Origin: Bacteroidota bacterium | GTDB taxonomy: Bacteria > Bacteroidota > Bacteroidia > Palsa-965 | Direction of reading: 5' to 3' | Assembly (NCBI GenBank): GCA_013298545.1 | Contig: JAAFIA010000027.1 | Span: forward strand, 1-51,115 | Length of the DNA: 51,115 nt | Notes under the pieces: generated by a model | What the model saw: only the letters and a program-made list of their open reading frames with translations | The model's database searches: none | What the model was told of the DNA's origin: nothing | Program-made: the position numbers and the translations under genes | Shown: piece after piece, positions 1 to 51,115 of the stretch | Layout of the letters: each line of letters begins with the position of its first letter | How positions within the stretch are numbered: the first letter of the stretch is position 1

Positions 1-38
1 CAGTTCACCGTATACCAAAACGGGAATACGGTGAACTG
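1..38. repeat. perfect 13-bp inverted repeat at the window edge
   Basis: Bases 1-13 (CAGTTCACCGTAT) are exactly complementary to 26-38, with a 12-base loop. It lies in the coding start of the outer-membrane protein gene and coincides with its frame break. Confidence 0.8.
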
Positions 39-130
39 GTTGTTTGTGCGGAAGCAGACGTAGCAAGGGCAAGCAACGTCATCAGAAAAATAAATCCTGA
101 ATTAAATGTGTAAAAGGCGGTTCGCCACAT
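1..130 (-). pseudogene. N-terminus of outer-membrane protein, cut by window edge and frame-broken
   Basis: Reading leftwards from an ATG at 128-130, the frame encodes a signal peptide (hydrophobic GFIFLMTLLALATSASAQ) followed by TTSSPYSRFGI. Many Bacteroidota outer-membrane proteins begin their mature part with an SPYSRFGIGDL-like motif, and such genes are often found next to coaX (recalled knowledge). Here the frame hits TGA at 5-7 directly after GIR. Removing one base near 10-13 would restore GI-GEL, the expected continuation. The first 13 bases are also an exact inverted copy of 26-38, so the break may be real, a sequencing error or a fold-back artefact at a contig end. The start codon lies inside the last 29 bp of coaX, suggesting translational coupling. 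Only about 40 residues are visible, so the family call is tentative. Confidence 0.5.
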
Positions 131-848
131 GATGTTCGAGTATTCGATTGAGGCCCTCAGCAACGAGCATTGGGCGTGCAAAGATGCCATTTTTCAGGGC
201 GTTTGCCAAATACAAGGCATCGCCACCTCCGGCAATGGTTTTTAAGCCGGGAAATTGAGTTTCGTATTGCGCGATTAGTCCGCCGACTTCTGCTTGAACA
301 GCCTGCAAAACACCCGCACGAATAGATGTTTCGGTACTTGTTCCCAAAAGTGGATTATCGCCTTCGGGATCGACAAGGGGCAGACCTCGTGTAAACGCAT
401 GTAACGCTTTAAAGCGCATGTAAATGCCGGGAGCAATTGCTCCACCCAAAAATTGGCCTTCGGCACTTATGATGTTATAGGTTATACACGTTCCCACAGT
501 CATGGCCAAGACGGGCGTATTGGGGAAAAGTTGCCAAGCTGCAACAGCAGCAGCCAACCGATCATATCCGAGTGTTTCGGGCGTGGCGTATTGATTGCCA
601 ATGGGCAAAGCCGTTTGCGGGCCGAGGTGAAGCGTTGGAAAAAATGTATTTAAATCGGCGATTAGATTTTCTGAGAGGGGAATAACAGCGGCCACAATAG
701 CGGCTTCAACGGGCTTTCCACCCGCAAAGGCCAGAATGTGTTCCAATTCCGGCCCTTCGATTTGGGCGTGTTCAAACACTTCGCCGCCACGAAAAAGTAT
801 GGCTTTGCAAGCCGTGTTGCCAAAATCTAAAACCAAGCGGTAATTCAT
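102..848 (-). CDS. coaX: type III pantothenate kinase
   Basis: Phosphorylates pantothenate, the first step of coenzyme A synthesis, in the cytosol. The 248-residue protein has the usual length of the family. The N-terminus LVLDFGNTACK holds the ASKHA phosphate-1 motif (Asp8, Gly10, Asn11, Thr12). GYDRLAAAVAAW supplies the conserved G-x-D-R segment, and VGTCITYNII followed by GGAIAPG matches the second phosphate loop. The ATG at 846-848 is preferred: an upstream in-frame TTG (860) would add four residues before the conserved strand. The 3' end overlaps the start of the next gene by 29 bp, indicating an operon. A perfect 14-bp inverted repeat (845-858/873-886) includes the start codon. Confidence 0.95.
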   Translation of the reverse strand: MNYRLVLDFGNTACKAILFRGGEVFEHAQIEGPELEHILAFAGGKPVEAAIVAAVIPLSENLIADLNTFFPTLHLGPQTALPIGNQYATPETLGYDRLAAAVAAWQLFPNTPVLAMTVGTCITYNIISAEGQFLGGAIAPGIYMRFKALHAFTRGLPLVDPEGDNPLLGTSTETSIRAGVLQAVQAEVGGLIAQYETQFPGLKTIAGGGDALYLANALKNGIFARPMLVAEGLNRILEHHVANRLLHI

Positions 849-886
849 AATCGGCGGCAAAGATCGGAAAAGGCCGCCGATTATGA
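845..886 (-). promoter_or_regulatory. perfect inverted repeat covering the coaX start codon
   Basis: TCATAATCGGCGGC at 845-858 is exactly complementary to 873-886, with a 14-base loop. In the coaX transcript the right arm contains the ATG, so a hairpin would hide the start codon. No T-run follows, so it is not a standard terminator for the upstream gene. The loop contains GATCTTTG, close to a TAnnTTTG -7 box, so transcription may instead start inside it. Confidence 0.45.
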
Positions 887-899
887 ACGTTAACGCGTG

Positions 900-2663
900 T
901 TAATGTTGTACAAGGAGTTTTTGGGTTTGAGCTTGTCCATCTGACGCAATAATTTGCACCAAATAAACACCATCAGGAATAAATGAAAGGTCTAATTGAA
1001 CCTGCGTCAAATTTCCGGCTTGGTATTCGCGAATCAATCGTCCATCGAGTGCTACAAGGTGGATGATTGCGTTTTCGGGAACATTTTCTAGCAGCGTTGT
1101 TTCTGTTGCGGGATTGGGGTACATCTTGATTTGTGCCTGTTCTTCAGAAGATAAGGGGGCGGGGGCCGCTTGGCGGATGGGAATGGTTTGATAACTCAGA
1201 CGTGTCATAAACCCATCGCTCACACCAAAAGAAGTGAGTTGAAATTGTGTCCCTGCATACGGTGCAAAATTGGTTGTTCCATTGAATCCGCCAATCGTAA
1301 ATACATTGGTAAATGTATCGGTGATAACATCAATGGGTGCAACCGTTGGTGTGTATTTATAGGCCATCATCATATTTCCAGTAACAGAAGAATAGCCAGC
1401 CGTAAAACCACCAGAAAAATCGTTGAAGACAAAAGGTGTGCCGCCCGGATTCATATCAATGGAGCCAGAATATCTTCCGGTAATCACCACCGCATCATTG
1501 GATCCACCATATTTAAAGCGACTCACATCAAGCCCCGAAGCAATATCCTGATTTGATCCCGATCCGGCCAATTTCTTCACCCAGTCAAATGTGCCCGTAT
1601 TGCTATACTTCACCAGAAAAATATCGTCGTTACCAGTCGAATTTGTTTGATTGGCTGATGGAAATGCACTTGGGTTAAAATTGCACGTTCCAATAGCAAA
1701 ACGCCCCGTTACAAAGATATTTCCATTCCGATCTACGTCTAAATCGGTACCCTCATCTGTACCAACAGTCCCCATGCTTTTTGCCCAACGCAAATTACCA
1801 TTCAAGCCATTGTAAGAAGCCACAAAAATATCGACTTGTCCAACGAACGGGAATGAGACAACACCTGCACCAAGATCAAAATCAGTCGCGCTAGAAATTC
1901 CGCCACAAACAAATAAATTGCCAGCCGCATCGCAAGTAATGCGTCCGGCATATTCTGCTGAATTTGAACCTCCAACGCTAACCGACCAAATATGTGTGAA
2001 CAAAGGGCTATACTTTGCCACAAAAACATTGGGCGAGTTGGTAACTGTAAATTCACTCACACCAGCACCAGAGTCAAAATCGACTGTTTCTGAAAACGTC
2101 CCAATGAGTCCGATATTTCCACTTGCATCGATACACAGTGCTTTTCCTCCATCAGCACTCAAGCCACCTATGCGCAATAAATTGAGCAGCCCCCCCGAAG
2201 GACTATATTTAGCTATAAAAATATCGCTACCACCAACGCTCGTTAGGCTTTGATTACTTGCGCCCACATCAAAATTGCATGTTCCCATAAAAAAACCTGT
2301 TGCATAGATATTTCCGGCAGCATCGGCCACCAAACCACTGATACTTTCGTTGTTATTGGGATTACCAATGAGTTTTTTCCAGATCAAATTGCCGAGAAAA
2401 TCGTACTTACAGATAAACTGATCGGCATTGTTTCCGATCAGCGTAGAAACGGCTGCGCCAAAAGCCATATCGGCAGTATTGGTAAGTCGCCCAGCAAGGT
2501 AAATGCCTTCGTTTGTTTCGGCAATGGCTGTAACTTGGTCGAATCCAACACCGCCAACTTGATTGGCTTGCATAATGCCTATTTGATCGAATGGGGCGGT
2601 TTGGCTCTGCAGCAGTTCGAGGCTAAACATGCCGAGACCGAGGAGAAGATGCTTGTAGTTCAT
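900..2663 (-). CDS. secreted beta-propeller (SBBP-repeat) protein with T9SS sorting domain
   Basis: A 587-residue exported protein. It has a short signal peptide (MNYKHLLLGLGMFSLELLQSQ). About eight repeated blades follow, built around DxxGNIYxTGxF and (T)CNFDxGA motifs, typical of SBBP/NHL-like beta-propellers in Bacteroidota surface proteins. The last 75 residues (KMYPNPATETTLL to VQIIASDGQAQTQKLLVQH) form a type A Type IX secretion sorting domain, so the protein should cross the outer membrane and be anchored or released there. No catalytic motif is visible; a structural or binding role is likely. Upstream, TAGGTTTG (2686-2693, minus strand) is a possible -7 box 22 bp before the ATG. Confidence 0.85.
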   Translation of the reverse strand: MNYKHLLLGLGMFSLELLQSQTAPFDQIGIMQANQVGGVGFDQVTAIAETNEGIYLAGRLTNTADMAFGAAVSTLIGNNADQFICKYDFLGNLIWKKLIGNPNNNESISGLVADAAGNIYATGFFMGTCNFDVGASNQSLTSVGGSDIFIAKYSPSGGLLNLLRIGGLSADGGKALCIDASGNIGLIGTFSETVDFDSGAGVSEFTVTNSPNVFVAKYSPLFTHIWSVSVGGSNSAEYAGRITCDAAGNLFVCGGISSATDFDLGAGVVSFPFVGQVDIFVASYNGLNGNLRWAKSMGTVGTDEGTDLDVDRNGNIFVTGRFAIGTCNFNPSAFPSANQTNSTGNDDIFLVKYSNTGTFDWVKKLAGSGSNQDIASGLDVSRFKYGGSNDAVVITGRYSGSIDMNPGGTPFVFNDFSGGFTAGYSSVTGNMMMAYKYTPTVAPIDVITDTFTNVFTIGGFNGTTNFAPYAGTQFQLTSFGVSDGFMTRLSYQTIPIRQAAPAPLSSEEQAQIKMYPNPATETTLLENVPENAIIHLVALDGRLIREYQAGNLTQVQLDLSFIPDGVYLVQIIASDGQAQTQKLLVQH

Positions 2664-2767
2664 AAGGTCTATTTTTTTGTTTCACCAAACCTACATCGGT
2701 TAACTTGCTGGTTTATTGGACTTTTGGTGGGAATCATTTCTGGGGCTTGTACTTTTTCAGGCATTTA

Positions 2768-2798
2768 TTTTGCAAAATCAAAATAATGCCTACATTTG
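2768..2798 (+). promoter_or_regulatory. Bacteroidota-type promoter of tRNA-Phe
   Basis: TTTTG (2768-2772), an 18-base spacer and TACATTTG (2791-2798) match the TTTG / TAnnTTTG consensus of the Bacteroidota housekeeping sigma factor. The tRNA begins 15 bp downstream. Confidence 0.7.
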
Positions 2799-2813
2799 CG
2801 ACCCTAAAGTGAA

Positions 2814-2886
2814 GGCTTGGTAGCTCAGTTGGTAGAGCAACAGACTGAAAATCTGTGTGTCGACGGTTCGATTCCGCCCCAAGCCA
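2814..2886 (+). tRNA. tRNA-Phe (anticodon GAA)
   Basis: The cloverleaf can be drawn by eye. Acceptor arms are GGCTTGG (2814-2820) and CCAAGCC (2879-2885) with discriminator A. The D-arm region is TAGCTCAGTTGGTAGAGCA. The anticodon stem ACAGA/TCTGT encloses loop CTGAAAA, giving GAA. The T-loop is TTCGATT. The T-stem GACGG/CCGCC has one A-C mismatch. CCA is not encoded. It is followed by a tandem repeat array whose units begin with a copy of the acceptor end. Confidence 0.95.
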
Positions 2887-2891
2887 CTTTC

Positions 2892-2923
2892 AAAAAAGCA
2901 TTCGCAATCGCGAATGCTTTTTT
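2892..2923 (+). terminator. intrinsic terminator of tRNA-Phe (repeated at 3033-3064 and 3174-3205)
   Basis: A 14-bp perfect stem AAAAAAGCATTCGC / GCGAATGCTTTTTT with loop AATC starts six bases after the tRNA. It is duplicated in each of the next two 141-bp units. Confidence 0.85.
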
Positions 2924-2978
2924 GTTTTAATTCGATCTGGCGGAATCGAACGCAGCCGCACCGTCTGGCTCCTTCGCT

Positions 2979-3003
2979 AAAAATGTCTCCCAGACATTTT
3001 TTT
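2979..3003 (+). terminator. second terminator-like hairpin of the repeat unit (also at 3120-3144 and 3261-3285)
   Basis: Stem AAAAATGTCT / AGACATTTTT with loop CCC and a run of seven T. It gives each repeat unit two terminator-like structures. Confidence 0.6.
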
Positions 3004-3321
3004 AACGCTCGGCCCTGCCCCAAGACACTTTCAAAAAAGCATTCGCAATCGCGAATGCTTTTTTGTTTTAATTCGATCTGGCGGAATCGAACGCAGCCGC
3101 ACAGGCTGGCTCCTTCGCTAAAAATGTCTCCCAGACATTTTTTTAACGCTCGGCCCTGCCCCAAGACACTTTCAAAAAAGCATTCGCAATCGCGAATGCT
3201 TTTTTGTTTTAATCCGATCTGGCGGAATCGAACGCAGCCGCACAGGCTGGCTCCTTCGCTAAAAATGTCTCCCAGACATTTTTTTAACGCTCGGCCCTAC
3301 CCCAAGCCACGTTCAAAAAAG

Positions 3322-3361
3322 ATCAAAAAAAATCGGACGACTCTGAAAGAATCGCCCGATT
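3322..3361 (-). terminator. intrinsic terminator of the T9SS gene at 3378
   Basis: On the minus strand a 10-bp stem (AATCGGGCGA / TCGTCCGATT, one G-U pair) is followed by at least eight T. It lies 16 bp after the stop codon of the upstream gene. Confidence 0.8.
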
Positions 3362-3377
3362 ATGCTTTTTGTATGTA

Positions 3378-5033
3378 TTACTGCGTAATGATCAATTTAT
3401 CCGATTTCACTTCCTGCTCACCAGCCTTCAACCGATACAAATAAACGCCTGGGCTAATGTTGCTGATATCAATTATCAAGTCACCACTCGTTGCAGGAAT
3501 TGTTTTGCTTTGAATCAACTCGCCAAGGATGTTTGTGATTTCAAATACCCAAACAGATTCAGAAGAATTGTTGATCGTTAATTGCGTTGTAGCCGGATTG
3601 GGGAAAATGGAAATCGCATTTTCTTTTTCGATTGCAGCTAAACGAAATGGATTGGTACATTCGTCCAAAAGTGCATTATTGATTTGACGAACACCTATTG
3701 TAACAGGAGTTGTAATGGGTGTAACTGCAGTCAAAAACGTACTGGGAGTAGCTGTAAATGTTATTGTCGCAACAGAAGTGCCTGTTGGCATAGAGCATGT
3801 TCCATTACCCATTAAATCTGTTCTGACAAGCCAACTGTAGTATTGATTATTGGGTGTTGGAAATCCAGGCCAAGAACCAATGAGTTCATGTTCGCCAGCC
3901 ATAAAAAGTGCTTGAAAAATTGAACTGTATAAAATATCGGTCAACCGTTCGTTACCCGGCAAAGGTGGCTGGCCGTATTGTTGGTATATGATTGGATTCA
4001 AATTATTATCGACGATGGCTAGAAAGCCATTATCATTTCCGGCTGTCGCATTTTCTTCGCCGCAAATGATGTAATTACCCGTGGTCAAATCGGTGGTAAT
4101 TGCGGTTGGACGATTGCCGATTACAACTGGATTTAATGCAGCAATACTCAATGTTGTACCTGTTATATCATTCACTTCAATCAAAAAAGGATTGGAGTTT
4201 GTTGCATCATGTCCAACAACTACTTGTGTAAAATTGCTTGCACTTACAGTTACATCTACGCCTTCTTCATTGGAACCGGCATCGTAGGTATTACTTGCTA
4301 TTAAAATGCTTGCGGTATTGTCTGTTTGCACAATAAATATATCGTCATTGCTTCCATTGAAACTTGTGCCAACTAATGTATAATTTCCAGAAATTGGATT
4401 CAAACATAAACGTGCAGGACGATCATCACCAACACCACTATCATAGATGGTGCTAGCAAGGATAAATCCTGCTGCATTTACAAACGTCAGTTGTAAATCA
4501 AGATCACCCCCGTTGATGGTATTGTCGAATTGACCAAGAACGGCATAATTGCTCGATGCAGGATCAAAAACAACAGAGGTGGCGCGCAGGTTGCCAAGTT
4601 CGGTTTGCCCCAAATAATTCCCAGCACCGTCAACGCGAATAAGCACACTTTGCGCTTGCGCGGGTGTTGCCATTGCATAAGCCAGAATAGCATATTCATT
4701 AACATAAGGATTCAATGCAATCGACATCCCATCTGCGATCACGATTGGTGCAAACGTGCTTACATTGATTGGATAAATTTTTGACCAAAGAGGAAGACCA
4801 AAAGCACCATGCTTCGTCAGTGTTACAACCGGACGATTGCTTGGACTTGGCGTATAGGATGTACCAACAACCATGAATTCTTGAGGGACAAATGATTCAA
4901 TCACTTCACGTCCAATCCCATGATCAAATCCAGACCCTAGTGGACGATAAAAACTACTGAATTGAGCTTGCATACTTGTTGCTGCAAGCAAAAGAACACC
5001 TGTGGCCATGAGCCAGCGTTTTGTTGTTTTCAT
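3378..5033 (-). CDS. secreted T9SS cargo protein, probable beta-propeller
   Basis: A 551-residue protein with a clear signal peptide (MKTTKRWLMATGVLLLAATSMQAQ). The body has recurring blades of the type SGNYTLVGTS / TGNYIICGEE / SNYAVLGQFD, consistent with a propeller. The C-terminus (ISIFPNPATTQLTI to YRLKAGEQEVKSDKLIITQ) is a type A Type IX sorting domain. The protein is expected at the cell surface or outside. No enzymatic residues are recognisable. The 5' flank is very AT-rich, and the gene ends at a good intrinsic terminator next to the tRNA repeat array. Confidence 0.8.
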   Translation of the reverse strand: MKTTKRWLMATGVLLLAATSMQAQFSSFYRPLGSGFDHGIGREVIESFVPQEFMVVGTSYTPSPSNRPVVTLTKHGAFGLPLWSKIYPINVSTFAPIVIADGMSIALNPYVNEYAILAYAMATPAQAQSVLIRVDGAGNYLGQTELGNLRATSVVFDPASSNYAVLGQFDNTINGGDLDLQLTFVNAAGFILASTIYDSGVGDDRPARLCLNPISGNYTLVGTSFNGSNDDIFIVQTDNTASILIASNTYDAGSNEEGVDVTVSASNFTQVVVGHDATNSNPFLIEVNDITGTTLSIAALNPVVIGNRPTAITTDLTTGNYIICGEENATAGNDNGFLAIVDNNLNPIIYQQYGQPPLPGNERLTDILYSSIFQALFMAGEHELIGSWPGFPTPNNQYYSWLVRTDLMGNGTCSMPTGTSVATITFTATPSTFLTAVTPITTPVTIGVRQINNALLDECTNPFRLAAIEKENAISIFPNPATTQLTINNSSESVWVFEITNILGELIQSKTIPATSGDLIIDISNISPGVYLYRLKAGEQEVKSDKLIITQ

Positions 5034-5314
5034 GATTTTGAATATTTAGTTTATAGTAATTATAAATAACTGCTAGTAAATATAGTAAATGGGCAATACA
5101 AAGCATATTTATCGAACAAAATATAATACTAGTCGATAAAAATAAACGGTTCATGTATTTTATATAATGAATAATTAACAATTAATTATAAAATTCACCT
5201 GATTCCAAAATAGGGCAAATAAAAAAGCCATCCGCCTGAGGCGGATGGCTTTCCAGATGAGCTTAATATTTAGAGTTTATTAAGTTTTATCATTTGAGTT
5301 TGAGTTAAGAAAAA
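5034..5314. other. AT-rich intergenic stretch
   Basis: This 281-bp gap lies between two minus-strand genes. Apart from the cphA terminator at 5221-5252 it holds AT-rich sequence, probably the promoter region of the secreted protein gene. No convincing TAnnTTTG box or gene was found. Confidence 0.5.
5221..5252 (-). terminator. intrinsic terminator of cphA
   Basis: A 13-bp perfect stem (AAAGCCATCCGCC / GGCGGATGGCTTT, loop TGA) is followed on the minus strand by a T-run, 63 bp after the cphA stop. Confidence 0.85.
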
Positions 5315-7942
5315 CTACGCCGTTACGCCTTCCTCCGCCTCTTTATCCAAATATTGTTGCACAATATCAATGGCATTCGTAACTACATCGCTCAACGCTA
5401 CAATATATGTCCCTTCTTTGGCACTGCTGATGGCGTGTTTGATGGCTTCGGTTTCTTTCGGAATAATTTCGTAACTCACTTTTTTGCCTGATGCTTCAAT
5501 GCCTTCGAGAATAAGTCCGATGATTTCTTCTTCGGTACGTCCACGCAAATGTTTTTCTTGACGGATGATGATGTGATCGAACATGCGTCCGGCAATGGTT
5601 GCGCAATCGCGGATATCGGAATCGCGGCGGTCGCCAACACCCGCAATAATACCAACCTTGTGTGGCGACTGAACAGATTGCATAAATTCTTCGATGCCTA
5701 AATAGCCCGCAGGATTGTGTGCAAAATCAATCATCACGTTAAACTTCTTGAAGTTGAACACATTCATCCGCCCCGGTGTTTGTGCGGCACCTGGAATAAA
5801 CGTAGTGAGCGATGTTTTGATGTCTTCTGTTTTGAATCCGTACAAATAACTCGCCAGTGTTGCGGCAAGAACGTTGGCAATCATGAATCGTGCACGGCCG
5901 CCCATGGTCAAGGGAACATGTGTTGCTTTCTCAACACGGATTTTCCAATCGCCTTTTTTGATGGTGATGAATCCATTTTCGTAGATCGCAGCAATTCCTC
6001 CCGCACGGCAATGATTCACAATGGCATCGCAATGTTCGTTCATGCTAAACAAAGCAACATGGCACGAAAGTGATTTGGCAATTTCCAGACATTGTGCATC
6101 TTCTGCATTCAGAATGGCCCAGCCATCTTTTTTCACACTTTTCACAACGGTACTTTTCACACGCGCCAAATCTTCGAGCGTATGAATATCGCTCAAGCCC
6201 AGATGGTCTTCTTGGATATTGGTAATGATTGCAATGTCGCAACGACTGAATCCAAGTCCAGAACGCAAAATACCGCCACGGGCTGTTTCGAGTACCGCAA
6301 ATTCTACGGTCGGATCTTTTAAAATATATTCGGCACTGAGTGGCCCTGTTGTATCGCCTTTTTCGAGCATGTGATTTTGCACATAAATACCATCGGATGT
6401 GGTGTAACCAACTTTAAATCCGTTGAACTTAACAATGTGTGCAAGCAAACGCGTGGTGGTGGTTTTACCATTTGTTCCCGTTACAGCAATGATCGGAATG
6501 CGACTTGGTTTTCCGGGAGGATAAAGCATATCAATAACTGGAGCAGCTACGTTGCGCGGCAATCCTTCGGAAGGTGCTAAGTGCATACGGAAACCGGGAG
6601 CAGCATTGACTTCCAACACCACACCACCATTTTCTTTCAAGGGTTGTGTCAGGTTTTTCGCCATGATGTCGATACCACACACATCCAATCCGATAACACG
6701 TGCAATGCGTTCGGCGAGGAAAATATTTTCAGGGTGCATGAGATCGGTTACGTCAATCGATGTTCCGCCCGTACTCAGGTTTGCAGTTGATTTGAGGTAA
6801 ACGATTTCATCTTTTGCGGGAACCGTTTCTAAGGAATATCCTTTTTTATCAAGCAAATCTGTGGTATCGCGATCGACGGAAATTTCGGTGAGTACATTTT
6901 CATGACCATAGCCACGACGCGGATCTTTGTTCTCGGTATCAATCAATTCTTGAATCGTATTCGTACCATTTCCTTTCACGTGTGCCGGCACGCGTTGCGC
7001 GGCTGCAACAACTTTATTGTCGATGACAAGGACACGAAAATCAAAACCAGTAATGAATTTTTCTACAATGACACGACGGCTGTATTTTTTAGCATGCGCC
7101 AATCCGGCAACGGCATCATCCCAAGCAACAACATTGATGGAAGCGCCTTTACCGTGGTTGCCATCGAGTGGTTTAATGACAATGGGATAGCCAATGCGAT
7201 CAATTGTTTTTTGCAAATCTTCTTCATCCACACAGATATCGCCTTTGGCCACAGGGATGCTAGCGGCATCGAGCATTTTTTTGGTATCTTCTTTATCGCA
7301 AGCAATATCGACGGCAATGTTGCTGGTTTTGCAGGTAATGGTGGCTTGAAAACGCATTTGATTGACACCGTAGCCTAACTGCACAAGTGAATTTGTACCC
7401 AAACGAATCCAAGGAATATCGCGGGCTACAGCTTCATCAACAATACTTCCGGTACTTGGTCCGAGCCGGACTTCTTCGCGGATTTCGCGCATTTTTTTCA
7501 AATCGGCTTGCAAATCGTATGCTTCGCCTTTGATGAGTGCTTCGGCAATACGCACGGCAGATTCGGCAGCAAACAAGCCTACTTTTTCCTCAACATAGCT
7601 GAAGCATACGTTGTAAACGCCGGGTGTTTTTGTTTCGCGGGTGCGACCAAATCCGGTTTCCATGCCTGCCAGACTTTGTGTTTCGAGGGCAATGTGTTCG
7701 ATCACATGGCCCATCCATGTACCACGTTCTACACGCATAAAAAAACCGCCACGCACTTCTTCTGAGCAGCGATGTTCAACCATAGAAGGAAACATGGCTT
7801 CGATGCGTTCGCGGAAACCAGGAATTTTATCGGTTGGCAATTGTTCCATCTCTTCGAGATCGAGCCGCATTTGAATTAATTTTTTGCGGTTGACGCTCCA
7901 GATGTTCGGGCCGCGCAGGGCTTGTATGCTAAGTATTTTCAC
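5315..7942 (-). CDS. cphA: cyanophycin synthetase
   Basis: Makes cyanophycin (multi-L-arginyl-poly-L-aspartate) from Asp and Arg with ATP, without ribosomes. From the GTG at 7940-7942 the protein is 875 residues, normal for CphA, and starts VKILSIQALRGPN like known family members; an upstream ATG (8011) would add 23 unconserved residues. Residues 1-160 form the N-terminal domain. The ATP-grasp domain spans about 200-480, with the glycine loop GNHGKGASINV (~261-271) and the EVNAAPGFRMHL metal/phosphate segment (~444-455). The Mur-ligase-like domain covers about 485-875, with P-loop TGTNGKTTTTR (~488-498), NIQEDHLG and AHNPAGY. Neighbouring cphB and isoaspartyl peptidase genes complete the cycle. 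Confidence 0.95.
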   Translation of the reverse strand: MKILSIQALRGPNIWSVNRKKLIQMRLDLEEMEQLPTDKIPGFRERIEAMFPSMVEHRCSEEVRGGFFMRVERGTWMGHVIEHIALETQSLAGMETGFGRTRETKTPGVYNVCFSYVEEKVGLFAAESAVRIAEALIKGEAYDLQADLKKMREIREEVRLGPSTGSIVDEAVARDIPWIRLGTNSLVQLGYGVNQMRFQATITCKTSNIAVDIACDKEDTKKMLDAASIPVAKGDICVDEEDLQKTIDRIGYPIVIKPLDGNHGKGASINVVAWDDAVAGLAHAKKYSRRVIVEKFITGFDFRVLVIDNKVVAAAQRVPAHVKGNGTNTIQELIDTENKDPRRGYGHENVLTEISVDRDTTDLLDKKGYSLETVPAKDEIVYLKSTANLSTGGTSIDVTDLMHPENIFLAERIARVIGLDVCGIDIMAKNLTQPLKENGGVVLEVNAAPGFRMHLAPSEGLPRNVAAPVIDMLYPPGKPSRIPIIAVTGTNGKTTTTRLLAHIVKFNGFKVGYTTSDGIYVQNHMLEKGDTTGPLSAEYILKDPTVEFAVLETARGGILRSGLGFSRCDIAIITNIQEDHLGLSDIHTLEDLARVKSTVVKSVKKDGWAILNAEDAQCLEIAKSLSCHVALFSMNEHCDAIVNHCRAGGIAAIYENGFITIKKGDWKIRVEKATHVPLTMGGRARFMIANVLAATLASYLYGFKTEDIKTSLTTFIPGAAQTPGRMNVFNFKKFNVMIDFAHNPAGYLGIEEFMQSVQSPHKVGIIAGVGDRRDSDIRDCATIAGRMFDHIIIRQEKHLRGRTEEEIIGLILEGIEASGKKVSYEIIPKETEAIKHAISSAKEGTYIVALSDVVTNAIDIVQQYLDKEAEEGVTA

Positions 7943-8086
7943 AAGGATGTTTTTTTCGTGGATTGTAAATATATAAAAAGGAATTTGAAAACAGCGATAA
8001 AGATTAAACATTCAAAACCCATTTGCTGAATTTCAACAACATAGTTTCTCATCAATTGATATTTTCAAAATCATCATTCTTTTTGT

Positions 8087-8122
8087 TTTTGTTTTACACG
8101 TATTCGCAATAAAATATATTTG
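8087..8122 (+). promoter_or_regulatory. promoter of the nucleotide cyclase gene
   Basis: TTTTG ending at 8091 and TATATTTG at 8115-8122, separated by 23 bases, resemble the Bacteroidota consensus. The ATG is 25 bp downstream. The rest of the 205-bp divergent region with cphA is AT-rich without other recognisable elements. Confidence 0.55.
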
Positions 8123-8147
8123 TTTCATGTTCTTGATAGCCTAAAAA

Positions 8148-9239
8148 ATGAAAACGAAAACAGCTTTACTATTTTCTGATTTAAAAGGATTCTCCTCAAT
8201 TACCGACATTAAGCTAAGAGCAAGAATCGTTGCATTTAACAACAACTTATTAAAACAGGTATTATCATCTGAGAATTCATTTTATCACAATACATGGGGA
8301 GATGCTTTTTTTATTTGTTCCGAAGACTCGTATGACCTCGCAGAGATTGCATTAAAAATCAGGGACGCAGTTAAAAATTCGAATTGGAAGAAAGAGGGAT
8401 TTCCGAACGAGTTGGCTGTTCGAATTGGTTTACATATCGAAACTATTTCTAGAACAATTGACAAACGTGGGAAAGTAACAGATGTATTTGGAACAGGAAT
8501 AGACCTAACAGCTCGCATTGAGCCAATTGTTGATCCCAACGAAGTATTTTGCAGCAAAGAATTTAGAGATCATTTATTGAGCAATAATTACGATTCTAAA
8601 ATTGATGCTATTTCGATTGGCAGCCGGCAATTGGCAAAAAATTATGCTGAAAAAGCTCTTTTTAAACTAGAGTGGCGAGGTGCTGAAAGTGCCTATTTGA
8701 ATACTAAAATCGAAGAGTTGTATTGGTATGATCGTTATACATTTCATGCTGAAAATAAAATTGAGTTTGAATCATTTCGAGTAGTCAAAGTCATTTCGGC
8801 CAAACTCGAACGCTTACCCATCCTCACACAATGGAGCGGACGCGGAAATTTCAGAATCACATCAGCTTTTTTTCCTGAATTTACTCAACAAACAGATGAT
8901 AAAGGAAATCTGAACTTTGATTATCCGATAGGAAAAACCGTAAAATTTGGCGATACAATAACAATTCAATATAAGTACGAGGCCATTGATGAAACTGGTA
9001 ATAATATCCCGCTTTTCAAAATCAACTTCCGTAGGAAAACCGAATACTTTCATTTAGATATAATTTTACGGTATAAAGAATATGCTGAACCAGCAGAATT
9101 GGAGTATTTAACGGAAGAATCTGGGCATTTCCCCAAAGAAGTATCTCAAATACCTTTTGATAATCGAACAAAAAGCTATAAATTTGCAATAGCTAATCCA
9201 CAACTGAATTCAAAGTACATCATCAAATGGAAGAAGTAG
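8148..9239 (+). CDS. class III nucleotide cyclase with a beta-rich C-terminal domain
   Basis: A 363-residue soluble protein. Residues 1-150 are a class III cyclase domain: SDLKGFSSI carries the first metal Asp (Asp11), NTWGDAFF the second (Asp52), and TDVFGTGIDLTARIE the substrate region. The base-contacting Lys usually found three to four residues before the second Asp is absent (N48-T49-W50). The purine-contacting Asp112 is kept. The transition-state Asn is replaced by Asp119, while Arg123 is kept. Residues ~200-363 are predicted beta-rich, with RRKTEYFHLDIILRY and a terminal YIIKWKK. This resembles C-terminal domains seen in some bacterial signalling and immunity proteins, but I cannot name it with certainty. 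There is no transmembrane segment and no same-strand effector gene directly after it. It could make cAMP, cGMP or, as in Pycsar systems, a cyclic pyrimidine. The gene looks more AT-rich than its neighbours. Confidence 0.8.
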   Translation: MKTKTALLFSDLKGFSSITDIKLRARIVAFNNNLLKQVLSSENSFYHNTWGDAFFICSEDSYDLAEIALKIRDAVKNSNWKKEGFPNELAVRIGLHIETISRTIDKRGKVTDVFGTGIDLTARIEPIVDPNEVFCSKEFRDHLLSNNYDSKIDAISIGSRQLAKNYAEKALFKLEWRGAESAYLNTKIEELYWYDRYTFHAENKIEFESFRVVKVISAKLERLPILTQWSGRGNFRITSAFFPEFTQQTDDKGNLNFDYPIGKTVKFGDTITIQYKYEAIDETGNNIPLFKINFRRKTEYFHLDIILRYKEYAEPAELEYLTEESGHFPKEVSQIPFDNRTKSYKFAIANPQLNSKYIIKWKK

Positions 9240-9347
9240 CCTAATATATTCAGCATATTATCAGTAAGTCGCCTTGATCGATTTAATCAACTACCAATCT
9301 TGTATGTTTGTTGATTAAAAATAGGATTACTTATGCCAATTTGTTTG

Positions 9348-9360
9348 TAATTTTGCCGCC
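9348..9360 (+). promoter_or_regulatory. -7 box immediately before cphB
   Basis: TAATTTTG (9348-9355) matches TAnnTTTG and lies five bases before the cphB ATG, so the transcript would start at or next to the start codon. No clear -33 TTG was found. Confidence 0.45.
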
Positions 9361-10233
9361 ATGAATCCAAAAGGCAAACTTGTCATCGTTGGGGGGGCTG
9401 TTGATAAAGGAAGTTTTACAGAAAAATCTTTCGATCAGCAGGTAGAAAAAAATCTAAACTTTTTTGAAACTGGTATTCTGAAACGAATCATCGTTGAATC
9501 GCGTTTGCAAGAAAAATCACGTTTAGAAATTATCACAACCGCATCTAAAATCCCACGTGAAGTTGGGCCTGAATACGCCAAAGCATTTCGCTACCTCGGT
9601 GCAGAACATGTCGATGTTATGCACATCGAAAATCGCGAGCATGCCGCTAACCCAGAATTCCTGGAGCGTTTGCGCCATGCCGACATTGTGATGTTTACCG
9701 GCGGTGATCAATTGCGGCTTACCTCCATTTTGGGCGGCACCGAATTTCAAGATATTCTGCTTCATAAATACATCAACGAAGAATTTATTTATGCCGGAAC
9801 TTCGGCTGGTGCAGCGGCAGCTTCAAACAACATGATTTATCAAGGTTCTAGCCACGAAGCTTTGCTGAAAGGTGAAGTAAAAATCACATCTGGTCTTGGA
9901 CTTATTGACGATGTCATCATTGACACGCATTTTGTACAACGGGGGCGTATTGGTCGCTTGTTTCAAGCGGTTGTCGGAAATCCGAAAGTGTTAGGCATTG
10001 GTCTTGGCGAAGACACGGGCTTACTCATTACCAATAACCAGAAAATGGAAGCCATTGGATCGGGTTTGGTTATTCTTGTTGATGGTCGCCACATCAAGGA
10101 CACCAATCTAACGCAAGTAGAATTGGGGCAACCCATCTCGATTAAAAACTTGGTTGTGCATGTCATGAGTATGTACGATTTGTATGATTTAAATACGCAC
10201 ACCATGACTATTGGCGCAGCGCAACACGCCTAA
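9361..10233 (+). CDS. cphB: cyanophycinase
   Basis: Serine exopeptidase of family S51 that cuts cyanophycin into beta-Asp-Arg dipeptides. The 290 residues slightly exceed the cyanobacterial enzyme. KGKLVIVGGAVDKG is the family N-terminus. The nucleophile sits in YAGTSAGAAAASN (Ser148). FTGGDQLRL (~112-120) and IDTHFVQRGRIGRL are the other conserved blocks near the active site. No signal peptide is present, so it acts in the cytosol on intracellular granules. It is followed after 11 bp by the isoaspartyl peptidase gene, which processes its product. Confidence 0.95.
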   Translation: MNPKGKLVIVGGAVDKGSFTEKSFDQQVEKNLNFFETGILKRIIVESRLQEKSRLEIITTASKIPREVGPEYAKAFRYLGAEHVDVMHIENREHAANPEFLERLRHADIVMFTGGDQLRLTSILGGTEFQDILLHKYINEEFIYAGTSAGAAAASNNMIYQGSSHEALLKGEVKITSGLGLIDDVIIDTHFVQRGRIGRLFQAVVGNPKVLGIGLGEDTGLLITNNQKMEAIGSGLVILVDGRHIKDTNLTQVELGQPISIKNLVVHVMSMYDLYDLNTHTMTIGAAQHA

Positions 10234-10244
10234 ATGCTTCAACC

Positions 10245-11090
10245 ATGAAATTAATTATCCACGGTGGTTTTTTCAGCGAGTCTTCACAAAGTGCTGAAAC
10301 AAAATTGGCCAAACAGAACGCATTGAAACGTATTGTGCAAGATGCCTTTCGTTATATGCAAACAAATCATACCGCACTCGAAACGGTTGTGTATGCAGTT
10401 GAGTTATTAGAGAATGATGAATTATTCAACGCCGGAATTGGTTCGCAAATTCAAAGCGATGGCATCATTCGCATGAGTGCTTCACTGATGGATGGAAAGA
10501 GCCAGAAATTTAGTGGTGTCATCAATATTGAAAACGTAAAAAATCCGATTCGTGTTGCCCAACACTTATTGAAATATGATGATCGTGTTTTGGGTGGCGA
10601 GGGTGCGATTCGTTTTGCGCGCAACAATGCCTTTGCTGAATTTAGTACAGAAATTCCGCAACGAAGAAAAGAATACGAAGCAAAACTTGCGGCAACAGGT
10701 GTTGGAACAGTGGGTTGTGTGGCCTTAGATGCCGATGGCAATATCGCCGCAGCAACTTCGACAGGTGGAAAAGGTTTTGAAATCCCAGGACGAATTTCTG
10801 ATTCGGCTACAACTGCCGGAAATTATGCCAACGCATGTTGTGGCGTAAGTTGTACGGGTGTGGGCGAAGACATTGTTAGCAATGCATTAGCCACAAAAAT
10901 TGTAACCCGTGTTACCGATGGCATGACGTTGGAAGTGGCTTTTGCGAAAACATTTGCCGAACTCAAAACAATTGATGGATTTGCAGGTGCAATTGCAATT
11001 GACAAAACAGGAAACATCCATCATGCCGACTCACATCCGAGTATGGTTTTTGCGAGTTTTGATGGTGAAGTAATGGCTGTGTTTAATTGA
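10245..11090 (+). CDS. iaaA: isoaspartyl peptidase / L-asparaginase (Ntn hydrolase)
   Basis: Type 2 asparaginase-family enzyme that hydrolyses beta-aspartyl dipeptides; next to cphB its likely substrate is beta-Asp-Arg, giving Asp and Arg. 281 residues, normal to slightly short. The autocleavage site and nucleophile lie in TGVGTVGCVALD (Thr155), followed by ATSTGG and PGRISDSATTAGNYAN, the substrate-binding loop. FNAGIGSQIQSDG and MDGKSQKFSGV match the alpha subunit. Odd point: the N-terminal HGGAG motif of the family reads HGGFF (residues 6-10). The gene shares an operon with cphB (11-bp gap). No signal peptide is seen. Confidence 0.92.
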   Translation: MKLIIHGGFFSESSQSAETKLAKQNALKRIVQDAFRYMQTNHTALETVVYAVELLENDELFNAGIGSQIQSDGIIRMSASLMDGKSQKFSGVINIENVKNPIRVAQHLLKYDDRVLGGEGAIRFARNNAFAEFSTEIPQRRKEYEAKLAATGVGTVGCVALDADGNIAAATSTGGKGFEIPGRISDSATTAGNYANACCGVSCTGVGEDIVSNALATKIVTRVTDGMTLEVAFAKTFAELKTIDGFAGAIAIDKTGNIHHADSHPSMVFASFDGEVMAVFN

Positions 11091-11169
11091 AATGCCCAAG
11101 CTCAAATTCTAACACGTTTATTTAGCTACTCGCTGCGCTCGTTTTTTTTTAGACAGGAAACGGAATGAG

Positions 11170-11224
11170 TTGGTGAATTTGTGAGTTGGTGATTTGCCAA
11201 TTTCATAACTCACGAATTCACCAA
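11170..11224. repeat. imperfect 18-bp inverted repeat after iaaA
   Basis: Arms 11170-11187 (TTGGTGAATTTGTGAGTT) and 11207-11224 pair with a single G-T mismatch around a 19-base loop. It lies in the 250-bp gap between two convergent genes. It could serve as a two-way transcription stop, although no T-run follows. The rest of the gap shows nothing recognisable. Confidence 0.6.
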
Positions 11225-11340
11225 TTGTGCGCTAGCCTGTGTGGCTTCGTGTCTGCGTAGGCATTTCGCGCGTGGAAAAACACATTCTATTTATAGAAAC
11301 GCATGCGTCTTTATGCCGCGCTATGTTAGCGCTTATACAT

Positions 11341-11685
11341 TTACTCTTCTTCCAAATGGAAGCGGTGCATGATTCGGTGTGCCAATGGAGCAATAAGAAC
11401 GGCAACGGTTGATAGAAATGCAATACCACTAAAAAGTGCATAAAACGATGCAAATAATTTTGCTGCATCTGTTTCCATTTGATTGACTGGCCCCATTCCG
11501 GTTAGGATCATCGAAGCATTGAGCAAGGAATCAATCCAAGAAAGTTTGCAGATAAAATGATAGCCTAACATGCCGATAAAAAGCGAACAAAAAATCAATA
11601 CCGATCCAATCAACATACTGCGGAGCATCCGGTTGTAAAATTTCCGGCGCGGAAGGAGTGGCTTGTTTTTAGATTCGAAAGGCAT
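11341..11685 (-). CDS. small two-TM membrane protein, pore-domain-like
   Basis: A 114-residue protein with two hydrophobic spans (about 22-46 and 78-102). Between them lies SWIDSLLNASMILTGMGPV, which looks like the pore-helix and filter position of two-TM potassium channels, and a cytosolic tail HRIMHRFHLEEE. Closely similar small proteins, unnamed, are widespread in bacteria (recalled). The canonical filter TVGYG is absent (TGMGP instead), so ion conduction is only a guess. The gene follows the propeller gene after 2 bp and is probably translated with it. Confidence 0.65.
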   Translation of the reverse strand: MPFESKNKPLLPRRKFYNRMLRSMLIGSVLIFCSLFIGMLGYHFICKLSWIDSLLNASMILTGMGPVNQMETDAAKLFASFYALFSGIAFLSTVAVLIAPLAHRIMHRFHLEEE

Positions 11686-11687
11686 GC

Positions 11688-12581
11688 TTAATCTTGATTA
11701 TCAACAACGGCCATGTGTTTTCCGTTTGGTGCGATGGCAATGCGGGTAATGTTTTTCAGACCCAATCCTTTGAAGTCGTAATACGGTTCCCATGCAAAAC
11801 TTCGTCCAATACCCCAGATGTATATTTTTGTTCCGGCGGCCATGTATATATTTCCAAATCGGTCTATGGCCATATCTTGACTTCCTTCCAATGCTTTGAT
11901 TGGTTTGAAGTCTTGCACCGCATTGCCTTTTCCATCTAACGCTTTGATCCAAAGAATGCTGTCGTTATCCAGTTGTGTATAAAGTACCATTTTTTGTTTT
12001 GCACTGCGGTAAACACACATGCTTCGTCCGATGTTTGAAGCCACTTGTACCGATTTCCCTGCACGCACATCAGCAATGCGCAACGAAAATGGATTCGTCA
12101 ATGAAAACAAAAAGACGGTATTGTCGTCGAACCAACAATGATAACCAACACCAAATTCACGCTCAAGAGCGGGCTTTGCAGCAAGTGTCGTTTTGTTATA
12201 TAACCAAAGGCGTTGCGAAGAATCTTTTTCAACGACAACGGTTGAGATGTATTTATTGCCAGGCGCAAATGTTGGCGAAAATTCGCTCTCTTTCGTTTGT
12301 GTGAGTCGCGTTGAAAAACGATTGCTAACGTCGTATTTGATAATATCGGTTTGGATGCTATCGCGGGCAGAAGCGTAAAGCAAAAAACTTCCTTGTTCGG
12401 AAAATGCGGGTTGATTATCGTAACCGGGATTGTTGCTGATGTTTGAACCGCCACCAATAACAAGTTGTTCGCGGTTGTAATAGGTATCAAACAACCAAAT
12501 ATCTGAACCTGTTGGCAAACTAAGCGAGGAACAAAAGATGAAACCTAAAATCGGTAAAAGGGTGCGTAGTGGTTTTTTCAT
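11688..12581 (-). CDS. exported TolB/WD40-like beta-propeller protein
   Basis: 297 residues with an N-terminal signal or anchor segment (PLRTLLPILGFIFCSSLSLP). The rest is built of PD40-type blades such as DNQPAFSEQGSFLLYASAR, ESEFSPTFAPGNKYISTV and ITRIAIAPNGKHMAVVDNQD. This fold typically binds proteins or peptides in the periplasm. No enzyme motif is seen. Its ATG overlaps the stop of the PaiB-like gene (ATGA, 4 bp), and the membrane-protein gene follows 2 bp after it, so the three form one operon. Confidence 0.75.
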   Translation of the reverse strand: MKKPLRTLLPILGFIFCSSLSLPTGSDIWLFDTYYNREQLVIGGGSNISNNPGYDNQPAFSEQGSFLLYASARDSIQTDIIKYDVSNRFSTRLTQTKESEFSPTFAPGNKYISTVVVEKDSSQRLWLYNKTTLAAKPALEREFGVGYHCWFDDNTVFLFSLTNPFSLRIADVRAGKSVQVASNIGRSMCVYRSAKQKMVLYTQLDNDSILWIKALDGKGNAVQDFKPIKALEGSQDMAIDRFGNIYMAAGTKIYIWGIGRSFAWEPYYDFKGLGLKNITRIAIAPNGKHMAVVDNQD

Positions 12582-13204
12582 GGTGTGTTCTGGGAATCGC
12601 GGGAGTTCATGATATGCGCGAGCGCGTTGGCTTGCGGGTCGGTGTGATGACTTAATGCTTGAACAATATTTTTGCGTTCGGTTTCGGTTTTATTTTGACT
12701 CAATTTATACTTACCATCGACTTGTGTTACGGCGATTTCAAAAGCAACAATTGCGCCAATCATACCATCAATGTACTTTTCTTCGAGCGATTGCCATTGT
12801 GTGCGGTATGCCGGTTCGTATGTATGAATCATGTGCTCAAGCACCATTCGTTTTTGTTCTTTTCCGTGGAGAATTTTCACGTTCCCGCGAACATGTACGG
12901 CGATGTAATTCCAAGTAGGTACATTTTGTTTTTTCTCGTAATGCGTTGGCGAAATATACGCATGCGGACCGCTAAAAACCACCAAGGCTTCTTGCGTCTG
13001 CGCCAAGGCTTTTGCTTGCGGGTTGGCTGCGGCTAAATGGCTCAACAAACGCAATCCTGAATCGGTCTTTTCAACCGTAAAGGGCAGATGTGTAATAAAC
13101 GGAATCCCTTCGCCATTACTGGCAAAAATAGCAAACGAATGAGCTTGCATAAACGCAAACAATTCGTCAAAATTTTCGTTTCGATAATAGGATGGGATGT
13201 ACAT
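12578..13204 (-). CDS. PaiB-family FMN-binding protein
   Basis: 208 residues from the ATG at 13202-13204. The protein begins MYIPSYYRNENFDELFAFM, as PaiB proteins do; a longer frame upstream adds unconserved sequence. Family blocks visible: HSFAIFASNGEGIPFITHLPF, LLSHLAAANPQ, VVFSGPHAYISPTHYE, VPTWNYIAVHVRG and the GMIGAIVAFEI segment. The fold is a split-barrel FMN-binding domain. Bacillus PaiB represses sporulation and protease genes, but most members are uncharacterised and may be flavin-dependent enzymes. First gene of a three-gene operon, divergent from a lipoprotein gene 60 bp away. Confidence 0.85.
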   Translation of the reverse strand: MYIPSYYRNENFDELFAFMQAHSFAIFASNGEGIPFITHLPFTVEKTDSGLRLLSHLAAANPQAKALAQTQEALVVFSGPHAYISPTHYEKKQNVPTWNYIAVHVRGNVKILHGKEQKRMVLEHMIHTYEPAYRTQWQSLEEKYIDGMIGAIVAFEIAVTQVDGKYKLSQNKTETERKNIVQALSHHTDPQANALAHIMNSRDSQNTP

Positions 13205-13264
13205 ACGTTGTAAAAATAAGTGTTTGCTCCGAAACTTACGCTTGTTTTTTGTACCTTCAACTAC

Positions 13265-14554
13265 ATGAACCTGCGCATTTGGATTTTTCTGGCTTGTTGT
13301 CTGCTTTTTGCTTGTCGCCAAGATGGCGATACAGAATACCCTACGGCCCAAATTCTTTCACCAACTCCAAGCCAAGTTTTTCATGTTGGTGATACCATGC
13401 GGGTACGCGTGAAGATCAGCGACAATCAGCGTTTGGAATATGCGCGATTTCAATTGGTTGATGCCAATTTGATTCCTGCACTGCCCGTTGTTCCCTATTC
13501 GCTCAATGGGCGTGAATCGGAGATCGACTTTTTATATCCGATTGCTGATATTCATCTGAATTCCGGCTTGCATTATCTTAAAATTGAGATGAGCGATGGT
13601 GCAAACAGCACACAAAAATACCAAGCGGTACAAGTTATCGAAATGCCCAAAAGCCGGCTTGGGCTTTTTGCGGTTACACATCCACAAGCCAATGCAGTCA
13701 ACATCTATAAAATTGATTCTTCTTGGAATGCTTCGTTGTTTTTGAATTTCGCATCGGATTATGGCGATTTTACATTGAGTGATTATTGGCAACAACTCTA
13801 CTTTAGCGGAAGCATGACTGGCCCATTGCGTGCCATTTCAATTGATGGTGCATCGCCGTCTTGGCAGCAACCTTCGCAAAATGCGTTTTCGCCGTGGTTT
13901 GGAAATTTACAAAACGATGTCAAAAACACCTTGGTGTGTTATCCGTTTCTCAAACAAGTAAAACGGCTCGACATGAACGGAAGTTCGAATTACCAAGTCA
14001 ACACGGGGCAGAATGCCTTTCCCGAGCGTGTTTGTTTAAACGGAGAGCGGTTATTTGTTTCGCAATACAACATCGCAAATGCGCAGCATGAAATGGCGGT
14101 TTTTAGTTTTCCGGCTGGTGGCGGTTTGCAACAAACACCGATTGGTTTTGCCCCAATAGCCTTGATTCCGCGCGACAGCAATTTGCTCTATGTGCTTGGC
14201 AACGCCAACAATGTTGGCTATTTAGCCATTTACGATTTTAACGCGAATGGTTTTTGGACACCGCTCAATTTACCTGCGGCGGCTGTTCGTTCAGCAGTAT
14301 CAATTGATGCATCGACCTTATTGATTGGGATGAGTGATGGTGTGATTTATAAATTCACCTACAATCCGTTGGGATTAATTCCGTGGTCTTCTTCTGGTGT
14401 AGCAACGCATATTCGGTACGATGAAACGACGAATGAGGTATATGCTTCGACGGGAAATACCATTCAGGTGTATGACTACAATACAGGAACATTGCAACAT
14501 ACCATCACGCTCAACGACAGCATTACGGATTTTGAAATCTGGCACAACCGCTAG
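13265..14554 (+). CDS. lipoprotein with Ig-like and beta-propeller regions
   Basis: 429 residues from the ATG at 13265. The N-terminus has a lipoprotein signal (IWIFLACCLLFAC, lipid-modified Cys17). Residues ~25-120 look like an Ig-like domain (TAQILSPTPSQVFHVGDTM to YLKIEMSDGAN). The rest has repeated WD/NHL-like blades (for example TLLIGMSDGVIYKFTYN and TNEVYASTGNTIQVYDYNTG). Probably a surface or periplasmic binding lipoprotein. No function can be assigned. Confidence 0.75.
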   Translation: MNLRIWIFLACCLLFACRQDGDTEYPTAQILSPTPSQVFHVGDTMRVRVKISDNQRLEYARFQLVDANLIPALPVVPYSLNGRESEIDFLYPIADIHLNSGLHYLKIEMSDGANSTQKYQAVQVIEMPKSRLGLFAVTHPQANAVNIYKIDSSWNASLFLNFASDYGDFTLSDYWQQLYFSGSMTGPLRAISIDGASPSWQQPSQNAFSPWFGNLQNDVKNTLVCYPFLKQVKRLDMNGSSNYQVNTGQNAFPERVCLNGERLFVSQYNIANAQHEMAVFSFPAGGGLQQTPIGFAPIALIPRDSNLLYVLGNANNVGYLAIYDFNANGFWTPLNLPAAAVRSAVSIDASTLLIGMSDGVIYKFTYNPLGLIPWSSSGVATHIRYDETTNEVYASTGNTIQVYDYNTGTLQHTITLNDSITDFEIWHNR

Positions 14555-14560
14555 TATTTT

Positions 14561-14593
14561 TTTGATGAACAAACCATTGTTTGATTACATTTG
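14561..14593 (+). promoter_or_regulatory. promoter of the first TonB receptor
   Basis: TTTG (14561-14564), a 21-base spacer and TACATTTG (14586-14593) fit the Bacteroidota consensus, leaving an untranslated leader of roughly 75 bases before the ATG at 14676. Confidence 0.65.
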
Positions 14594-14675
14594 TAACAGA
14601 TGTTATTGTTGGCATAAAATTGTTTTTTTAAAACAGCAATAGCATTGTACCCTCACGATTGACCTCATTTTTTTA

Positions 14676-16727
14676 ATGAATCACTTCTTTCATCGACTCA
14701 GATCGCTTCTGTTTGTAGCGGTGTTTCTGTTTTCTGCGCGAGCGGATGCACAGAACCCTATTGATACAAGCAGTCTTTACGACATGTCGATTGAGCAATT
14801 GATGCAATTGAAGGCGTTTGGTGTTTCGTCAGAAACCGAAAAACTGATTAATTCTTTAATTACCACAGCCTCAAATCGTCCATTTTCTGCGCGGGAAACA
14901 CCGAATATTGTAACCGTGATTACGGCTGAGGAAATTCGTCGCAGTGGTGCGCGCGATTTGATTGATGTATTGCGTTTGGTTCCGGGCATTGATCTAGCAC
15001 AAGATGTGGAAGGTATTGTGAGTATGGGTGTGCGGGGCTTGTGGGCGGGCGAGGGAAAAGTGTTGATGCAGGTGAACGGACAAGAAGTGAACGAAATTCT
15101 TTATGGGTTTACACCGCTAGGAAACGAATTTCCAGTAGAGCGCATCAGTCGCATTGAAATTATTCGTGGGCCGGGATCAATTATCAATGGTGGTTTTGCA
15201 GAATATGCGGTTATCAATATTATTACCGATGCGTTTGATACCGGCAAAACAGCATCTGTAGAAACCCATGCGGGTGCTACTGCGCGGGGTATAACAAAAT
15301 ATGGTGCGGGCGGACAAATTTGGTTGCAAAAAAACGAACTGCAGATTGCTGCACGTTTTTCGCATTATGATGCATACCGCAGTGATCGCATGCACACCGA
15401 TGTATTTGGCGATGGGCATGACTTATACAAGAGCACATTGATACGCAATCAGCAGGCATCGTTCAACCTGCAATGGCGTAAACTTCGATTTACATACGCA
15501 TATAGCCATTATTTTACCACGACCAAAAATCCATTTGACTCAACATTTGTTAATCTTGCTCCTTACAAAAATCAATTTCTCAGTCATCGTGTTGCACTTA
15601 GCCACTCGTTTGTGCTTCATAAAAAATGGACCATTGATCCTTCTTTGAGCTATGCACTACAATCGCCTTGGGAAAATATGGAATATCCGGGCTATCAAAC
15701 ATTTCAGCGCACCGTGATGCGCGCAAGAGCAAGGGTGAATGTAAACTATAAGATCAAACGAAGAATGGCCCTCAATTTTGGTGCGCAATTTTTTATGGAT
15801 CGTGCACGTGCGGGTGAGGAGTCTTATCCCTTCAACAACGGAGAAGACGTACTTCAATTTTACAATACGTCTGGCTTTGCAGAATTTAGTTGGAAAACGC
15901 GGTTTGTCAATATCCTTACGGGTGTTCGCTTTGATCACAACTCCGGTTTTGGCGATGCTTTTGTTCCGCGTCTTGCATTCACCAAAAAAATTGGGCAATT
16001 CAACTATAAAATTCTTTACAACGAATCGTTCAAAGCCCCAACCATTGCCAATGTTGATGCGCAAACCGAATCGGGCATTCGAGCAGAACTCAATCGCAGT
16101 ATTGAGTTTGAACTGGGCTATTTGGTTGGTCGGAAAGGATTTATCAGTGCCAATGTATTTCAAGTAATGAGTCAAAATCCGATTGTCTATTATTACGACC
16201 CCATAACCGATCTCGATCAATACATCAACGGTTCTGGCACGGGTTCTTATGGTGGTGAATTGGAATTCAACTACCGCGATTCGCTCTTGAGTTTGCGTTT
16301 CTGCTACTCGTATTATGCTCCTAGAGGAATAAAAATTGAGTCAACCATTGTTCCTGGCCAAGGAAATTTACTTTTAGCATTTCCGGCACACAAATTGTCT
16401 ATGAGTACAACACTTATGCTACCCGGTAAAATTGCCTTCAACATCTCCGCACAATTGCTTGGCGAACGTTATGGTTATACGGCTGAAGATTCGCTGGATA
16501 ATAAAACACTGAGTCGTTTTGCGCCGGAACTTATGCTCAATACGTTTATTTCGCGCGACAATCTGTTCCCTGGTTTCAATGTAGGTTTTGGATGTTACAA
16601 TATATTGAATACATCCTTTCCCTTCATCATGCCTTATAGCGATGATTTGGCACCTTTGTCTTCGCTCTCGCGTGAATTTTCTATTCGCATTTCGTATCAC
16701 ATCGCTTCAAAAACAGGCAATCGCTAA
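14676..16727 (+). CDS. TonB-dependent receptor (copy 1 of a paralogous pair)
   Basis: 683-residue outer-membrane receptor with a signal peptide (LLFVAVFLFSARADAQ). After an N-terminal segment with YDMSIEQLMQLKAFGVSS, the plug domain runs from about 65 to 180 (NIVTVITAEEIRRSGARDLIDVLRLVPGID, then RIEIIRGPGSIINGGFAEYAVINIITD). The C-terminal two thirds are barrel strands ending in IRISYH. It has no carboxypeptidase-like N-domain. The ligand is unknown. The D-(M/L)-S-(I/L)-E-x-L-M leader is typical of receptors co-encoded with DUF4154/YfiR proteins, and such a gene starts 8 bp downstream. Confidence 0.9.
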   Translation: MNHFFHRLRSLLFVAVFLFSARADAQNPIDTSSLYDMSIEQLMQLKAFGVSSETEKLINSLITTASNRPFSARETPNIVTVITAEEIRRSGARDLIDVLRLVPGIDLAQDVEGIVSMGVRGLWAGEGKVLMQVNGQEVNEILYGFTPLGNEFPVERISRIEIIRGPGSIINGGFAEYAVINIITDAFDTGKTASVETHAGATARGITKYGAGGQIWLQKNELQIAARFSHYDAYRSDRMHTDVFGDGHDLYKSTLIRNQQASFNLQWRKLRFTYAYSHYFTTTKNPFDSTFVNLAPYKNQFLSHRVALSHSFVLHKKWTIDPSLSYALQSPWENMEYPGYQTFQRTVMRARARVNVNYKIKRRMALNFGAQFFMDRARAGEESYPFNNGEDVLQFYNTSGFAEFSWKTRFVNILTGVRFDHNSGFGDAFVPRLAFTKKIGQFNYKILYNESFKAPTIANVDAQTESGIRAELNRSIEFELGYLVGRKGFISANVFQVMSQNPIVYYYDPITDLDQYINGSGTGSYGGELEFNYRDSLLSLRFCYSYYAPRGIKIESTIVPGQGNLLLAFPAHKLSMSTTLMLPGKIAFNISAQLLGERYGYTAEDSLDNKTLSRFAPELMLNTFISRDNLFPGFNVGFGCYNILNTSFPFIMPYSDDLAPLSSLSREFSIRISYHIASKTGNR

Positions 16728-16734
16728 TTTTACT

Positions 16735-17286
16735 GTGCAAAACTCCCTAACCTTCATTTCGCGTTACAAGCACCGAATTTTGGTGGTTGTTGCCGTGCTT
16801 TGTATGTTGGTTTTGCCTTTTCAATTAAAAGCTCAAGAAACCAATTACCGTTCTTACGCTTTATTGCTCTATAATTTTGCTAAAAACACCACTTACCCTT
16901 CTAGCGCAAAAACAACCTATACGTTTGGGGTCTATGGTTCGAGTGGTGTTATTCAAGAGTTGCAGAAACTTGCCAAACTGAAAAAAGTACACAACTTGAC
17001 CATTGTTGTCAAACAAATCAATACACCCCAAGAAGCAACGCAATGCGATCAGGTGTTTCTTCCGGTAAACAAAAGCAGCGCGATTAAAGCCATTGTAGAA
17101 GCCATCAAAGGTAAACCCGTCTTACTTGTTGCCGAGCGCGAGAACTATTACCTCAAAGGTGCTGCCATCAGTTTTGTTGTTGATGATGATGATACCTTAC
17201 GTTTCGACTTGAATACAAAAACGCTCAAACAACAAGGCTTAGATATAACGCCAAGTTTATTGCAAGTTGCCAATGATGTTGATTAA
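16735..17286 (+). CDS. YfiR/DUF4154 family periplasmic protein
   Basis: 183 residues from a GTG at 16735-16737, 8 bp after the receptor stop; no ATG exists between that stop and the signal peptide (RILVVVAVLCMLVLPFQLKAQ). The mature part has the DUF4154 pattern: YALLLYNFAKNTTYP near the start, TYTFGVYGSSGVIQEL, CDQVFLPVNKSS, GKPVLLVAERENYYLKGAAISFVV and a final LRFDLNTKTLKQQGLDITPSLL. In Pseudomonas, YfiR is a periplasmic repressor of the diguanylate cyclase YfiN. Here no cyclase is adjacent, and the gene sits between two receptors. It may sense the state of the receptors or their ligand. The Cys pair of Pseudomonas YfiR is not evident. Confidence 0.8.
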   Translation: MQNSLTFISRYKHRILVVVAVLCMLVLPFQLKAQETNYRSYALLLYNFAKNTTYPSSAKTTYTFGVYGSSGVIQELQKLAKLKKVHNLTIVVKQINTPQEATQCDQVFLPVNKSSAIKAIVEAIKGKPVLLVAERENYYLKGAAISFVVDDDDTLRFDLNTKTLKQQGLDITPSLLQVANDVD

Positions 17287-17305
17287 AAAAGTATGTAAAC
17301 AAACT

Positions 17306-19357
17306 ATGTTCAAATTTTATTCATTGAGGTTACTTGTTTTACTTTTTGTCGTTTGCTTTTCTACCCATACAAGCAATGCTCAGACAGGTACAGACACAAG
17401 CGGTTTGTATGATATGTCGATTGAGCAATTGATGCAATTAAAAGCATTCGGTGTTTCTTCTGAGACCGAGCAATTAATCAATGCGTTGATTTCTACGGCC
17501 TCTAATCGTCCTTTCTCTACACGCGAAACGCCCAATATTGTTACTGTAATCACAGCAGAAGAAATTCGGCGAAGTGGTGCGCGCGATTTGGTGGATGTAT
17601 TGCGTCTTGTTCCGGGCATTGATATGGGGCAAGATGTAGAAGGTGTAGTCAGTATTGGTGTGCGGGGCTTGTGGGGGGGCGAAGGAAAGGTCTTGGTGCA
17701 AGTTGATGGGCAAGAATTAAATGAAACGCTTTATGGTTTTGTACCGATGGGAAACTGTTTTCCCGTTGAACGCATCAACCGTATCGAAATCATTCGAGGA
17801 CCTGGATCAATTGTCAATGGTGGTTTTGCCGAATATGCGGTTATCAATATCATTACCGATGCTTTTTCTTCCGAAAAACAAGCAACGGTTGATTCGCATG
17901 CGGGAGCGACTGCGCGTGGCCTAACGAAGTATGGAGCTGGCGGGCAAGTATGGTTTAAGCAGAATCAGGTTCAGGTTTCGATACGTGCTTCCTATAATGA
18001 TGCTTACCGAAGTGATCGCGAGCATGTGGATGTGTTTGGAGAAAAATACGATATGTTTGGTAGTTCGCTCATTCATAATCAGCAAGCGGCGTTGAATTTG
18101 AAATGGAAAAAAACGCGTTTTAACTATACCTATAACCTTTATAACGTTGCAACCCGTTCGCCTTTCGATTCTACCTACACCAATATCCCCATTTTTGATG
18201 CGCGTTTTGAGAATCACCGCATTGCGTTAAGCAACTCATTTTCTTTATCAAAGAAGTGGACATTGGATCCTTTTCTGAGTTACGCTTATTACAAACCGTG
18301 GGAATCGCGCGCCTATCCGGGATATTATCCTTACAGTCGGTGTGCCGATCGAACCAAAATACGCCTCAATACGAATTATAAGTTCAAACGAAAAATGGCC
18401 ATAGTTATTGGTTCCGAATTTTTTATTGACCGTGGCCGAGCGCTAATCGATTCGTTGCCTTTTATTTCGGGCAAAAACGAAGTCATGTATTACAATAGTT
18501 CTGGTTTTGCAGAATTCAGTTGGAAAACACGTTTTGTGAATATTTTAACTGGTGTACGTTTCGATCATAATTCGGGGTTTGGCAATGCACTTGTTCCACG
18601 CATTGCGCTAACGAAAAAATTTGGCCATTTCAATTACAAAATTCTTTATAACGAATCGTTTAAAGCACCAACTATTGAGAATGTTGATATTCAAACAGCA
18701 GCAGGGATTCGAGCAGAACTGAGTCGTAGTTTTGAATTGGAAGTTGGGTATTTAATTGGTCGCAAAGCATTTGTCAGCGCCAATCTATTTCAAGTAACAA
18801 GCAATAATCCGATTGTGTATTACTATGATGCGGATCAGAATTTGGATCAATACATCAATGGTCGCGGGGCGGGAACGCGGGGGGGCGAACTGGAATTCAA
18901 TTACCGCGATTCGTTGTTTAGTTTGCGTTTTTCTTATTCTTACTATTCTGCGCGAGGCTTGAAAAAAATCGAGTCTGCGATTGTTCCAGGACATAGCAAT
19001 TTACTCCTAGCTTTTCCTGCACACAAAGCCTCACTCAGTGCAACGTATATTTTCCCGAAAGAAATTGCGTGTAATGTTTCGGCGCAATTCTTGGGCGAAC
19101 GTTTCGATTATTCCTCGCGCGATTCGTTGGGTACAAAGCAGCTCACACGCATAGAACCAGAACTCATGCTCAATATTTTTATCTCGCGCGACAATTTGTT
19201 TCATGGATTTGATATTGGCTTGGGGTGCTACAATATTTTGAATAGTACGTTCCCCATTATTTTACCTTACGCCAATGATCTCGCTCCGATACCGTCCTTA
19301 TCGCGCGAATTTTCTGTGCGTGTGCGTTATCGTTTTGCTGCTCAAAAAACGAATTAA
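17306..19357 (+). CDS. TonB-dependent receptor (copy 2 of a paralogous pair)
   Basis: 683 residues from the ATG at 17306, exactly as long as the receptor encoded at 14676 and near-identical to it over the plug (IEQLMQLKAFGVSSETE, RETPNIVTVITAEEIRRSGA, RIEIIRGPGSI). The barrel is more divergent. The signal peptide is FKFYSLRLLVLLFVVCFSTHTSNAQ; earlier in-frame starts at 17267 overlap the YfiR-like gene and give a poorer leader. A tandem duplication with later divergence of the outer loops is the simplest reading, suggesting related but different ligands. It is probably co-transcribed with the two genes before it. Confidence 0.9.
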   Translation: MFKFYSLRLLVLLFVVCFSTHTSNAQTGTDTSGLYDMSIEQLMQLKAFGVSSETEQLINALISTASNRPFSTRETPNIVTVITAEEIRRSGARDLVDVLRLVPGIDMGQDVEGVVSIGVRGLWGGEGKVLVQVDGQELNETLYGFVPMGNCFPVERINRIEIIRGPGSIVNGGFAEYAVINIITDAFSSEKQATVDSHAGATARGLTKYGAGGQVWFKQNQVQVSIRASYNDAYRSDREHVDVFGEKYDMFGSSLIHNQQAALNLKWKKTRFNYTYNLYNVATRSPFDSTYTNIPIFDARFENHRIALSNSFSLSKKWTLDPFLSYAYYKPWESRAYPGYYPYSRCADRTKIRLNTNYKFKRKMAIVIGSEFFIDRGRALIDSLPFISGKNEVMYYNSSGFAEFSWKTRFVNILTGVRFDHNSGFGNALVPRIALTKKFGHFNYKILYNESFKAPTIENVDIQTAAGIRAELSRSFELEVGYLIGRKAFVSANLFQVTSNNPIVYYYDADQNLDQYINGRGAGTRGGELEFNYRDSLFSLRFSYSYYSARGLKKIESAIVPGHSNLLLAFPAHKASLSATYIFPKEIACNVSAQFLGERFDYSSRDSLGTKQLTRIEPELMLNIFISRDNLFHGFDIGLGCYNILNSTFPIILPYANDLAPIPSLSREFSVRVRYRFAAQKTN

Positions 19358-19406
19358 GCGCAACACCGATCTTAACAATTAAGGTATTGTACGCTGATTG
19401 ATTGTG

Positions 19407-22400
19407 CTATACTTTAATTCCAATGAGCAACATATCATCCATCTGCTCTTCTTCGCCACGCCATTTATCGATACTTTCCGAGATTGCCAAGTATTGTTCA
19501 GGCATGGACAAGGGTTGAATTGCCACAATCAAACGTTCAAGTGCGAGGCGGCTGTAACGTTTATTTTTCGGTCCGCCAAATTGATCGGTAACACCATCTG
19601 TAAACATATAAATGGTATCGCCAGGGCTAAGGATCATTTCGGTTACATCAAAGGTTTCATCTGTTTCAAAAGCAAGACCACCAATAGATAATTTGCACGA
19701 TTTTAAAGCCACCATTTCGCCATTGCGAACAATGAACGTTGGACGGTTGGAGTTTGTAAACGAAGCCTTTCCGCTAGTTTTATCAAAAGACATGACCGCA
19801 ATATCAAGCCCGTCGTAAATTACGGTTCCTTTTTCGTAGGATTGTAATTGTTGGTAGAGACTCGTACGCAGGTTAATGAGCAATTCAGAAAGCGGTTCGC
19901 TAGAAACAATCAAGGCTTCATTCAGTAAGTTGAAACTGATCAGGGACATAAACGCACCCGGAACGCCGTGTCCAGTACAATCTACGGAAGCCACATAGAT
20001 ACAATCGTCTTTTTCGGCGATCCAATAAAAATCACCGCTCACAATATCGCGCGGCTTGTAGTAGAAAAAGTTTTCAGAAAAATAAGCATCCAACAATTGC
20101 GGATCGGGTAAAATGGAACGCTGAATACGTTGTGCATACTCGATACTAGAAGTAATGTCGATATTTTTTTGCTGAATTACTTCAGCTTGTTTTTCCATTT
20201 CATCTTTCTGAACCATAACTTCTGCTGTGCGTTGGCTCACCAGCATTTCAAGTTGTTCTTTACTCCGAAGTAGTGCCCGTTCGCGAAGGCGTGTGTATAT
20301 CCAAAAGGCAGCAGCAACAGCAACCGCCAGCAAAATATAAAAGGTCCATGTCTGATAAAATGGTGTTCGAACAGAAAATGCAAACGATACCGTATTTTTA
20401 CCCAACCCGCCATCGGCATTGATTGTACGCGCGTTGAGCGTGTATTCGCCAGGAGGAAGACCGCGGTAGATTACTTCGCGTTCACGTGTGGGTGGAGACC
20501 AATCCGTATCATAGCCTTCTAATTTATATTGAAAGCGAATACGATCGGGAGCTTCGTGTTGAATACCCGCAAACACAAATTGAATGGTGTTATTCGAATT
20601 GGGCAATTTCATCCGCGTTGGCAAATCAAACCAACCCGAAAACGTACCAAAAACAACATCCGATAAACCTTTATTCGTCGTATCGCGAATATCTATATAG
20701 TTAACAAAAATTGACTCCAGATGCAATAAAACTGATTGGCTCGATTTTTTAGGGCTGGGCAAAAAACGGGTATGTCCGTTGGAAGCACCAAACCAGAAAT
20801 TAGCTGATTGACCAACAATAAACGTATTCGGTAAAATCTCGTTTGTCCACAACCCATCAATACTATTGAACACGCGAACAGAAAGTATTTGGCTCGTGTT
20901 GTCAATTAGCATCTGATGCAAACCATTTCGCGTACCACACCAGACCGTATTGTTTTTATCGAAAAAAAGTGTTGTAATATTAATGGAGACAAAACCATGT
21001 TCCGTACCAATAAACTCCGTCGAATCAGCGTTTCCTGATTTCAAGTAGGCATGCTTTTTCTTGTTCTTGAGAATAGCAATGCCGTTGTTTTTTGTACCTA
21101 ACCAAATGTTTTGATATTTATCAAACGCAAAGCATTGAATCTCGCCATAAATATGACGCTCCCGCTTTTCCCATTTTTGTAATACTTGCCCGTCGGGCGA
21201 CAACTCCATCAATCCATTGGTGGTCAATACCCATACATCACCTTTTGCATCAACACGAATAAAAAGAACCGTTCCATTGAGTAAATCTTCACCATCTGCA
21301 ACAGGCTGAATATCGTATGGCCCTGTTGATGATTCAGGACGAATACGAACCAATCCCCCCCCCGATTGCATGCCTACATACATATTGCCACTTGAATCGG
21401 CGGCCAGTGCCGAAACAAAATCCCATGGCAAATCTTTTTCAGCGTCCAAGGTTGTAAAGACTTTCCCTTTTTTAGTTCTATTTGCCGCTGGTAGAATACT
21501 AATTCCGCCACCCGTTGTACCCAACCAGATTCCGCCCCATTGATCTTCGGCAATAGCCGTAACAATACTTTCGCTAATCCCATCGGCCCAGAAAAAACTG
21601 CGTGTCGAATCCGAATTCGGATAATGGTACAAGGCCCCGCCCCCATACAAACCAGCCCACACCCCACCCGTCCGATCTTTATACATACTCAGTGTACTTA
21701 CCCCAGAAAAGCCATCAGAAGTATAACTCACAAACAACTCACCATTCAAACGCATCAACCCATCGTTTGCCGTTCCAATCCACATGTTTTTTTCCGAATC
21801 CTGATAAAAAGAAAGTGGATGATTGCTGTTTAATCCATTGTTTGCGTAATAATTGCGCGATTGGGATGGAGCAAGCGTAACAACACCATTTGTGGCTAAT
21901 AGTTTTACAATACCAAAACCATCTGTTGCAAACCAAAGATTACCCTCGGCATCTTCGTACATACTTTGAATACGAATTGTTCCCCAATTGATGTATTGAT
22001 ATTGTGGCGTTGTCAAATCAACAAACGTCAGTTGCTCAGACGCTTTTACGGGTATATCGATTCGTCCTGGCCCTTGTCGCCAATCGGCATACCAGATTGA
22101 ACCATGTCGGTCTTCGACCATACAAGTCACATTGACCCCTTTCAATCCATTTTCTGGACGTAAAAAAAGCACTTGAATATCTTTGCCCATCGACTTGCCG
22201 CGATGCGTCCGTAAATGATCGATGGATGTGGCCGGAATTTGCGATAAATTAAACAAGATGACATAAATCCCCGACCTGTTGCAAGAAAGCCAAAGATTTC
22301 CATCACGATCAACCAACATGGCCTGAAAGCGCTGCTCTTCGGTGAAATTTCGAACATTGAGCGAATCGACTTGATAGCCTGAAACGTTTCGTTTTATAAA

Positions 22401-22817
22401 ATAAACTTCCTTACTCGTCAATACATAAACACCCGTTGCCGCTTCGGCAATGGCAACCGTTTCGGATGAAAATACAGCAGCCGAAGAAACTGGCTTGCTA
22501 AATTTTATCCCGTCAAACAACCGCAAGCCGTCTTCTGTTCCTACCCATAAGGTCTTCTGTGCATAAAGCAAACTCGTAATTTGCTGATCGGGCAAACCAT
22601 TGTTGAAACCATAATTGGTAAAATGAATCCCATCAAACCGAGAAAGTCCAGAATGTGTTCCCGCCCAAATATAGCCATACTCATCCTGCGTTATCGATGT
22701 AACGGTCGATTGGGCTAAACCGTCATTGACAGTAAAGGCTTTAAAATTATAACGTTGGGCTATTGTGCTTAATGTTGTCAGCATCAACATCAGCACAACC
22801 ATAAATTTCCGATTCAT
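19407..22817 (-). CDS. two-component-propeller / Y_Y_Y / SpoIIE phosphatase sensor
   Basis: 1136-residue membrane sensor. A signal peptide is followed by some 12-14 Reg_prop blades (xxGxIWxGTxxGLxRFDG; about 25-700) forming two seven-bladed propellers outside the inner membrane. A Y_Y_Y Ig-like domain follows (RFQYKLEGYDTDW, GLPPGEYTLNARTIN; ~740-820), then one TM helix (~825-842), a coiled coil (~845-900) and a PP2C/SpoIIE domain (~910-1136; GDFYWI, VDCTGHGVPGAFMS, FTDGVTDQFGG, MDDMLLIGIK with metal Asp residues). It should dephosphorylate a Ser/Thr phosphoprotein, perhaps a STAS-type anti-anti-sigma factor, in response to an outside ligand. It faces the TonB receptor cassette tail to tail. 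TACTTTTG (minus strand, 22828-22835) is a likely -7 box 10 bp before the ATG. Confidence 0.9.
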   Translation of the reverse strand: MNRKFMVVLMLMLTTLSTIAQRYNFKAFTVNDGLAQSTVTSITQDEYGYIWAGTHSGLSRFDGIHFTNYGFNNGLPDQQITSLLYAQKTLWVGTEDGLRLFDGIKFSKPVSSAAVFSSETVAIAEAATGVYVLTSKEVYFIKRNVSGYQVDSLNVRNFTEEQRFQAMLVDRDGNLWLSCNRSGIYVILFNLSQIPATSIDHLRTHRGKSMGKDIQVLFLRPENGLKGVNVTCMVEDRHGSIWYADWRQGPGRIDIPVKASEQLTFVDLTTPQYQYINWGTIRIQSMYEDAEGNLWFATDGFGIVKLLATNGVVTLAPSQSRNYYANNGLNSNHPLSFYQDSEKNMWIGTANDGLMRLNGELFVSYTSDGFSGVSTLSMYKDRTGGVWAGLYGGGALYHYPNSDSTRSFFWADGISESIVTAIAEDQWGGIWLGTTGGGISILPAANRTKKGKVFTTLDAEKDLPWDFVSALAADSSGNMYVGMQSGGGLVRIRPESSTGPYDIQPVADGEDLLNGTVLFIRVDAKGDVWVLTTNGLMELSPDGQVLQKWEKRERHIYGEIQCFAFDKYQNIWLGTKNNGIAILKNKKKHAYLKSGNADSTEFIGTEHGFVSINITTLFFDKNNTVWCGTRNGLHQMLIDNTSQILSVRVFNSIDGLWTNEILPNTFIVGQSANFWFGASNGHTRFLPSPKKSSQSVLLHLESIFVNYIDIRDTTNKGLSDVVFGTFSGWFDLPTRMKLPNSNNTIQFVFAGIQHEAPDRIRFQYKLEGYDTDWSPPTREREVIYRGLPPGEYTLNARTINADGGLGKNTVSFAFSVRTPFYQTWTFYILLAVAVAAAFWIYTRLRERALLRSKEQLEMLVSQRTAEVMVQKDEMEKQAEVIQQKNIDITSSIEYAQRIQRSILPDPQLLDAYFSENFFYYKPRDIVSGDFYWIAEKDDCIYVASVDCTGHGVPGAFMSLISFNLLNEALIVSSEPLSELLINLRTSLYQQLQSYEKGTVIYDGLDIAVMSFDKTSGKASFTNSNRPTFIVRNGEMVALKSCKLSIGGLAFETDETFDVTEMILSPGDTIYMFTDGVTDQFGGPKNKRYSRLALERLIVAIQPLSMPEQYLAISESIDKWRGEEEQMDDMLLIGIKV

Positions 22818-22961
22818 AGGGCAATAACAAAAGTAAAGTAATTATTACTTCGCCCCTAAACAATTACGGCCAAACCCTAATTCTGATCGGTAAAAGTGCG
22901 AAAAATAATAACCGAGGATATAAAAACGGCCTGTCGAATCATTTTCGCAAGCCATTTTATA

Positions 22962-23139
22962 AGAGCCTGTTTAAAATTTGTTTTTGAGAATTGTTATGAT
23001 GGCTTTTTGTGCCAGACGAGGCGCGTTTTGAAGGCCATAGCAGCGCGCCTACGGTCAAAAAACGCAACGAAGTATGGTGCAAAAAGGCGCATAACAATTC
23101 CGAGGCTTCGGAACAAAGGATAAAATTTAAACAGGCTCT
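22962..23139. mobile_element. palindromic MITE-like element, copy 1
   Basis: A 178-bp element bounded by AGAGCCTGTTTAAA and its inverted copy TTTAAACAGGCTCT. The inverted repeat continues imperfectly inwards to about 55 bp per arm (shared GAATTGTTATG and TTTTTG-CCA blocks). It fills most of the 339-bp gap between the SpoIIE gene and accA; the rest of the gap holds the SpoIIE gene's promoter region. It encodes no protein. A near-identical copy in the opposite orientation lies at 26669-26833. No transposase is nearby, so it would depend on an enzyme elsewhere. Confidence 0.8.
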
Positions 23140-23156
23140 AAGTTGTTTTGAATCAA

Positions 23157-24113
23157 TTAGGCTTCTTGAACAACGCCCATTCGTCCAAATTTTTCGATAC
23201 GCTGTGAGCAAAGTTCAGGAATTGATTTTGCGCTTAATTCTTCCAGATGTTGCAAGAGTGTTGTTTTCGCAATGGCAAACATTTCATCCCAATTGACGTG
23301 TGCACCGCCAACGGGTTCTGGTACCATACCATCAATCAACCCTTGGCCGATCATATCTGTTGCTGTCAATTTGAGCGACTCAGCAGCTTTCTCTTTATGA
23401 TCCCAACTCCGCCAAAGAATTGACGAACACGATTCAGGAGAAATAACAGAATACCACGTATTTTCAAGCATCAACACACGATCACCTACACCAATGCCCA
23501 AGGCACCACCCGACGCACCTTCGCCAATAATCAAACAAATCACGGGCACTTTCAAACGCGCCATTTCGAGCAAGTTACGTGCAATGGCTTCGCCCTGCCC
23601 ACGTTCCTCCGCTTCCAATCCAGGATAAGCACCCGGTGTATCAATTAACGTAATCACAGGCTTGCCAAATTTCTCGGCCAATTTCATCAAACGCAAGGCT
23701 TTGCGATACCCTTCAGGATTCGGCATACCGAAATTATGATACTGGCGAAGCTTCGTATTTCGGCCTTTTTGCTGACCAATAAACATCACTGTTTTTCCGT
23801 CTATCTGACCAAAACCACCAATCATTGCCTTATCATCTTTAACCGTCCGGTCGCCATGCAATTCAATGAAGTTGCCATCAGTCAATGCTTTGATATAATC
23901 CAAGGCATACGGACGATCGGGGTGTCGCGATACAAGTACGCGCTGCCAAGGCGTAAGATTTCCAAAAATTTCTTTTCGCTTGGCATATATTTTTTCGGTC
24001 AGTTCGTTCAACGTTGCCGTTGCATCGACACCGCTTTTCTCCGCCGCATGCTTCATTTTATCATGTTGCTCAACAAGTTCAGCAATTGGCTTTTCAAAGT
24101 CTAGATAATTCAT
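23157..24113 (-). CDS. accA: acetyl-CoA carboxylase carboxyltransferase subunit alpha
   Basis: 318 residues, usual length. With AccD it transfers carboxyl from carboxybiotin to acetyl-CoA, making malonyl-CoA for fatty acid synthesis. Diagnostic blocks: [20 protein letters not shown] (~54-73), [42 protein letters not shown] (~127-143), IDTPGAYPG and [16 protein letters not shown] (~197-211), and the [18 protein letters not shown] segment. AccD is not in the window. The gene is bracketed, together with the TonB receptor upstream, by the two MITE-like elements. Confidence 0.97.
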
Positions 24114-24205
24114 TGCGCTTTTTATTTAAGGAGTACGAAGGTACAAACTCGGCGCGAATTAGGCTCATTTTCTACCCAAACCGAGCTTGAAGAATAGTAA
24201 AACTA

Positions 24206-26602
24206 TTAGAAATCAACTTTATAATAAAACAAGGGCAAAAAGCCCAACTGATATTGCTCAATGACGGGATCGCGTTGTGGATTGGCAGGATCGGGAGAGT
24301 ATGTGAGTCCAAGAATATTTTTTCGGCCTGTTACATTCACCAAATCCAAACCAACTTCGTGTGTCAATTTTTTGGTATTCAGCCGCCAGTTAACTTTAAT
24401 ATCGAGACGGAAATAGGACGAACTAAATTGTTTGGTGTTGCGCAACGAATCGATGAGAACTTCGTCGCTCTCAATGCGCGATGCTGCGGTATCGATGGGT
24501 GTGTACCAACGTTTGCCGGCCAGTGTCAGTTTTGCTCCCAGTTGAATGGTTTGTTTTTCGCCAATTTTAAATTCGCGTGCCCCCAACACATTCACGGCGT
24601 ATTTGGTATTGAAATCGGTATTGCGTTTTACACCATCGCTTCCTTTGTAAGTGGCATCAAACAGCGAAGCGGTTACCAAAACAAAATAGTGGTTGCTAAA
24701 AAATTTCTCTGCGGTAAATTCTACGCCATAGTTTTCGCCAGTTCCTTCGTTCACAAGTGAATCAGGGAAAAAACGACTGAATCCAGTTCCTTGGTTGAGT
24801 GCAGAAAAAGAACTCGATTTTTTATCGACAGGAATGTTGTAGAGGTATTGGTAATACGTTTCAACTTTAAAGCGCAGATTTTTGGTAGCGAGCAGATCAT
24901 ATCCAACAACGGCATGAATGCTACGCATGAAATCAAGGTTTTTATTTTGCAGCGCATAAGGGGCGGTAGTTGCGGGCAAATGGGTGTAGTAAATATAAGA
25001 AGGCAACAACTGGCTATGCAATCCTGCGCCCAGACTCAATGTTTGTCGTTCAGCAAAATTCCAGCGCAAGCCTGCACGTGGTTCAATCGCTTTACTTCCG
25101 TTTAATGTAAAGTACTGCGCGTGTACACCAAAATTAAACACCAACGCATCGCTTGCCTTGTGTTTCCATTGCGCATAGGGTTGAATTAAAAAAGATGTCC
25201 CCGTATAATCTTGGCGGTTGTAAAACAAATACGTTACTTCACTGTGAATGCTATCAGTCAACGTGTTTTGGTAAAAATCGTTGAAGATGCCGTACTTCAA
25301 CGTATTCCGACTTCCGTATTTGCGCACGAAATAAATATTGGCCGATAATTTCCCTTCGCTATTCATATAACCCATTTTGGGTGTGATGGAATCAATCGCA
25401 AACGTTGAATCGCGGTAAACCAATAAATGCTCGGCAGAAGACTTGCGGTAGCTGTAAGCCACAACAGCACGGTAATAAAAATTCTCGTTTACTGGTTTTG
25501 CATACGTTACACCCGTAACGCCCATGCCGGAACGGAAATACTGATCGCGGCTATCTTCGCCGTAAAGCTCATCATTAGGCTCGGTATATTTACTTACAAT
25601 GATGTCTATTTTACTTGTACCACCAACACCAAAAAAGGCGAGCGTTCCACCTTTTTTCATCGGAAAATTCAGTCGAAAGGCAGCGTCTTGATAATTGGGA
25701 ACAGCACCGGTTCCAATTGGAATTTTCATGGCCTCAAACAACTTGAGTGTTGAGTAGCGGTAATTGATCAGGAAAGACGAACCACGTGTTTTGCTGATTG
25801 GCCCTTCTGCATTAATTTCTGTTCCGAGAAAACCAAACTGTCCGGTAAATTCAAATTTTTCGTTGTTCCCATTTCGCATGCGGAGATCGAATGCGCCCGC
25901 AATACCGTTTCCAAATTCGGCAGGAAATGCGCCTGTAAAAAAGTCGGAGTTGGCCAATACTTTATTATTCAAAATACCAACTGGACCTCCTGTTGTTCCT
26001 TCAATAGCAAAATGGTTTGGATTGGGAATATCAACACCTTCAAACCGCCACAAAACACCCATCGGCGAATTGCCACGCACCACAATATCGTTGCGCGAAT
26101 CATCAGCACCTTGAACGCCTGCGAAATTGGAAGCCATGCGCGCTGGGTCGCCGCGACTTCCAGCATAGCGATCTGTTTCTTCGACCGAAAATTGGCGCGC
26201 ACTCACACTCGTCATTTCGTTATTCGTTTCGCCAGCTTTATTCCCTTCAATCACAACTTCGTTTGTTTGCTGTACCGATGACTCCATACGAATTTGCAAA
26301 ATCACTTCTTTGCCCGAACCCAGAATAATATCGCGCAAGACGGTTGGTTGATAACCTGCAAAATTGGCAACAAGCGAATAACGGCCAACCGGAAGTTTAT
26401 CAAACCGATAATTCCCGTTGAGGTCGGATGTTGTACCAGAGATTAAACTAGAATCGCGATAAATGCGCACAACAACAAATCCGAGAGGCGAGGATGTTTC
26501 TGCTTCGATGACTGTTCCACGAATGGTTTGTGTTCCTTGTGCTTGCGCAAAATAAGTGGCAAGAAAAAGTATAAAAAATAAAAATGTATGCTTCATCATC
26601 AA
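24206..26602 (-). CDS. TonB-dependent receptor with carboxypeptidase-like N-domain
   Basis: 798-residue outer-membrane receptor. A signal peptide (KHTFLFFILFLATYFAQAQ) is followed by a carboxypeptidase regulatory-like beta-sandwich (~24-105; GTVIEAETSSPLGFVVVRI, SDLNGNYRFDKLPVGRYSL), a plug (~130-240; AGSRGDPARMASNFAGVQGA, DIVVRGNSPMGVLWRFEGVD) and a large barrel. This architecture is common in Bacteroidota receptors for siderophores, peptides or glycans, but no SusD partner gene is adjacent. Three consecutive ATG codons leave the exact start open (26602, 26599 or 26596). A good promoter lies just upstream. Confidence 0.88.
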   Translation of the reverse strand: MMMKHTFLFFILFLATYFAQAQGTQTIRGTVIEAETSSPLGFVVVRIYRDSSLISGTTSDLNGNYRFDKLPVGRYSLVANFAGYQPTVLRDIILGSGKEVILQIRMESSVQQTNEVVIEGNKAGETNNEMTSVSARQFSVEETDRYAGSRGDPARMASNFAGVQGADDSRNDIVVRGNSPMGVLWRFEGVDIPNPNHFAIEGTTGGPVGILNNKVLANSDFFTGAFPAEFGNGIAGAFDLRMRNGNNEKFEFTGQFGFLGTEINAEGPISKTRGSSFLINYRYSTLKLFEAMKIPIGTGAVPNYQDAAFRLNFPMKKGGTLAFFGVGGTSKIDIIVSKYTEPNDELYGEDSRDQYFRSGMGVTGVTYAKPVNENFYYRAVVAYSYRKSSAEHLLVYRDSTFAIDSITPKMGYMNSEGKLSANIYFVRKYGSRNTLKYGIFNDFYQNTLTDSIHSEVTYLFYNRQDYTGTSFLIQPYAQWKHKASDALVFNFGVHAQYFTLNGSKAIEPRAGLRWNFAERQTLSLGAGLHSQLLPSYIYYTHLPATTAPYALQNKNLDFMRSIHAVVGYDLLATKNLRFKVETYYQYLYNIPVDKKSSSFSALNQGTGFSRFFPDSLVNEGTGENYGVEFTAEKFFSNHYFVLVTASLFDATYKGSDGVKRNTDFNTKYAVNVLGAREFKIGEKQTIQLGAKLTLAGKRWYTPIDTAASRIESDEVLIDSLRNTKQFSSSYFRLDIKVNWRLNTKKLTHEVGLDLVNVTGRKNILGLTYSPDPANPQRDPVIEQYQLGFLPLFYYKVDF

Positions 26603-26615
26603 TCGGGTTTGAGAC

Positions 26616-26645
26616 CAAATTTAGTTTTTTGGTTTGGGTTTGCAA
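26616..26645 (-). promoter_or_regulatory. promoter of the TonB receptor gene
   Basis: On the minus strand TTG (26645-26643), 19 bases, then TAAATTTG (26623-26616) match the Bacteroidota consensus. The start codon is 13 bp downstream. Confidence 0.65.
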
Positions 26646-26668
26646 GTAAAAAGTGTGGTTGTTGACTT

Positions 26669-26833
26669 AGAGCCTGTTTAAATTTCATCCTTTGAGTTTG
26701 TTATGCGCCTTTTTGCACCATACTTCGTTGCGTTTTTTGACCGTAGTCGCACTGCTATGGCCTTCAAAACGCGCCTCGTCTGGCACAAAAATGCATCATA
26801 ACAATTCTCAAAAACAAATTTTAAACAGGCTCT
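26669..26833. mobile_element. palindromic MITE-like element, copy 2 (inverted relative to copy 1)
   Basis: 165 bp bounded by AGAGCCTGTTTAAA / TTTAAACAGGCTCT. Its reverse complement matches copy 1 (22962-23139) almost throughout, with a few substitutions and a short length difference near the end that carries GTTCCGAAGCCTCGGAA in copy 1. It lies in the 296-bp divergent gap between the receptor and histidine kinase genes. Confidence 0.8.
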
Positions 26834-26856
26834 TAGCAACTGTTTAAAGTTCATCC
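26833..26856. repeat. degenerate solo end of the MITE-like element
   Basis: The 24 bases starting TTAGCAACTGTTTAAAG match the left end of copy 2 (26667-26690) at 20 of 24 positions and abut its right end. This suggests a decayed second insertion or a one-ended remnant. Confidence 0.5.
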
Positions 26857-26898
26857 GACATACAATTCCAGTATATTTAGCCGTTCAAAAAAAACGGC

Positions 26899-28866
26899 AT
26901 GCTTGCACGTAGTCTTCTGCTTTCTTGGATTTTTTTTCTAGTATTCGGTGCACATTCTTGGGCGCAGCAAAAAGAAATTAAACTGAGTGCGGCCTATCTC
27001 ATTTATTATAAAATGGATTCCGTTTTGCGCATGTATGCGAAAGACGGCGATAGCGTAAATTTTCTGAAAGCATACACAGCATACAAGCAAGAGGGAATTG
27101 AGCATGACGATGAGCGCAAGCTGGCCTGGATTGATTACCGCAAGTTCGATTTTTATTTATTTCATAAAATGCGGCCTACCGAAGCAGTTCTGGAAAACTT
27201 AGAAATGCTTGCCGAATCGTGTAAACAAAAAGGACTCGATTTGATTGGAGGTCTTTGTTACATGAGTATGAATTACTGGTACACGCAACAAAAAAAATTC
27301 AAGCAGAGTTTGATTTATACGTTTAAGGCTAAAGAACTTTTTGATCGTGTTCCGATTGAGGAGTTTCGTGGAAAAACGTATATCTATTATGAACTGGCAT
27401 TGAGTTATTATCGTTTTCGCGATTTCGGAAAATGTATTGTTCTGGCACAAACTGCGGCGCACTATAAATCACTGAAACGTAATCACATGTACAATTACAA
27501 TTTGCTTGGGTTGGCGTATATGCAAACAAAACAATACGACTCGGCACTGCTGTACATGAATAAAACCTTGGCGTATGGATTGGATTTGAAAAAAGAGCAT
27601 GGTACATCTGCTTGGGAAGGAATTGCGCTCGGGAATATTGGCAGTATTTATTATATGCAAGGAAACTATGCGCAAGCCATTCCAAAACTCAAGGCCGGTT
27701 TAGAAATTTGTGTTGCAAATAAATTGTGGGACAATACTTCCGGTTTTTCAATCCGACTTATTGCTATTTATGTGCAACAAAAAAAATCGTTTGCCGTAAC
27801 CTTGATCGATTCAGCGCGGGCATATACTTACCGTGGGGGTAACGAGCAAGACTTCTATGACCTATACCGCGTTTTATCTGCTTTTTATAAACAAGCTGGC
27901 GATTTTGAAAAAAGCCTGTATTATGCCGATTCGGCTTCGTTATGCGATAAAAAGCTCAACGAATTTTTCGACACGCGTTTTCAGGCGCGCATTGAATCGG
28001 AAGCATACCAACGCAATGAGTTAAAAAATCTATTGTTGCTCGAATCGGAGAAAAAAAGAAATAACATTATGCGCATTGCCGCAACCATTATTATTTTCTT
28101 GTTTCTGATCATTGCCTTTCTGCTTTACAACCGACAAAAACTTTCGCTTGAAAAATTGAGCGCGCAACAGAAAACATTATCGCTCGAAAAGGCAAAAAGT
28201 GAAAGTGAAAAAATACTGATTGCACAATCGTTACGCAACAAGGAAAATTTGGTACGCGAAATTCACCACCGCGTCAAGAACAATTTACAAATTATCAGTT
28301 CATTGCTCGATATTCAAAGCAACAACATCAGCGACGAAAAATCAAAATTGGCACTGGCCGAAAGTCGCAATCGCATCATGAGCATTTCGATCATGCACCA
28401 ACAATTGTATCAGCATGAAAACATGACCTCTGTTGAGTTTCGGAAGTTTGCGCAAGATTTGACCTTCCAGATCACGAGTTTGAATAAGCAGCATGGAAGA
28501 CAGGTTGATATTGACATTCAGATTCCTGAAACGTCATTGCACATTGATACAGCTGTGCCACTTGGTTTAATACTGAATGAATTGCTGACCAATTCGTTCA
28601 AATACGCGTTTGTGAATGATCGATTACAAATCGCCATCAAGCTCGTAACCGTATCGCCTGTTGAATATATTTTACATTACAAAGATTGTGGCCCAGGTCT
28701 TCCTTCCGACCACATACCAAACAAATCGCGATCGTTGGGCTTAATTTTGATTTTTAAACTAAGCCGGCAATTGGATGGAGAAACAACTTATGCGTACGAA
28801 GAAGGAGCATCGTTTCAGATTCGGTTTAAAGAAAAATTTCCTGTTGAAAATACAAGACTTCCCTGA
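26899..28866 (+). CDS. TPR-containing sensor histidine kinase (HisKA_2 family)
   Basis: 655 residues. A signal peptide (SLLLSWIFFLVFGAHSWAQ) precedes a periplasmic TPR-like region (~25-370; for example LLGLAYMQTKQYDSALLYMNKTL and NIGSIYYMQGNYAQAIPKL). A TM helix (~391-410) and a coiled coil follow. The HisKA_2 phosphoacceptor motif is EIHHRVKNNLQIISSLL, with the phosphorylated His at 456 or 457. The HATPase domain (~540-650) has the N-box LILNELLTNSFKYAF and the G-box DCGPGLP. No response regulator gene is adjacent. Start chosen at the ATG that gives the signal peptide. Confidence 0.88.
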   Translation: MLARSLLLSWIFFLVFGAHSWAQQKEIKLSAAYLIYYKMDSVLRMYAKDGDSVNFLKAYTAYKQEGIEHDDERKLAWIDYRKFDFYLFHKMRPTEAVLENLEMLAESCKQKGLDLIGGLCYMSMNYWYTQQKKFKQSLIYTFKAKELFDRVPIEEFRGKTYIYYELALSYYRFRDFGKCIVLAQTAAHYKSLKRNHMYNYNLLGLAYMQTKQYDSALLYMNKTLAYGLDLKKEHGTSAWEGIALGNIGSIYYMQGNYAQAIPKLKAGLEICVANKLWDNTSGFSIRLIAIYVQQKKSFAVTLIDSARAYTYRGGNEQDFYDLYRVLSAFYKQAGDFEKSLYYADSASLCDKKLNEFFDTRFQARIESEAYQRNELKNLLLLESEKKRNNIMRIAATIIIFLFLIIAFLLYNRQKLSLEKLSAQQKTLSLEKAKSESEKILIAQSLRNKENLVREIHHRVKNNLQIISSLLDIQSNNISDEKSKLALAESRNRIMSISIMHQQLYQHENMTSVEFRKFAQDLTFQITSLNKQHGRQVDIDIQIPETSLHIDTAVPLGLILNELLTNSFKYAFVNDRLQIAIKLVTVSPVEYILHYKDCGPGLPSDHIPNKSRSLGLILIFKLSRQLDGETTYAYEEGASFQIRFKEKFPVENTRLP

Positions 28867-28884
28867 AATCATTTTCGGGAAACC

Positions 28885-28917
28885 TTGTTTTATTAAACCA
28901 TGTTTTAGCTATATTTG
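28885..28917 (+). promoter_or_regulatory. promoter of the Omp28-like gene
   Basis: TTG (28885-28887), a 22-base spacer and TATATTTG (28910-28917). The coding start is 35 bp downstream. Confidence 0.6.
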
Positions 28918-28952
28918 AAGAACATTTTTAACGTTCAACACAACCAATGCTC

Positions 28953-30935
28953 ATGAAAAAAATCTTACTCGCAGCTATGCTTGCCTTTTCGGTTCAAGCT
29001 TCGGCACAGTACTACTTTAACACAATCAATACGCCCGGCATGAATCCTGGTGGATTGAATACCGATGTTGAATACCCTGTCGGTAGTGGACTTGATCCTT
29101 CTTGGACAGTCATTCAAGCTCCTTCGGCCAATCCGGTATGGTCGCCTACGCAAAACATTCCGTTCCCGTTTGATTTTAACGGAACACCTGTAACACAATT
29201 CAAAGTTTCAAATTCTGGCGTACTTACCTTTGATATTGCCGCAGCAACTGCTCCGCCATTTGCCACAGCAGCACTTCCTGCCGCCAACATTCCCGACAAT
29301 TCGGTTATGGCTTGGGGCATTCAAGGAACAGGCACAAACGACAATATTGTTTGGAAAACATTTGGTTCTGCGCCAAATCGTCAAGTCTGGGTATTCTTCA
29401 CCTCATACACATTCAATACATTTTACACCTATTGGTCAATTGTTTTGGAAGAAACCACAAACAAAATCTATGTGGTTGATCAACGCAGCAGCGGCACATT
29501 AACAAACCTTGCAATTGGTATCCAAACAAACAATGCAACTGCCTATGCGGTTAACAACGGCAATAACAACGTTAGCTCTATTGCATCAACAGATCCATCA
29601 CCAGCAGATAACGCTTATTATGAATTCATCCCAGGCACACGTCCAAACTACGACATGTCTGCAAACGCAGAAACGCTTCCGGCTTATTTGATTCTCAATC
29701 AAGCACCATTTAGCATTCCTGCAAGCTTTGTCAACTTCGGTGCGATGAATGTAAATTCGTATGACATGAATTATTCCATCAACAATGGCCCGGCGGTAGT
29801 TGGAAATATCGGAAGCTTGAATGTGGCTACCAATGGCACAACGAATGGCACACACCCAACAGGTTGGTCTCCTGCTGCAACTGGAACATACAACTTAAAA
29901 GTATGGGCCAGCAACATCAACGGAAATCCTGATGGTAACACCCTAAACGATACATTGAGCTTTTCGGCAGTTGTAGTTGATACGCTTGTAACACGCAACA
30001 CGTGCATGGAAGTATTTACTTCATCTACTTGCGGACCTTGTGCAGCTGGCAATGCCAATATGGAAAACAACATTGTTCCTAACGTTCAGAATTACACCGT
30101 TATCAAGTATCAGCAAGATTTCCCAGGAAATGGCGATCCGTATCAAACTGCGCAAGCAGTCAACCGTCGTTTGTATTACAACATCAATTCTATTCCACGC
30201 ATGGAAATGGATGGACAATGGGATAATAACGCTGCATCATTAACCGTTCCTATTTTCAATTCATTCCAACAAATTCCGGCCTTCATGGAAATCTCCATTG
30301 CAAGCGCTTACTATGCTGGAAACAACGTTATTGTTACCGCACAGATCAATCCACTTATTAATTACAGTGGCAACAACTACGCTTACCACGTTGTGGTTGT
30401 AGAGAAACAAACGGTAAACAATGTGGCTAGTAACGGCGAAACATCGTTTGAAAATGTAATGATGAAAATGGTTCCAAATGAGAATGGAACAGCTGTCAAT
30501 TCATTACAATCTGGCAATCCGATCAACATCAACCAAACCATTAACATGACAGGTACGTTTGTTGAACAAATGAGCGATTTGCGTGTGGTTATTTTTGTTC
30601 AAGACAATAACACCAAAGAAATTTTGCAGTCGCAATGGTCAGATGTTCCAGTAGGCATCAACGAAAACAATCCAGAAAGTGCAATCCGTTCGGTATTCCC
30701 GAATCCGGCAAACACACAAGTAGCGATGGCGTTCAACCTTGACAACGCACAAGCTGTAAATTGGACCATGACAAACATCGTTGGTCAACAAGTTACTGGT
30801 GCTAGCAATGTTGCTGCAAACGCTGGTCAAAACATCATCAACATCAACACAGCAGATTTAGCAGAAGGTATTTACTTCCTCAACCTGCAAGTTGGTGATC
30901 GCATGTACACCGAGCGTGTTGTGATTACGAAGTAA
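28953..30935 (+). CDS. Omp28-like secreted protein with T9SS sorting domain
   Basis: 660 residues from the ATG before KKILLAAMLAFSVQASAQ; an ATG two codons upstream (28947) is also possible. Residues ~20-225 form a beta-rich domain, ~235-345 an Ig-like adhesion region, and ~348-560 an Omp28-like thioredoxin-fold domain with CGPC at 360-363 (EVFTSSTCGPCAAGN). The last ~75 residues (SVFPNPANTQVAM to DRMYTERVVITK) are a type A Type IX sorting domain. The CxxC suggests a surface redox or binding role, but Omp28 proteins are not well characterised. Codon use is rich in Asn, as in many secreted proteins of the phylum. Confidence 0.85.
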   Translation: MKKILLAAMLAFSVQASAQYYFNTINTPGMNPGGLNTDVEYPVGSGLDPSWTVIQAPSANPVWSPTQNIPFPFDFNGTPVTQFKVSNSGVLTFDIAAATAPPFATAALPAANIPDNSVMAWGIQGTGTNDNIVWKTFGSAPNRQVWVFFTSYTFNTFYTYWSIVLEETTNKIYVVDQRSSGTLTNLAIGIQTNNATAYAVNNGNNNVSSIASTDPSPADNAYYEFIPGTRPNYDMSANAETLPAYLILNQAPFSIPASFVNFGAMNVNSYDMNYSINNGPAVVGNIGSLNVATNGTTNGTHPTGWSPAATGTYNLKVWASNINGNPDGNTLNDTLSFSAVVVDTLVTRNTCMEVFTSSTCGPCAAGNANMENNIVPNVQNYTVIKYQQDFPGNGDPYQTAQAVNRRLYYNINSIPRMEMDGQWDNNAASLTVPIFNSFQQIPAFMEISIASAYYAGNNVIVTAQINPLINYSGNNYAYHVVVVEKQTVNNVASNGETSFENVMMKMVPNENGTAVNSLQSGNPININQTINMTGTFVEQMSDLRVVIFVQDNNTKEILQSQWSDVPVGINENNPESAIRSVFPNPANTQVAMAFNLDNAQAVNWTMTNIVGQQVTGASNVAANAGQNIININTADLAEGIYFLNLQVGDRMYTERVVITK

Positions 30936-31044
30936 TTTTCAACTGCATAAAAAACAAGTGTAGTTCGCGTTACAAACGCGATTTTCAAACCTCCGCGTTG
31001 CAAACACGGAGGAGTGTACAAAGTAAATTCTAACTGCATAAATA

Positions 31045-31078
31045 AAAACGGTTGCCTTTAGCGAGGCAACCGTTTTTT
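31045..31078. terminator. two-way intrinsic terminator between convergent genes
   Basis: A perfect 14-bp stem (AAAAACGGTTGCCT / AGGCAACCGTTTTT, loop TTAGCG) works in both directions. It ends the Omp28-like gene and the STAS-like gene. A smaller hairpin, CCTCCG/CGGAGG, lies just before it. Confidence 0.85.
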
Positions 31079-31100
31079 ATTTTGATCATGTAACTGGAAT

Positions 31101-31583
31101 TTAAACGCTGCTCTCTAGCAAATTTGTTTTTTGAGTGCTTTTCAAATGTTCTTTCAACCAAGCAATAGCGAGCGATTTATCGGTGAAATAATTTGCTGCA
31201 ACAATGGGTTTATTCATTCTCACAAAAAAATTGCCCATGATGCGTTGCGGCAATGATTCGATCAAGAAGGCTTCTGCTTGAATAAAATCTTTGTGGTGGC
31301 CTTGACTCACATACCTTACTGTTTCGTAAGTAACATTCGTATATCTTTTGGCAAGGCTGAGTACACATAATTTTACGCCAAGTCGTTTGCTCAACTCCGC
31401 TAAATTTTGGTGCATTTCTTTAATCACCGCCAGGTCATAAATGAAATTATCCGAACAGTGGATTCTGACAATATCGTTTTTTTTTGATTCGATGATCGAA
31501 TGGCCAAGGTCAATAATGATGGTATCGTTACTTGTACTCACTTGAAAAAAATTGTGGTGTTCAGCTAGGGATGATTGTACCAA
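31101..31583 (-). CDS. STAS/SpoIIAA-like protein of unknown role
   Basis: 160 residues, soluble, no signal peptide. The region ~20-150 alternates short strands and helices (DTIIIDLGHSIIES, LGVKLCVLSLAKRYT) and ends in NKPIVAANYFTDKSLAIAWLKEHL. The end resembles SpoIIAA/SEC14-like STAS proteins, whose last strand-helix carries an F-x-x-x-x-x-A-x-x-WL pattern. The assignment rests on pattern only. It might serve as an anti-anti-sigma type partner of a SpoIIE phosphatase, but nothing adjacent proves this. It is a monocistronic gene ending at a two-way terminator. Confidence 0.5.
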   Translation of the reverse strand: MVQSSLAEHHNFFQVSTSNDTIIIDLGHSIIESKKNDIVRIHCSDNFIYDLAVIKEMHQNLAELSKRLGVKLCVLSLAKRYTNVTYETVRYVSQGHHKDFIQAEAFLIESLPQRIMGNFFVRMNKPIVAANYFTDKSLAIAWLKEHLKSTQKTNLLESSV

Positions 31584-31710
31584 CTGGTTATTTGATCAAC
31601 GTTAAATAGGCTTTAAACGTTAACCGAAACTCGGCGATTAAAAATTTCGCGTAACGTATGCAAACAGATTTTACAGGACATAAAACCAACTTTAATTCGT
31701 TACAATTGGC

Positions 31711-33885
31711 TTAATGTCCTTTCTTCTTATCGGCAAGTAAATCGCGGCCTGTACGAACTTTGTATCGCTCCAGACCTGCTTTCAGAAAAGCTTCGTATTC
31801 ACCCACTTCAGGAGTGTAGCCGCGCGGCTCGGCAAGTACTTTTCCGGTATTGTCGAGCAACACATAATAAGGCTGAGAGTTTGAACCGTATATTTCTTCT
31901 TGCAAAGCGCCCCATTTTTTTCCAACTGCTTTAATCGATTTGCCGGCTTTGGTTTTGAACCATTCTGCTTCTGGCAATGGATTTTTATCATCGACATACA
32001 AGGAAACAACAACGTAATCTTCGTTGAGTAAATCGTAGATTTTTTTCTGCGACCAAACATTGTCTTCCATCTTGCGGCAATTGACACAAGAATAACCTGT
32101 AAAGTCAACAAATACAGGCTTGCAATGTTTAGCAGCATAATCCATACCTTCTTGGAGATCGTGGAAACAACTCAAATCATGCGGGCATTCCGATTCGGTT
32201 GTTTTCCACTCTTTGTAATACGATGGTGGGAGAAAACCGCTGAAAAAATTGGTTGGTGCGCCCCAAATTCCGGGCATCATATAAACGACCAAAACAAAGG
32301 TTACGAGTGCCGTCAATAAACGCGGAACGCTGATGTGTGGCAAATCGCTATCGTGCGAAAGTTTGATTTTACCAAGCAGGTAAAGACCAAGAAGTACACC
32401 AATGATAATCCAAATGGCGAGAAACAATTCGCGCTTGAGGAATCCCCAATGGTAAGCCAAATCAACATTTGACAAAAATTTCAAGGCCAAAGCGAGTTCG
32501 ATAAAACCAAGCGTTACTTTAACGGTATTGAGCCAGCCACCCGATTTGGGTAAGGTATTGAGCCAACCTGGAAACATGGCAAACAAAGCAAAAGGCAAGG
32601 CGAGTGCGAGGGCAAAGCCAAACATACCTACTGCCGGACCAAAATAGCCACCATTCGCCGCTTCAACTAACAAAGAACCGATAATTGGGCCTGTACATGA
32701 AAACGATACCAGCGCGAGTGTGAAAGCCATGAAGAAAATCCCCATCAATCCACCACGATCAGATTTCTGGTCAACTTTATTGACAAAACTACTCGGCAAG
32801 GTAATTTCAAAAACGCCAAGAAAAGAGAGCGCGAAAATGACAAATACAAAAAAGAAAAGCAGGTTGAAATACACATTGCTTGCCATATCGTTCAATGCTC
32901 CAGCACCGAAAACAATAGTTACGAGCATTCCCAATGAAACGTAAATGGCGATGATTGAAATGGCATAAATCAGGGCATTGCGGATTCCTGTTTTTCGATC
33001 CTTACTGCGTTTTGTAAAGAAACTAACCGTCATCGGAATCATCGGAAATACACACGGGGTAAGCAATGCAAGCAAACCACCAATAAATCCTGCAATGAGA
33101 TAACCGAGATTAGAATGATCGGCTTCCGTGATAACATCGCCTTTTACAGGTTCGAGTGTTTTCAAATCAGGAGCTTGCAAGGCACCCGCTACACACGTAT
33201 CGCAGCAGGTAGCATCGCTTTCTTTTCCCAATGCTTTGGCCACAGCCTTTTCGATTTCGGCAGCACAGCCGGTGCATCCACCACTCGCATTCGTTGTTGT
33301 ATCAACTTGATTGGTTGTAGCAATCGGTGCTGTTGTTCCGGTAGTTCCAGTTGTTCCAGTTACTCCTGTTGTTCCGGTAGCACCCGTTGCGCCAACCGCA
33401 CCGCCTACGCATCCGTTTACAGCAATATCAAATTCCCACGTATCGGGAGGCAAACATTTAGAATCATCGCAAACACCAAATTCAACCGTTCCTGCAATTT
33501 TAAAATTTGTCGAACTATTGATTTTAATTTTTTGGCGGAATGTGGCTACGCCTTCAAAAAAGATGACTTCGCCATCGAATACTTTTTCAAATTTCTTGAT
33601 GGAATTACTTTCGGTAACAACCCCAACACGGTCGTAAGCAGCATTTTTTGCAAACGTAAAAACGGTAGGTGTTGGATCAGGAGCGCCAGGGTTTTGAGAA
33701 TAGACATGCCAGCCTTTATCGAGTTTGGCGGTAAATACCAGTGTTGCTTCACATCCTTTGACATCGGAAACCGTTGCCGACCATTTAATTGGGTTAAGGA
33801 TTTGTGCTTTTACAGGCAACAAAGCCAAAAGCATAAAGATTCCAACAGCAAGTATGCGTGGAATTTGAATAAATGTTGTTTTCAT
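31711..33885 (-). CDS. dsbD: protein-disulfide reductase DsbD with unusual Thr/Gly linker
   Basis: 724 residues from the ATG at 33883-33885; 11 codons of upstream frame precede it without conserved sequence. It passes electrons from cytosolic thioredoxin across the inner membrane to periplasmic partners. Order of parts: signal peptide; alpha domain (~30-158) with Cys139/Cys144; a linker of GxTG repeats (~161-186); a Cys-rich patch (Cys204, 207, 227, 228, 231); the CcdA-like membrane domain (~258-555) with Cys278 in LTPCVFP and Cys397 in SFSCTGP; and a C-terminal thioredoxin domain with Cys600-Val-Asn-Cys603 (FTGYSCVNCRK). The linker and Cys patch are not part of the standard enzyme. CAAAATTA (33916-33923) reads as a TAATTTTG -7 box on the minus strand. 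Confidence 0.93.
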   Translation of the reverse strand: MKTTFIQIPRILAVGIFMLLALLPVKAQILNPIKWSATVSDVKGCEATLVFTAKLDKGWHVYSQNPGAPDPTPTVFTFAKNAAYDRVGVVTESNSIKKFEKVFDGEVIFFEGVATFRQKIKINSSTNFKIAGTVEFGVCDDSKCLPPDTWEFDIAVNGCVGGAVGATGATGTTGVTGTTGTTGTTAPIATTNQVDTTTNASGGCTGCAAEIEKAVAKALGKESDATCCDTCVAGALQAPDLKTLEPVKGDVITEADHSNLGYLIAGFIGGLLALLTPCVFPMIPMTVSFFTKRSKDRKTGIRNALIYAISIIAIYVSLGMLVTIVFGAGALNDMASNVYFNLLFFFVFVIFALSFLGVFEITLPSSFVNKVDQKSDRGGLMGIFFMAFTLALVSFSCTGPIIGSLLVEAANGGYFGPAVGMFGFALALALPFALFAMFPGWLNTLPKSGGWLNTVKVTLGFIELALALKFLSNVDLAYHWGFLKRELFLAIWIIIGVLLGLYLLGKIKLSHDSDLPHISVPRLLTALVTFVLVVYMMPGIWGAPTNFFSGFLPPSYYKEWKTTESECPHDLSCFHDLQEGMDYAAKHCKPVFVDFTGYSCVNCRKMEDNVWSQKKIYDLLNEDYVVVSLYVDDKNPLPEAEWFKTKAGKSIKAVGKKWGALQEEIYGSNSQPYYVLLDNTGKVLAEPRGYTPEVGEYEAFLKAGLERYKVRTGRDLLADKKKGH

Positions 33886-33977
33886 AGAAAAAGAAAATTC
33901 GAGTGTTGAGCGTCCCAAAATTAATGGAATTCGCGCACACTCGAACTTACGGATTAATTCGCCCGGCAGTTTACTTG

Positions 33978-34463
33978 TTATTCGATAATAATCGTTAATT
34001 CTTCATCAACGGGTGGCTTGCATTCGTTTTCATTGCATAGCATGTAGCTGACAATGGCTGTAAGCTGCACTGGCTCGCCTTCTTTGTAGCGAACGCGTTG
34101 TTTAAACGTTGCTGTTCCTTCGTAATAATTGACATCCATCTCGAATACAGGCTCATAAACGGAAGTCAGTTTGCCCGATTCGTTGGTTGTGCCTTCTAAT
34201 TCAAATGCCCCTTTTGCGGGTTCAAATTCAAATGTTGTCGGAAGCGGACCTTTAGCACCATCCATGCTTTGTGAATAGATATGCCATCCTGCAGGAATAT
34301 TGGCGGTGAAATTAAGTTCAGCAATGCCATTTCCTAGTTTGGTTACCTGACTTGACCAGCGCACGTTTCCGGCAGTTTGAGCACGAAAAGACATGGTAAG
34401 TGTGGCAACGACAAGTGCAAAGACGACAAAGTACGCTCTTGCACTAAAATGAAGAGGTTTCAT
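33978..34463 (-). CDS. free-standing DsbD alpha-domain-like periplasmic protein
   Basis: 161 residues: a signal peptide (FVVFALVVATLTMSFRAQ) and one domain clearly similar to the N-terminal domain of the DsbD encoded next to it. Shared pattern: V(R/K)WS, (N/G)GW-H-(I/V)-YSQ, PLPT, TTNES or TESNS, YYEGTATF-(K/R)-Q or FFEGVATFRQ, and a paired-Cys motif (MLCNENECKPP here, GVCDDSKCLPP in DsbD). The cysteines suggest it takes electrons from DsbD or acts as a shuttle or adaptor. It precedes dsbD on the same strand with a 92-bp gap. Confidence 0.8.
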   Translation of the reverse strand: MKPLHFSARAYFVVFALVVATLTMSFRAQTAGNVRWSSQVTKLGNGIAELNFTANIPAGWHIYSQSMDGAKGPLPTTFEFEPAKGAFELEGTTNESGKLTSVYEPVFEMDVNYYEGTATFKQRVRYKEGEPVQLTAIVSYMLCNENECKPPVDEELTIIIE

Positions 34464-34525
34464 GGGTAATTTGTGTTTGTGTGTCCGGTGTGTGAAGCCG
34501 GTGTGTGTTTAGCAATAATACGTCA

Positions 34526-34554
34526 TAAAAAGGCCCGAGTTGTAGCTCGGGCCT
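34526..34554 (-). terminator. intrinsic terminator of the 97-residue gene
   Basis: A 9-bp stem (AGGCCCGAG / CTCGGGCCT, loop TTGTAG) is followed on the minus strand by five T, 23 bp after the stop. Confidence 0.75.
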
Positions 34555-34577
34555 ATAATTTCGACAAACGCTTACTT

Positions 34578-34871
34578 TTAGGTGATGACTTCTTGAATTC
34601 TACGGATGGGAATAACCATGCCTGATTTCAAGATTACCCGCTCTTCGGTAACGGCCCAAATCGTTGTTTCTACCAGTTTGGTATCGGTATCGTCTTGAAA
34701 AATGATGCGTACCTTATTATGATCCATGTTTCCAAGCACTAAGGCTCGGTCGAGTTCTGCGCGCCGACGACGCATGTCTTCGGCGTTATTTAATACTTCT
34801 TCTTTTGGAAAACGCAAGTCGCGCACTTGCTCTTTTTCGATGGTGACGGGCATTCGGACGGCTGCTGTCAT
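34578..34871 (-). CDS. small conserved protein of unknown function
   Basis: 97 residues, no signal peptide or membrane span. An N-terminal charged helix with MRRRRAELDRALVLG is followed by a strand-rich part (KVRIIFQDDTDTKLVETTIWAV, ERVILKSGMVIPIRRIQEVI). The second half looks like a small beta-barrel of the kind that reads a ligand or RNA, and similar short proteins occur across Bacteroidota (recalled). It has its own terminator and a 98-bp upstream gap, so it is probably transcribed alone. No function can be given. Confidence 0.7.
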   Translation of the reverse strand: MTAAVRMPVTIEKEQVRDLRFPKEEVLNNAEDMRRRRAELDRALVLGNMDHNKVRIIFQDDTDTKLVETTIWAVTEERVILKSGMVIPIRRIQEVIT

Positions 34872-34969
34872 GGTATGTGTGTTAATACGGTGAGAGATGT
34901 GTGTGGTTTAATAGCTGAAAATTACGACAAGCAAACCAAAAAAGCAAGTAAACAAGTAAAAATCTTCGA

Positions 34970-35500
34970 CTAATTTTTTAAACAAAGAGCCGAAAGCAAT
35001 TCTTCGGGGCGTTGTGTCCCAATCCGATAAACCAACCCATCGTGCATGGTAATCTCAATGGCGTCGGGTCCATAAGTATAAAAGCGTATTCGGCCTTTAC
35101 TGTGTAAATTATAGACCGGACGATTAAAAAAAGAAGGTTTAAGGCGCACTTTTCTGACCGATTCGATTCCTAAAATATCAATTCTGACCAAACGCGCCCC
35201 CCAAAAACCGCTCAATCGGATGGTATTTTGATGTACTTCGGTTTTCATGTGCAAAACAAAAAGCAACAACCCCGAAAGCACCAGAATGGCAATTCCTAAA
35301 ACAAAAAACAACTGCCCCGAATGATCGCGGCCCGGATATTCGCCAATATGAATCAATTCCAAATCGACGGGTTTCGGGTTTTCGGACCAATAGTAGGCGA
35401 CAAAACAAAAAACCGACAACAAAAGCCTTCGCAATAACGAATGGCGGTTTAAACCGTGATGTTGCCGTTCTTCAAAACGTGGTTCATCTAGCTCATCCAT
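34970..35500 (-). CDS. two-TM membrane protein with PH-like C-terminal region
   Basis: 176 residues. A charged start (MDELDEPRFEERQHH) is followed by two hydrophobic spans (~23-37 and ~64-83) and a strand-rich C-terminal part (KTEVHQNTIRLSGFWGARLVRIDILGIESVR, then IEITMHDGLVYRIGTQRPEELLSAL). The last part resembles bacterial PH-like domains of small membrane proteins. The start codon overlaps the tilS stop region by 8 bp, so it is translated as part of the pabB-tilS operon. Confidence 0.65.
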   Translation of the reverse strand: MDELDEPRFEERQHHGLNRHSLLRRLLLSVFCFVAYYWSENPKPVDLELIHIGEYPGRDHSGQLFFVLGIAILVLSGLLLFVLHMKTEVHQNTIRLSGFWGARLVRIDILGIESVRKVRLKPSFFNRPVYNLHSKGRIRFYTYGPDAIEITMHDGLVYRIGTQRPEELLSALCLKN

Positions 35501-36845
35501 ACACTTCCGGTTTGAAGGTGAATTTTATTTGCTGTTTGGTATTGGTGCTAACCGCATACTCATGTGCAATACGAAATCCAGGCATCCAAACAATATCTTC
35601 CCCCGAAAGCAGCACAGGAAGCTTCTGGCGGCTTAATCGCGCAACTTTCAGATCGGTTAAAATATCGCTGATTTTTTTGGTGCCTTGCATGCCAAACGGA
35701 CGCATCCGATCTCCAATTTTCCACGAACGAATTGTAAGTGGCCATTGTAATTTTTCAGCATCGAGAAAGGCTACATGCGGATGGGGTTCGATGAGCGATG
35801 TATCGGTCTCGGTAAATTCCCACCGTAAAAAATCCAGTTGTGCATCGCGCTCAAAAACACATTCGCTGATTTCGTCATCGTCTTTCGGGGCAATCACCAA
35901 CTCATCGCGTTCTTTACTCAACACAAATTTTTCTGCATGAAAAACAGCAGCGCCAGTTTCGGTCAAGCCATGCACCAGTTGCTGTGCTTGCGTTGTGTTA
36001 AAGCCGTATGGACGAATACATTCATAAAGCAAAGTAGCCGGCGCAACAGATGCCAGCACGGAAGCGATGCGAATATGCGTTCTGTTATTTTCCAACCTTA
36101 CGGCTTCCTTTTTTGACGTTTCAATGGCTTCATCAAAAATCAATTCCGTATCGCGCAAGTGATTGAATGTTTCTGACAATCCTTGATATACATTCGGATT
36201 CCACGATTTCAGCAAAGGCATTAACTGATGCCTGATTTTATTGCGCTGAAAAGTCAATTCTTGATTGGAAGCATCTTCGCGCCAAGACCAAGCCTGTGCT
36301 TTAGCGAACGCAACAATCTCCTCACGCGAGGCAAACAGCAAGGGCCTGATAATATTGTTGTTTTTCACCGGAATACCGCGCAATCCGTGAATTCCAGCAC
36401 CGCGAAAAAGCCGATGAAACAACGTTTCCAGGTTATCATCGAGTTGATGTCCGGTTGCAATGTGCGTGTAACCAAAGGCTAAACACAAATCATTAAAATA
36501 AGTGTATCGAAAATTTCTAGCCTTTTCCTGAAATCCATCGCCATCGAAAGCTTGAACATCAGCTGAACTTGTTTTTTTTACATGAAAGGCGACTTGAAAT
36601 GAAGCCGCAAGTTCCGCTACGAAAACTGCATCAGCATCCGATTCGGCACCACGTTTTCCATAATTTACATGCGCAATTCCCGAAAGCCAACCCTGCGCAT
36701 GCAACAACTGAGCGAGCACAACCGAATCGACACCACCGCTCACGGCTGCCAAAATTCGCGGTTCGGTATCGCACAGTTTTTGTTCTTGAATAAAACGCAG
36801 GAATTTTTCTTTCACGTTGCAAATTACGTTGAAATAGGTGAGCAT
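35493..36845 (-). CDS. tilS: tRNA(Ile)-lysidine synthase
   Basis: Modifies C34 of tRNA-Ile(CAU) to lysidine so that it reads AUA. The P-loop SGGVDSVVL (Ser36 from the ATG at 36845) belongs to the PP-loop ATPase domain (~25-215), with ATGHQLDDNLETLFHRLFRGAGIHGL and QRNKIRHQLMPLL. The C-terminal TilS domain (~355-440) has IRSWKIGDRMRPFGMQGTKKISDILTDLKV. Length 450 is normal. Two starts are plausible: ATG at 36845, overlapping the pabB 3' end by 22 bp, or GTG at 36815, 8 bp after pabB and directly before the conserved KEKFLRFI. Confidence 0.94.
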   Translation of the reverse strand: MLTYFNVICNVKEKFLRFIQEQKLCDTEPRILAAVSGGVDSVVLAQLLHAQGWLSGIAHVNYGKRGAESDADAVFVAELAASFQVAFHVKKTSSADVQAFDGDGFQEKARNFRYTYFNDLCLAFGYTHIATGHQLDDNLETLFHRLFRGAGIHGLRGIPVKNNNIIRPLLFASREEIVAFAKAQAWSWREDASNQELTFQRNKIRHQLMPLLKSWNPNVYQGLSETFNHLRDTELIFDEAIETSKKEAVRLENNRTHIRIASVLASVAPATLLYECIRPYGFNTTQAQQLVHGLTETGAAVFHAEKFVLSKERDELVIAPKDDDEISECVFERDAQLDFLRWEFTETDTSLIEPHPHVAFLDAEKLQWPLTIRSWKIGDRMRPFGMQGTKKISDILTDLKVARLSRQKLPVLLSGEDIVWMPGFRIAHEYAVSTNTKQQIKFTFKPEVYG

Positions 36846-38119
36846 CCGAGTGCCAAAAACATACTTTGTGCTTTGATCAGGCACTCTTCATATTCTTGTT
36901 CTGGAATCGCAGCTTGCGTATAAGCACTTCCAACCATGGTAGAAACATAGTTGGTTGCTTCGTTGTACTGAATGCTTCGAATAACGACATTAAAATCAAA
37001 ATCGCCATTGGGTTTGATGTAACCAACCGTTCCGGCATACAAACCACGACGCATATCTTCATACTGATCGATCAATTGCATGGCACGAAATTTTGGTGCG
37101 CCTGTCATTGACCCCATGGGGAATGCTTTTTTAAACGCATCGAATGCATGCGCATCGGGGCGCAGTTCGCAGGAGATGGTCGAAATGAGTTGATGAACCG
37201 TTTTGAAGGTATAAACGCCAAACAACTCTGGCACATTTACCGTTCCGCGTTTCGCAAAATGCGATAAATCGTTCCGCACCAAATCCACAATCATCACATT
37301 TTCACTGCGTTCTTTTGAATCGGAAGCAAGTTCGAGTTGCAAGCGTTTATCTTCTTGTTCGTTTTGGCCGCGTTTGCGTGTTCCTTTGATGGGTTGCGAA
37401 AGTAATTGATTGCCTGTTTTTTTAAGAAAACGCTCTGGGCTTGCGCAAATCAACCAACTGGAATTGATTTTATAGAAAACGGCGAATGGTGCTTCTGACA
37501 GGGCATTCAGACGGAACCAAATTTCCGTTGGATTAATTTTTTCTTGTTTCGCGAAAAATTCGATGCAGTAATTTATTTCATAAATATCGCCTCGCTGAAT
37601 GTGTTTTTTGATTTGTTCTGCAGTTTGCAGATAATGTGAACGGGAAGTGCGCGCATGGAGTGAAAATGAGCTACTTGGTGCGGTTGAAATTTCAGCCGTT
37701 GCGCTAATTTTTTGAATGTACGCTTGAACGTGTTTTTCATCTTCCGGAAAATAACCGATTTCGATTATTTCGGCTTTACAAACCACAATAAACGACGGAC
37801 AAAAAAGATGCATTTCGGCGAAACCAAGATCGTTTTCTTTTTGTGTTTTTAGACCATCTGTTTGCTCTTTTAAATCATAAGCAAAATGTGCCAAAATCCA
37901 GTCGGGGCATTGCTTAACAAATGTTTTTACGGTTTCGAAATCAGCATTCGCAACATCCATTTGTTGGTGTGTTCCCCAGCCCGCAAGCCAATCCAGTTCA
38001 CTCGTTTTTGACTGATTCGCATCAAACAAAGCAAAGTGGGTTTCGGTCGTTGCCAACAGCGCAATATTGTGTTTTGCGGTGTACTGGGTTACCCCTCGAA
38101 TTGCTTTAAAAATGCGCAT
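36824..38119 (-). CDS. pabB: aminodeoxychorismate synthase component I
   Basis: Converts chorismate with ammonia to 4-amino-4-deoxychorismate on the path to folate. 431 residues from the ATG at 38117-38119; the longer frame upstream lacks family similarity. The motif PIKGTRKRG (~243-251) has the Lys245 that forms the covalent intermediate in PabB enzymes, where anthranilate synthases have PIAGT. Other blocks: GDIYEINYC, CASPERFLK, SENVMIVDLVRNDLS, SFPMGSMTGAPK-like FPMGSMTGAPKFRAMQLID and GTVGYIKPNGDFDFNVVIR. No pabA or pabC gene is in the window. It overlaps tilS. A TATCTTTG box 3 bp before the ATG suggests a leaderless transcript. Confidence 0.93.
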   Translation of the reverse strand: MRIFKAIRGVTQYTAKHNIALLATTETHFALFDANQSKTSELDWLAGWGTHQQMDVANADFETVKTFVKQCPDWILAHFAYDLKEQTDGLKTQKENDLGFAEMHLFCPSFIVVCKAEIIEIGYFPEDEKHVQAYIQKISATAEISTAPSSSFSLHARTSRSHYLQTAEQIKKHIQRGDIYEINYCIEFFAKQEKINPTEIWFRLNALSEAPFAVFYKINSSWLICASPERFLKKTGNQLLSQPIKGTRKRGQNEQEDKRLQLELASDSKERSENVMIVDLVRNDLSHFAKRGTVNVPELFGVYTFKTVHQLISTISCELRPDAHAFDAFKKAFPMGSMTGAPKFRAMQLIDQYEDMRRGLYAGTVGYIKPNGDFDFNVVIRSIQYNEATNYVSTMVGSAYTQAAIPEQEYEECLIKAQSMFLALGCSPIST

Positions 38120-38122
38120 GGC

Positions 38123-38130
38123 CAAAGATA
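38123..38130 (-). promoter_or_regulatory. -7 box immediately before pabB
   Basis: TATCTTTG on the minus strand ends three bases before the pabB ATG (TTTGGCCATG), predicting a leaderless mRNA. No well-spaced -33 TTG was seen. Confidence 0.45.
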
Positions 38131-38268
38131 ACCTTGCTTTATGCAATAAAAAAGTTTGTGTGGTAACACGTTTTTTGTAAATTGCATCGTTAAAATACAG
38201 ATTAACCGCCCTTTGGTTTTTGATGAAAACCACATAAATTCATCAGAGAACGACAAACTAATACACAC

Positions 38269-39867
38269 ATGAAACCCTCTTTACGCATTCTCTTCGCAGT
38301 TGCAGCCTGTTCTTTGCTGTCAAGCCAAATCAACGCTCAAAACGTTGCCATCAACACAACAGGAGCGGCACCAGTTGCTTCTGCGATCCTTGATGTTTCG
38401 TCAACTACAATGGGATTATTAATCCCGCGTATGACCACCGCGCAACGTGTGGCCATAGCGGCCCCTGCTACTGGACTAAAAGTATATGATACAAATACAA
38501 ATTCATTCTGGTACTACGATGGTGCGGTATGGGTTGAAGTATTGAATGGCTCAACCGGATGGCGCTTAACCGGCAACACCGCAGCAGCCGCAAATTTTAT
38601 TGGTACTACCAATGCCATTGCTTTCCGGATGTATGCAAACAATGTTGAACGCATGCGCATCAACCCTACCGATGGTGAAATTGTTGCGGGCGCAACGGCT
38701 TCGCCTTATGCGGGTGATATGCTTGCTGCCGTATCGACGGCTACATTGCCATTTGCTATAAATGGCTATTCGGCCAATAACGGTTCAGGAACTTGGGGCG
38801 AAGTGCTTGCAGCCTCAACTACCGCATTTTCTGCCCTTCAAGGCGTTTATGGTGGTGGCGGTTCTGGTGCCGGAACATTGGGCAACTACAATGGAACAGG
38901 TACGAGCAATGTACGCGCTGGTGTTTTTGGTGTTTGCTCTACCCCCACAGCCTCTGCTGCTGGCGTAGGTGTTAGTGGATTTAATGCTATGGCATCGGGC
39001 AATCAACGCATGGGTGTGTTGGGGCAATACAACGGCACTGCTTATGGTTTAGCTGTTGTGGGCCTTGGCTTTGGTGGTGGTCTTCCTGCTGGCAATAACG
39101 ATATTGCGGTTGTAGGCTGGCGCGCAAACAATGCCAACTTCTCTGGTTATTTCAATGGTAACCACGTCATTGCTAACGGAACCAAAACAGCTTCCGTAGG
39201 AACGCAATGGGGCAATCAACTTCTGTATTGTTTAGAATCTCCTGAAGTTTGGTTTGAAGACATTGGCGAAGGCCAACTCGTCAATGGTGTTTGCCACATC
39301 GAACTCGATTCTATTTTCAAACAAGTTACCGTTATTGATCCCAAACACCAAATGCACGTATTTGTGCAAATGGAAGGCGAATCGGAAGACGTTTATGTTG
39401 AAAAAGGTATGACCGGATTTACCGTAAAAGAAAAAAATGGCGGTAAATCCAATGTTTCTTTCTCTTACCGCATTGTGGCCAAGCGGGTTCATTTCCAAGA
39501 TCACCGCTACGGCAACGATCCCGTATGGGGTGGAGGTGATACACGCCACTACATGCAATATGCTCCGCCACCGCCAATTGACTATAACGAGAATGTGAAA
39601 TTCCAAGAAGAGCAACGGGCCAATTACAAACCAACACCAATGCCTGCTGGCTTTATTTATTACGAAACGTTACAACGCGAAACCAAGCAAGCAGAAACCA
39701 CGCGTCCGGTTTCTTCTAAACAAGAATATACGCAGCCCAGCAACGAGCAAAAAGGAACGAATGGTCAGCAAGGCCAAGTAGTTCCTGACAGCCAAGGCAT
39801 TCCGGCGCAAGCAGTACCCGCACAACCCGCGCAAGAGACAAAAAAATCTGCTGGACAGCCTAACTAA
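38269..39867 (+). CDS. secreted surface protein with Gln/Pro-rich C-terminus
   Basis: 532 residues with a signal peptide (LRILFAVAACSLLSSQINAQ). Residues ~22-100 carry the pattern AILDVSSTTMGLLIPRMTTAQR and GLKVYDTNTNSFWYYDG, common to Bacteroidota tail-fibre-like surface proteins. A Gly/Ala-rich middle (~130-300) follows, then a strand-rich domain (~305-405; GNQLLYCLESPEVWFEDIGEG, VEKGMTGFTVKEKNGG). The last ~100 residues are low-complexity, rich in Gln, Pro and Thr. No sorting domain is visible, so export beyond the periplasm is uncertain. It is followed after 25 bp by a T9SS gene and is probably co-transcribed with it. Confidence 0.7.
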   Translation: MKPSLRILFAVAACSLLSSQINAQNVAINTTGAAPVASAILDVSSTTMGLLIPRMTTAQRVAIAAPATGLKVYDTNTNSFWYYDGAVWVEVLNGSTGWRLTGNTAAAANFIGTTNAIAFRMYANNVERMRINPTDGEIVAGATASPYAGDMLAAVSTATLPFAINGYSANNGSGTWGEVLAASTTAFSALQGVYGGGGSGAGTLGNYNGTGTSNVRAGVFGVCSTPTASAAGVGVSGFNAMASGNQRMGVLGQYNGTAYGLAVVGLGFGGGLPAGNNDIAVVGWRANNANFSGYFNGNHVIANGTKTASVGTQWGNQLLYCLESPEVWFEDIGEGQLVNGVCHIELDSIFKQVTVIDPKHQMHVFVQMEGESEDVYVEKGMTGFTVKEKNGGKSNVSFSYRIVAKRVHFQDHRYGNDPVWGGGDTRHYMQYAPPPPIDYNENVKFQEEQRANYKPTPMPAGFIYYETLQRETKQAETTRPVSSKQEYTQPSNEQKGTNGQQGQVVPDSQGIPAQAVPAQPAQETKKSAGQPN

Positions 39868-39892
39868 TTTTCGTTTTTAAGACATCACTGCT

Positions 39893-41455
39893 ATGAAAGC
39901 GAAACTAATTTTAACGGCCACACTACTTGCTGCTTCATTTGGATTGACGAAAGCACAAGGTTTGATCAATAATGGAGCACAGATCGTTTTGTCGGGGCCG
40001 GTTTATATCATGATTGACGGTACAGGGGGTAATTATACCACAACGGGGGTTGGTGGTTATATCCGCAACAGTACACCTGGCGCATTCATCGATCTTAAAG
40101 CCAATTGGAACAACAATGGTGGAAACAACGCCTGTTTCAATCCGGGTTGTACGGTTCGTCTTTCTGGGCCTGCACAAACGGTAAATGGCTTAACGGGTTC
40201 CTATTTTTACAACTTAGAATTGCTTGGAACAGGCACCAAAACATTTACCATTTACAATGAAGTTGGAAACATCCTAAGTCTTGGAACGCGTCCACTCGAT
40301 TTGAATGGCAACTATGTTTACATCAGTAATGGGCTTCCGGGAGCGATTACAACTTCGGGTGGTTACATCATCAGCGAAACACCCGTTGCCGGAAATCCGA
40401 GTATTGTGCGTTGGCTTGTGGGTACAAACAATGCGGCACATACCATTCCGTTTGGTACATTTTCTGGTGTTTCGATTCCGTTTACATTTACACCAAACAT
40501 CACTGCGCCAACCATTTTCAGTTATGTTTATACGGCAACACGCCCTACGGCTGCTTCCGATAATCTACCTTGGTCAACAGGGGTAACACACATGTTTGAT
40601 CCGAATCTGGCACAAGATGGTTCTGATGAAGCCGTCATTGACCGTTGGTGGGATTTTACCTTCAGCGGCGCGGCCAATCCCGATTTTACGTTTAGTTACC
40701 GCGGCATTGAAAACACCCTGATTGTTCCTTACAATGCCGGAAACATTGGTGCGCAATACTGGTCGGCGGCTTGGCTCCCGAACAATGCGGTTATTGGCTC
40801 TGCTCCAGCGGTACTCGCAGGTGTAGGAACGGTAACGGCCAATGCCGTACCTATGGCGGCAACAACATTTACGCCCATGGTATTATCATCTGTGCTCGCT
40901 CCGCTTCCGATTGAACTTACGCGTTTCGACGGAACGTGTACCGGAAATGGCGCATTCATTCACTGGTCAACGGCAACAGAAACCAATAGCGATTACTTCA
41001 CCTTACAACGTAGCGATGATGGTCAGACATTTCGCACGATTGGCACCATTCAAGCAGCAGGAACGAGTTCATCGATTCGAAACTATTCGTATGCTGATAC
41101 CGAACCATTGCTTGCAACAACCTATTATCGTTTGCTTGAAACAGATATTCAAGGCAATTCAAAAACGGCTTCTGTCATTACCGTAGAACCTTGTAGCGAT
41201 AAACTAGAAACGGTTGAAGCATGGTCGGCAGGTAACCATGTTACCGTGCTCATCAACACGTCGCTTGACCAAGATTATGTGGTTGATTTGTATGACAACC
41301 GTGGACGACTTGTTTTTACACAAAAAGCGCATGCACAGGTAGGAGCAAACAAACTCGACCTTACGGCATTGGACTTAGCTCCGGGTGTTTACTTTGTAAA
41401 CATTCAAGGTACAACGGCTCATCTTGCAGAAAAACTTTACTTCACCCGCGACTAA
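39893..41455 (+). CDS. secreted T9SS cargo protein
   Basis: 520 residues with a signal peptide (KLILTATLLAASFGLTKAQ). The N-terminal two thirds are Gly/Asn/Thr-rich, probably a beta-helix or adhesin-like stalk. From ~345 comes the LPIELTRFDGTCTGNGAFIHW module with WSTATETNSDYFTLQRS(D)DG, a fibronectin-like unit very common before sorting domains in this phylum. The C-terminal ~75 residues (VDLYDNRGRLVF to APGVYFVNIQGTTAHLAEKLYF) are a Type IX sorting domain. No catalytic motif is seen; a surface structural or adhesive role is likely. Confidence 0.8.
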   Translation: MKAKLILTATLLAASFGLTKAQGLINNGAQIVLSGPVYIMIDGTGGNYTTTGVGGYIRNSTPGAFIDLKANWNNNGGNNACFNPGCTVRLSGPAQTVNGLTGSYFYNLELLGTGTKTFTIYNEVGNILSLGTRPLDLNGNYVYISNGLPGAITTSGGYIISETPVAGNPSIVRWLVGTNNAAHTIPFGTFSGVSIPFTFTPNITAPTIFSYVYTATRPTAASDNLPWSTGVTHMFDPNLAQDGSDEAVIDRWWDFTFSGAANPDFTFSYRGIENTLIVPYNAGNIGAQYWSAAWLPNNAVIGSAPAVLAGVGTVTANAVPMAATTFTPMVLSSVLAPLPIELTRFDGTCTGNGAFIHWSTATETNSDYFTLQRSDDGQTFRTIGTIQAAGTSSSIRNYSYADTEPLLATTYYRLLETDIQGNSKTASVITVEPCSDKLETVEAWSAGNHVTVLINTSLDQDYVVDLYDNRGRLVFTQKAHAQVGANKLDLTALDLAPGVYFVNIQGTTAHLAEKLYFTRD

Positions 41456-41470
41456 TTTTTCACACACATT

Positions 41471-41509
41471 TCATAAAAAAAACCTTCGCGAGCGAAGGTT
41501 TTTTTATGA
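41471..41509. terminator. two-way intrinsic terminator between convergent genes
   Basis: A near-perfect long stem around CCTTCGC-GA-GCGAAGG with A and T runs on either side (TCATAAAAAA ... TTTTTTATGA). It serves the T9SS gene and the histidine kinase gene, only four bases before the latter's stop. Confidence 0.85.
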
Positions 41510-41512
41510 AGT

Positions 41513-42985
41513 TCAATTCGCAAAACGTAAAGACACTTTATAGCCCTTAATGGTTTCTAAAGTCAGTTCACCATTCAATTTCTGTGTCAACTCGCGCACC
41601 AGCCGCAATCCGGTTTGCTCTTCCGAAAAACTTGAAGAATTACCAATACCGTTGTCTTCTACGGCAAGAACAATGCTTCCTCCCCGATTCATCAAACTCA
41701 AAGTAACTTGACGATCTGCCTGTTGCCCGAATGCGTGTTTGCAGGCATTGCTCAACAATTCATTGGCAATCAACGCCATCATGATGGCTTTACTCATGGG
41801 CAAAACTACATTGTCGAGCAACGTATGAATGCTGATGTTGTTACTCGAAAAGGTGGAGCGAACTTGCGCCGTTAAATCCAGTAAAAAATTACGCAGGTTG
41901 ATTTGTTGGATATTTTCTGACTGGTAAAGTTGGCGATGAATACTGCTCATACTGGTCATTCGCAGTTGCAAACTGCTAATAAATTGACGCTGTTCGTCGG
42001 TGTTCGCTTTATCGGCAAATACTTTAAGAATATCGGAGATTAATCCAAAATTATTTTTTACGCGGTGGTTGACTTCGCGAAGCAGCAATTGTTTTTCGTC
42101 GAGTGTTTGTTCAAGTTTTAATTGTGCTTGTTGCCGCCGATGCGTTTCGAGGGTTTGGGCAATTATTTGCGCAATAGAAAGAGCAAATTTTTGCTCCGAC
42201 ACATCCCATACACGCATCATTTCCAGATCTTCAAAACAAATTAACCCAACAACACGCCCTTCGATACGAATCGGAACATCCATCATGGATTTAATTCCGG
42301 TAGGCAAAATGTACGATTGTGCAATCTCTGCGGTTTGCGGATCGTTTGCAGAATCCGTTGTCAAAATAATTTCGTTGCCTTCGAGCAAACCGAAATAATG
42401 GGGAAGATCGGTACGTCTAAAAACAATTGGTGGCAAAATTTGCTCTGGATCTCGAACAAAATTGATGATGCTTCGCAACGAGTTAAAGTTCTCGTCAAAC
42501 AGCCAAACGTTGGCCCGTGCGGTTTTCAGATTGGTTGAAGAGGCGCGAACGATTTCAAGCATGGCCTCATCAAACTTTCCTTCGCGGATAGCCTTAGAGT
42601 TGGCAAGCGTATCCTCGACATGTTTTTGTTGGTGCAGTTTTTCCCAGTACCTCAAATTATCGCTGATGTCGCGAATAAAAATGGCCGTTTGGTTATGGGA
42701 TATTTTGTGGCGTGTAACACTAGCCGTAAACGATCCGCCTGTGCGTTTATGCAATTGCAAAATTTCAGAACCTTTATCCGCTGCAAGCAAGGCCCCTGTC
42801 GATTCGCGTACAATTTCAGGCAAGGCATCCGAAGAAATTAAACGTTCAAATTTATAATCGGTTGGAATTTTCAACATCTCGCGCGAAGCTCTGTTGATGT
42901 ATTTGATAACACCAAATTCATCAAGCACCAAGGTGGCTTGCGGTGATGCTTCATTCAACTGCTCGAATATTTTCATTTCCAACAT
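41513..42985 (-). CDS. PAS-GAF sensor histidine kinase (HisKA_2 family)
   Basis: 490 residues, soluble, no TM span. A PAS domain (~5-115; ATLVLDEFGVIKYINRASREML) is followed by a GAF domain (~130-280; VWLFDENFNSLRSI, MMDVPIRIEGRVVGLICFED), the HisKA_2 motif REVNHRVKNNFGLISDIL (His307) and an HATPase domain (~380-490; ALIANELLSNACKHAFG, VEDNGIGNSS). It probably senses a cytosolic or diffusible signal and passes phosphate to a response regulator encoded elsewhere. An ATG three codons downstream (42976) is an equal start. The motif resembles that of the kinase at 26899. Confidence 0.88.
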   Translation of the reverse strand: MLEMKIFEQLNEASPQATLVLDEFGVIKYINRASREMLKIPTDYKFERLISSDALPEIVRESTGALLAADKGSEILQLHKRTGGSFTASVTRHKISHNQTAIFIRDISDNLRYWEKLHQQKHVEDTLANSKAIREGKFDEAMLEIVRASSTNLKTARANVWLFDENFNSLRSIINFVRDPEQILPPIVFRRTDLPHYFGLLEGNEIILTTDSANDPQTAEIAQSYILPTGIKSMMDVPIRIEGRVVGLICFEDLEMMRVWDVSEQKFALSIAQIIAQTLETHRRQQAQLKLEQTLDEKQLLLREVNHRVKNNFGLISDILKVFADKANTDEQRQFISSLQLRMTSMSSIHRQLYQSENIQQINLRNFLLDLTAQVRSTFSSNNISIHTLLDNVVLPMSKAIMMALIANELLSNACKHAFGQQADRQVTLSLMNRGGSIVLAVEDNGIGNSSSFSEEQTGLRLVRELTQKLNGELTLETIKGYKVSLRFAN

Positions 42986-43106
42986 AAACAGGGCGTTTCG
43001 ATGGCTTTGTCCTAAATTAAATTATTTTTTTATGTTGCATCCCATTATTTTAAACGGAATGATAAATTAATGCAAAGAGTTTTGCTATTTAGCAGCAAGA
43101 TAATAA

Positions 43107-43922
43107 ATGCCTGCTATGCTTTACGAATTAAATGATAAAAATCAACTCTATTTTGAAATTTCGGGCAATCTAGCTGCGGAATACCGACTCGTTTTCCTCA
43201 ACGGATTATCGCAAAGCACGGTAGCTTGGACGGCCATCATTCCTGCATTTCAAAACATAGAAATCGTTTGCATGGATCTTGTGTTTCAAGGAAAATCTTC
43301 CTGCGTGGGCGATTACCGCAGCTACGACCAACATGCGAACGATGTGCATGCGTTGATTCAAGCATTGCCGCCTAAAAAAAATATCGTTTGCGGAATTTCG
43401 TATGGCAGTGCGGTGGCTCAACACCTGCTTGTAAATTATCCCAATGCTTTTGAGGCTGGTATTTTACTTTCCACATTTGCACACGCCACACCATTATTTA
43501 ATGCCATTGGCGAAAGTTGGAAAGCAGCATTACAGCTCGGTGGCTACACGCATTTGCTCGACATCATGCTGCCAACTGTTCTCGGGAGTTCGTATTTTGA
43601 AAATCCATTTATTCCCATCGAAACCTTAAAAGCATCGCGCCTAACAGCGAATCTCTCGGCTGAAAATTTATTGAAACTCATGCAAGCCACCGAAATGCGT
43701 GGCGATTACCGCCCGCAGTTGAGCCGAATTGGTTGTCCGGTGATGGTCATTCACGGCGAAGAAGATTTTTTGATTTCAACGCCGGTTGCGAAAGACGTTG
43801 CCGCGCATATTCCTAAGGCTCAATTCCGAATGATTCCCCGCGCTGGCCATACGCTCAACCTCGAAGCCATCCCACAAACCATCGCACATATACGCGAGTT
43901 TATGGCTGAGATAAGTTGTTGA
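43107..43922 (+). CDS. alpha/beta hydrolase
   Basis: 271 residues, cytosolic. The alpha/beta hydrolase fold is indicated by FLNGLSQSTVAW (oxyanion region), the nucleophile elbow CGISYGSAVAQHL (Ser98), an acid in MVIHGEEDFLI and the catalytic His in AGHTLNLEAIP. The cap region (~125-200) gives no substrate clue. It could be an esterase, lactonase or thioesterase. An alternative start lies at ATG 43116. The 3' end is 5 bp from the convergent patatin gene. Confidence 0.85.
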   Translation: MPAMLYELNDKNQLYFEISGNLAAEYRLVFLNGLSQSTVAWTAIIPAFQNIEIVCMDLVFQGKSSCVGDYRSYDQHANDVHALIQALPPKKNIVCGISYGSAVAQHLLVNYPNAFEAGILLSTFAHATPLFNAIGESWKAALQLGGYTHLLDIMLPTVLGSSYFENPFIPIETLKASRLTANLSAENLLKLMQATEMRGDYRPQLSRIGCPVMVIHGEEDFLISTPVAKDVAAHIPKAQFRMIPRAGHTLNLEAIPQTIAHIREFMAEISC

Positions 43923-43927
43923 AGTTT

Positions 43928-44959
43928 CTAGTACTTATTCAAAAAATGTTCTTCAATATCAAACGAAGAACGCACCCCTACCAAATCGTATTCATTGGCC
44001 AGCCATTCGTCAGCAAGCTTTCGACCTTCTGCTTTCAGGTGCAATAAAAATTCCCAAGAAGTATTCAGTTTGCTCGAATAGGATAAATGATCGAGCGCGT
44101 GATAACCACTGATGCAATGCACAAATATTTCGCGGTCTTGTTCGGGAAGTGTCATCCCACGGCGCAACAATTCGTTGCGGTAATGCACCATGTGCATTTC
44201 ATTAATTAGGCTACTGTTGAAACTAATTTCGTTTGCTCGCTCTGCAATATCGCGGGCCGATGTGGGAAGCTGATGGATGTTGATGGAATTGATTTTGACC
44301 AACACAATATCGTGCGTTTCGGTTTCGGCAATGAGGGGCGTGAGCGGTGGATTGCCCATGTAGCCACCATCCCAATAATGTTCGCCATCTATTTCTACCG
44401 CTTGAAAAAGCGAAGGCAAACACGTAGAAGCCAAAACCGCATCGACCGAAATTTCGTGGTTATGAAACACACGGGCACGATTGGTTTTTACGTTGGTTGC
44501 ACACACAAATAATTTTTTGGTGTTGTAGCGTTTCAACTCGTCAAAATCGATCGAATCGAGTAAGATATTTTTGAGCGGATTGTAATTGTATGGATTGAGT
44601 TGATACGGTGAAAGCGCTTGCGAAATGGAATTGAAAAACAGATACCCTGGCGAATTGTAGATATCGCCAAAATTCCATGCCCGATCAAAGCCTGATGGTT
44701 TAAATAAAAAGCTACCATTATGCGAAACTTTGCGCCAGATGGTTTCTAAAATTTCTTTTGCTTTTTGTGGGCCGCCTGTATGCAAGCCATACGCCACCGC
44801 AACGGCATTTACAGCACCTGCGCTAGTACCACAAATCCCTTCGGCTACAATTTCATCTACTTCGAGCAAACGATCGAGTACGCCCCAAGTAAATGCGCCA
44901 TGCGCTCCCCCACCCTGCAAGGCCAACGCTACTTTTTTACGCGGAATCTGTTTTGGCAT
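43928..44959 (-). CDS. patatin-like phospholipase
   Basis: 343 residues. The Ser-Asp dyad hydrolase fold shows the oxyanion loop LQGGGAHGAF (~15-23), the nucleophile elbow GTSAGAVNA (Ser46) and the Asp of YWDGGYMGNPPL (Asp197). It resembles the cytosolic RssA-type group; no signal peptide and no outer-membrane barrel are present. It probably hydrolyses membrane lipids or acyl esters. It is followed on the chromosome, upstream of its start, by 3-hydroxybutyrate dehydrogenase on the same strand (47-bp gap), so joint action on polyester or lipid is conceivable but unproven. Confidence 0.88.
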   Translation of the reverse strand: MPKQIPRKKVALALQGGGAHGAFTWGVLDRLLEVDEIVAEGICGTSAGAVNAVAVAYGLHTGGPQKAKEILETIWRKVSHNGSFLFKPSGFDRAWNFGDIYNSPGYLFFNSISQALSPYQLNPYNYNPLKNILLDSIDFDELKRYNTKKLFVCATNVKTNRARVFHNHEISVDAVLASTCLPSLFQAVEIDGEHYWDGGYMGNPPLTPLIAETETHDIVLVKINSINIHQLPTSARDIAERANEISFNSSLINEMHMVHYRNELLRRGMTLPEQDREIFVHCISGYHALDHLSYSSKLNTSWEFLLHLKAEGRKLADEWLANEYDLVGVRSSFDIEEHFLNKY

Positions 44960-45006
44960 AATATTTTTGATTGTGTAAAGCTACGAAGGTTTCCCGTACA
45001 AATGCC

Positions 45007-45777
45007 CTATTGCGCACTCCAGCCACCATCCACCGGCAAGGCTGTACCCGTAATCAAATCAGCATGTTCGCTGCACAGAAAAACGCACAAAGCCCCAAGC
45101 GATTCGACCGAAGCAAATTTCTTCACCGCATGCTTCACCAACATCACTTTTGCAATCACATCCTCCTCACTCATCTGATGCGTTTTGGCTTGATCCGCAA
45201 TTTGATTGCGCACCAAGGGCGTATCTACATACCCCGGGCAAATGGCATTGGCCGTAACACCATGCGGCGCACCTTCTAAGGCAAGCACTTTGGTGAAACC
45301 AACCAAACCATGTTTCGCCGCCACATAAGCCGATTTGAATTCCGAAGCCACCAAACCATGCGCCGAAGCAATATTGATCACGCGTCCCCAATTGCGCGCC
45401 TTCATGCCTTTAAACACATGACGCGTGGTATGAAAAGCTGCCGTTAAATTCAACCCAATGATCGCATCCCATTTCGCTGTCGGAAAATCTTCTACGGGCG
45501 ATACAAATTGCATACCCGCATTATTCACCAACACATCAATTGGTCCGAGTGCGTTTACGGCTTCACGCACAAACGTTTCAATGGCATCTGGCTGCAAAAG
45601 ATTCGCATTCGAGAAAAATGTTTTTACACCAAATTCTGCGCCAACGGCATTCGCAATTTCGGCCCCATTCGTTTCCAACCCATTCAACGCAAGTTGATAA
45701 CCCGCTTTTGCAAACTCGCGCGCAATGCCTAAACCGATTCCGCTCGTACTTCCTGTAATGAGGACAGTTTTTGTCAT
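45007..45777 (-). CDS. bdhA: 3-hydroxybutyrate dehydrogenase (SDR)
   Basis: 256 residues from the ATG at 45775-45777 (an 18-codon longer frame adds unconserved sequence). Classical short-chain dehydrogenase: TGSTSGIGLGIA (~8-19) binds NAD, NNAG (85-88), Ser138, Tyr151 and Lys155 (SAYVAAKHG) form the active site. The C-terminus LPVDGGWSAQ and the AICPGYVDTPLVRNQI segment are characteristic of D-3-hydroxybutyrate dehydrogenases. It interconverts 3-hydroxybutyrate and acetoacetate with NAD, usually for use of polyhydroxybutyrate or ketone bodies. Confidence 0.88.
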   Translation of the reverse strand: MTKTVLITGSTSGIGLGIAREFAKAGYQLALNGLETNGAEIANAVGAEFGVKTFFSNANLLQPDAIETFVREAVNALGPIDVLVNNAGMQFVSPVEDFPTAKWDAIIGLNLTAAFHTTRHVFKGMKARNWGRVINIASAHGLVASEFKSAYVAAKHGLVGFTKVLALEGAPHGVTANAICPGYVDTPLVRNQIADQAKTHQMSEEDVIAKVMLVKHAVKKFASVESLGALCVFLCSEHADLITGTALPVDGGWSAQ

Positions 45778-45897
45778 GCTTTTCAGATGATCTGTTTTTA
45801 ATGCTTTTTTTGAACGTGCAAACTTCGTCAATTTATCGCCTTGTTAGGAATGCACAAAACACATTCCGCCCATGAATTTTTAACAGCATCAGAACTG

Positions 45898-45905
45898 TAT
45901 CTTTG
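45898..45905 (+). promoter_or_regulatory. -7 box immediately before the flavin reductase-like gene
   Basis: TATCTTTG lies five bases before the ATG (TTTGTAGCCATG), predicting a leaderless transcript. Confidence 0.45.
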
Positions 45906-45910
45906 TAGCC

Positions 45911-46795
45911 ATGTTAACACTCGATCCAAAAGAATTGAAAATTCCGCAATTGCATCAATACCTCTTGCATGCCGTTGCCCCCCGCCCCATCGCTTTTGCC
46001 AGCACCATCGACGCGCAAGGCAATCCAAACCTCAGCCCATTTAGTTTCTTCAATATCTTCAGCGCCAATCCGCCCATCGCCATCTTCTCGCCCGCCCGCA
46101 GCGGACGCACGGGACAAACCAAAAACACTTTCGACAACGCCAAAGAAACCCGCGAATGCGTGATCAATGTCGTGAATTACGATATGGTGCACCAAATGTC
46201 GCTCACCAGTACCGAATATGCCAAAGGCATCAACGAGTTTGTGAAGGCTGGGCTAACCGAATTGCCCTCCATCAAAGTAAAAGCACCACGCGTGGCCGAA
46301 TCGCCCGTACAACTCGAATGCAAAGTCAACGACATCATCGAACTCGGACAAAACGGCGGTGCGGGCAATCTCGTCATCTGCGAAATTGTACTCATCCACA
46401 TCAACGAAAATGTCCTCAATCCCGAAACACAGATGATCGATCAAGAGAAAATCGATCTGGTGGCCCGTCTCGGCGGCGATTGGTATTTGCGCGCTTCGGG
46501 CGATGCCTTGTTTAAAATCGCGAAACCGCTCACATCCATTGGTATTGGTGTCGATCAAATTCCTCCCGCCATTCGCAACAGTACTGTCTTAACGGGCAAT
46601 CACCTTGGCATGCTTGGAAACACAGAGAAATTGCCTACACCTGAGGAAATTTTGGGATTTACCCAAACAGCAGAATATTTTGAACTCGAAAAGCAGTTCG
46701 GCGAACAGCCAGAAGATATGCACCGTATTGCCGCAAACCTACTCCATACAGGCCGTGTGGACGATGCGTGGAAAGTCTTACTCAGCTCCGTTTGA
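45911..46795 (+). CDS. flavin reductase-like domain protein
   Basis: 294 residues. The first ~200 residues are a flavin reductase-like split barrel: LLHAVAPRPIAFASTIDAQG, NLSPFSFFNIFSANPPI, SLTSTEYAKGINEFVKAGL and ESPVQLECKV, which bind FMN. Such proteins reduce flavin for a partner oxygenase or act as small oxidoreductases; no partner gene is adjacent. The C-terminal ~90 residues (GIGVDQIPPAIRNSTVLTGNHLGML onwards) are typical of the longer branch of this family. No signal peptide. The 211-residue protein at 48881 belongs to the same superfamily but is clearly distinct. Confidence 0.82.
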   Translation: MLTLDPKELKIPQLHQYLLHAVAPRPIAFASTIDAQGNPNLSPFSFFNIFSANPPIAIFSPARSGRTGQTKNTFDNAKETRECVINVVNYDMVHQMSLTSTEYAKGINEFVKAGLTELPSIKVKAPRVAESPVQLECKVNDIIELGQNGGAGNLVICEIVLIHINENVLNPETQMIDQEKIDLVARLGGDWYLRASGDALFKIAKPLTSIGIGVDQIPPAIRNSTVLTGNHLGMLGNTEKLPTPEEILGFTQTAEYFELEKQFGEQPEDMHRIAANLLHTGRVDDAWKVLLSSV

Positions 46796-46847
46796 TTCAT
46801 TTTTAGTATCAAAAACACAGAAGTTTTGAACAAGTGTTAATTAATGC

Positions 46848-46878
46848 TTTTGCAACCAATTTGCCTGTTGTACTTTCG
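46848..46878 (+). promoter_or_regulatory. promoter of the DUF3127 gene
   Basis: TTTTG (46848-46852), 18 bases, TACTTTCG (46871-46878; one mismatch to TAnnTTTG). The ATG is 30 bp downstream. Confidence 0.5.
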
Positions 46879-46908
46879 TTGCTCAATTCATTCTCAAATC
46901 ACACACTC

Positions 46909-47295
46909 ATGTTCAATATTACTGGCACTCTAAAAGTAAAAATGGCCGAACAACAGGTTTCGGATCGTTTCCGCAAACGCGAATTTGTTCTTTCCGACAA
47001 TTCTTCTCAATATCCGCAACAACTGTGTTTTCAGTTGGTGCAAGATAAATGTGGGCTGATTGATGCATTCAATCCGGGCGACGAAATCCGCGTATTTTTC
47101 AACTTGCGTGGCCGCGAATGGACTTCACCCAAAGGCGAAGTAAAATACTTCAACACCATTGACGCTTGGAAAATTGAGCTTGCTAGCCAGGCACAACCCG
47201 TAAACAATGCCGGAATGAGCATGAATACAGCTGCTCCGGTTTCTGATGTCAGTTCGTTCACCTCAAACGGCGATAGCGACGACCTTCCGTTCTAA
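46909..47295 (+). CDS. DUF3127 protein, SSB-like
   Basis: 128 residues from the ATG at 46909; the longer upstream frame runs through the promoter. One OB-fold-like domain: FNITGTLKVKM, FRKREFVLSDNSSQYPQQLCFQLVQDK, FNPGDEIRVFFNLRGREW and KYFNTIDAWKIEL. A Ser/Thr/Asn-rich linker then ends in the acidic tip DSDDLPF. That tail is like the C-terminus of single-strand DNA-binding protein, which recruits repair proteins. DUF3127 is mostly restricted to Bacteroidota. A role in DNA binding is inferred from fold and tail, not shown. Confidence 0.85.
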   Translation: MFNITGTLKVKMAEQQVSDRFRKREFVLSDNSSQYPQQLCFQLVQDKCGLIDAFNPGDEIRVFFNLRGREWTSPKGEVKYFNTIDAWKIELASQAQPVNNAGMSMNTAAPVSDVSSFTSNGDSDDLPF

Positions 47296-47393
47296 TTTAG
47301 TTGATCTATCAACTAATGCAAAAGCTCTTCCATACACGGAGGAGCTTTTTGTTTTACTTGACAATCGACTGACAATCGAATTAGCATCGCACG

Positions 47394-47401
47394 TATCTTT
47401 G
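47394..47401 (+). promoter_or_regulatory. -7 box immediately before hemE
   Basis: TATCTTTG ends four bases before the hemE ATG (TTTGCGCCATG), predicting a leaderless transcript. Confidence 0.45.
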
Positions 47402-47405
47402 CGCC

Positions 47406-48437
47406 ATGTTACAAAATGATTTGATTTTGCGCGCCGCGAAAGGCGAAAAAACAGAACGCACGCCTGTATGGCTCATGCGTCAAGCCGGACGTGTATTGCC
47501 CGAATACCGTGAAGTACGCGCAAAAATGGGAGGATTTAAAGAATTAGTAAAAACACCCGAATTTGCTGCCGAAGTAACCATCCAGCCCGTTGATATTTTG
47601 GGCGTTGATGCGGCCATTATTTTTTCCGATATCCTTGTCATTCCCGAAGCCATGGGACTCGATTACCAAATGGTTGAAAGTCGTGGCCCTTGGTTTGAAA
47701 AAACCATTCAATCGCTAGAAGATGTCGATAAACTGCGCATTGCCAATGGCGTTGACGATTTGCATTACGTCTGCGAAGCCATTCGTTTGACGAAACAAGG
47801 TTTAGCGAATCGAGTTCCGCTAATTGGCTTTGCGGGTGCGCCTTGGACGATTTTAGCATACATGGTAGAAGGCAGTGGCTCGAAGACATTTTCGAAAGCC
47901 AAACGTTTTTTATATACGCAACCCGAAGCGGCACATGCCTTGTTGGAGAAAATTGCGCAGAGCACGATCAATTATTTACGCGCGCAGATTGGTGCGGGGG
48001 CCGATATGATTCAGTTGTTTGATTCGTGGGCCGGAATTTTATCGCCCGAACAATACAAAACATTTGCGCTTCCTTACATTGCAAAAATTACGGATGCCAT
48101 TTATACACACGTTCCGGTTACCGTCTTTGCAAAAGATGCGCATTTTATCCGCAAAGAATTAGGTGCATTAACCTCGTGCCATACCGTTGGACTCGATTGG
48201 ACGATGGATGCACGCGAATCGCGTGCGTTGATTGGCGAACATAAAACACTACAAGGCAATGCCGATCCGTGTTTGCTCTACGCCGATTTTAAAACCATTG
48301 AACACGGTGTTGCCGAAATGCTGAACGCATTCGGGCCGCATAAGCACATTGCCAATTTAGGGCATGGCCTTTACCCCGATTTGAATAAAGACAACGTGCG
48401 GTGCTTTGTCGATGCGGTGAAAAATCACACGTGGTAA
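47406..48437 (+). CDS. hemE: uroporphyrinogen decarboxylase
   Basis: 343 residues, standard length. Decarboxylates the four acetate groups of uroporphyrinogen III to give coproporphyrinogen III in heme synthesis. Signatures: [18 protein letters not shown] (substrate-binding Arg residues), [12 protein letters not shown] (active-site Asp), [26 protein letters not shown] and GLDWTMD, and the C-terminal [10 protein letters not shown]. No other heme genes are adjacent. Confidence 0.97.
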
Positions 48438-48487
48438 ACAATCGGTTGCATTGATTTGTTATGCAAAGCATAAACAACACATTGCGT

Positions 48488-48847
48488 ATGTCTTCCGAAA
48501 AGCCCGATTATCATTGTTATTACAGTGGACTTCCTTCGCCCATGGCGTATATGAAGGACGTTGAAAAAGAAGCCGAAGAATTATCGGAAGTGGATATCGA
48601 CCGCATCATCGAAATGGCTTGGGAAGATCGTACGCCATTTGATGCGATCAAAATACAATTTGGTCTTTCGGAAAGTGATGTGCGCAAGTTGATGAAAGCT
48701 CAATTAAAATGGAGCAGTTATAAATTATGGCGCGAGCGTGTAGAAAATTGTAAAACCAAGCATTTAAAAACACAGACCGACGACACGTTACGTTTCAAAA
48801 GCAACCGACAACGCCACATCAGTTCCAATAAAATTTCCAAGCGTTAA
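48488..48847 (+). CDS. DUF2805 (TIGR03643) protein
   Basis: 119 residues from the ATG at 48488 (one at 48461 adds nine residues). The core LSEVDIDRIIEMAWEDRTPFDAIKIQFGLSE, followed by LKWSSYKLWRERV and CKTKHL, is the DUF2805 pattern. It looks like a small helix-turn-helix fold, and the family is found widely in aquatic bacteria without known function. The N-terminal extension (YHCYYSGLPSP) precedes the family core; translation from the ATG at 48542 would remove it. The gene is 50 bp after hemE and 33 bp before a flavin reductase gene. Confidence 0.75.
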   Translation: MSSEKPDYHCYYSGLPSPMAYMKDVEKEAEELSEVDIDRIIEMAWEDRTPFDAIKIQFGLSESDVRKLMKAQLKWSSYKLWRERVENCKTKHLKTQTDDTLRFKSNRQRHISSNKISKR

Positions 48848-48880
48848 TCAAACCAGTTCAACCGATCATTCTCCAAAAGC

Positions 48881-49516
48881 ATGCAAACAGAATTTACAAG
48901 CGATGCGATTTTAGCATTCGAACAACGCTACCGCGCAACGTTTATCAACTCGCTTGGCGGCTTTAAAAGTCTAGCACTGATTGGGACAAAAAGTAAATCG
49001 GGGCAAACCAACTTGGCTGTTTTCAATTCATTTTTTCATGTGGGGGCCAATCCGCCACTCTTCGGATTTATTGTACGGCCCGACTCCGTTGATCGACACA
49101 CCTTGAGCAATATCTTGGAAACGGGTGTATTTACAGTAAATCAAGTGCATGAAGAAATTTATGAACATGCACACCAAACCGCCGCGCGTTACCCACGCGA
49201 AGTTTCAGAGTTTGATGCTGCAAAACTGACCGAAGAATACAAGTCCGATTTTTTTGCCCCTTATGTCTTAGAAAGTAAAATTAAAATTGCGGCATCCTTA
49301 ATTCAGAAAACAGACATTGCCGAAAATGGAACCATCATGATACTAGCAAAAATAAATTCGGTAACCATTCCCTCAAACTGCATTGGCACTGATGGTTTTG
49401 TTGATCTTGAAAAAGCAGGAACAATTACATGCCAAGGATTAGATTCTTACCACACCACAAAACGCCTCAGTCGTTTGACGTATGCCAAGCCAGACACATG
49501 GCCCAAGCCTATGTAA
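48881..49516 (+). CDS. flavin reductase family protein
   Basis: 211 residues, split-barrel FMN-binding domain: RYRATFINSLGGFKSLALIGTKS, QTNLAVFNSFFHVGANPPLFGFIVRP, HTLSNILETGVFTVNQVHEEIYEHAHQTAARY. It probably reduces FMN with NAD(P)H or uses FMN as cofactor; the substrate is unknown. It ends at a strong terminator and may be co-transcribed with DUF2805 (33-bp gap). Confidence 0.85.
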   Translation: MQTEFTSDAILAFEQRYRATFINSLGGFKSLALIGTKSKSGQTNLAVFNSFFHVGANPPLFGFIVRPDSVDRHTLSNILETGVFTVNQVHEEIYEHAHQTAARYPREVSEFDAAKLTEEYKSDFFAPYVLESKIKIAASLIQKTDIAENGTIMILAKINSVTIPSNCIGTDGFVDLEKAGTITCQGLDSYHTTKRLSRLTYAKPDTWPKPM

Positions 49517-49533
49517 GAAAAACGGAATACAAC

Positions 49534-49566
49534 AAAAAGGCCGCTTCGAAATGAAGCGGCCTTTTT
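49534..49566. terminator. two-way intrinsic terminator between convergent genes
   Basis: A perfect 14-bp stem AAAAAGGCCGCTTC / GAAGCGGCCTTTTT with loop GAAAT ends the flavin reductase gene and the HYR-repeat gene. Confidence 0.88.
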
Positions 49567-49583
49567 AATTGATTCAATTAAAA

Positions 49584-51115
49584 TTACTGTGTAACAGTAA
49601 CTTTCTTCGTGAATACATATTCGTCGTTGATTACTTTGACCAAATACATACCAGCAGCAGTACCACCTGTAAGTTGTGTCAAGCTAACATCTTCGTGAAT
49701 ATATGTAGCATCAGCATATGTTTTCTCGAAAATTACTTTGCCTGTAAGGTCATAAATAATTACGGTTACAGTTGTGTTCGGAATTGCTGGTGTAATATCC
49801 ATGGTAAATGAACCATTGTTTGGATTTGGATATACATCAACTTGTCCGCCTTGGAAATGATCATCGTGTTCAACGTGTGCAAAACGCGCGTTTGGATCAC
49901 AATCGTCTGAACAACCACCCAAACAATCACCATGTGCAAGGTGCGTTGCAACGGCATTTGGACTGATTTCAATATCAACTTCCGTATTGGTTGCACTACT
50001 TGTAACGTGACAAACTTTTACTTTTTTCACGCTGCCATTGTTGTTGTATGAAGCAACTACATTGACCACTTTTACTTCAACTACTTGCGATGCAGAACAG
50101 CCGTTTGCATCGGTTACAGTTAATGTATAACTGTAGTTTGAGCAACCACTTGTTGTATTTGGTGTAAACAACGGATTAGCAATTGACGCATTACTCAAAT
50201 TAGTAGATGGATACCAAGAATAAGTATATGCAGGTCTGCCGCCTGATGCTGAACCATTGAGTGTTGCCGTTGTTGGTCCATTGCCATAACCAATAACGAT
50301 ATTGGCATTATTTGAACCGTAACCGCAAGTACTGATGGGTGAAACAGCCAATGGCGCAATGTTCGCAACCAAATTATTGGCACGTGTTACCGTAAATGCA
50401 CATGTCGAGATGTTTCCATTCACATCTGTTACGGTAACGTTCACCAATGTAGTTCCATAATTGAATGAAGAACCAGAAGCTGGTGAAGAAACGACAGAAG
50501 CAATACCACAATTATCCGTAGCATTGATTGTCCAGCTTGCAGTCGAAACACAAGAAGCGATGTTGATGTTTGCAGGGCAAGTTACAACTGGCGCTTGATT
50601 GTCGGTTACAACGACGTTCTGTGTACAAGTTGCAGTATTACCATTTACATCTGTTACAGTCCAAGTTACAGTTGTTGTTCCAACTGGATAAGATGTTGGT
50701 GCGTTGTTGCTTACAGATGCAACGCCGCAATTATCAGCCGTTGTTGGTGTACCAAGGTTTACATTAGACTTGCTGCAAAGACCTTGCGTTGCACTAACAG
50801 TAACCGCTGCTGGACAAACAATTGTTGGATTTTGGTTATCCGTTACAACTACGTTCTGTGTGCATGTTGCAGTATTACCATTTACATCTGTTACGGTCCA
50901 AGTTACAGTTGTTGTTCCAACTGGGTAAGATGTTGGTGCGTTGTTGCTTACAGATGCAACGCCGCAATTATCAGCCGTTGTTGGTGTGCCAAGGTTTACA
51001 TTAGACTTGCTGCAAAGACCTTGCGTTGCACTAACAGTAACCGCTGCTGGACAAACAATTGTTGGGTTTTGATTGTCGGTTACAACTACGTCTTGTGTGC
51101 AAGTTGCGGTGTTAC
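49584..51115 (-). CDS. C-terminal part of a large HYR-repeat T9SS surface protein
   Basis: The frame is open from the right edge to the stop at 49584, giving about 510 visible residues of a longer protein whose start is outside the window. The N-terminal visible part is made of HYR domains of 79 residues (VVVTDNQNPTIVCPAAVTV, CSKSNVNLGTPTTADNCGV, YPVGTTTVTWTVTDVNGN), repeated with nearly identical DNA. A segment KVCHVTSSATNTEVDIEIS with ATHLAHGDCLGGC is a small Cys/His module often seen before the tail. The last ~80 residues (VDVYPNPNNGSFTM to YVFTKKVTVTQ) form a type A Type IX sorting domain. Probably an adhesin or extracellular structural protein. A TTG at 50447 is not a credible start because the domain continues upstream of it. 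Confidence 0.88.
   Translation of the reverse strand, partial: NTATCTQDVVVTDNQNPTIVCPAAVTVSATQGLCSKSNVNLGTPTTADNCGVASVSNNAPTSYPVGTTTVTWTVTDVNGNTATCTQNVVVTDNQNPTIVCPAAVTVSATQGLCSKSNVNLGTPTTADNCGVASVSNNAPTSYPVGTTTVTWTVTDVNGNTATCTQNVVVTDNQAPVVTCPANINIASCVSTASWTINATDNCGIASVVSSPASGSSFNYGTTLVNVTVTDVNGNISTCAFTVTRANNLVANIAPLAVSPISTCGYGSNNANIVIGYGNGPTTATLNGSASGGRPAYTYSWYPSTNLSNASIANPLFTPNTTSGCSNYSYTLTVTDANGCSASQVVEVKVVNVVASYNNNGSVKKVKVCHVTSSATNTEVDIEISPNAVATHLAHGDCLGGCSDDCDPNARFAHVEHDDHFQGGQVDVYPNPNNGSFTMDITPAIPNTTVTVIIYDLTGKVIFEKTYADATYIHEDVSLTQLTGGTAAGMYLVKVINDEYVFTKKVTVTQ
50595..51115. repeat. 237-bp direct repeats encoding HYR domains
   Basis: Corresponding bases recur with 237-bp spacing (for example 50595/50832 and 50821/51058), and the copies differ at only a few positions. 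The array continues beyond the window. Confidence 0.85.

What the first reader, a model, noticed from the sequence alone, without database searches (positions are those of the whole stretch)
2814..3322. tRNA-Phe followed by a three-unit tandem array that reuses the tRNA acceptor end
Seen: exact 141-bp period, more than three copies, each unit starting with an acceptor-like AAG(C/A)CAC and containing two terminator-like hairpins. Known: the E. coli tyrT locus has an analogous arrangement (rtT repeats of 178 bp that each include the end of the tRNA gene). Inference: an unrelated lineage has evolved an rtT-like array, perhaps by slipped duplication at the tRNA end, which may yield small RNAs or buffer transcription termination.
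Basis: partly seen in the sequence, partly recalled or inferred. Interest (0 to 1): 0.62.

Follow-up and report, generated by a model that had tools for sequence, protein, structure and literature searches.

The report
Hairpin repeat copying a gene's tail
Behind a tRNA gene sits a small array that repeats the tRNA's end, its transcription stop, a backwards copy of part of the tRNA and a conserved DNA hairpin; the same layout recurs behind other tRNA genes and a few protein genes in related bacteria, pointing to an undescribed kind of repeat that duplicates the ends of genes.

Summary
In detail: tRNA-Phe (2814-2887) is followed by a 141-bp array of 3.2 copies. The rtT analogy is superficial: no Rfam RtT match. 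A covariance model built without the tRNA end found further members behind tRNA-Lys and tRNA-Glu; with the seeds, six tRNA species are used, each copy reusing its own tRNA's end and, mostly, its own antisense T-arm. The hairpins covary strongly (18 of 19 pairs). In other families of the class the hairpin is dispersed, yet several protein-gene copies show the same layout: X, gene tail, reverse complement of X, hairpins, X, gene tail. Best reading: a REP-like foldback element, formed at the DNA level, that copies its target in inverted orientation and duplicates the gene tail. That mechanism is inferred. Recombination probably made the tandem copies. No mobilising protein was found: the hairpin is absent from sampled RAYT and GIY-YIG neighbourhoods. 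Separately, GIY-YIG genes often lie between a tRNA and a palindrome-broken copy of its 3' part.

The parts
2814..2887 (+). intact tRNA-Phe(GAA)
   Evidence: ARAGORN; Rfam RF00005 70 bits
2876..3016 (+). array unit 1 (tRNA 3' end + terminator + antisense T-arm + two hairpins)
   Evidence: TRF
3017..3157 (+). array unit 2
   Evidence: TRF
3158..3298 (+). array unit 3
   Evidence: TRF
3299..3321 (+). fourth copy of the tRNA 3' end (ACCCCAAGCCAC) with a decayed start of the terminator; possibly the displaced original end
   Evidence: 'displaced original' is inference
3017..3028 (+). tRNA 3'-end copy GCCCCAAGACAC
3158..3169 (+). tRNA 3'-end copy GCCCCAAGACAC
2891..2924 (+). intrinsic terminator of the tRNA / unit 1
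3032..3065 (+). intrinsic terminator, unit 2
3173..3206 (+). intrinsic terminator, unit 3
2939..2951 (+). antisense copy of tRNA-Phe nt 53-65 (T-arm), GGCGGAATCGAAC
3080..3092 (+). antisense T-arm, unit 2
3221..3233 (+). antisense T-arm, unit 3
2939..3015 (+). two-hairpin element, unit 1
   Evidence: covariance model R1, 67.3 bits, (seed member of the model)
3080..3156 (+). two-hairpin element, unit 2
   Evidence: R1 70.2 bits, (seed member of the model)
3221..3297 (+). two-hairpin element, unit 3
   Evidence: R1 70.2 bits, (same sequence as a seed member)
2979..3001 (.). core hairpin AAAAATGTC-tccca-GACATTTTT (also 3120-3142 and 3261-3283)

Best explanation
The array is the tRNA-tail form of a REP-like foldback repeat of Bacteroidia. 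SHOWN: at many sites the order is X (a site near the 3' end of a gene, here the T-arm) - gene tail with terminator - reverse complement of about 9-13 nt of X - hairpin 1 - hairpin 2 - X again - second gene tail. The antisense piece matches the particular neighbouring gene, and the hairpins keep pairing through compensatory changes. INFERRED: the element acts as DNA. A hairpin at or near X is extended on the neighbouring strand (self-priming or template switching), which writes X in inverted orientation, and the end is rejoined to a second copy of the gene tail. The gene keeps a working end (acceptor strand and terminator), so the event is tolerated even in a tRNA gene, and the displaced old end lies at the far side. 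Recombination between identical units then gave the three-unit array, which is probably selfish or neutral; each unit's terminator keeps it largely untranscribed.
For: Antisense T-arm exact in all three units. A model without the tRNA 3' end found new members behind tRNA-Glu (G007; G065, another family) and tRNA-Lys (G004), each bracketed by its own tRNA end. Covariation on 19 members: 18 of 19 pairs changed on both sides, score 0.418 vs 0.144 +/- 0.019 shuffled and at most 0.103 when slid. Against mismatched loci, the antisense segment matches the site's own upstream sequence at p <= 0.017 in 13 of 29 loci, and the tail duplication at p <= 0.021 in 18 of 29. Protein-gene or other non-tRNA cases: L317 (13-nt perfect reverse complement), L322, L319, L321. 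In G145 two sites carry different antisense pieces that follow different upstream sequences, ACGATACACC and ACGATGTAC. The tRNA-Lys array of G003 alternates two terminators, so its units are not all one local duplication.
Against: No empty/filled pair of close strains was found, so the order of steps is inferred. At least eleven of the 29 loci are tRNA loci, whose T-arms resemble each other, and some other loci are related or share a genome. More than half of the loci (L318, L323, L325, L328, L329 and others) show no significant antisense piece; the tail match of L315 is simple sequence. Compensatory changes can arise without selection, by template-switch correction of imperfect palindromes. 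The 19-member alignment was fitted to the structure, which leans pair counts towards it. No mobilising enzyme found: no R2 hairpin in 12 RAYT loci or 48 GIY-YIG loci.
Confidence: 0.5

Rival explanations
1. Plain slipped or unequal tandem duplication at the tRNA end, an rtT-like accident of no wider meaning.
For: Array units are 97% identical with no indels; the terminator is copied together with the tRNA end; copy number varies between related loci.
Against: Does not create an antisense T-arm nor a conserved covarying two-hairpin element shared by six tRNA species and by protein-gene sites. It probably explains only the step from one unit to three.
Confidence: 0.15
2. Transposition of a RAYT- or IS200/IS605-like single-strand hairpin element, with the tail duplication as a by-product of insertion.
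For: Hairpin with a 3' bulge, dispersed copies, Y1_Tnp genes in 9 of 10 genomes.
Against: No R2 hairpin within the 12 sampled RAYT loci; RAYT-type genes are also present in genomes without the hairpin (G001, G006); no conserved GTAG or CGTC foot seen in the alignment; known REP insertion does not duplicate gene tails (own knowledge).
Confidence: 0.2
3. A non-autonomous derivative of the GIY-YIG genes that sit between a tRNA and a broken copy of its 3' part.
For: The same family carries such loci (tRNA-Asn and -Val in G000, -Met in G004, -Val in G007); both kinds reuse the tRNA end and terminator.
Against: Different palindrome (TCCCGA..TCGGGA), different copied length, no antisense T-arm noticed there; R2 hairpin in 0 of 48 GIY-YIG loci.
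Confidence: 0.08
4. A functional RNA or regulatory 3' region of the tRNA operon (small RNA, or a readthrough trap in which the antisense T-arm spoils tRNAs from readthrough transcripts).
For: Strong covariation; folding pairs the T-arm with the antisense piece around the terminator (DNA parameters).
Against: A terminator precedes the hairpins in nearly every unit; close relatives lack the array at tRNA-Phe (G001, G005, G006); the same hairpin sits behind unrelated protein genes.
Confidence: 0.07

Closest known systems
rtT repeats of E. coli tyrT (Rfam RtT)
   Different: tRNA-Tyr and 178 bp there; no RtT match here; antisense T-arm plus conserved hairpins here; family spread over several tRNAs and species
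REP / REPIN palindromes (PMC3733652)
   Same: Short dispersed hairpins; REP clusters can be reiterated in tandem with flanking DNA
   Different: No conserved GTAG/CGTC end seen; target-complementary segment and duplication of the gene tail; not found beside the sampled RAYT genes
Integrative elements that use tRNA 3' ends as attachment sites (own knowledge)
   Same: The gene end is supplied anew and an old end lies at the far side, in outline
   Different: 141-bp unit with no integrase gene; protein-gene ends are used as well; antisense copy of the target
Rickettsia palindromic elements (own knowledge)
   Same: Small palindromic elements found inside genes
   Different: No sequence comparison made; here the element lies between two gene tails

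Membership tests
rtT repeats | tandem repeat behind a tRNA containing the tRNA 3' end | tested here: met
rtT repeats | sequence/structure match to Rfam RtT | tested here: not met
   no RtT match at gathering score or at E up to 5
rtT repeats | expressed RtT RNA or its phenotype | not testable with these tools
   needs RNA data
REP/REPIN | short imperfect palindrome dispersed in the genome | tested here: met
   hairpin dispersed in G135, G145, G271, G360 and others; in G000 itself only in this array
REP/REPIN | conserved GTAG or CGTC at the foot of the hairpin | tested here: not met
   none conserved in alignment A5 (inspection)
REP/REPIN | copies flanking a RAYT (Y1_Tnp) gene | tested here: not met
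   0 hits in 12 Y1_Tnp loci; only these 12 were tested
GIY-YIG tRNA-tail loci | GIY-YIG gene between the tRNA and the copy of its end | tested here: not met
   no such gene in 2876-3321; R2 absent from 48 GIY-YIG loci
tRNA-targeting integrative element | integrase gene inside the element | tested here: not met
   141-bp units; ORFs over the array are only frames of the repeat

The most novel reading that the evidence does not exclude
A new class of DNA element that inserts near the 3' end of a gene, writes a reverse complement of its target next to its own hairpins and gives the gene a fresh tail, so that it can settle even in essential tRNA genes.
Probability: 0.3. Interest if true: 0.8.

Novelty: new variant of a known kind. 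Interest (0 to 1): 0.6.

Why it matters
If right, small hairpin repeats can duplicate and replace gene ends, including those of tRNA genes, and leave a readable record of their target beside themselves. That would offer a testable route by which tRNA-end duplications and pseudo-tRNA pieces arise. Several contigs of the draft genomes end inside or just after such repeats, so they may also cause assembly breaks.

Tried and rejected
Blastn of the array against phage and plasmid records: no match. Exact core pattern CTAAAAATGTCNNNNNGACATTTT: only G000, G003 and G007. Pattern TGTCCACNGGACA: tRNA-linked in G003 and G007, dispersed in G014 and G035, other hits elsewhere look like coding sequence. Pattern scan of viral contigs: 0. 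A phylum-wide sample of 395 genomes hit only genomes of the same class. Rfam at E up to 5: only sub-threshold matches besides tRNA. Antisense tRNA pieces downstream of all 200 tRNA loci are not more frequent than in the null overall; the signal is confined to loci with the hairpin. Literature: no paper on GIY-YIG genes with tRNA-end copies or on this repeat in the open library; Dunin-Horkawicz 2006 (PMC1564403) has no hit for Bacteroid* or COG2827 and its few tRNA mentions are unrelated. Dropped: GIY-YIG or RAYT proteins as the shown mobiliser.

Full report
OBSERVATION. The window has one tRNA, tRNA-Phe(GAA) at 2814-2887. TRF reports 2876-3321 with period 141, 3.2 copies and 97% matches. Units start at 2876, 3017 and 3158 and differ at 3, 1 and 4 positions in pairs 1/2, 2/3 and 1/3. 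A fourth tRNA end stands at 3299. The same-genome search finds no other array of this sequence. The genome is a draft of 154 contigs, so the number of units needs long reads.

ANATOMY. One unit reads: last 12 nt of the tRNA - intrinsic terminator (15-bp stem) - spacer - GGCGGAATCGAAC, the exact reverse complement of tRNA nt 53-65 - hairpin 1 (CAGCC/GGCTG in units 2 and 3) - hairpin 2 (AAAAATGTC/GACATTTTT) - GGCCCT - next tRNA end. Folding pairs the tRNA T-arm with the antisense piece around the terminator.

RELATIVES AT tRNAs. In the same family G002, G003, G004 and G007 carry a further copy of the tRNA-Phe end, or the start of such a unit, behind tRNA-Phe; G001, G005 and G006 do not (by inspection). 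Not all of these are of the window's kind: the G004 copy has another insert. Over 192 tRNA loci, mostly of this family, the tRNA's own last 22 nt recur within 600 nt at score >= 15 in 21 cases, against 0 of 1760 mismatched controls. These recurrences are of several kinds. The window kind, with the hairpin TGTCCACNGGACA, lies 74-90 nt behind tRNA-Leu, Arg(cct), Lys, Arg(acg) and Phe.

COVARIANCE MODEL. Nine window-type units were aligned without the tRNA 3' end and made into model R1. Over 79 relatives it gave 25 matches in 9 genomes, among them new ones behind tRNA-Glu in G007 and in G065 of another family, and two behind tRNA-Lys in G004; all of these are bracketed by that tRNA's own end. Weaker matches were partly orphans without an intact tRNA, and some look like chance. 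On 19 members, 18 of 19 pairs show changes on both sides; covariation score 0.418 against 0.144 +/- 0.019 in shuffles and 0.037-0.103 in slid controls. The alignment was fitted to the structure, so the count leans towards it; the independent MAFFT alignment of nine seeds gave 0.354 against 0.146 +/- 0.031, with the structure drawn from the same sequences.

BEYOND tRNAs. Model R2 matched 20 of 395 genomes of the class at E <= 1e-5, seed genomes included, and in a phylum-wide sample only genomes of the same class. Outside the family most matches are not beside tRNAs. Yet the layout recurs at other gene ends. In L317 the gene end contains ATCTGAAAGAAAT and the hairpin is preceded by its 13-nt reverse complement; the DNA behind the hairpin contains another possible ending of that gene. 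In L319 and L322 about 50 nt of a gene end are repeated behind the hairpin. In L321 and L331, two places in one genome, the antisense pieces differ and each follows its own upstream sequence. With mismatched loci as null, 13 of 29 loci reach p <= 0.017 for the antisense piece and 18 of 29 reach p <= 0.021 for the tail copy. At least eleven of the 29 are tRNA loci and some loci are related, so these are not 29 independent trials.

MECHANISM. The layout X - tail - X' - hairpins - X - tail is what fold-back synthesis at a hairpin, followed by rejoining to a second tail, would leave. This is inference. Nearly every unit carries its own terminator ahead of the hairpins, which argues for a DNA rather than an RNA role. 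The alternation of two terminators in the tRNA-Lys array of G003 shows that units can come from different copies. Unequal recombination would then amplify identical units. No mobilising protein was identified: the hairpin is absent from 12 Y1_Tnp loci and 48 GIY-YIG loci, and Y1_Tnp genes also occur in genomes without the hairpin.

KNOWN SYSTEMS. rtT works as a rough analogy (tandem repeat with a tRNA end) but there is no RtT match. REP elements share dispersed palindromes; the conserved tags described in PMC3733652 were not seen. I found no description of this layout in the open literature library, which lacks most subscription papers.

A SEPARATE PHENOMENON. Small GIY-YIG genes lie behind several tRNAs (one of them matches PF01541 at 2e-15). 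The one behind tRNA-Ala was used to fetch 45 loci by protein similarity alone. In 22 the gene starts within 100 bp behind a same-strand tRNA, and in 17 a copy of that tRNA's last 24 nt follows the gene at score 13 or more (counted by me). The copy is usually broken by a palindrome such as TCCCGA..TCGGGA, at the same place in tRNA-Asn in four loci. Upstream partial tRNA copies with such palindromes also exceed the null (score >= 13: 23 of 196 against 9 of 727). This deserves its own study; I found no link to the window's hairpin.

Noticed in passing
L181, L182, L186, L187, L190, L192, L194, L195, L197, L200, L201, L202, L204, L207, L210, L215, L219: Small GIY-YIG genes behind tRNA genes, followed by a copy of the tRNA 3' part that is usually broken by a palindrome, in Bacteroidota and a few other phyla.
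   Followed up: partly
L258 (G003:C4), L012, L056, L098, L109, L120, L144, L145, L154: Partial 5' copies of tRNAs upstream of the intact gene, with palindromes in place of the D-loop or the anticodon arm; in L258 a tandem array of such 5' halves.
   Followed up: partly
L063, L112, L113, L116 (G000), L082, L133 (G003): Another layout behind tRNA-Arg, -Ser, -Val and -Met: very long foldbacks that include the terminator region in both orientations before the tRNA-end copy.
   Followed up: no
G000:C74:29702-32092 (L110): Cluster of 13 tRNA genes, including a second tRNA-Phe; possibly of phage or other mobile origin.
   Followed up: no
window 50595-51115: 237-bp tandem repeat, 2.2 copies, running to the contig end.
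   Followed up: no
L323 (also L318, L328): The R2 hairpin in L323 lies near the start of a reverse transcriptase ORF that looks like a group II intron protein (not tested with Pfam); L318 and L328 have a similar flank.
   Followed up: no
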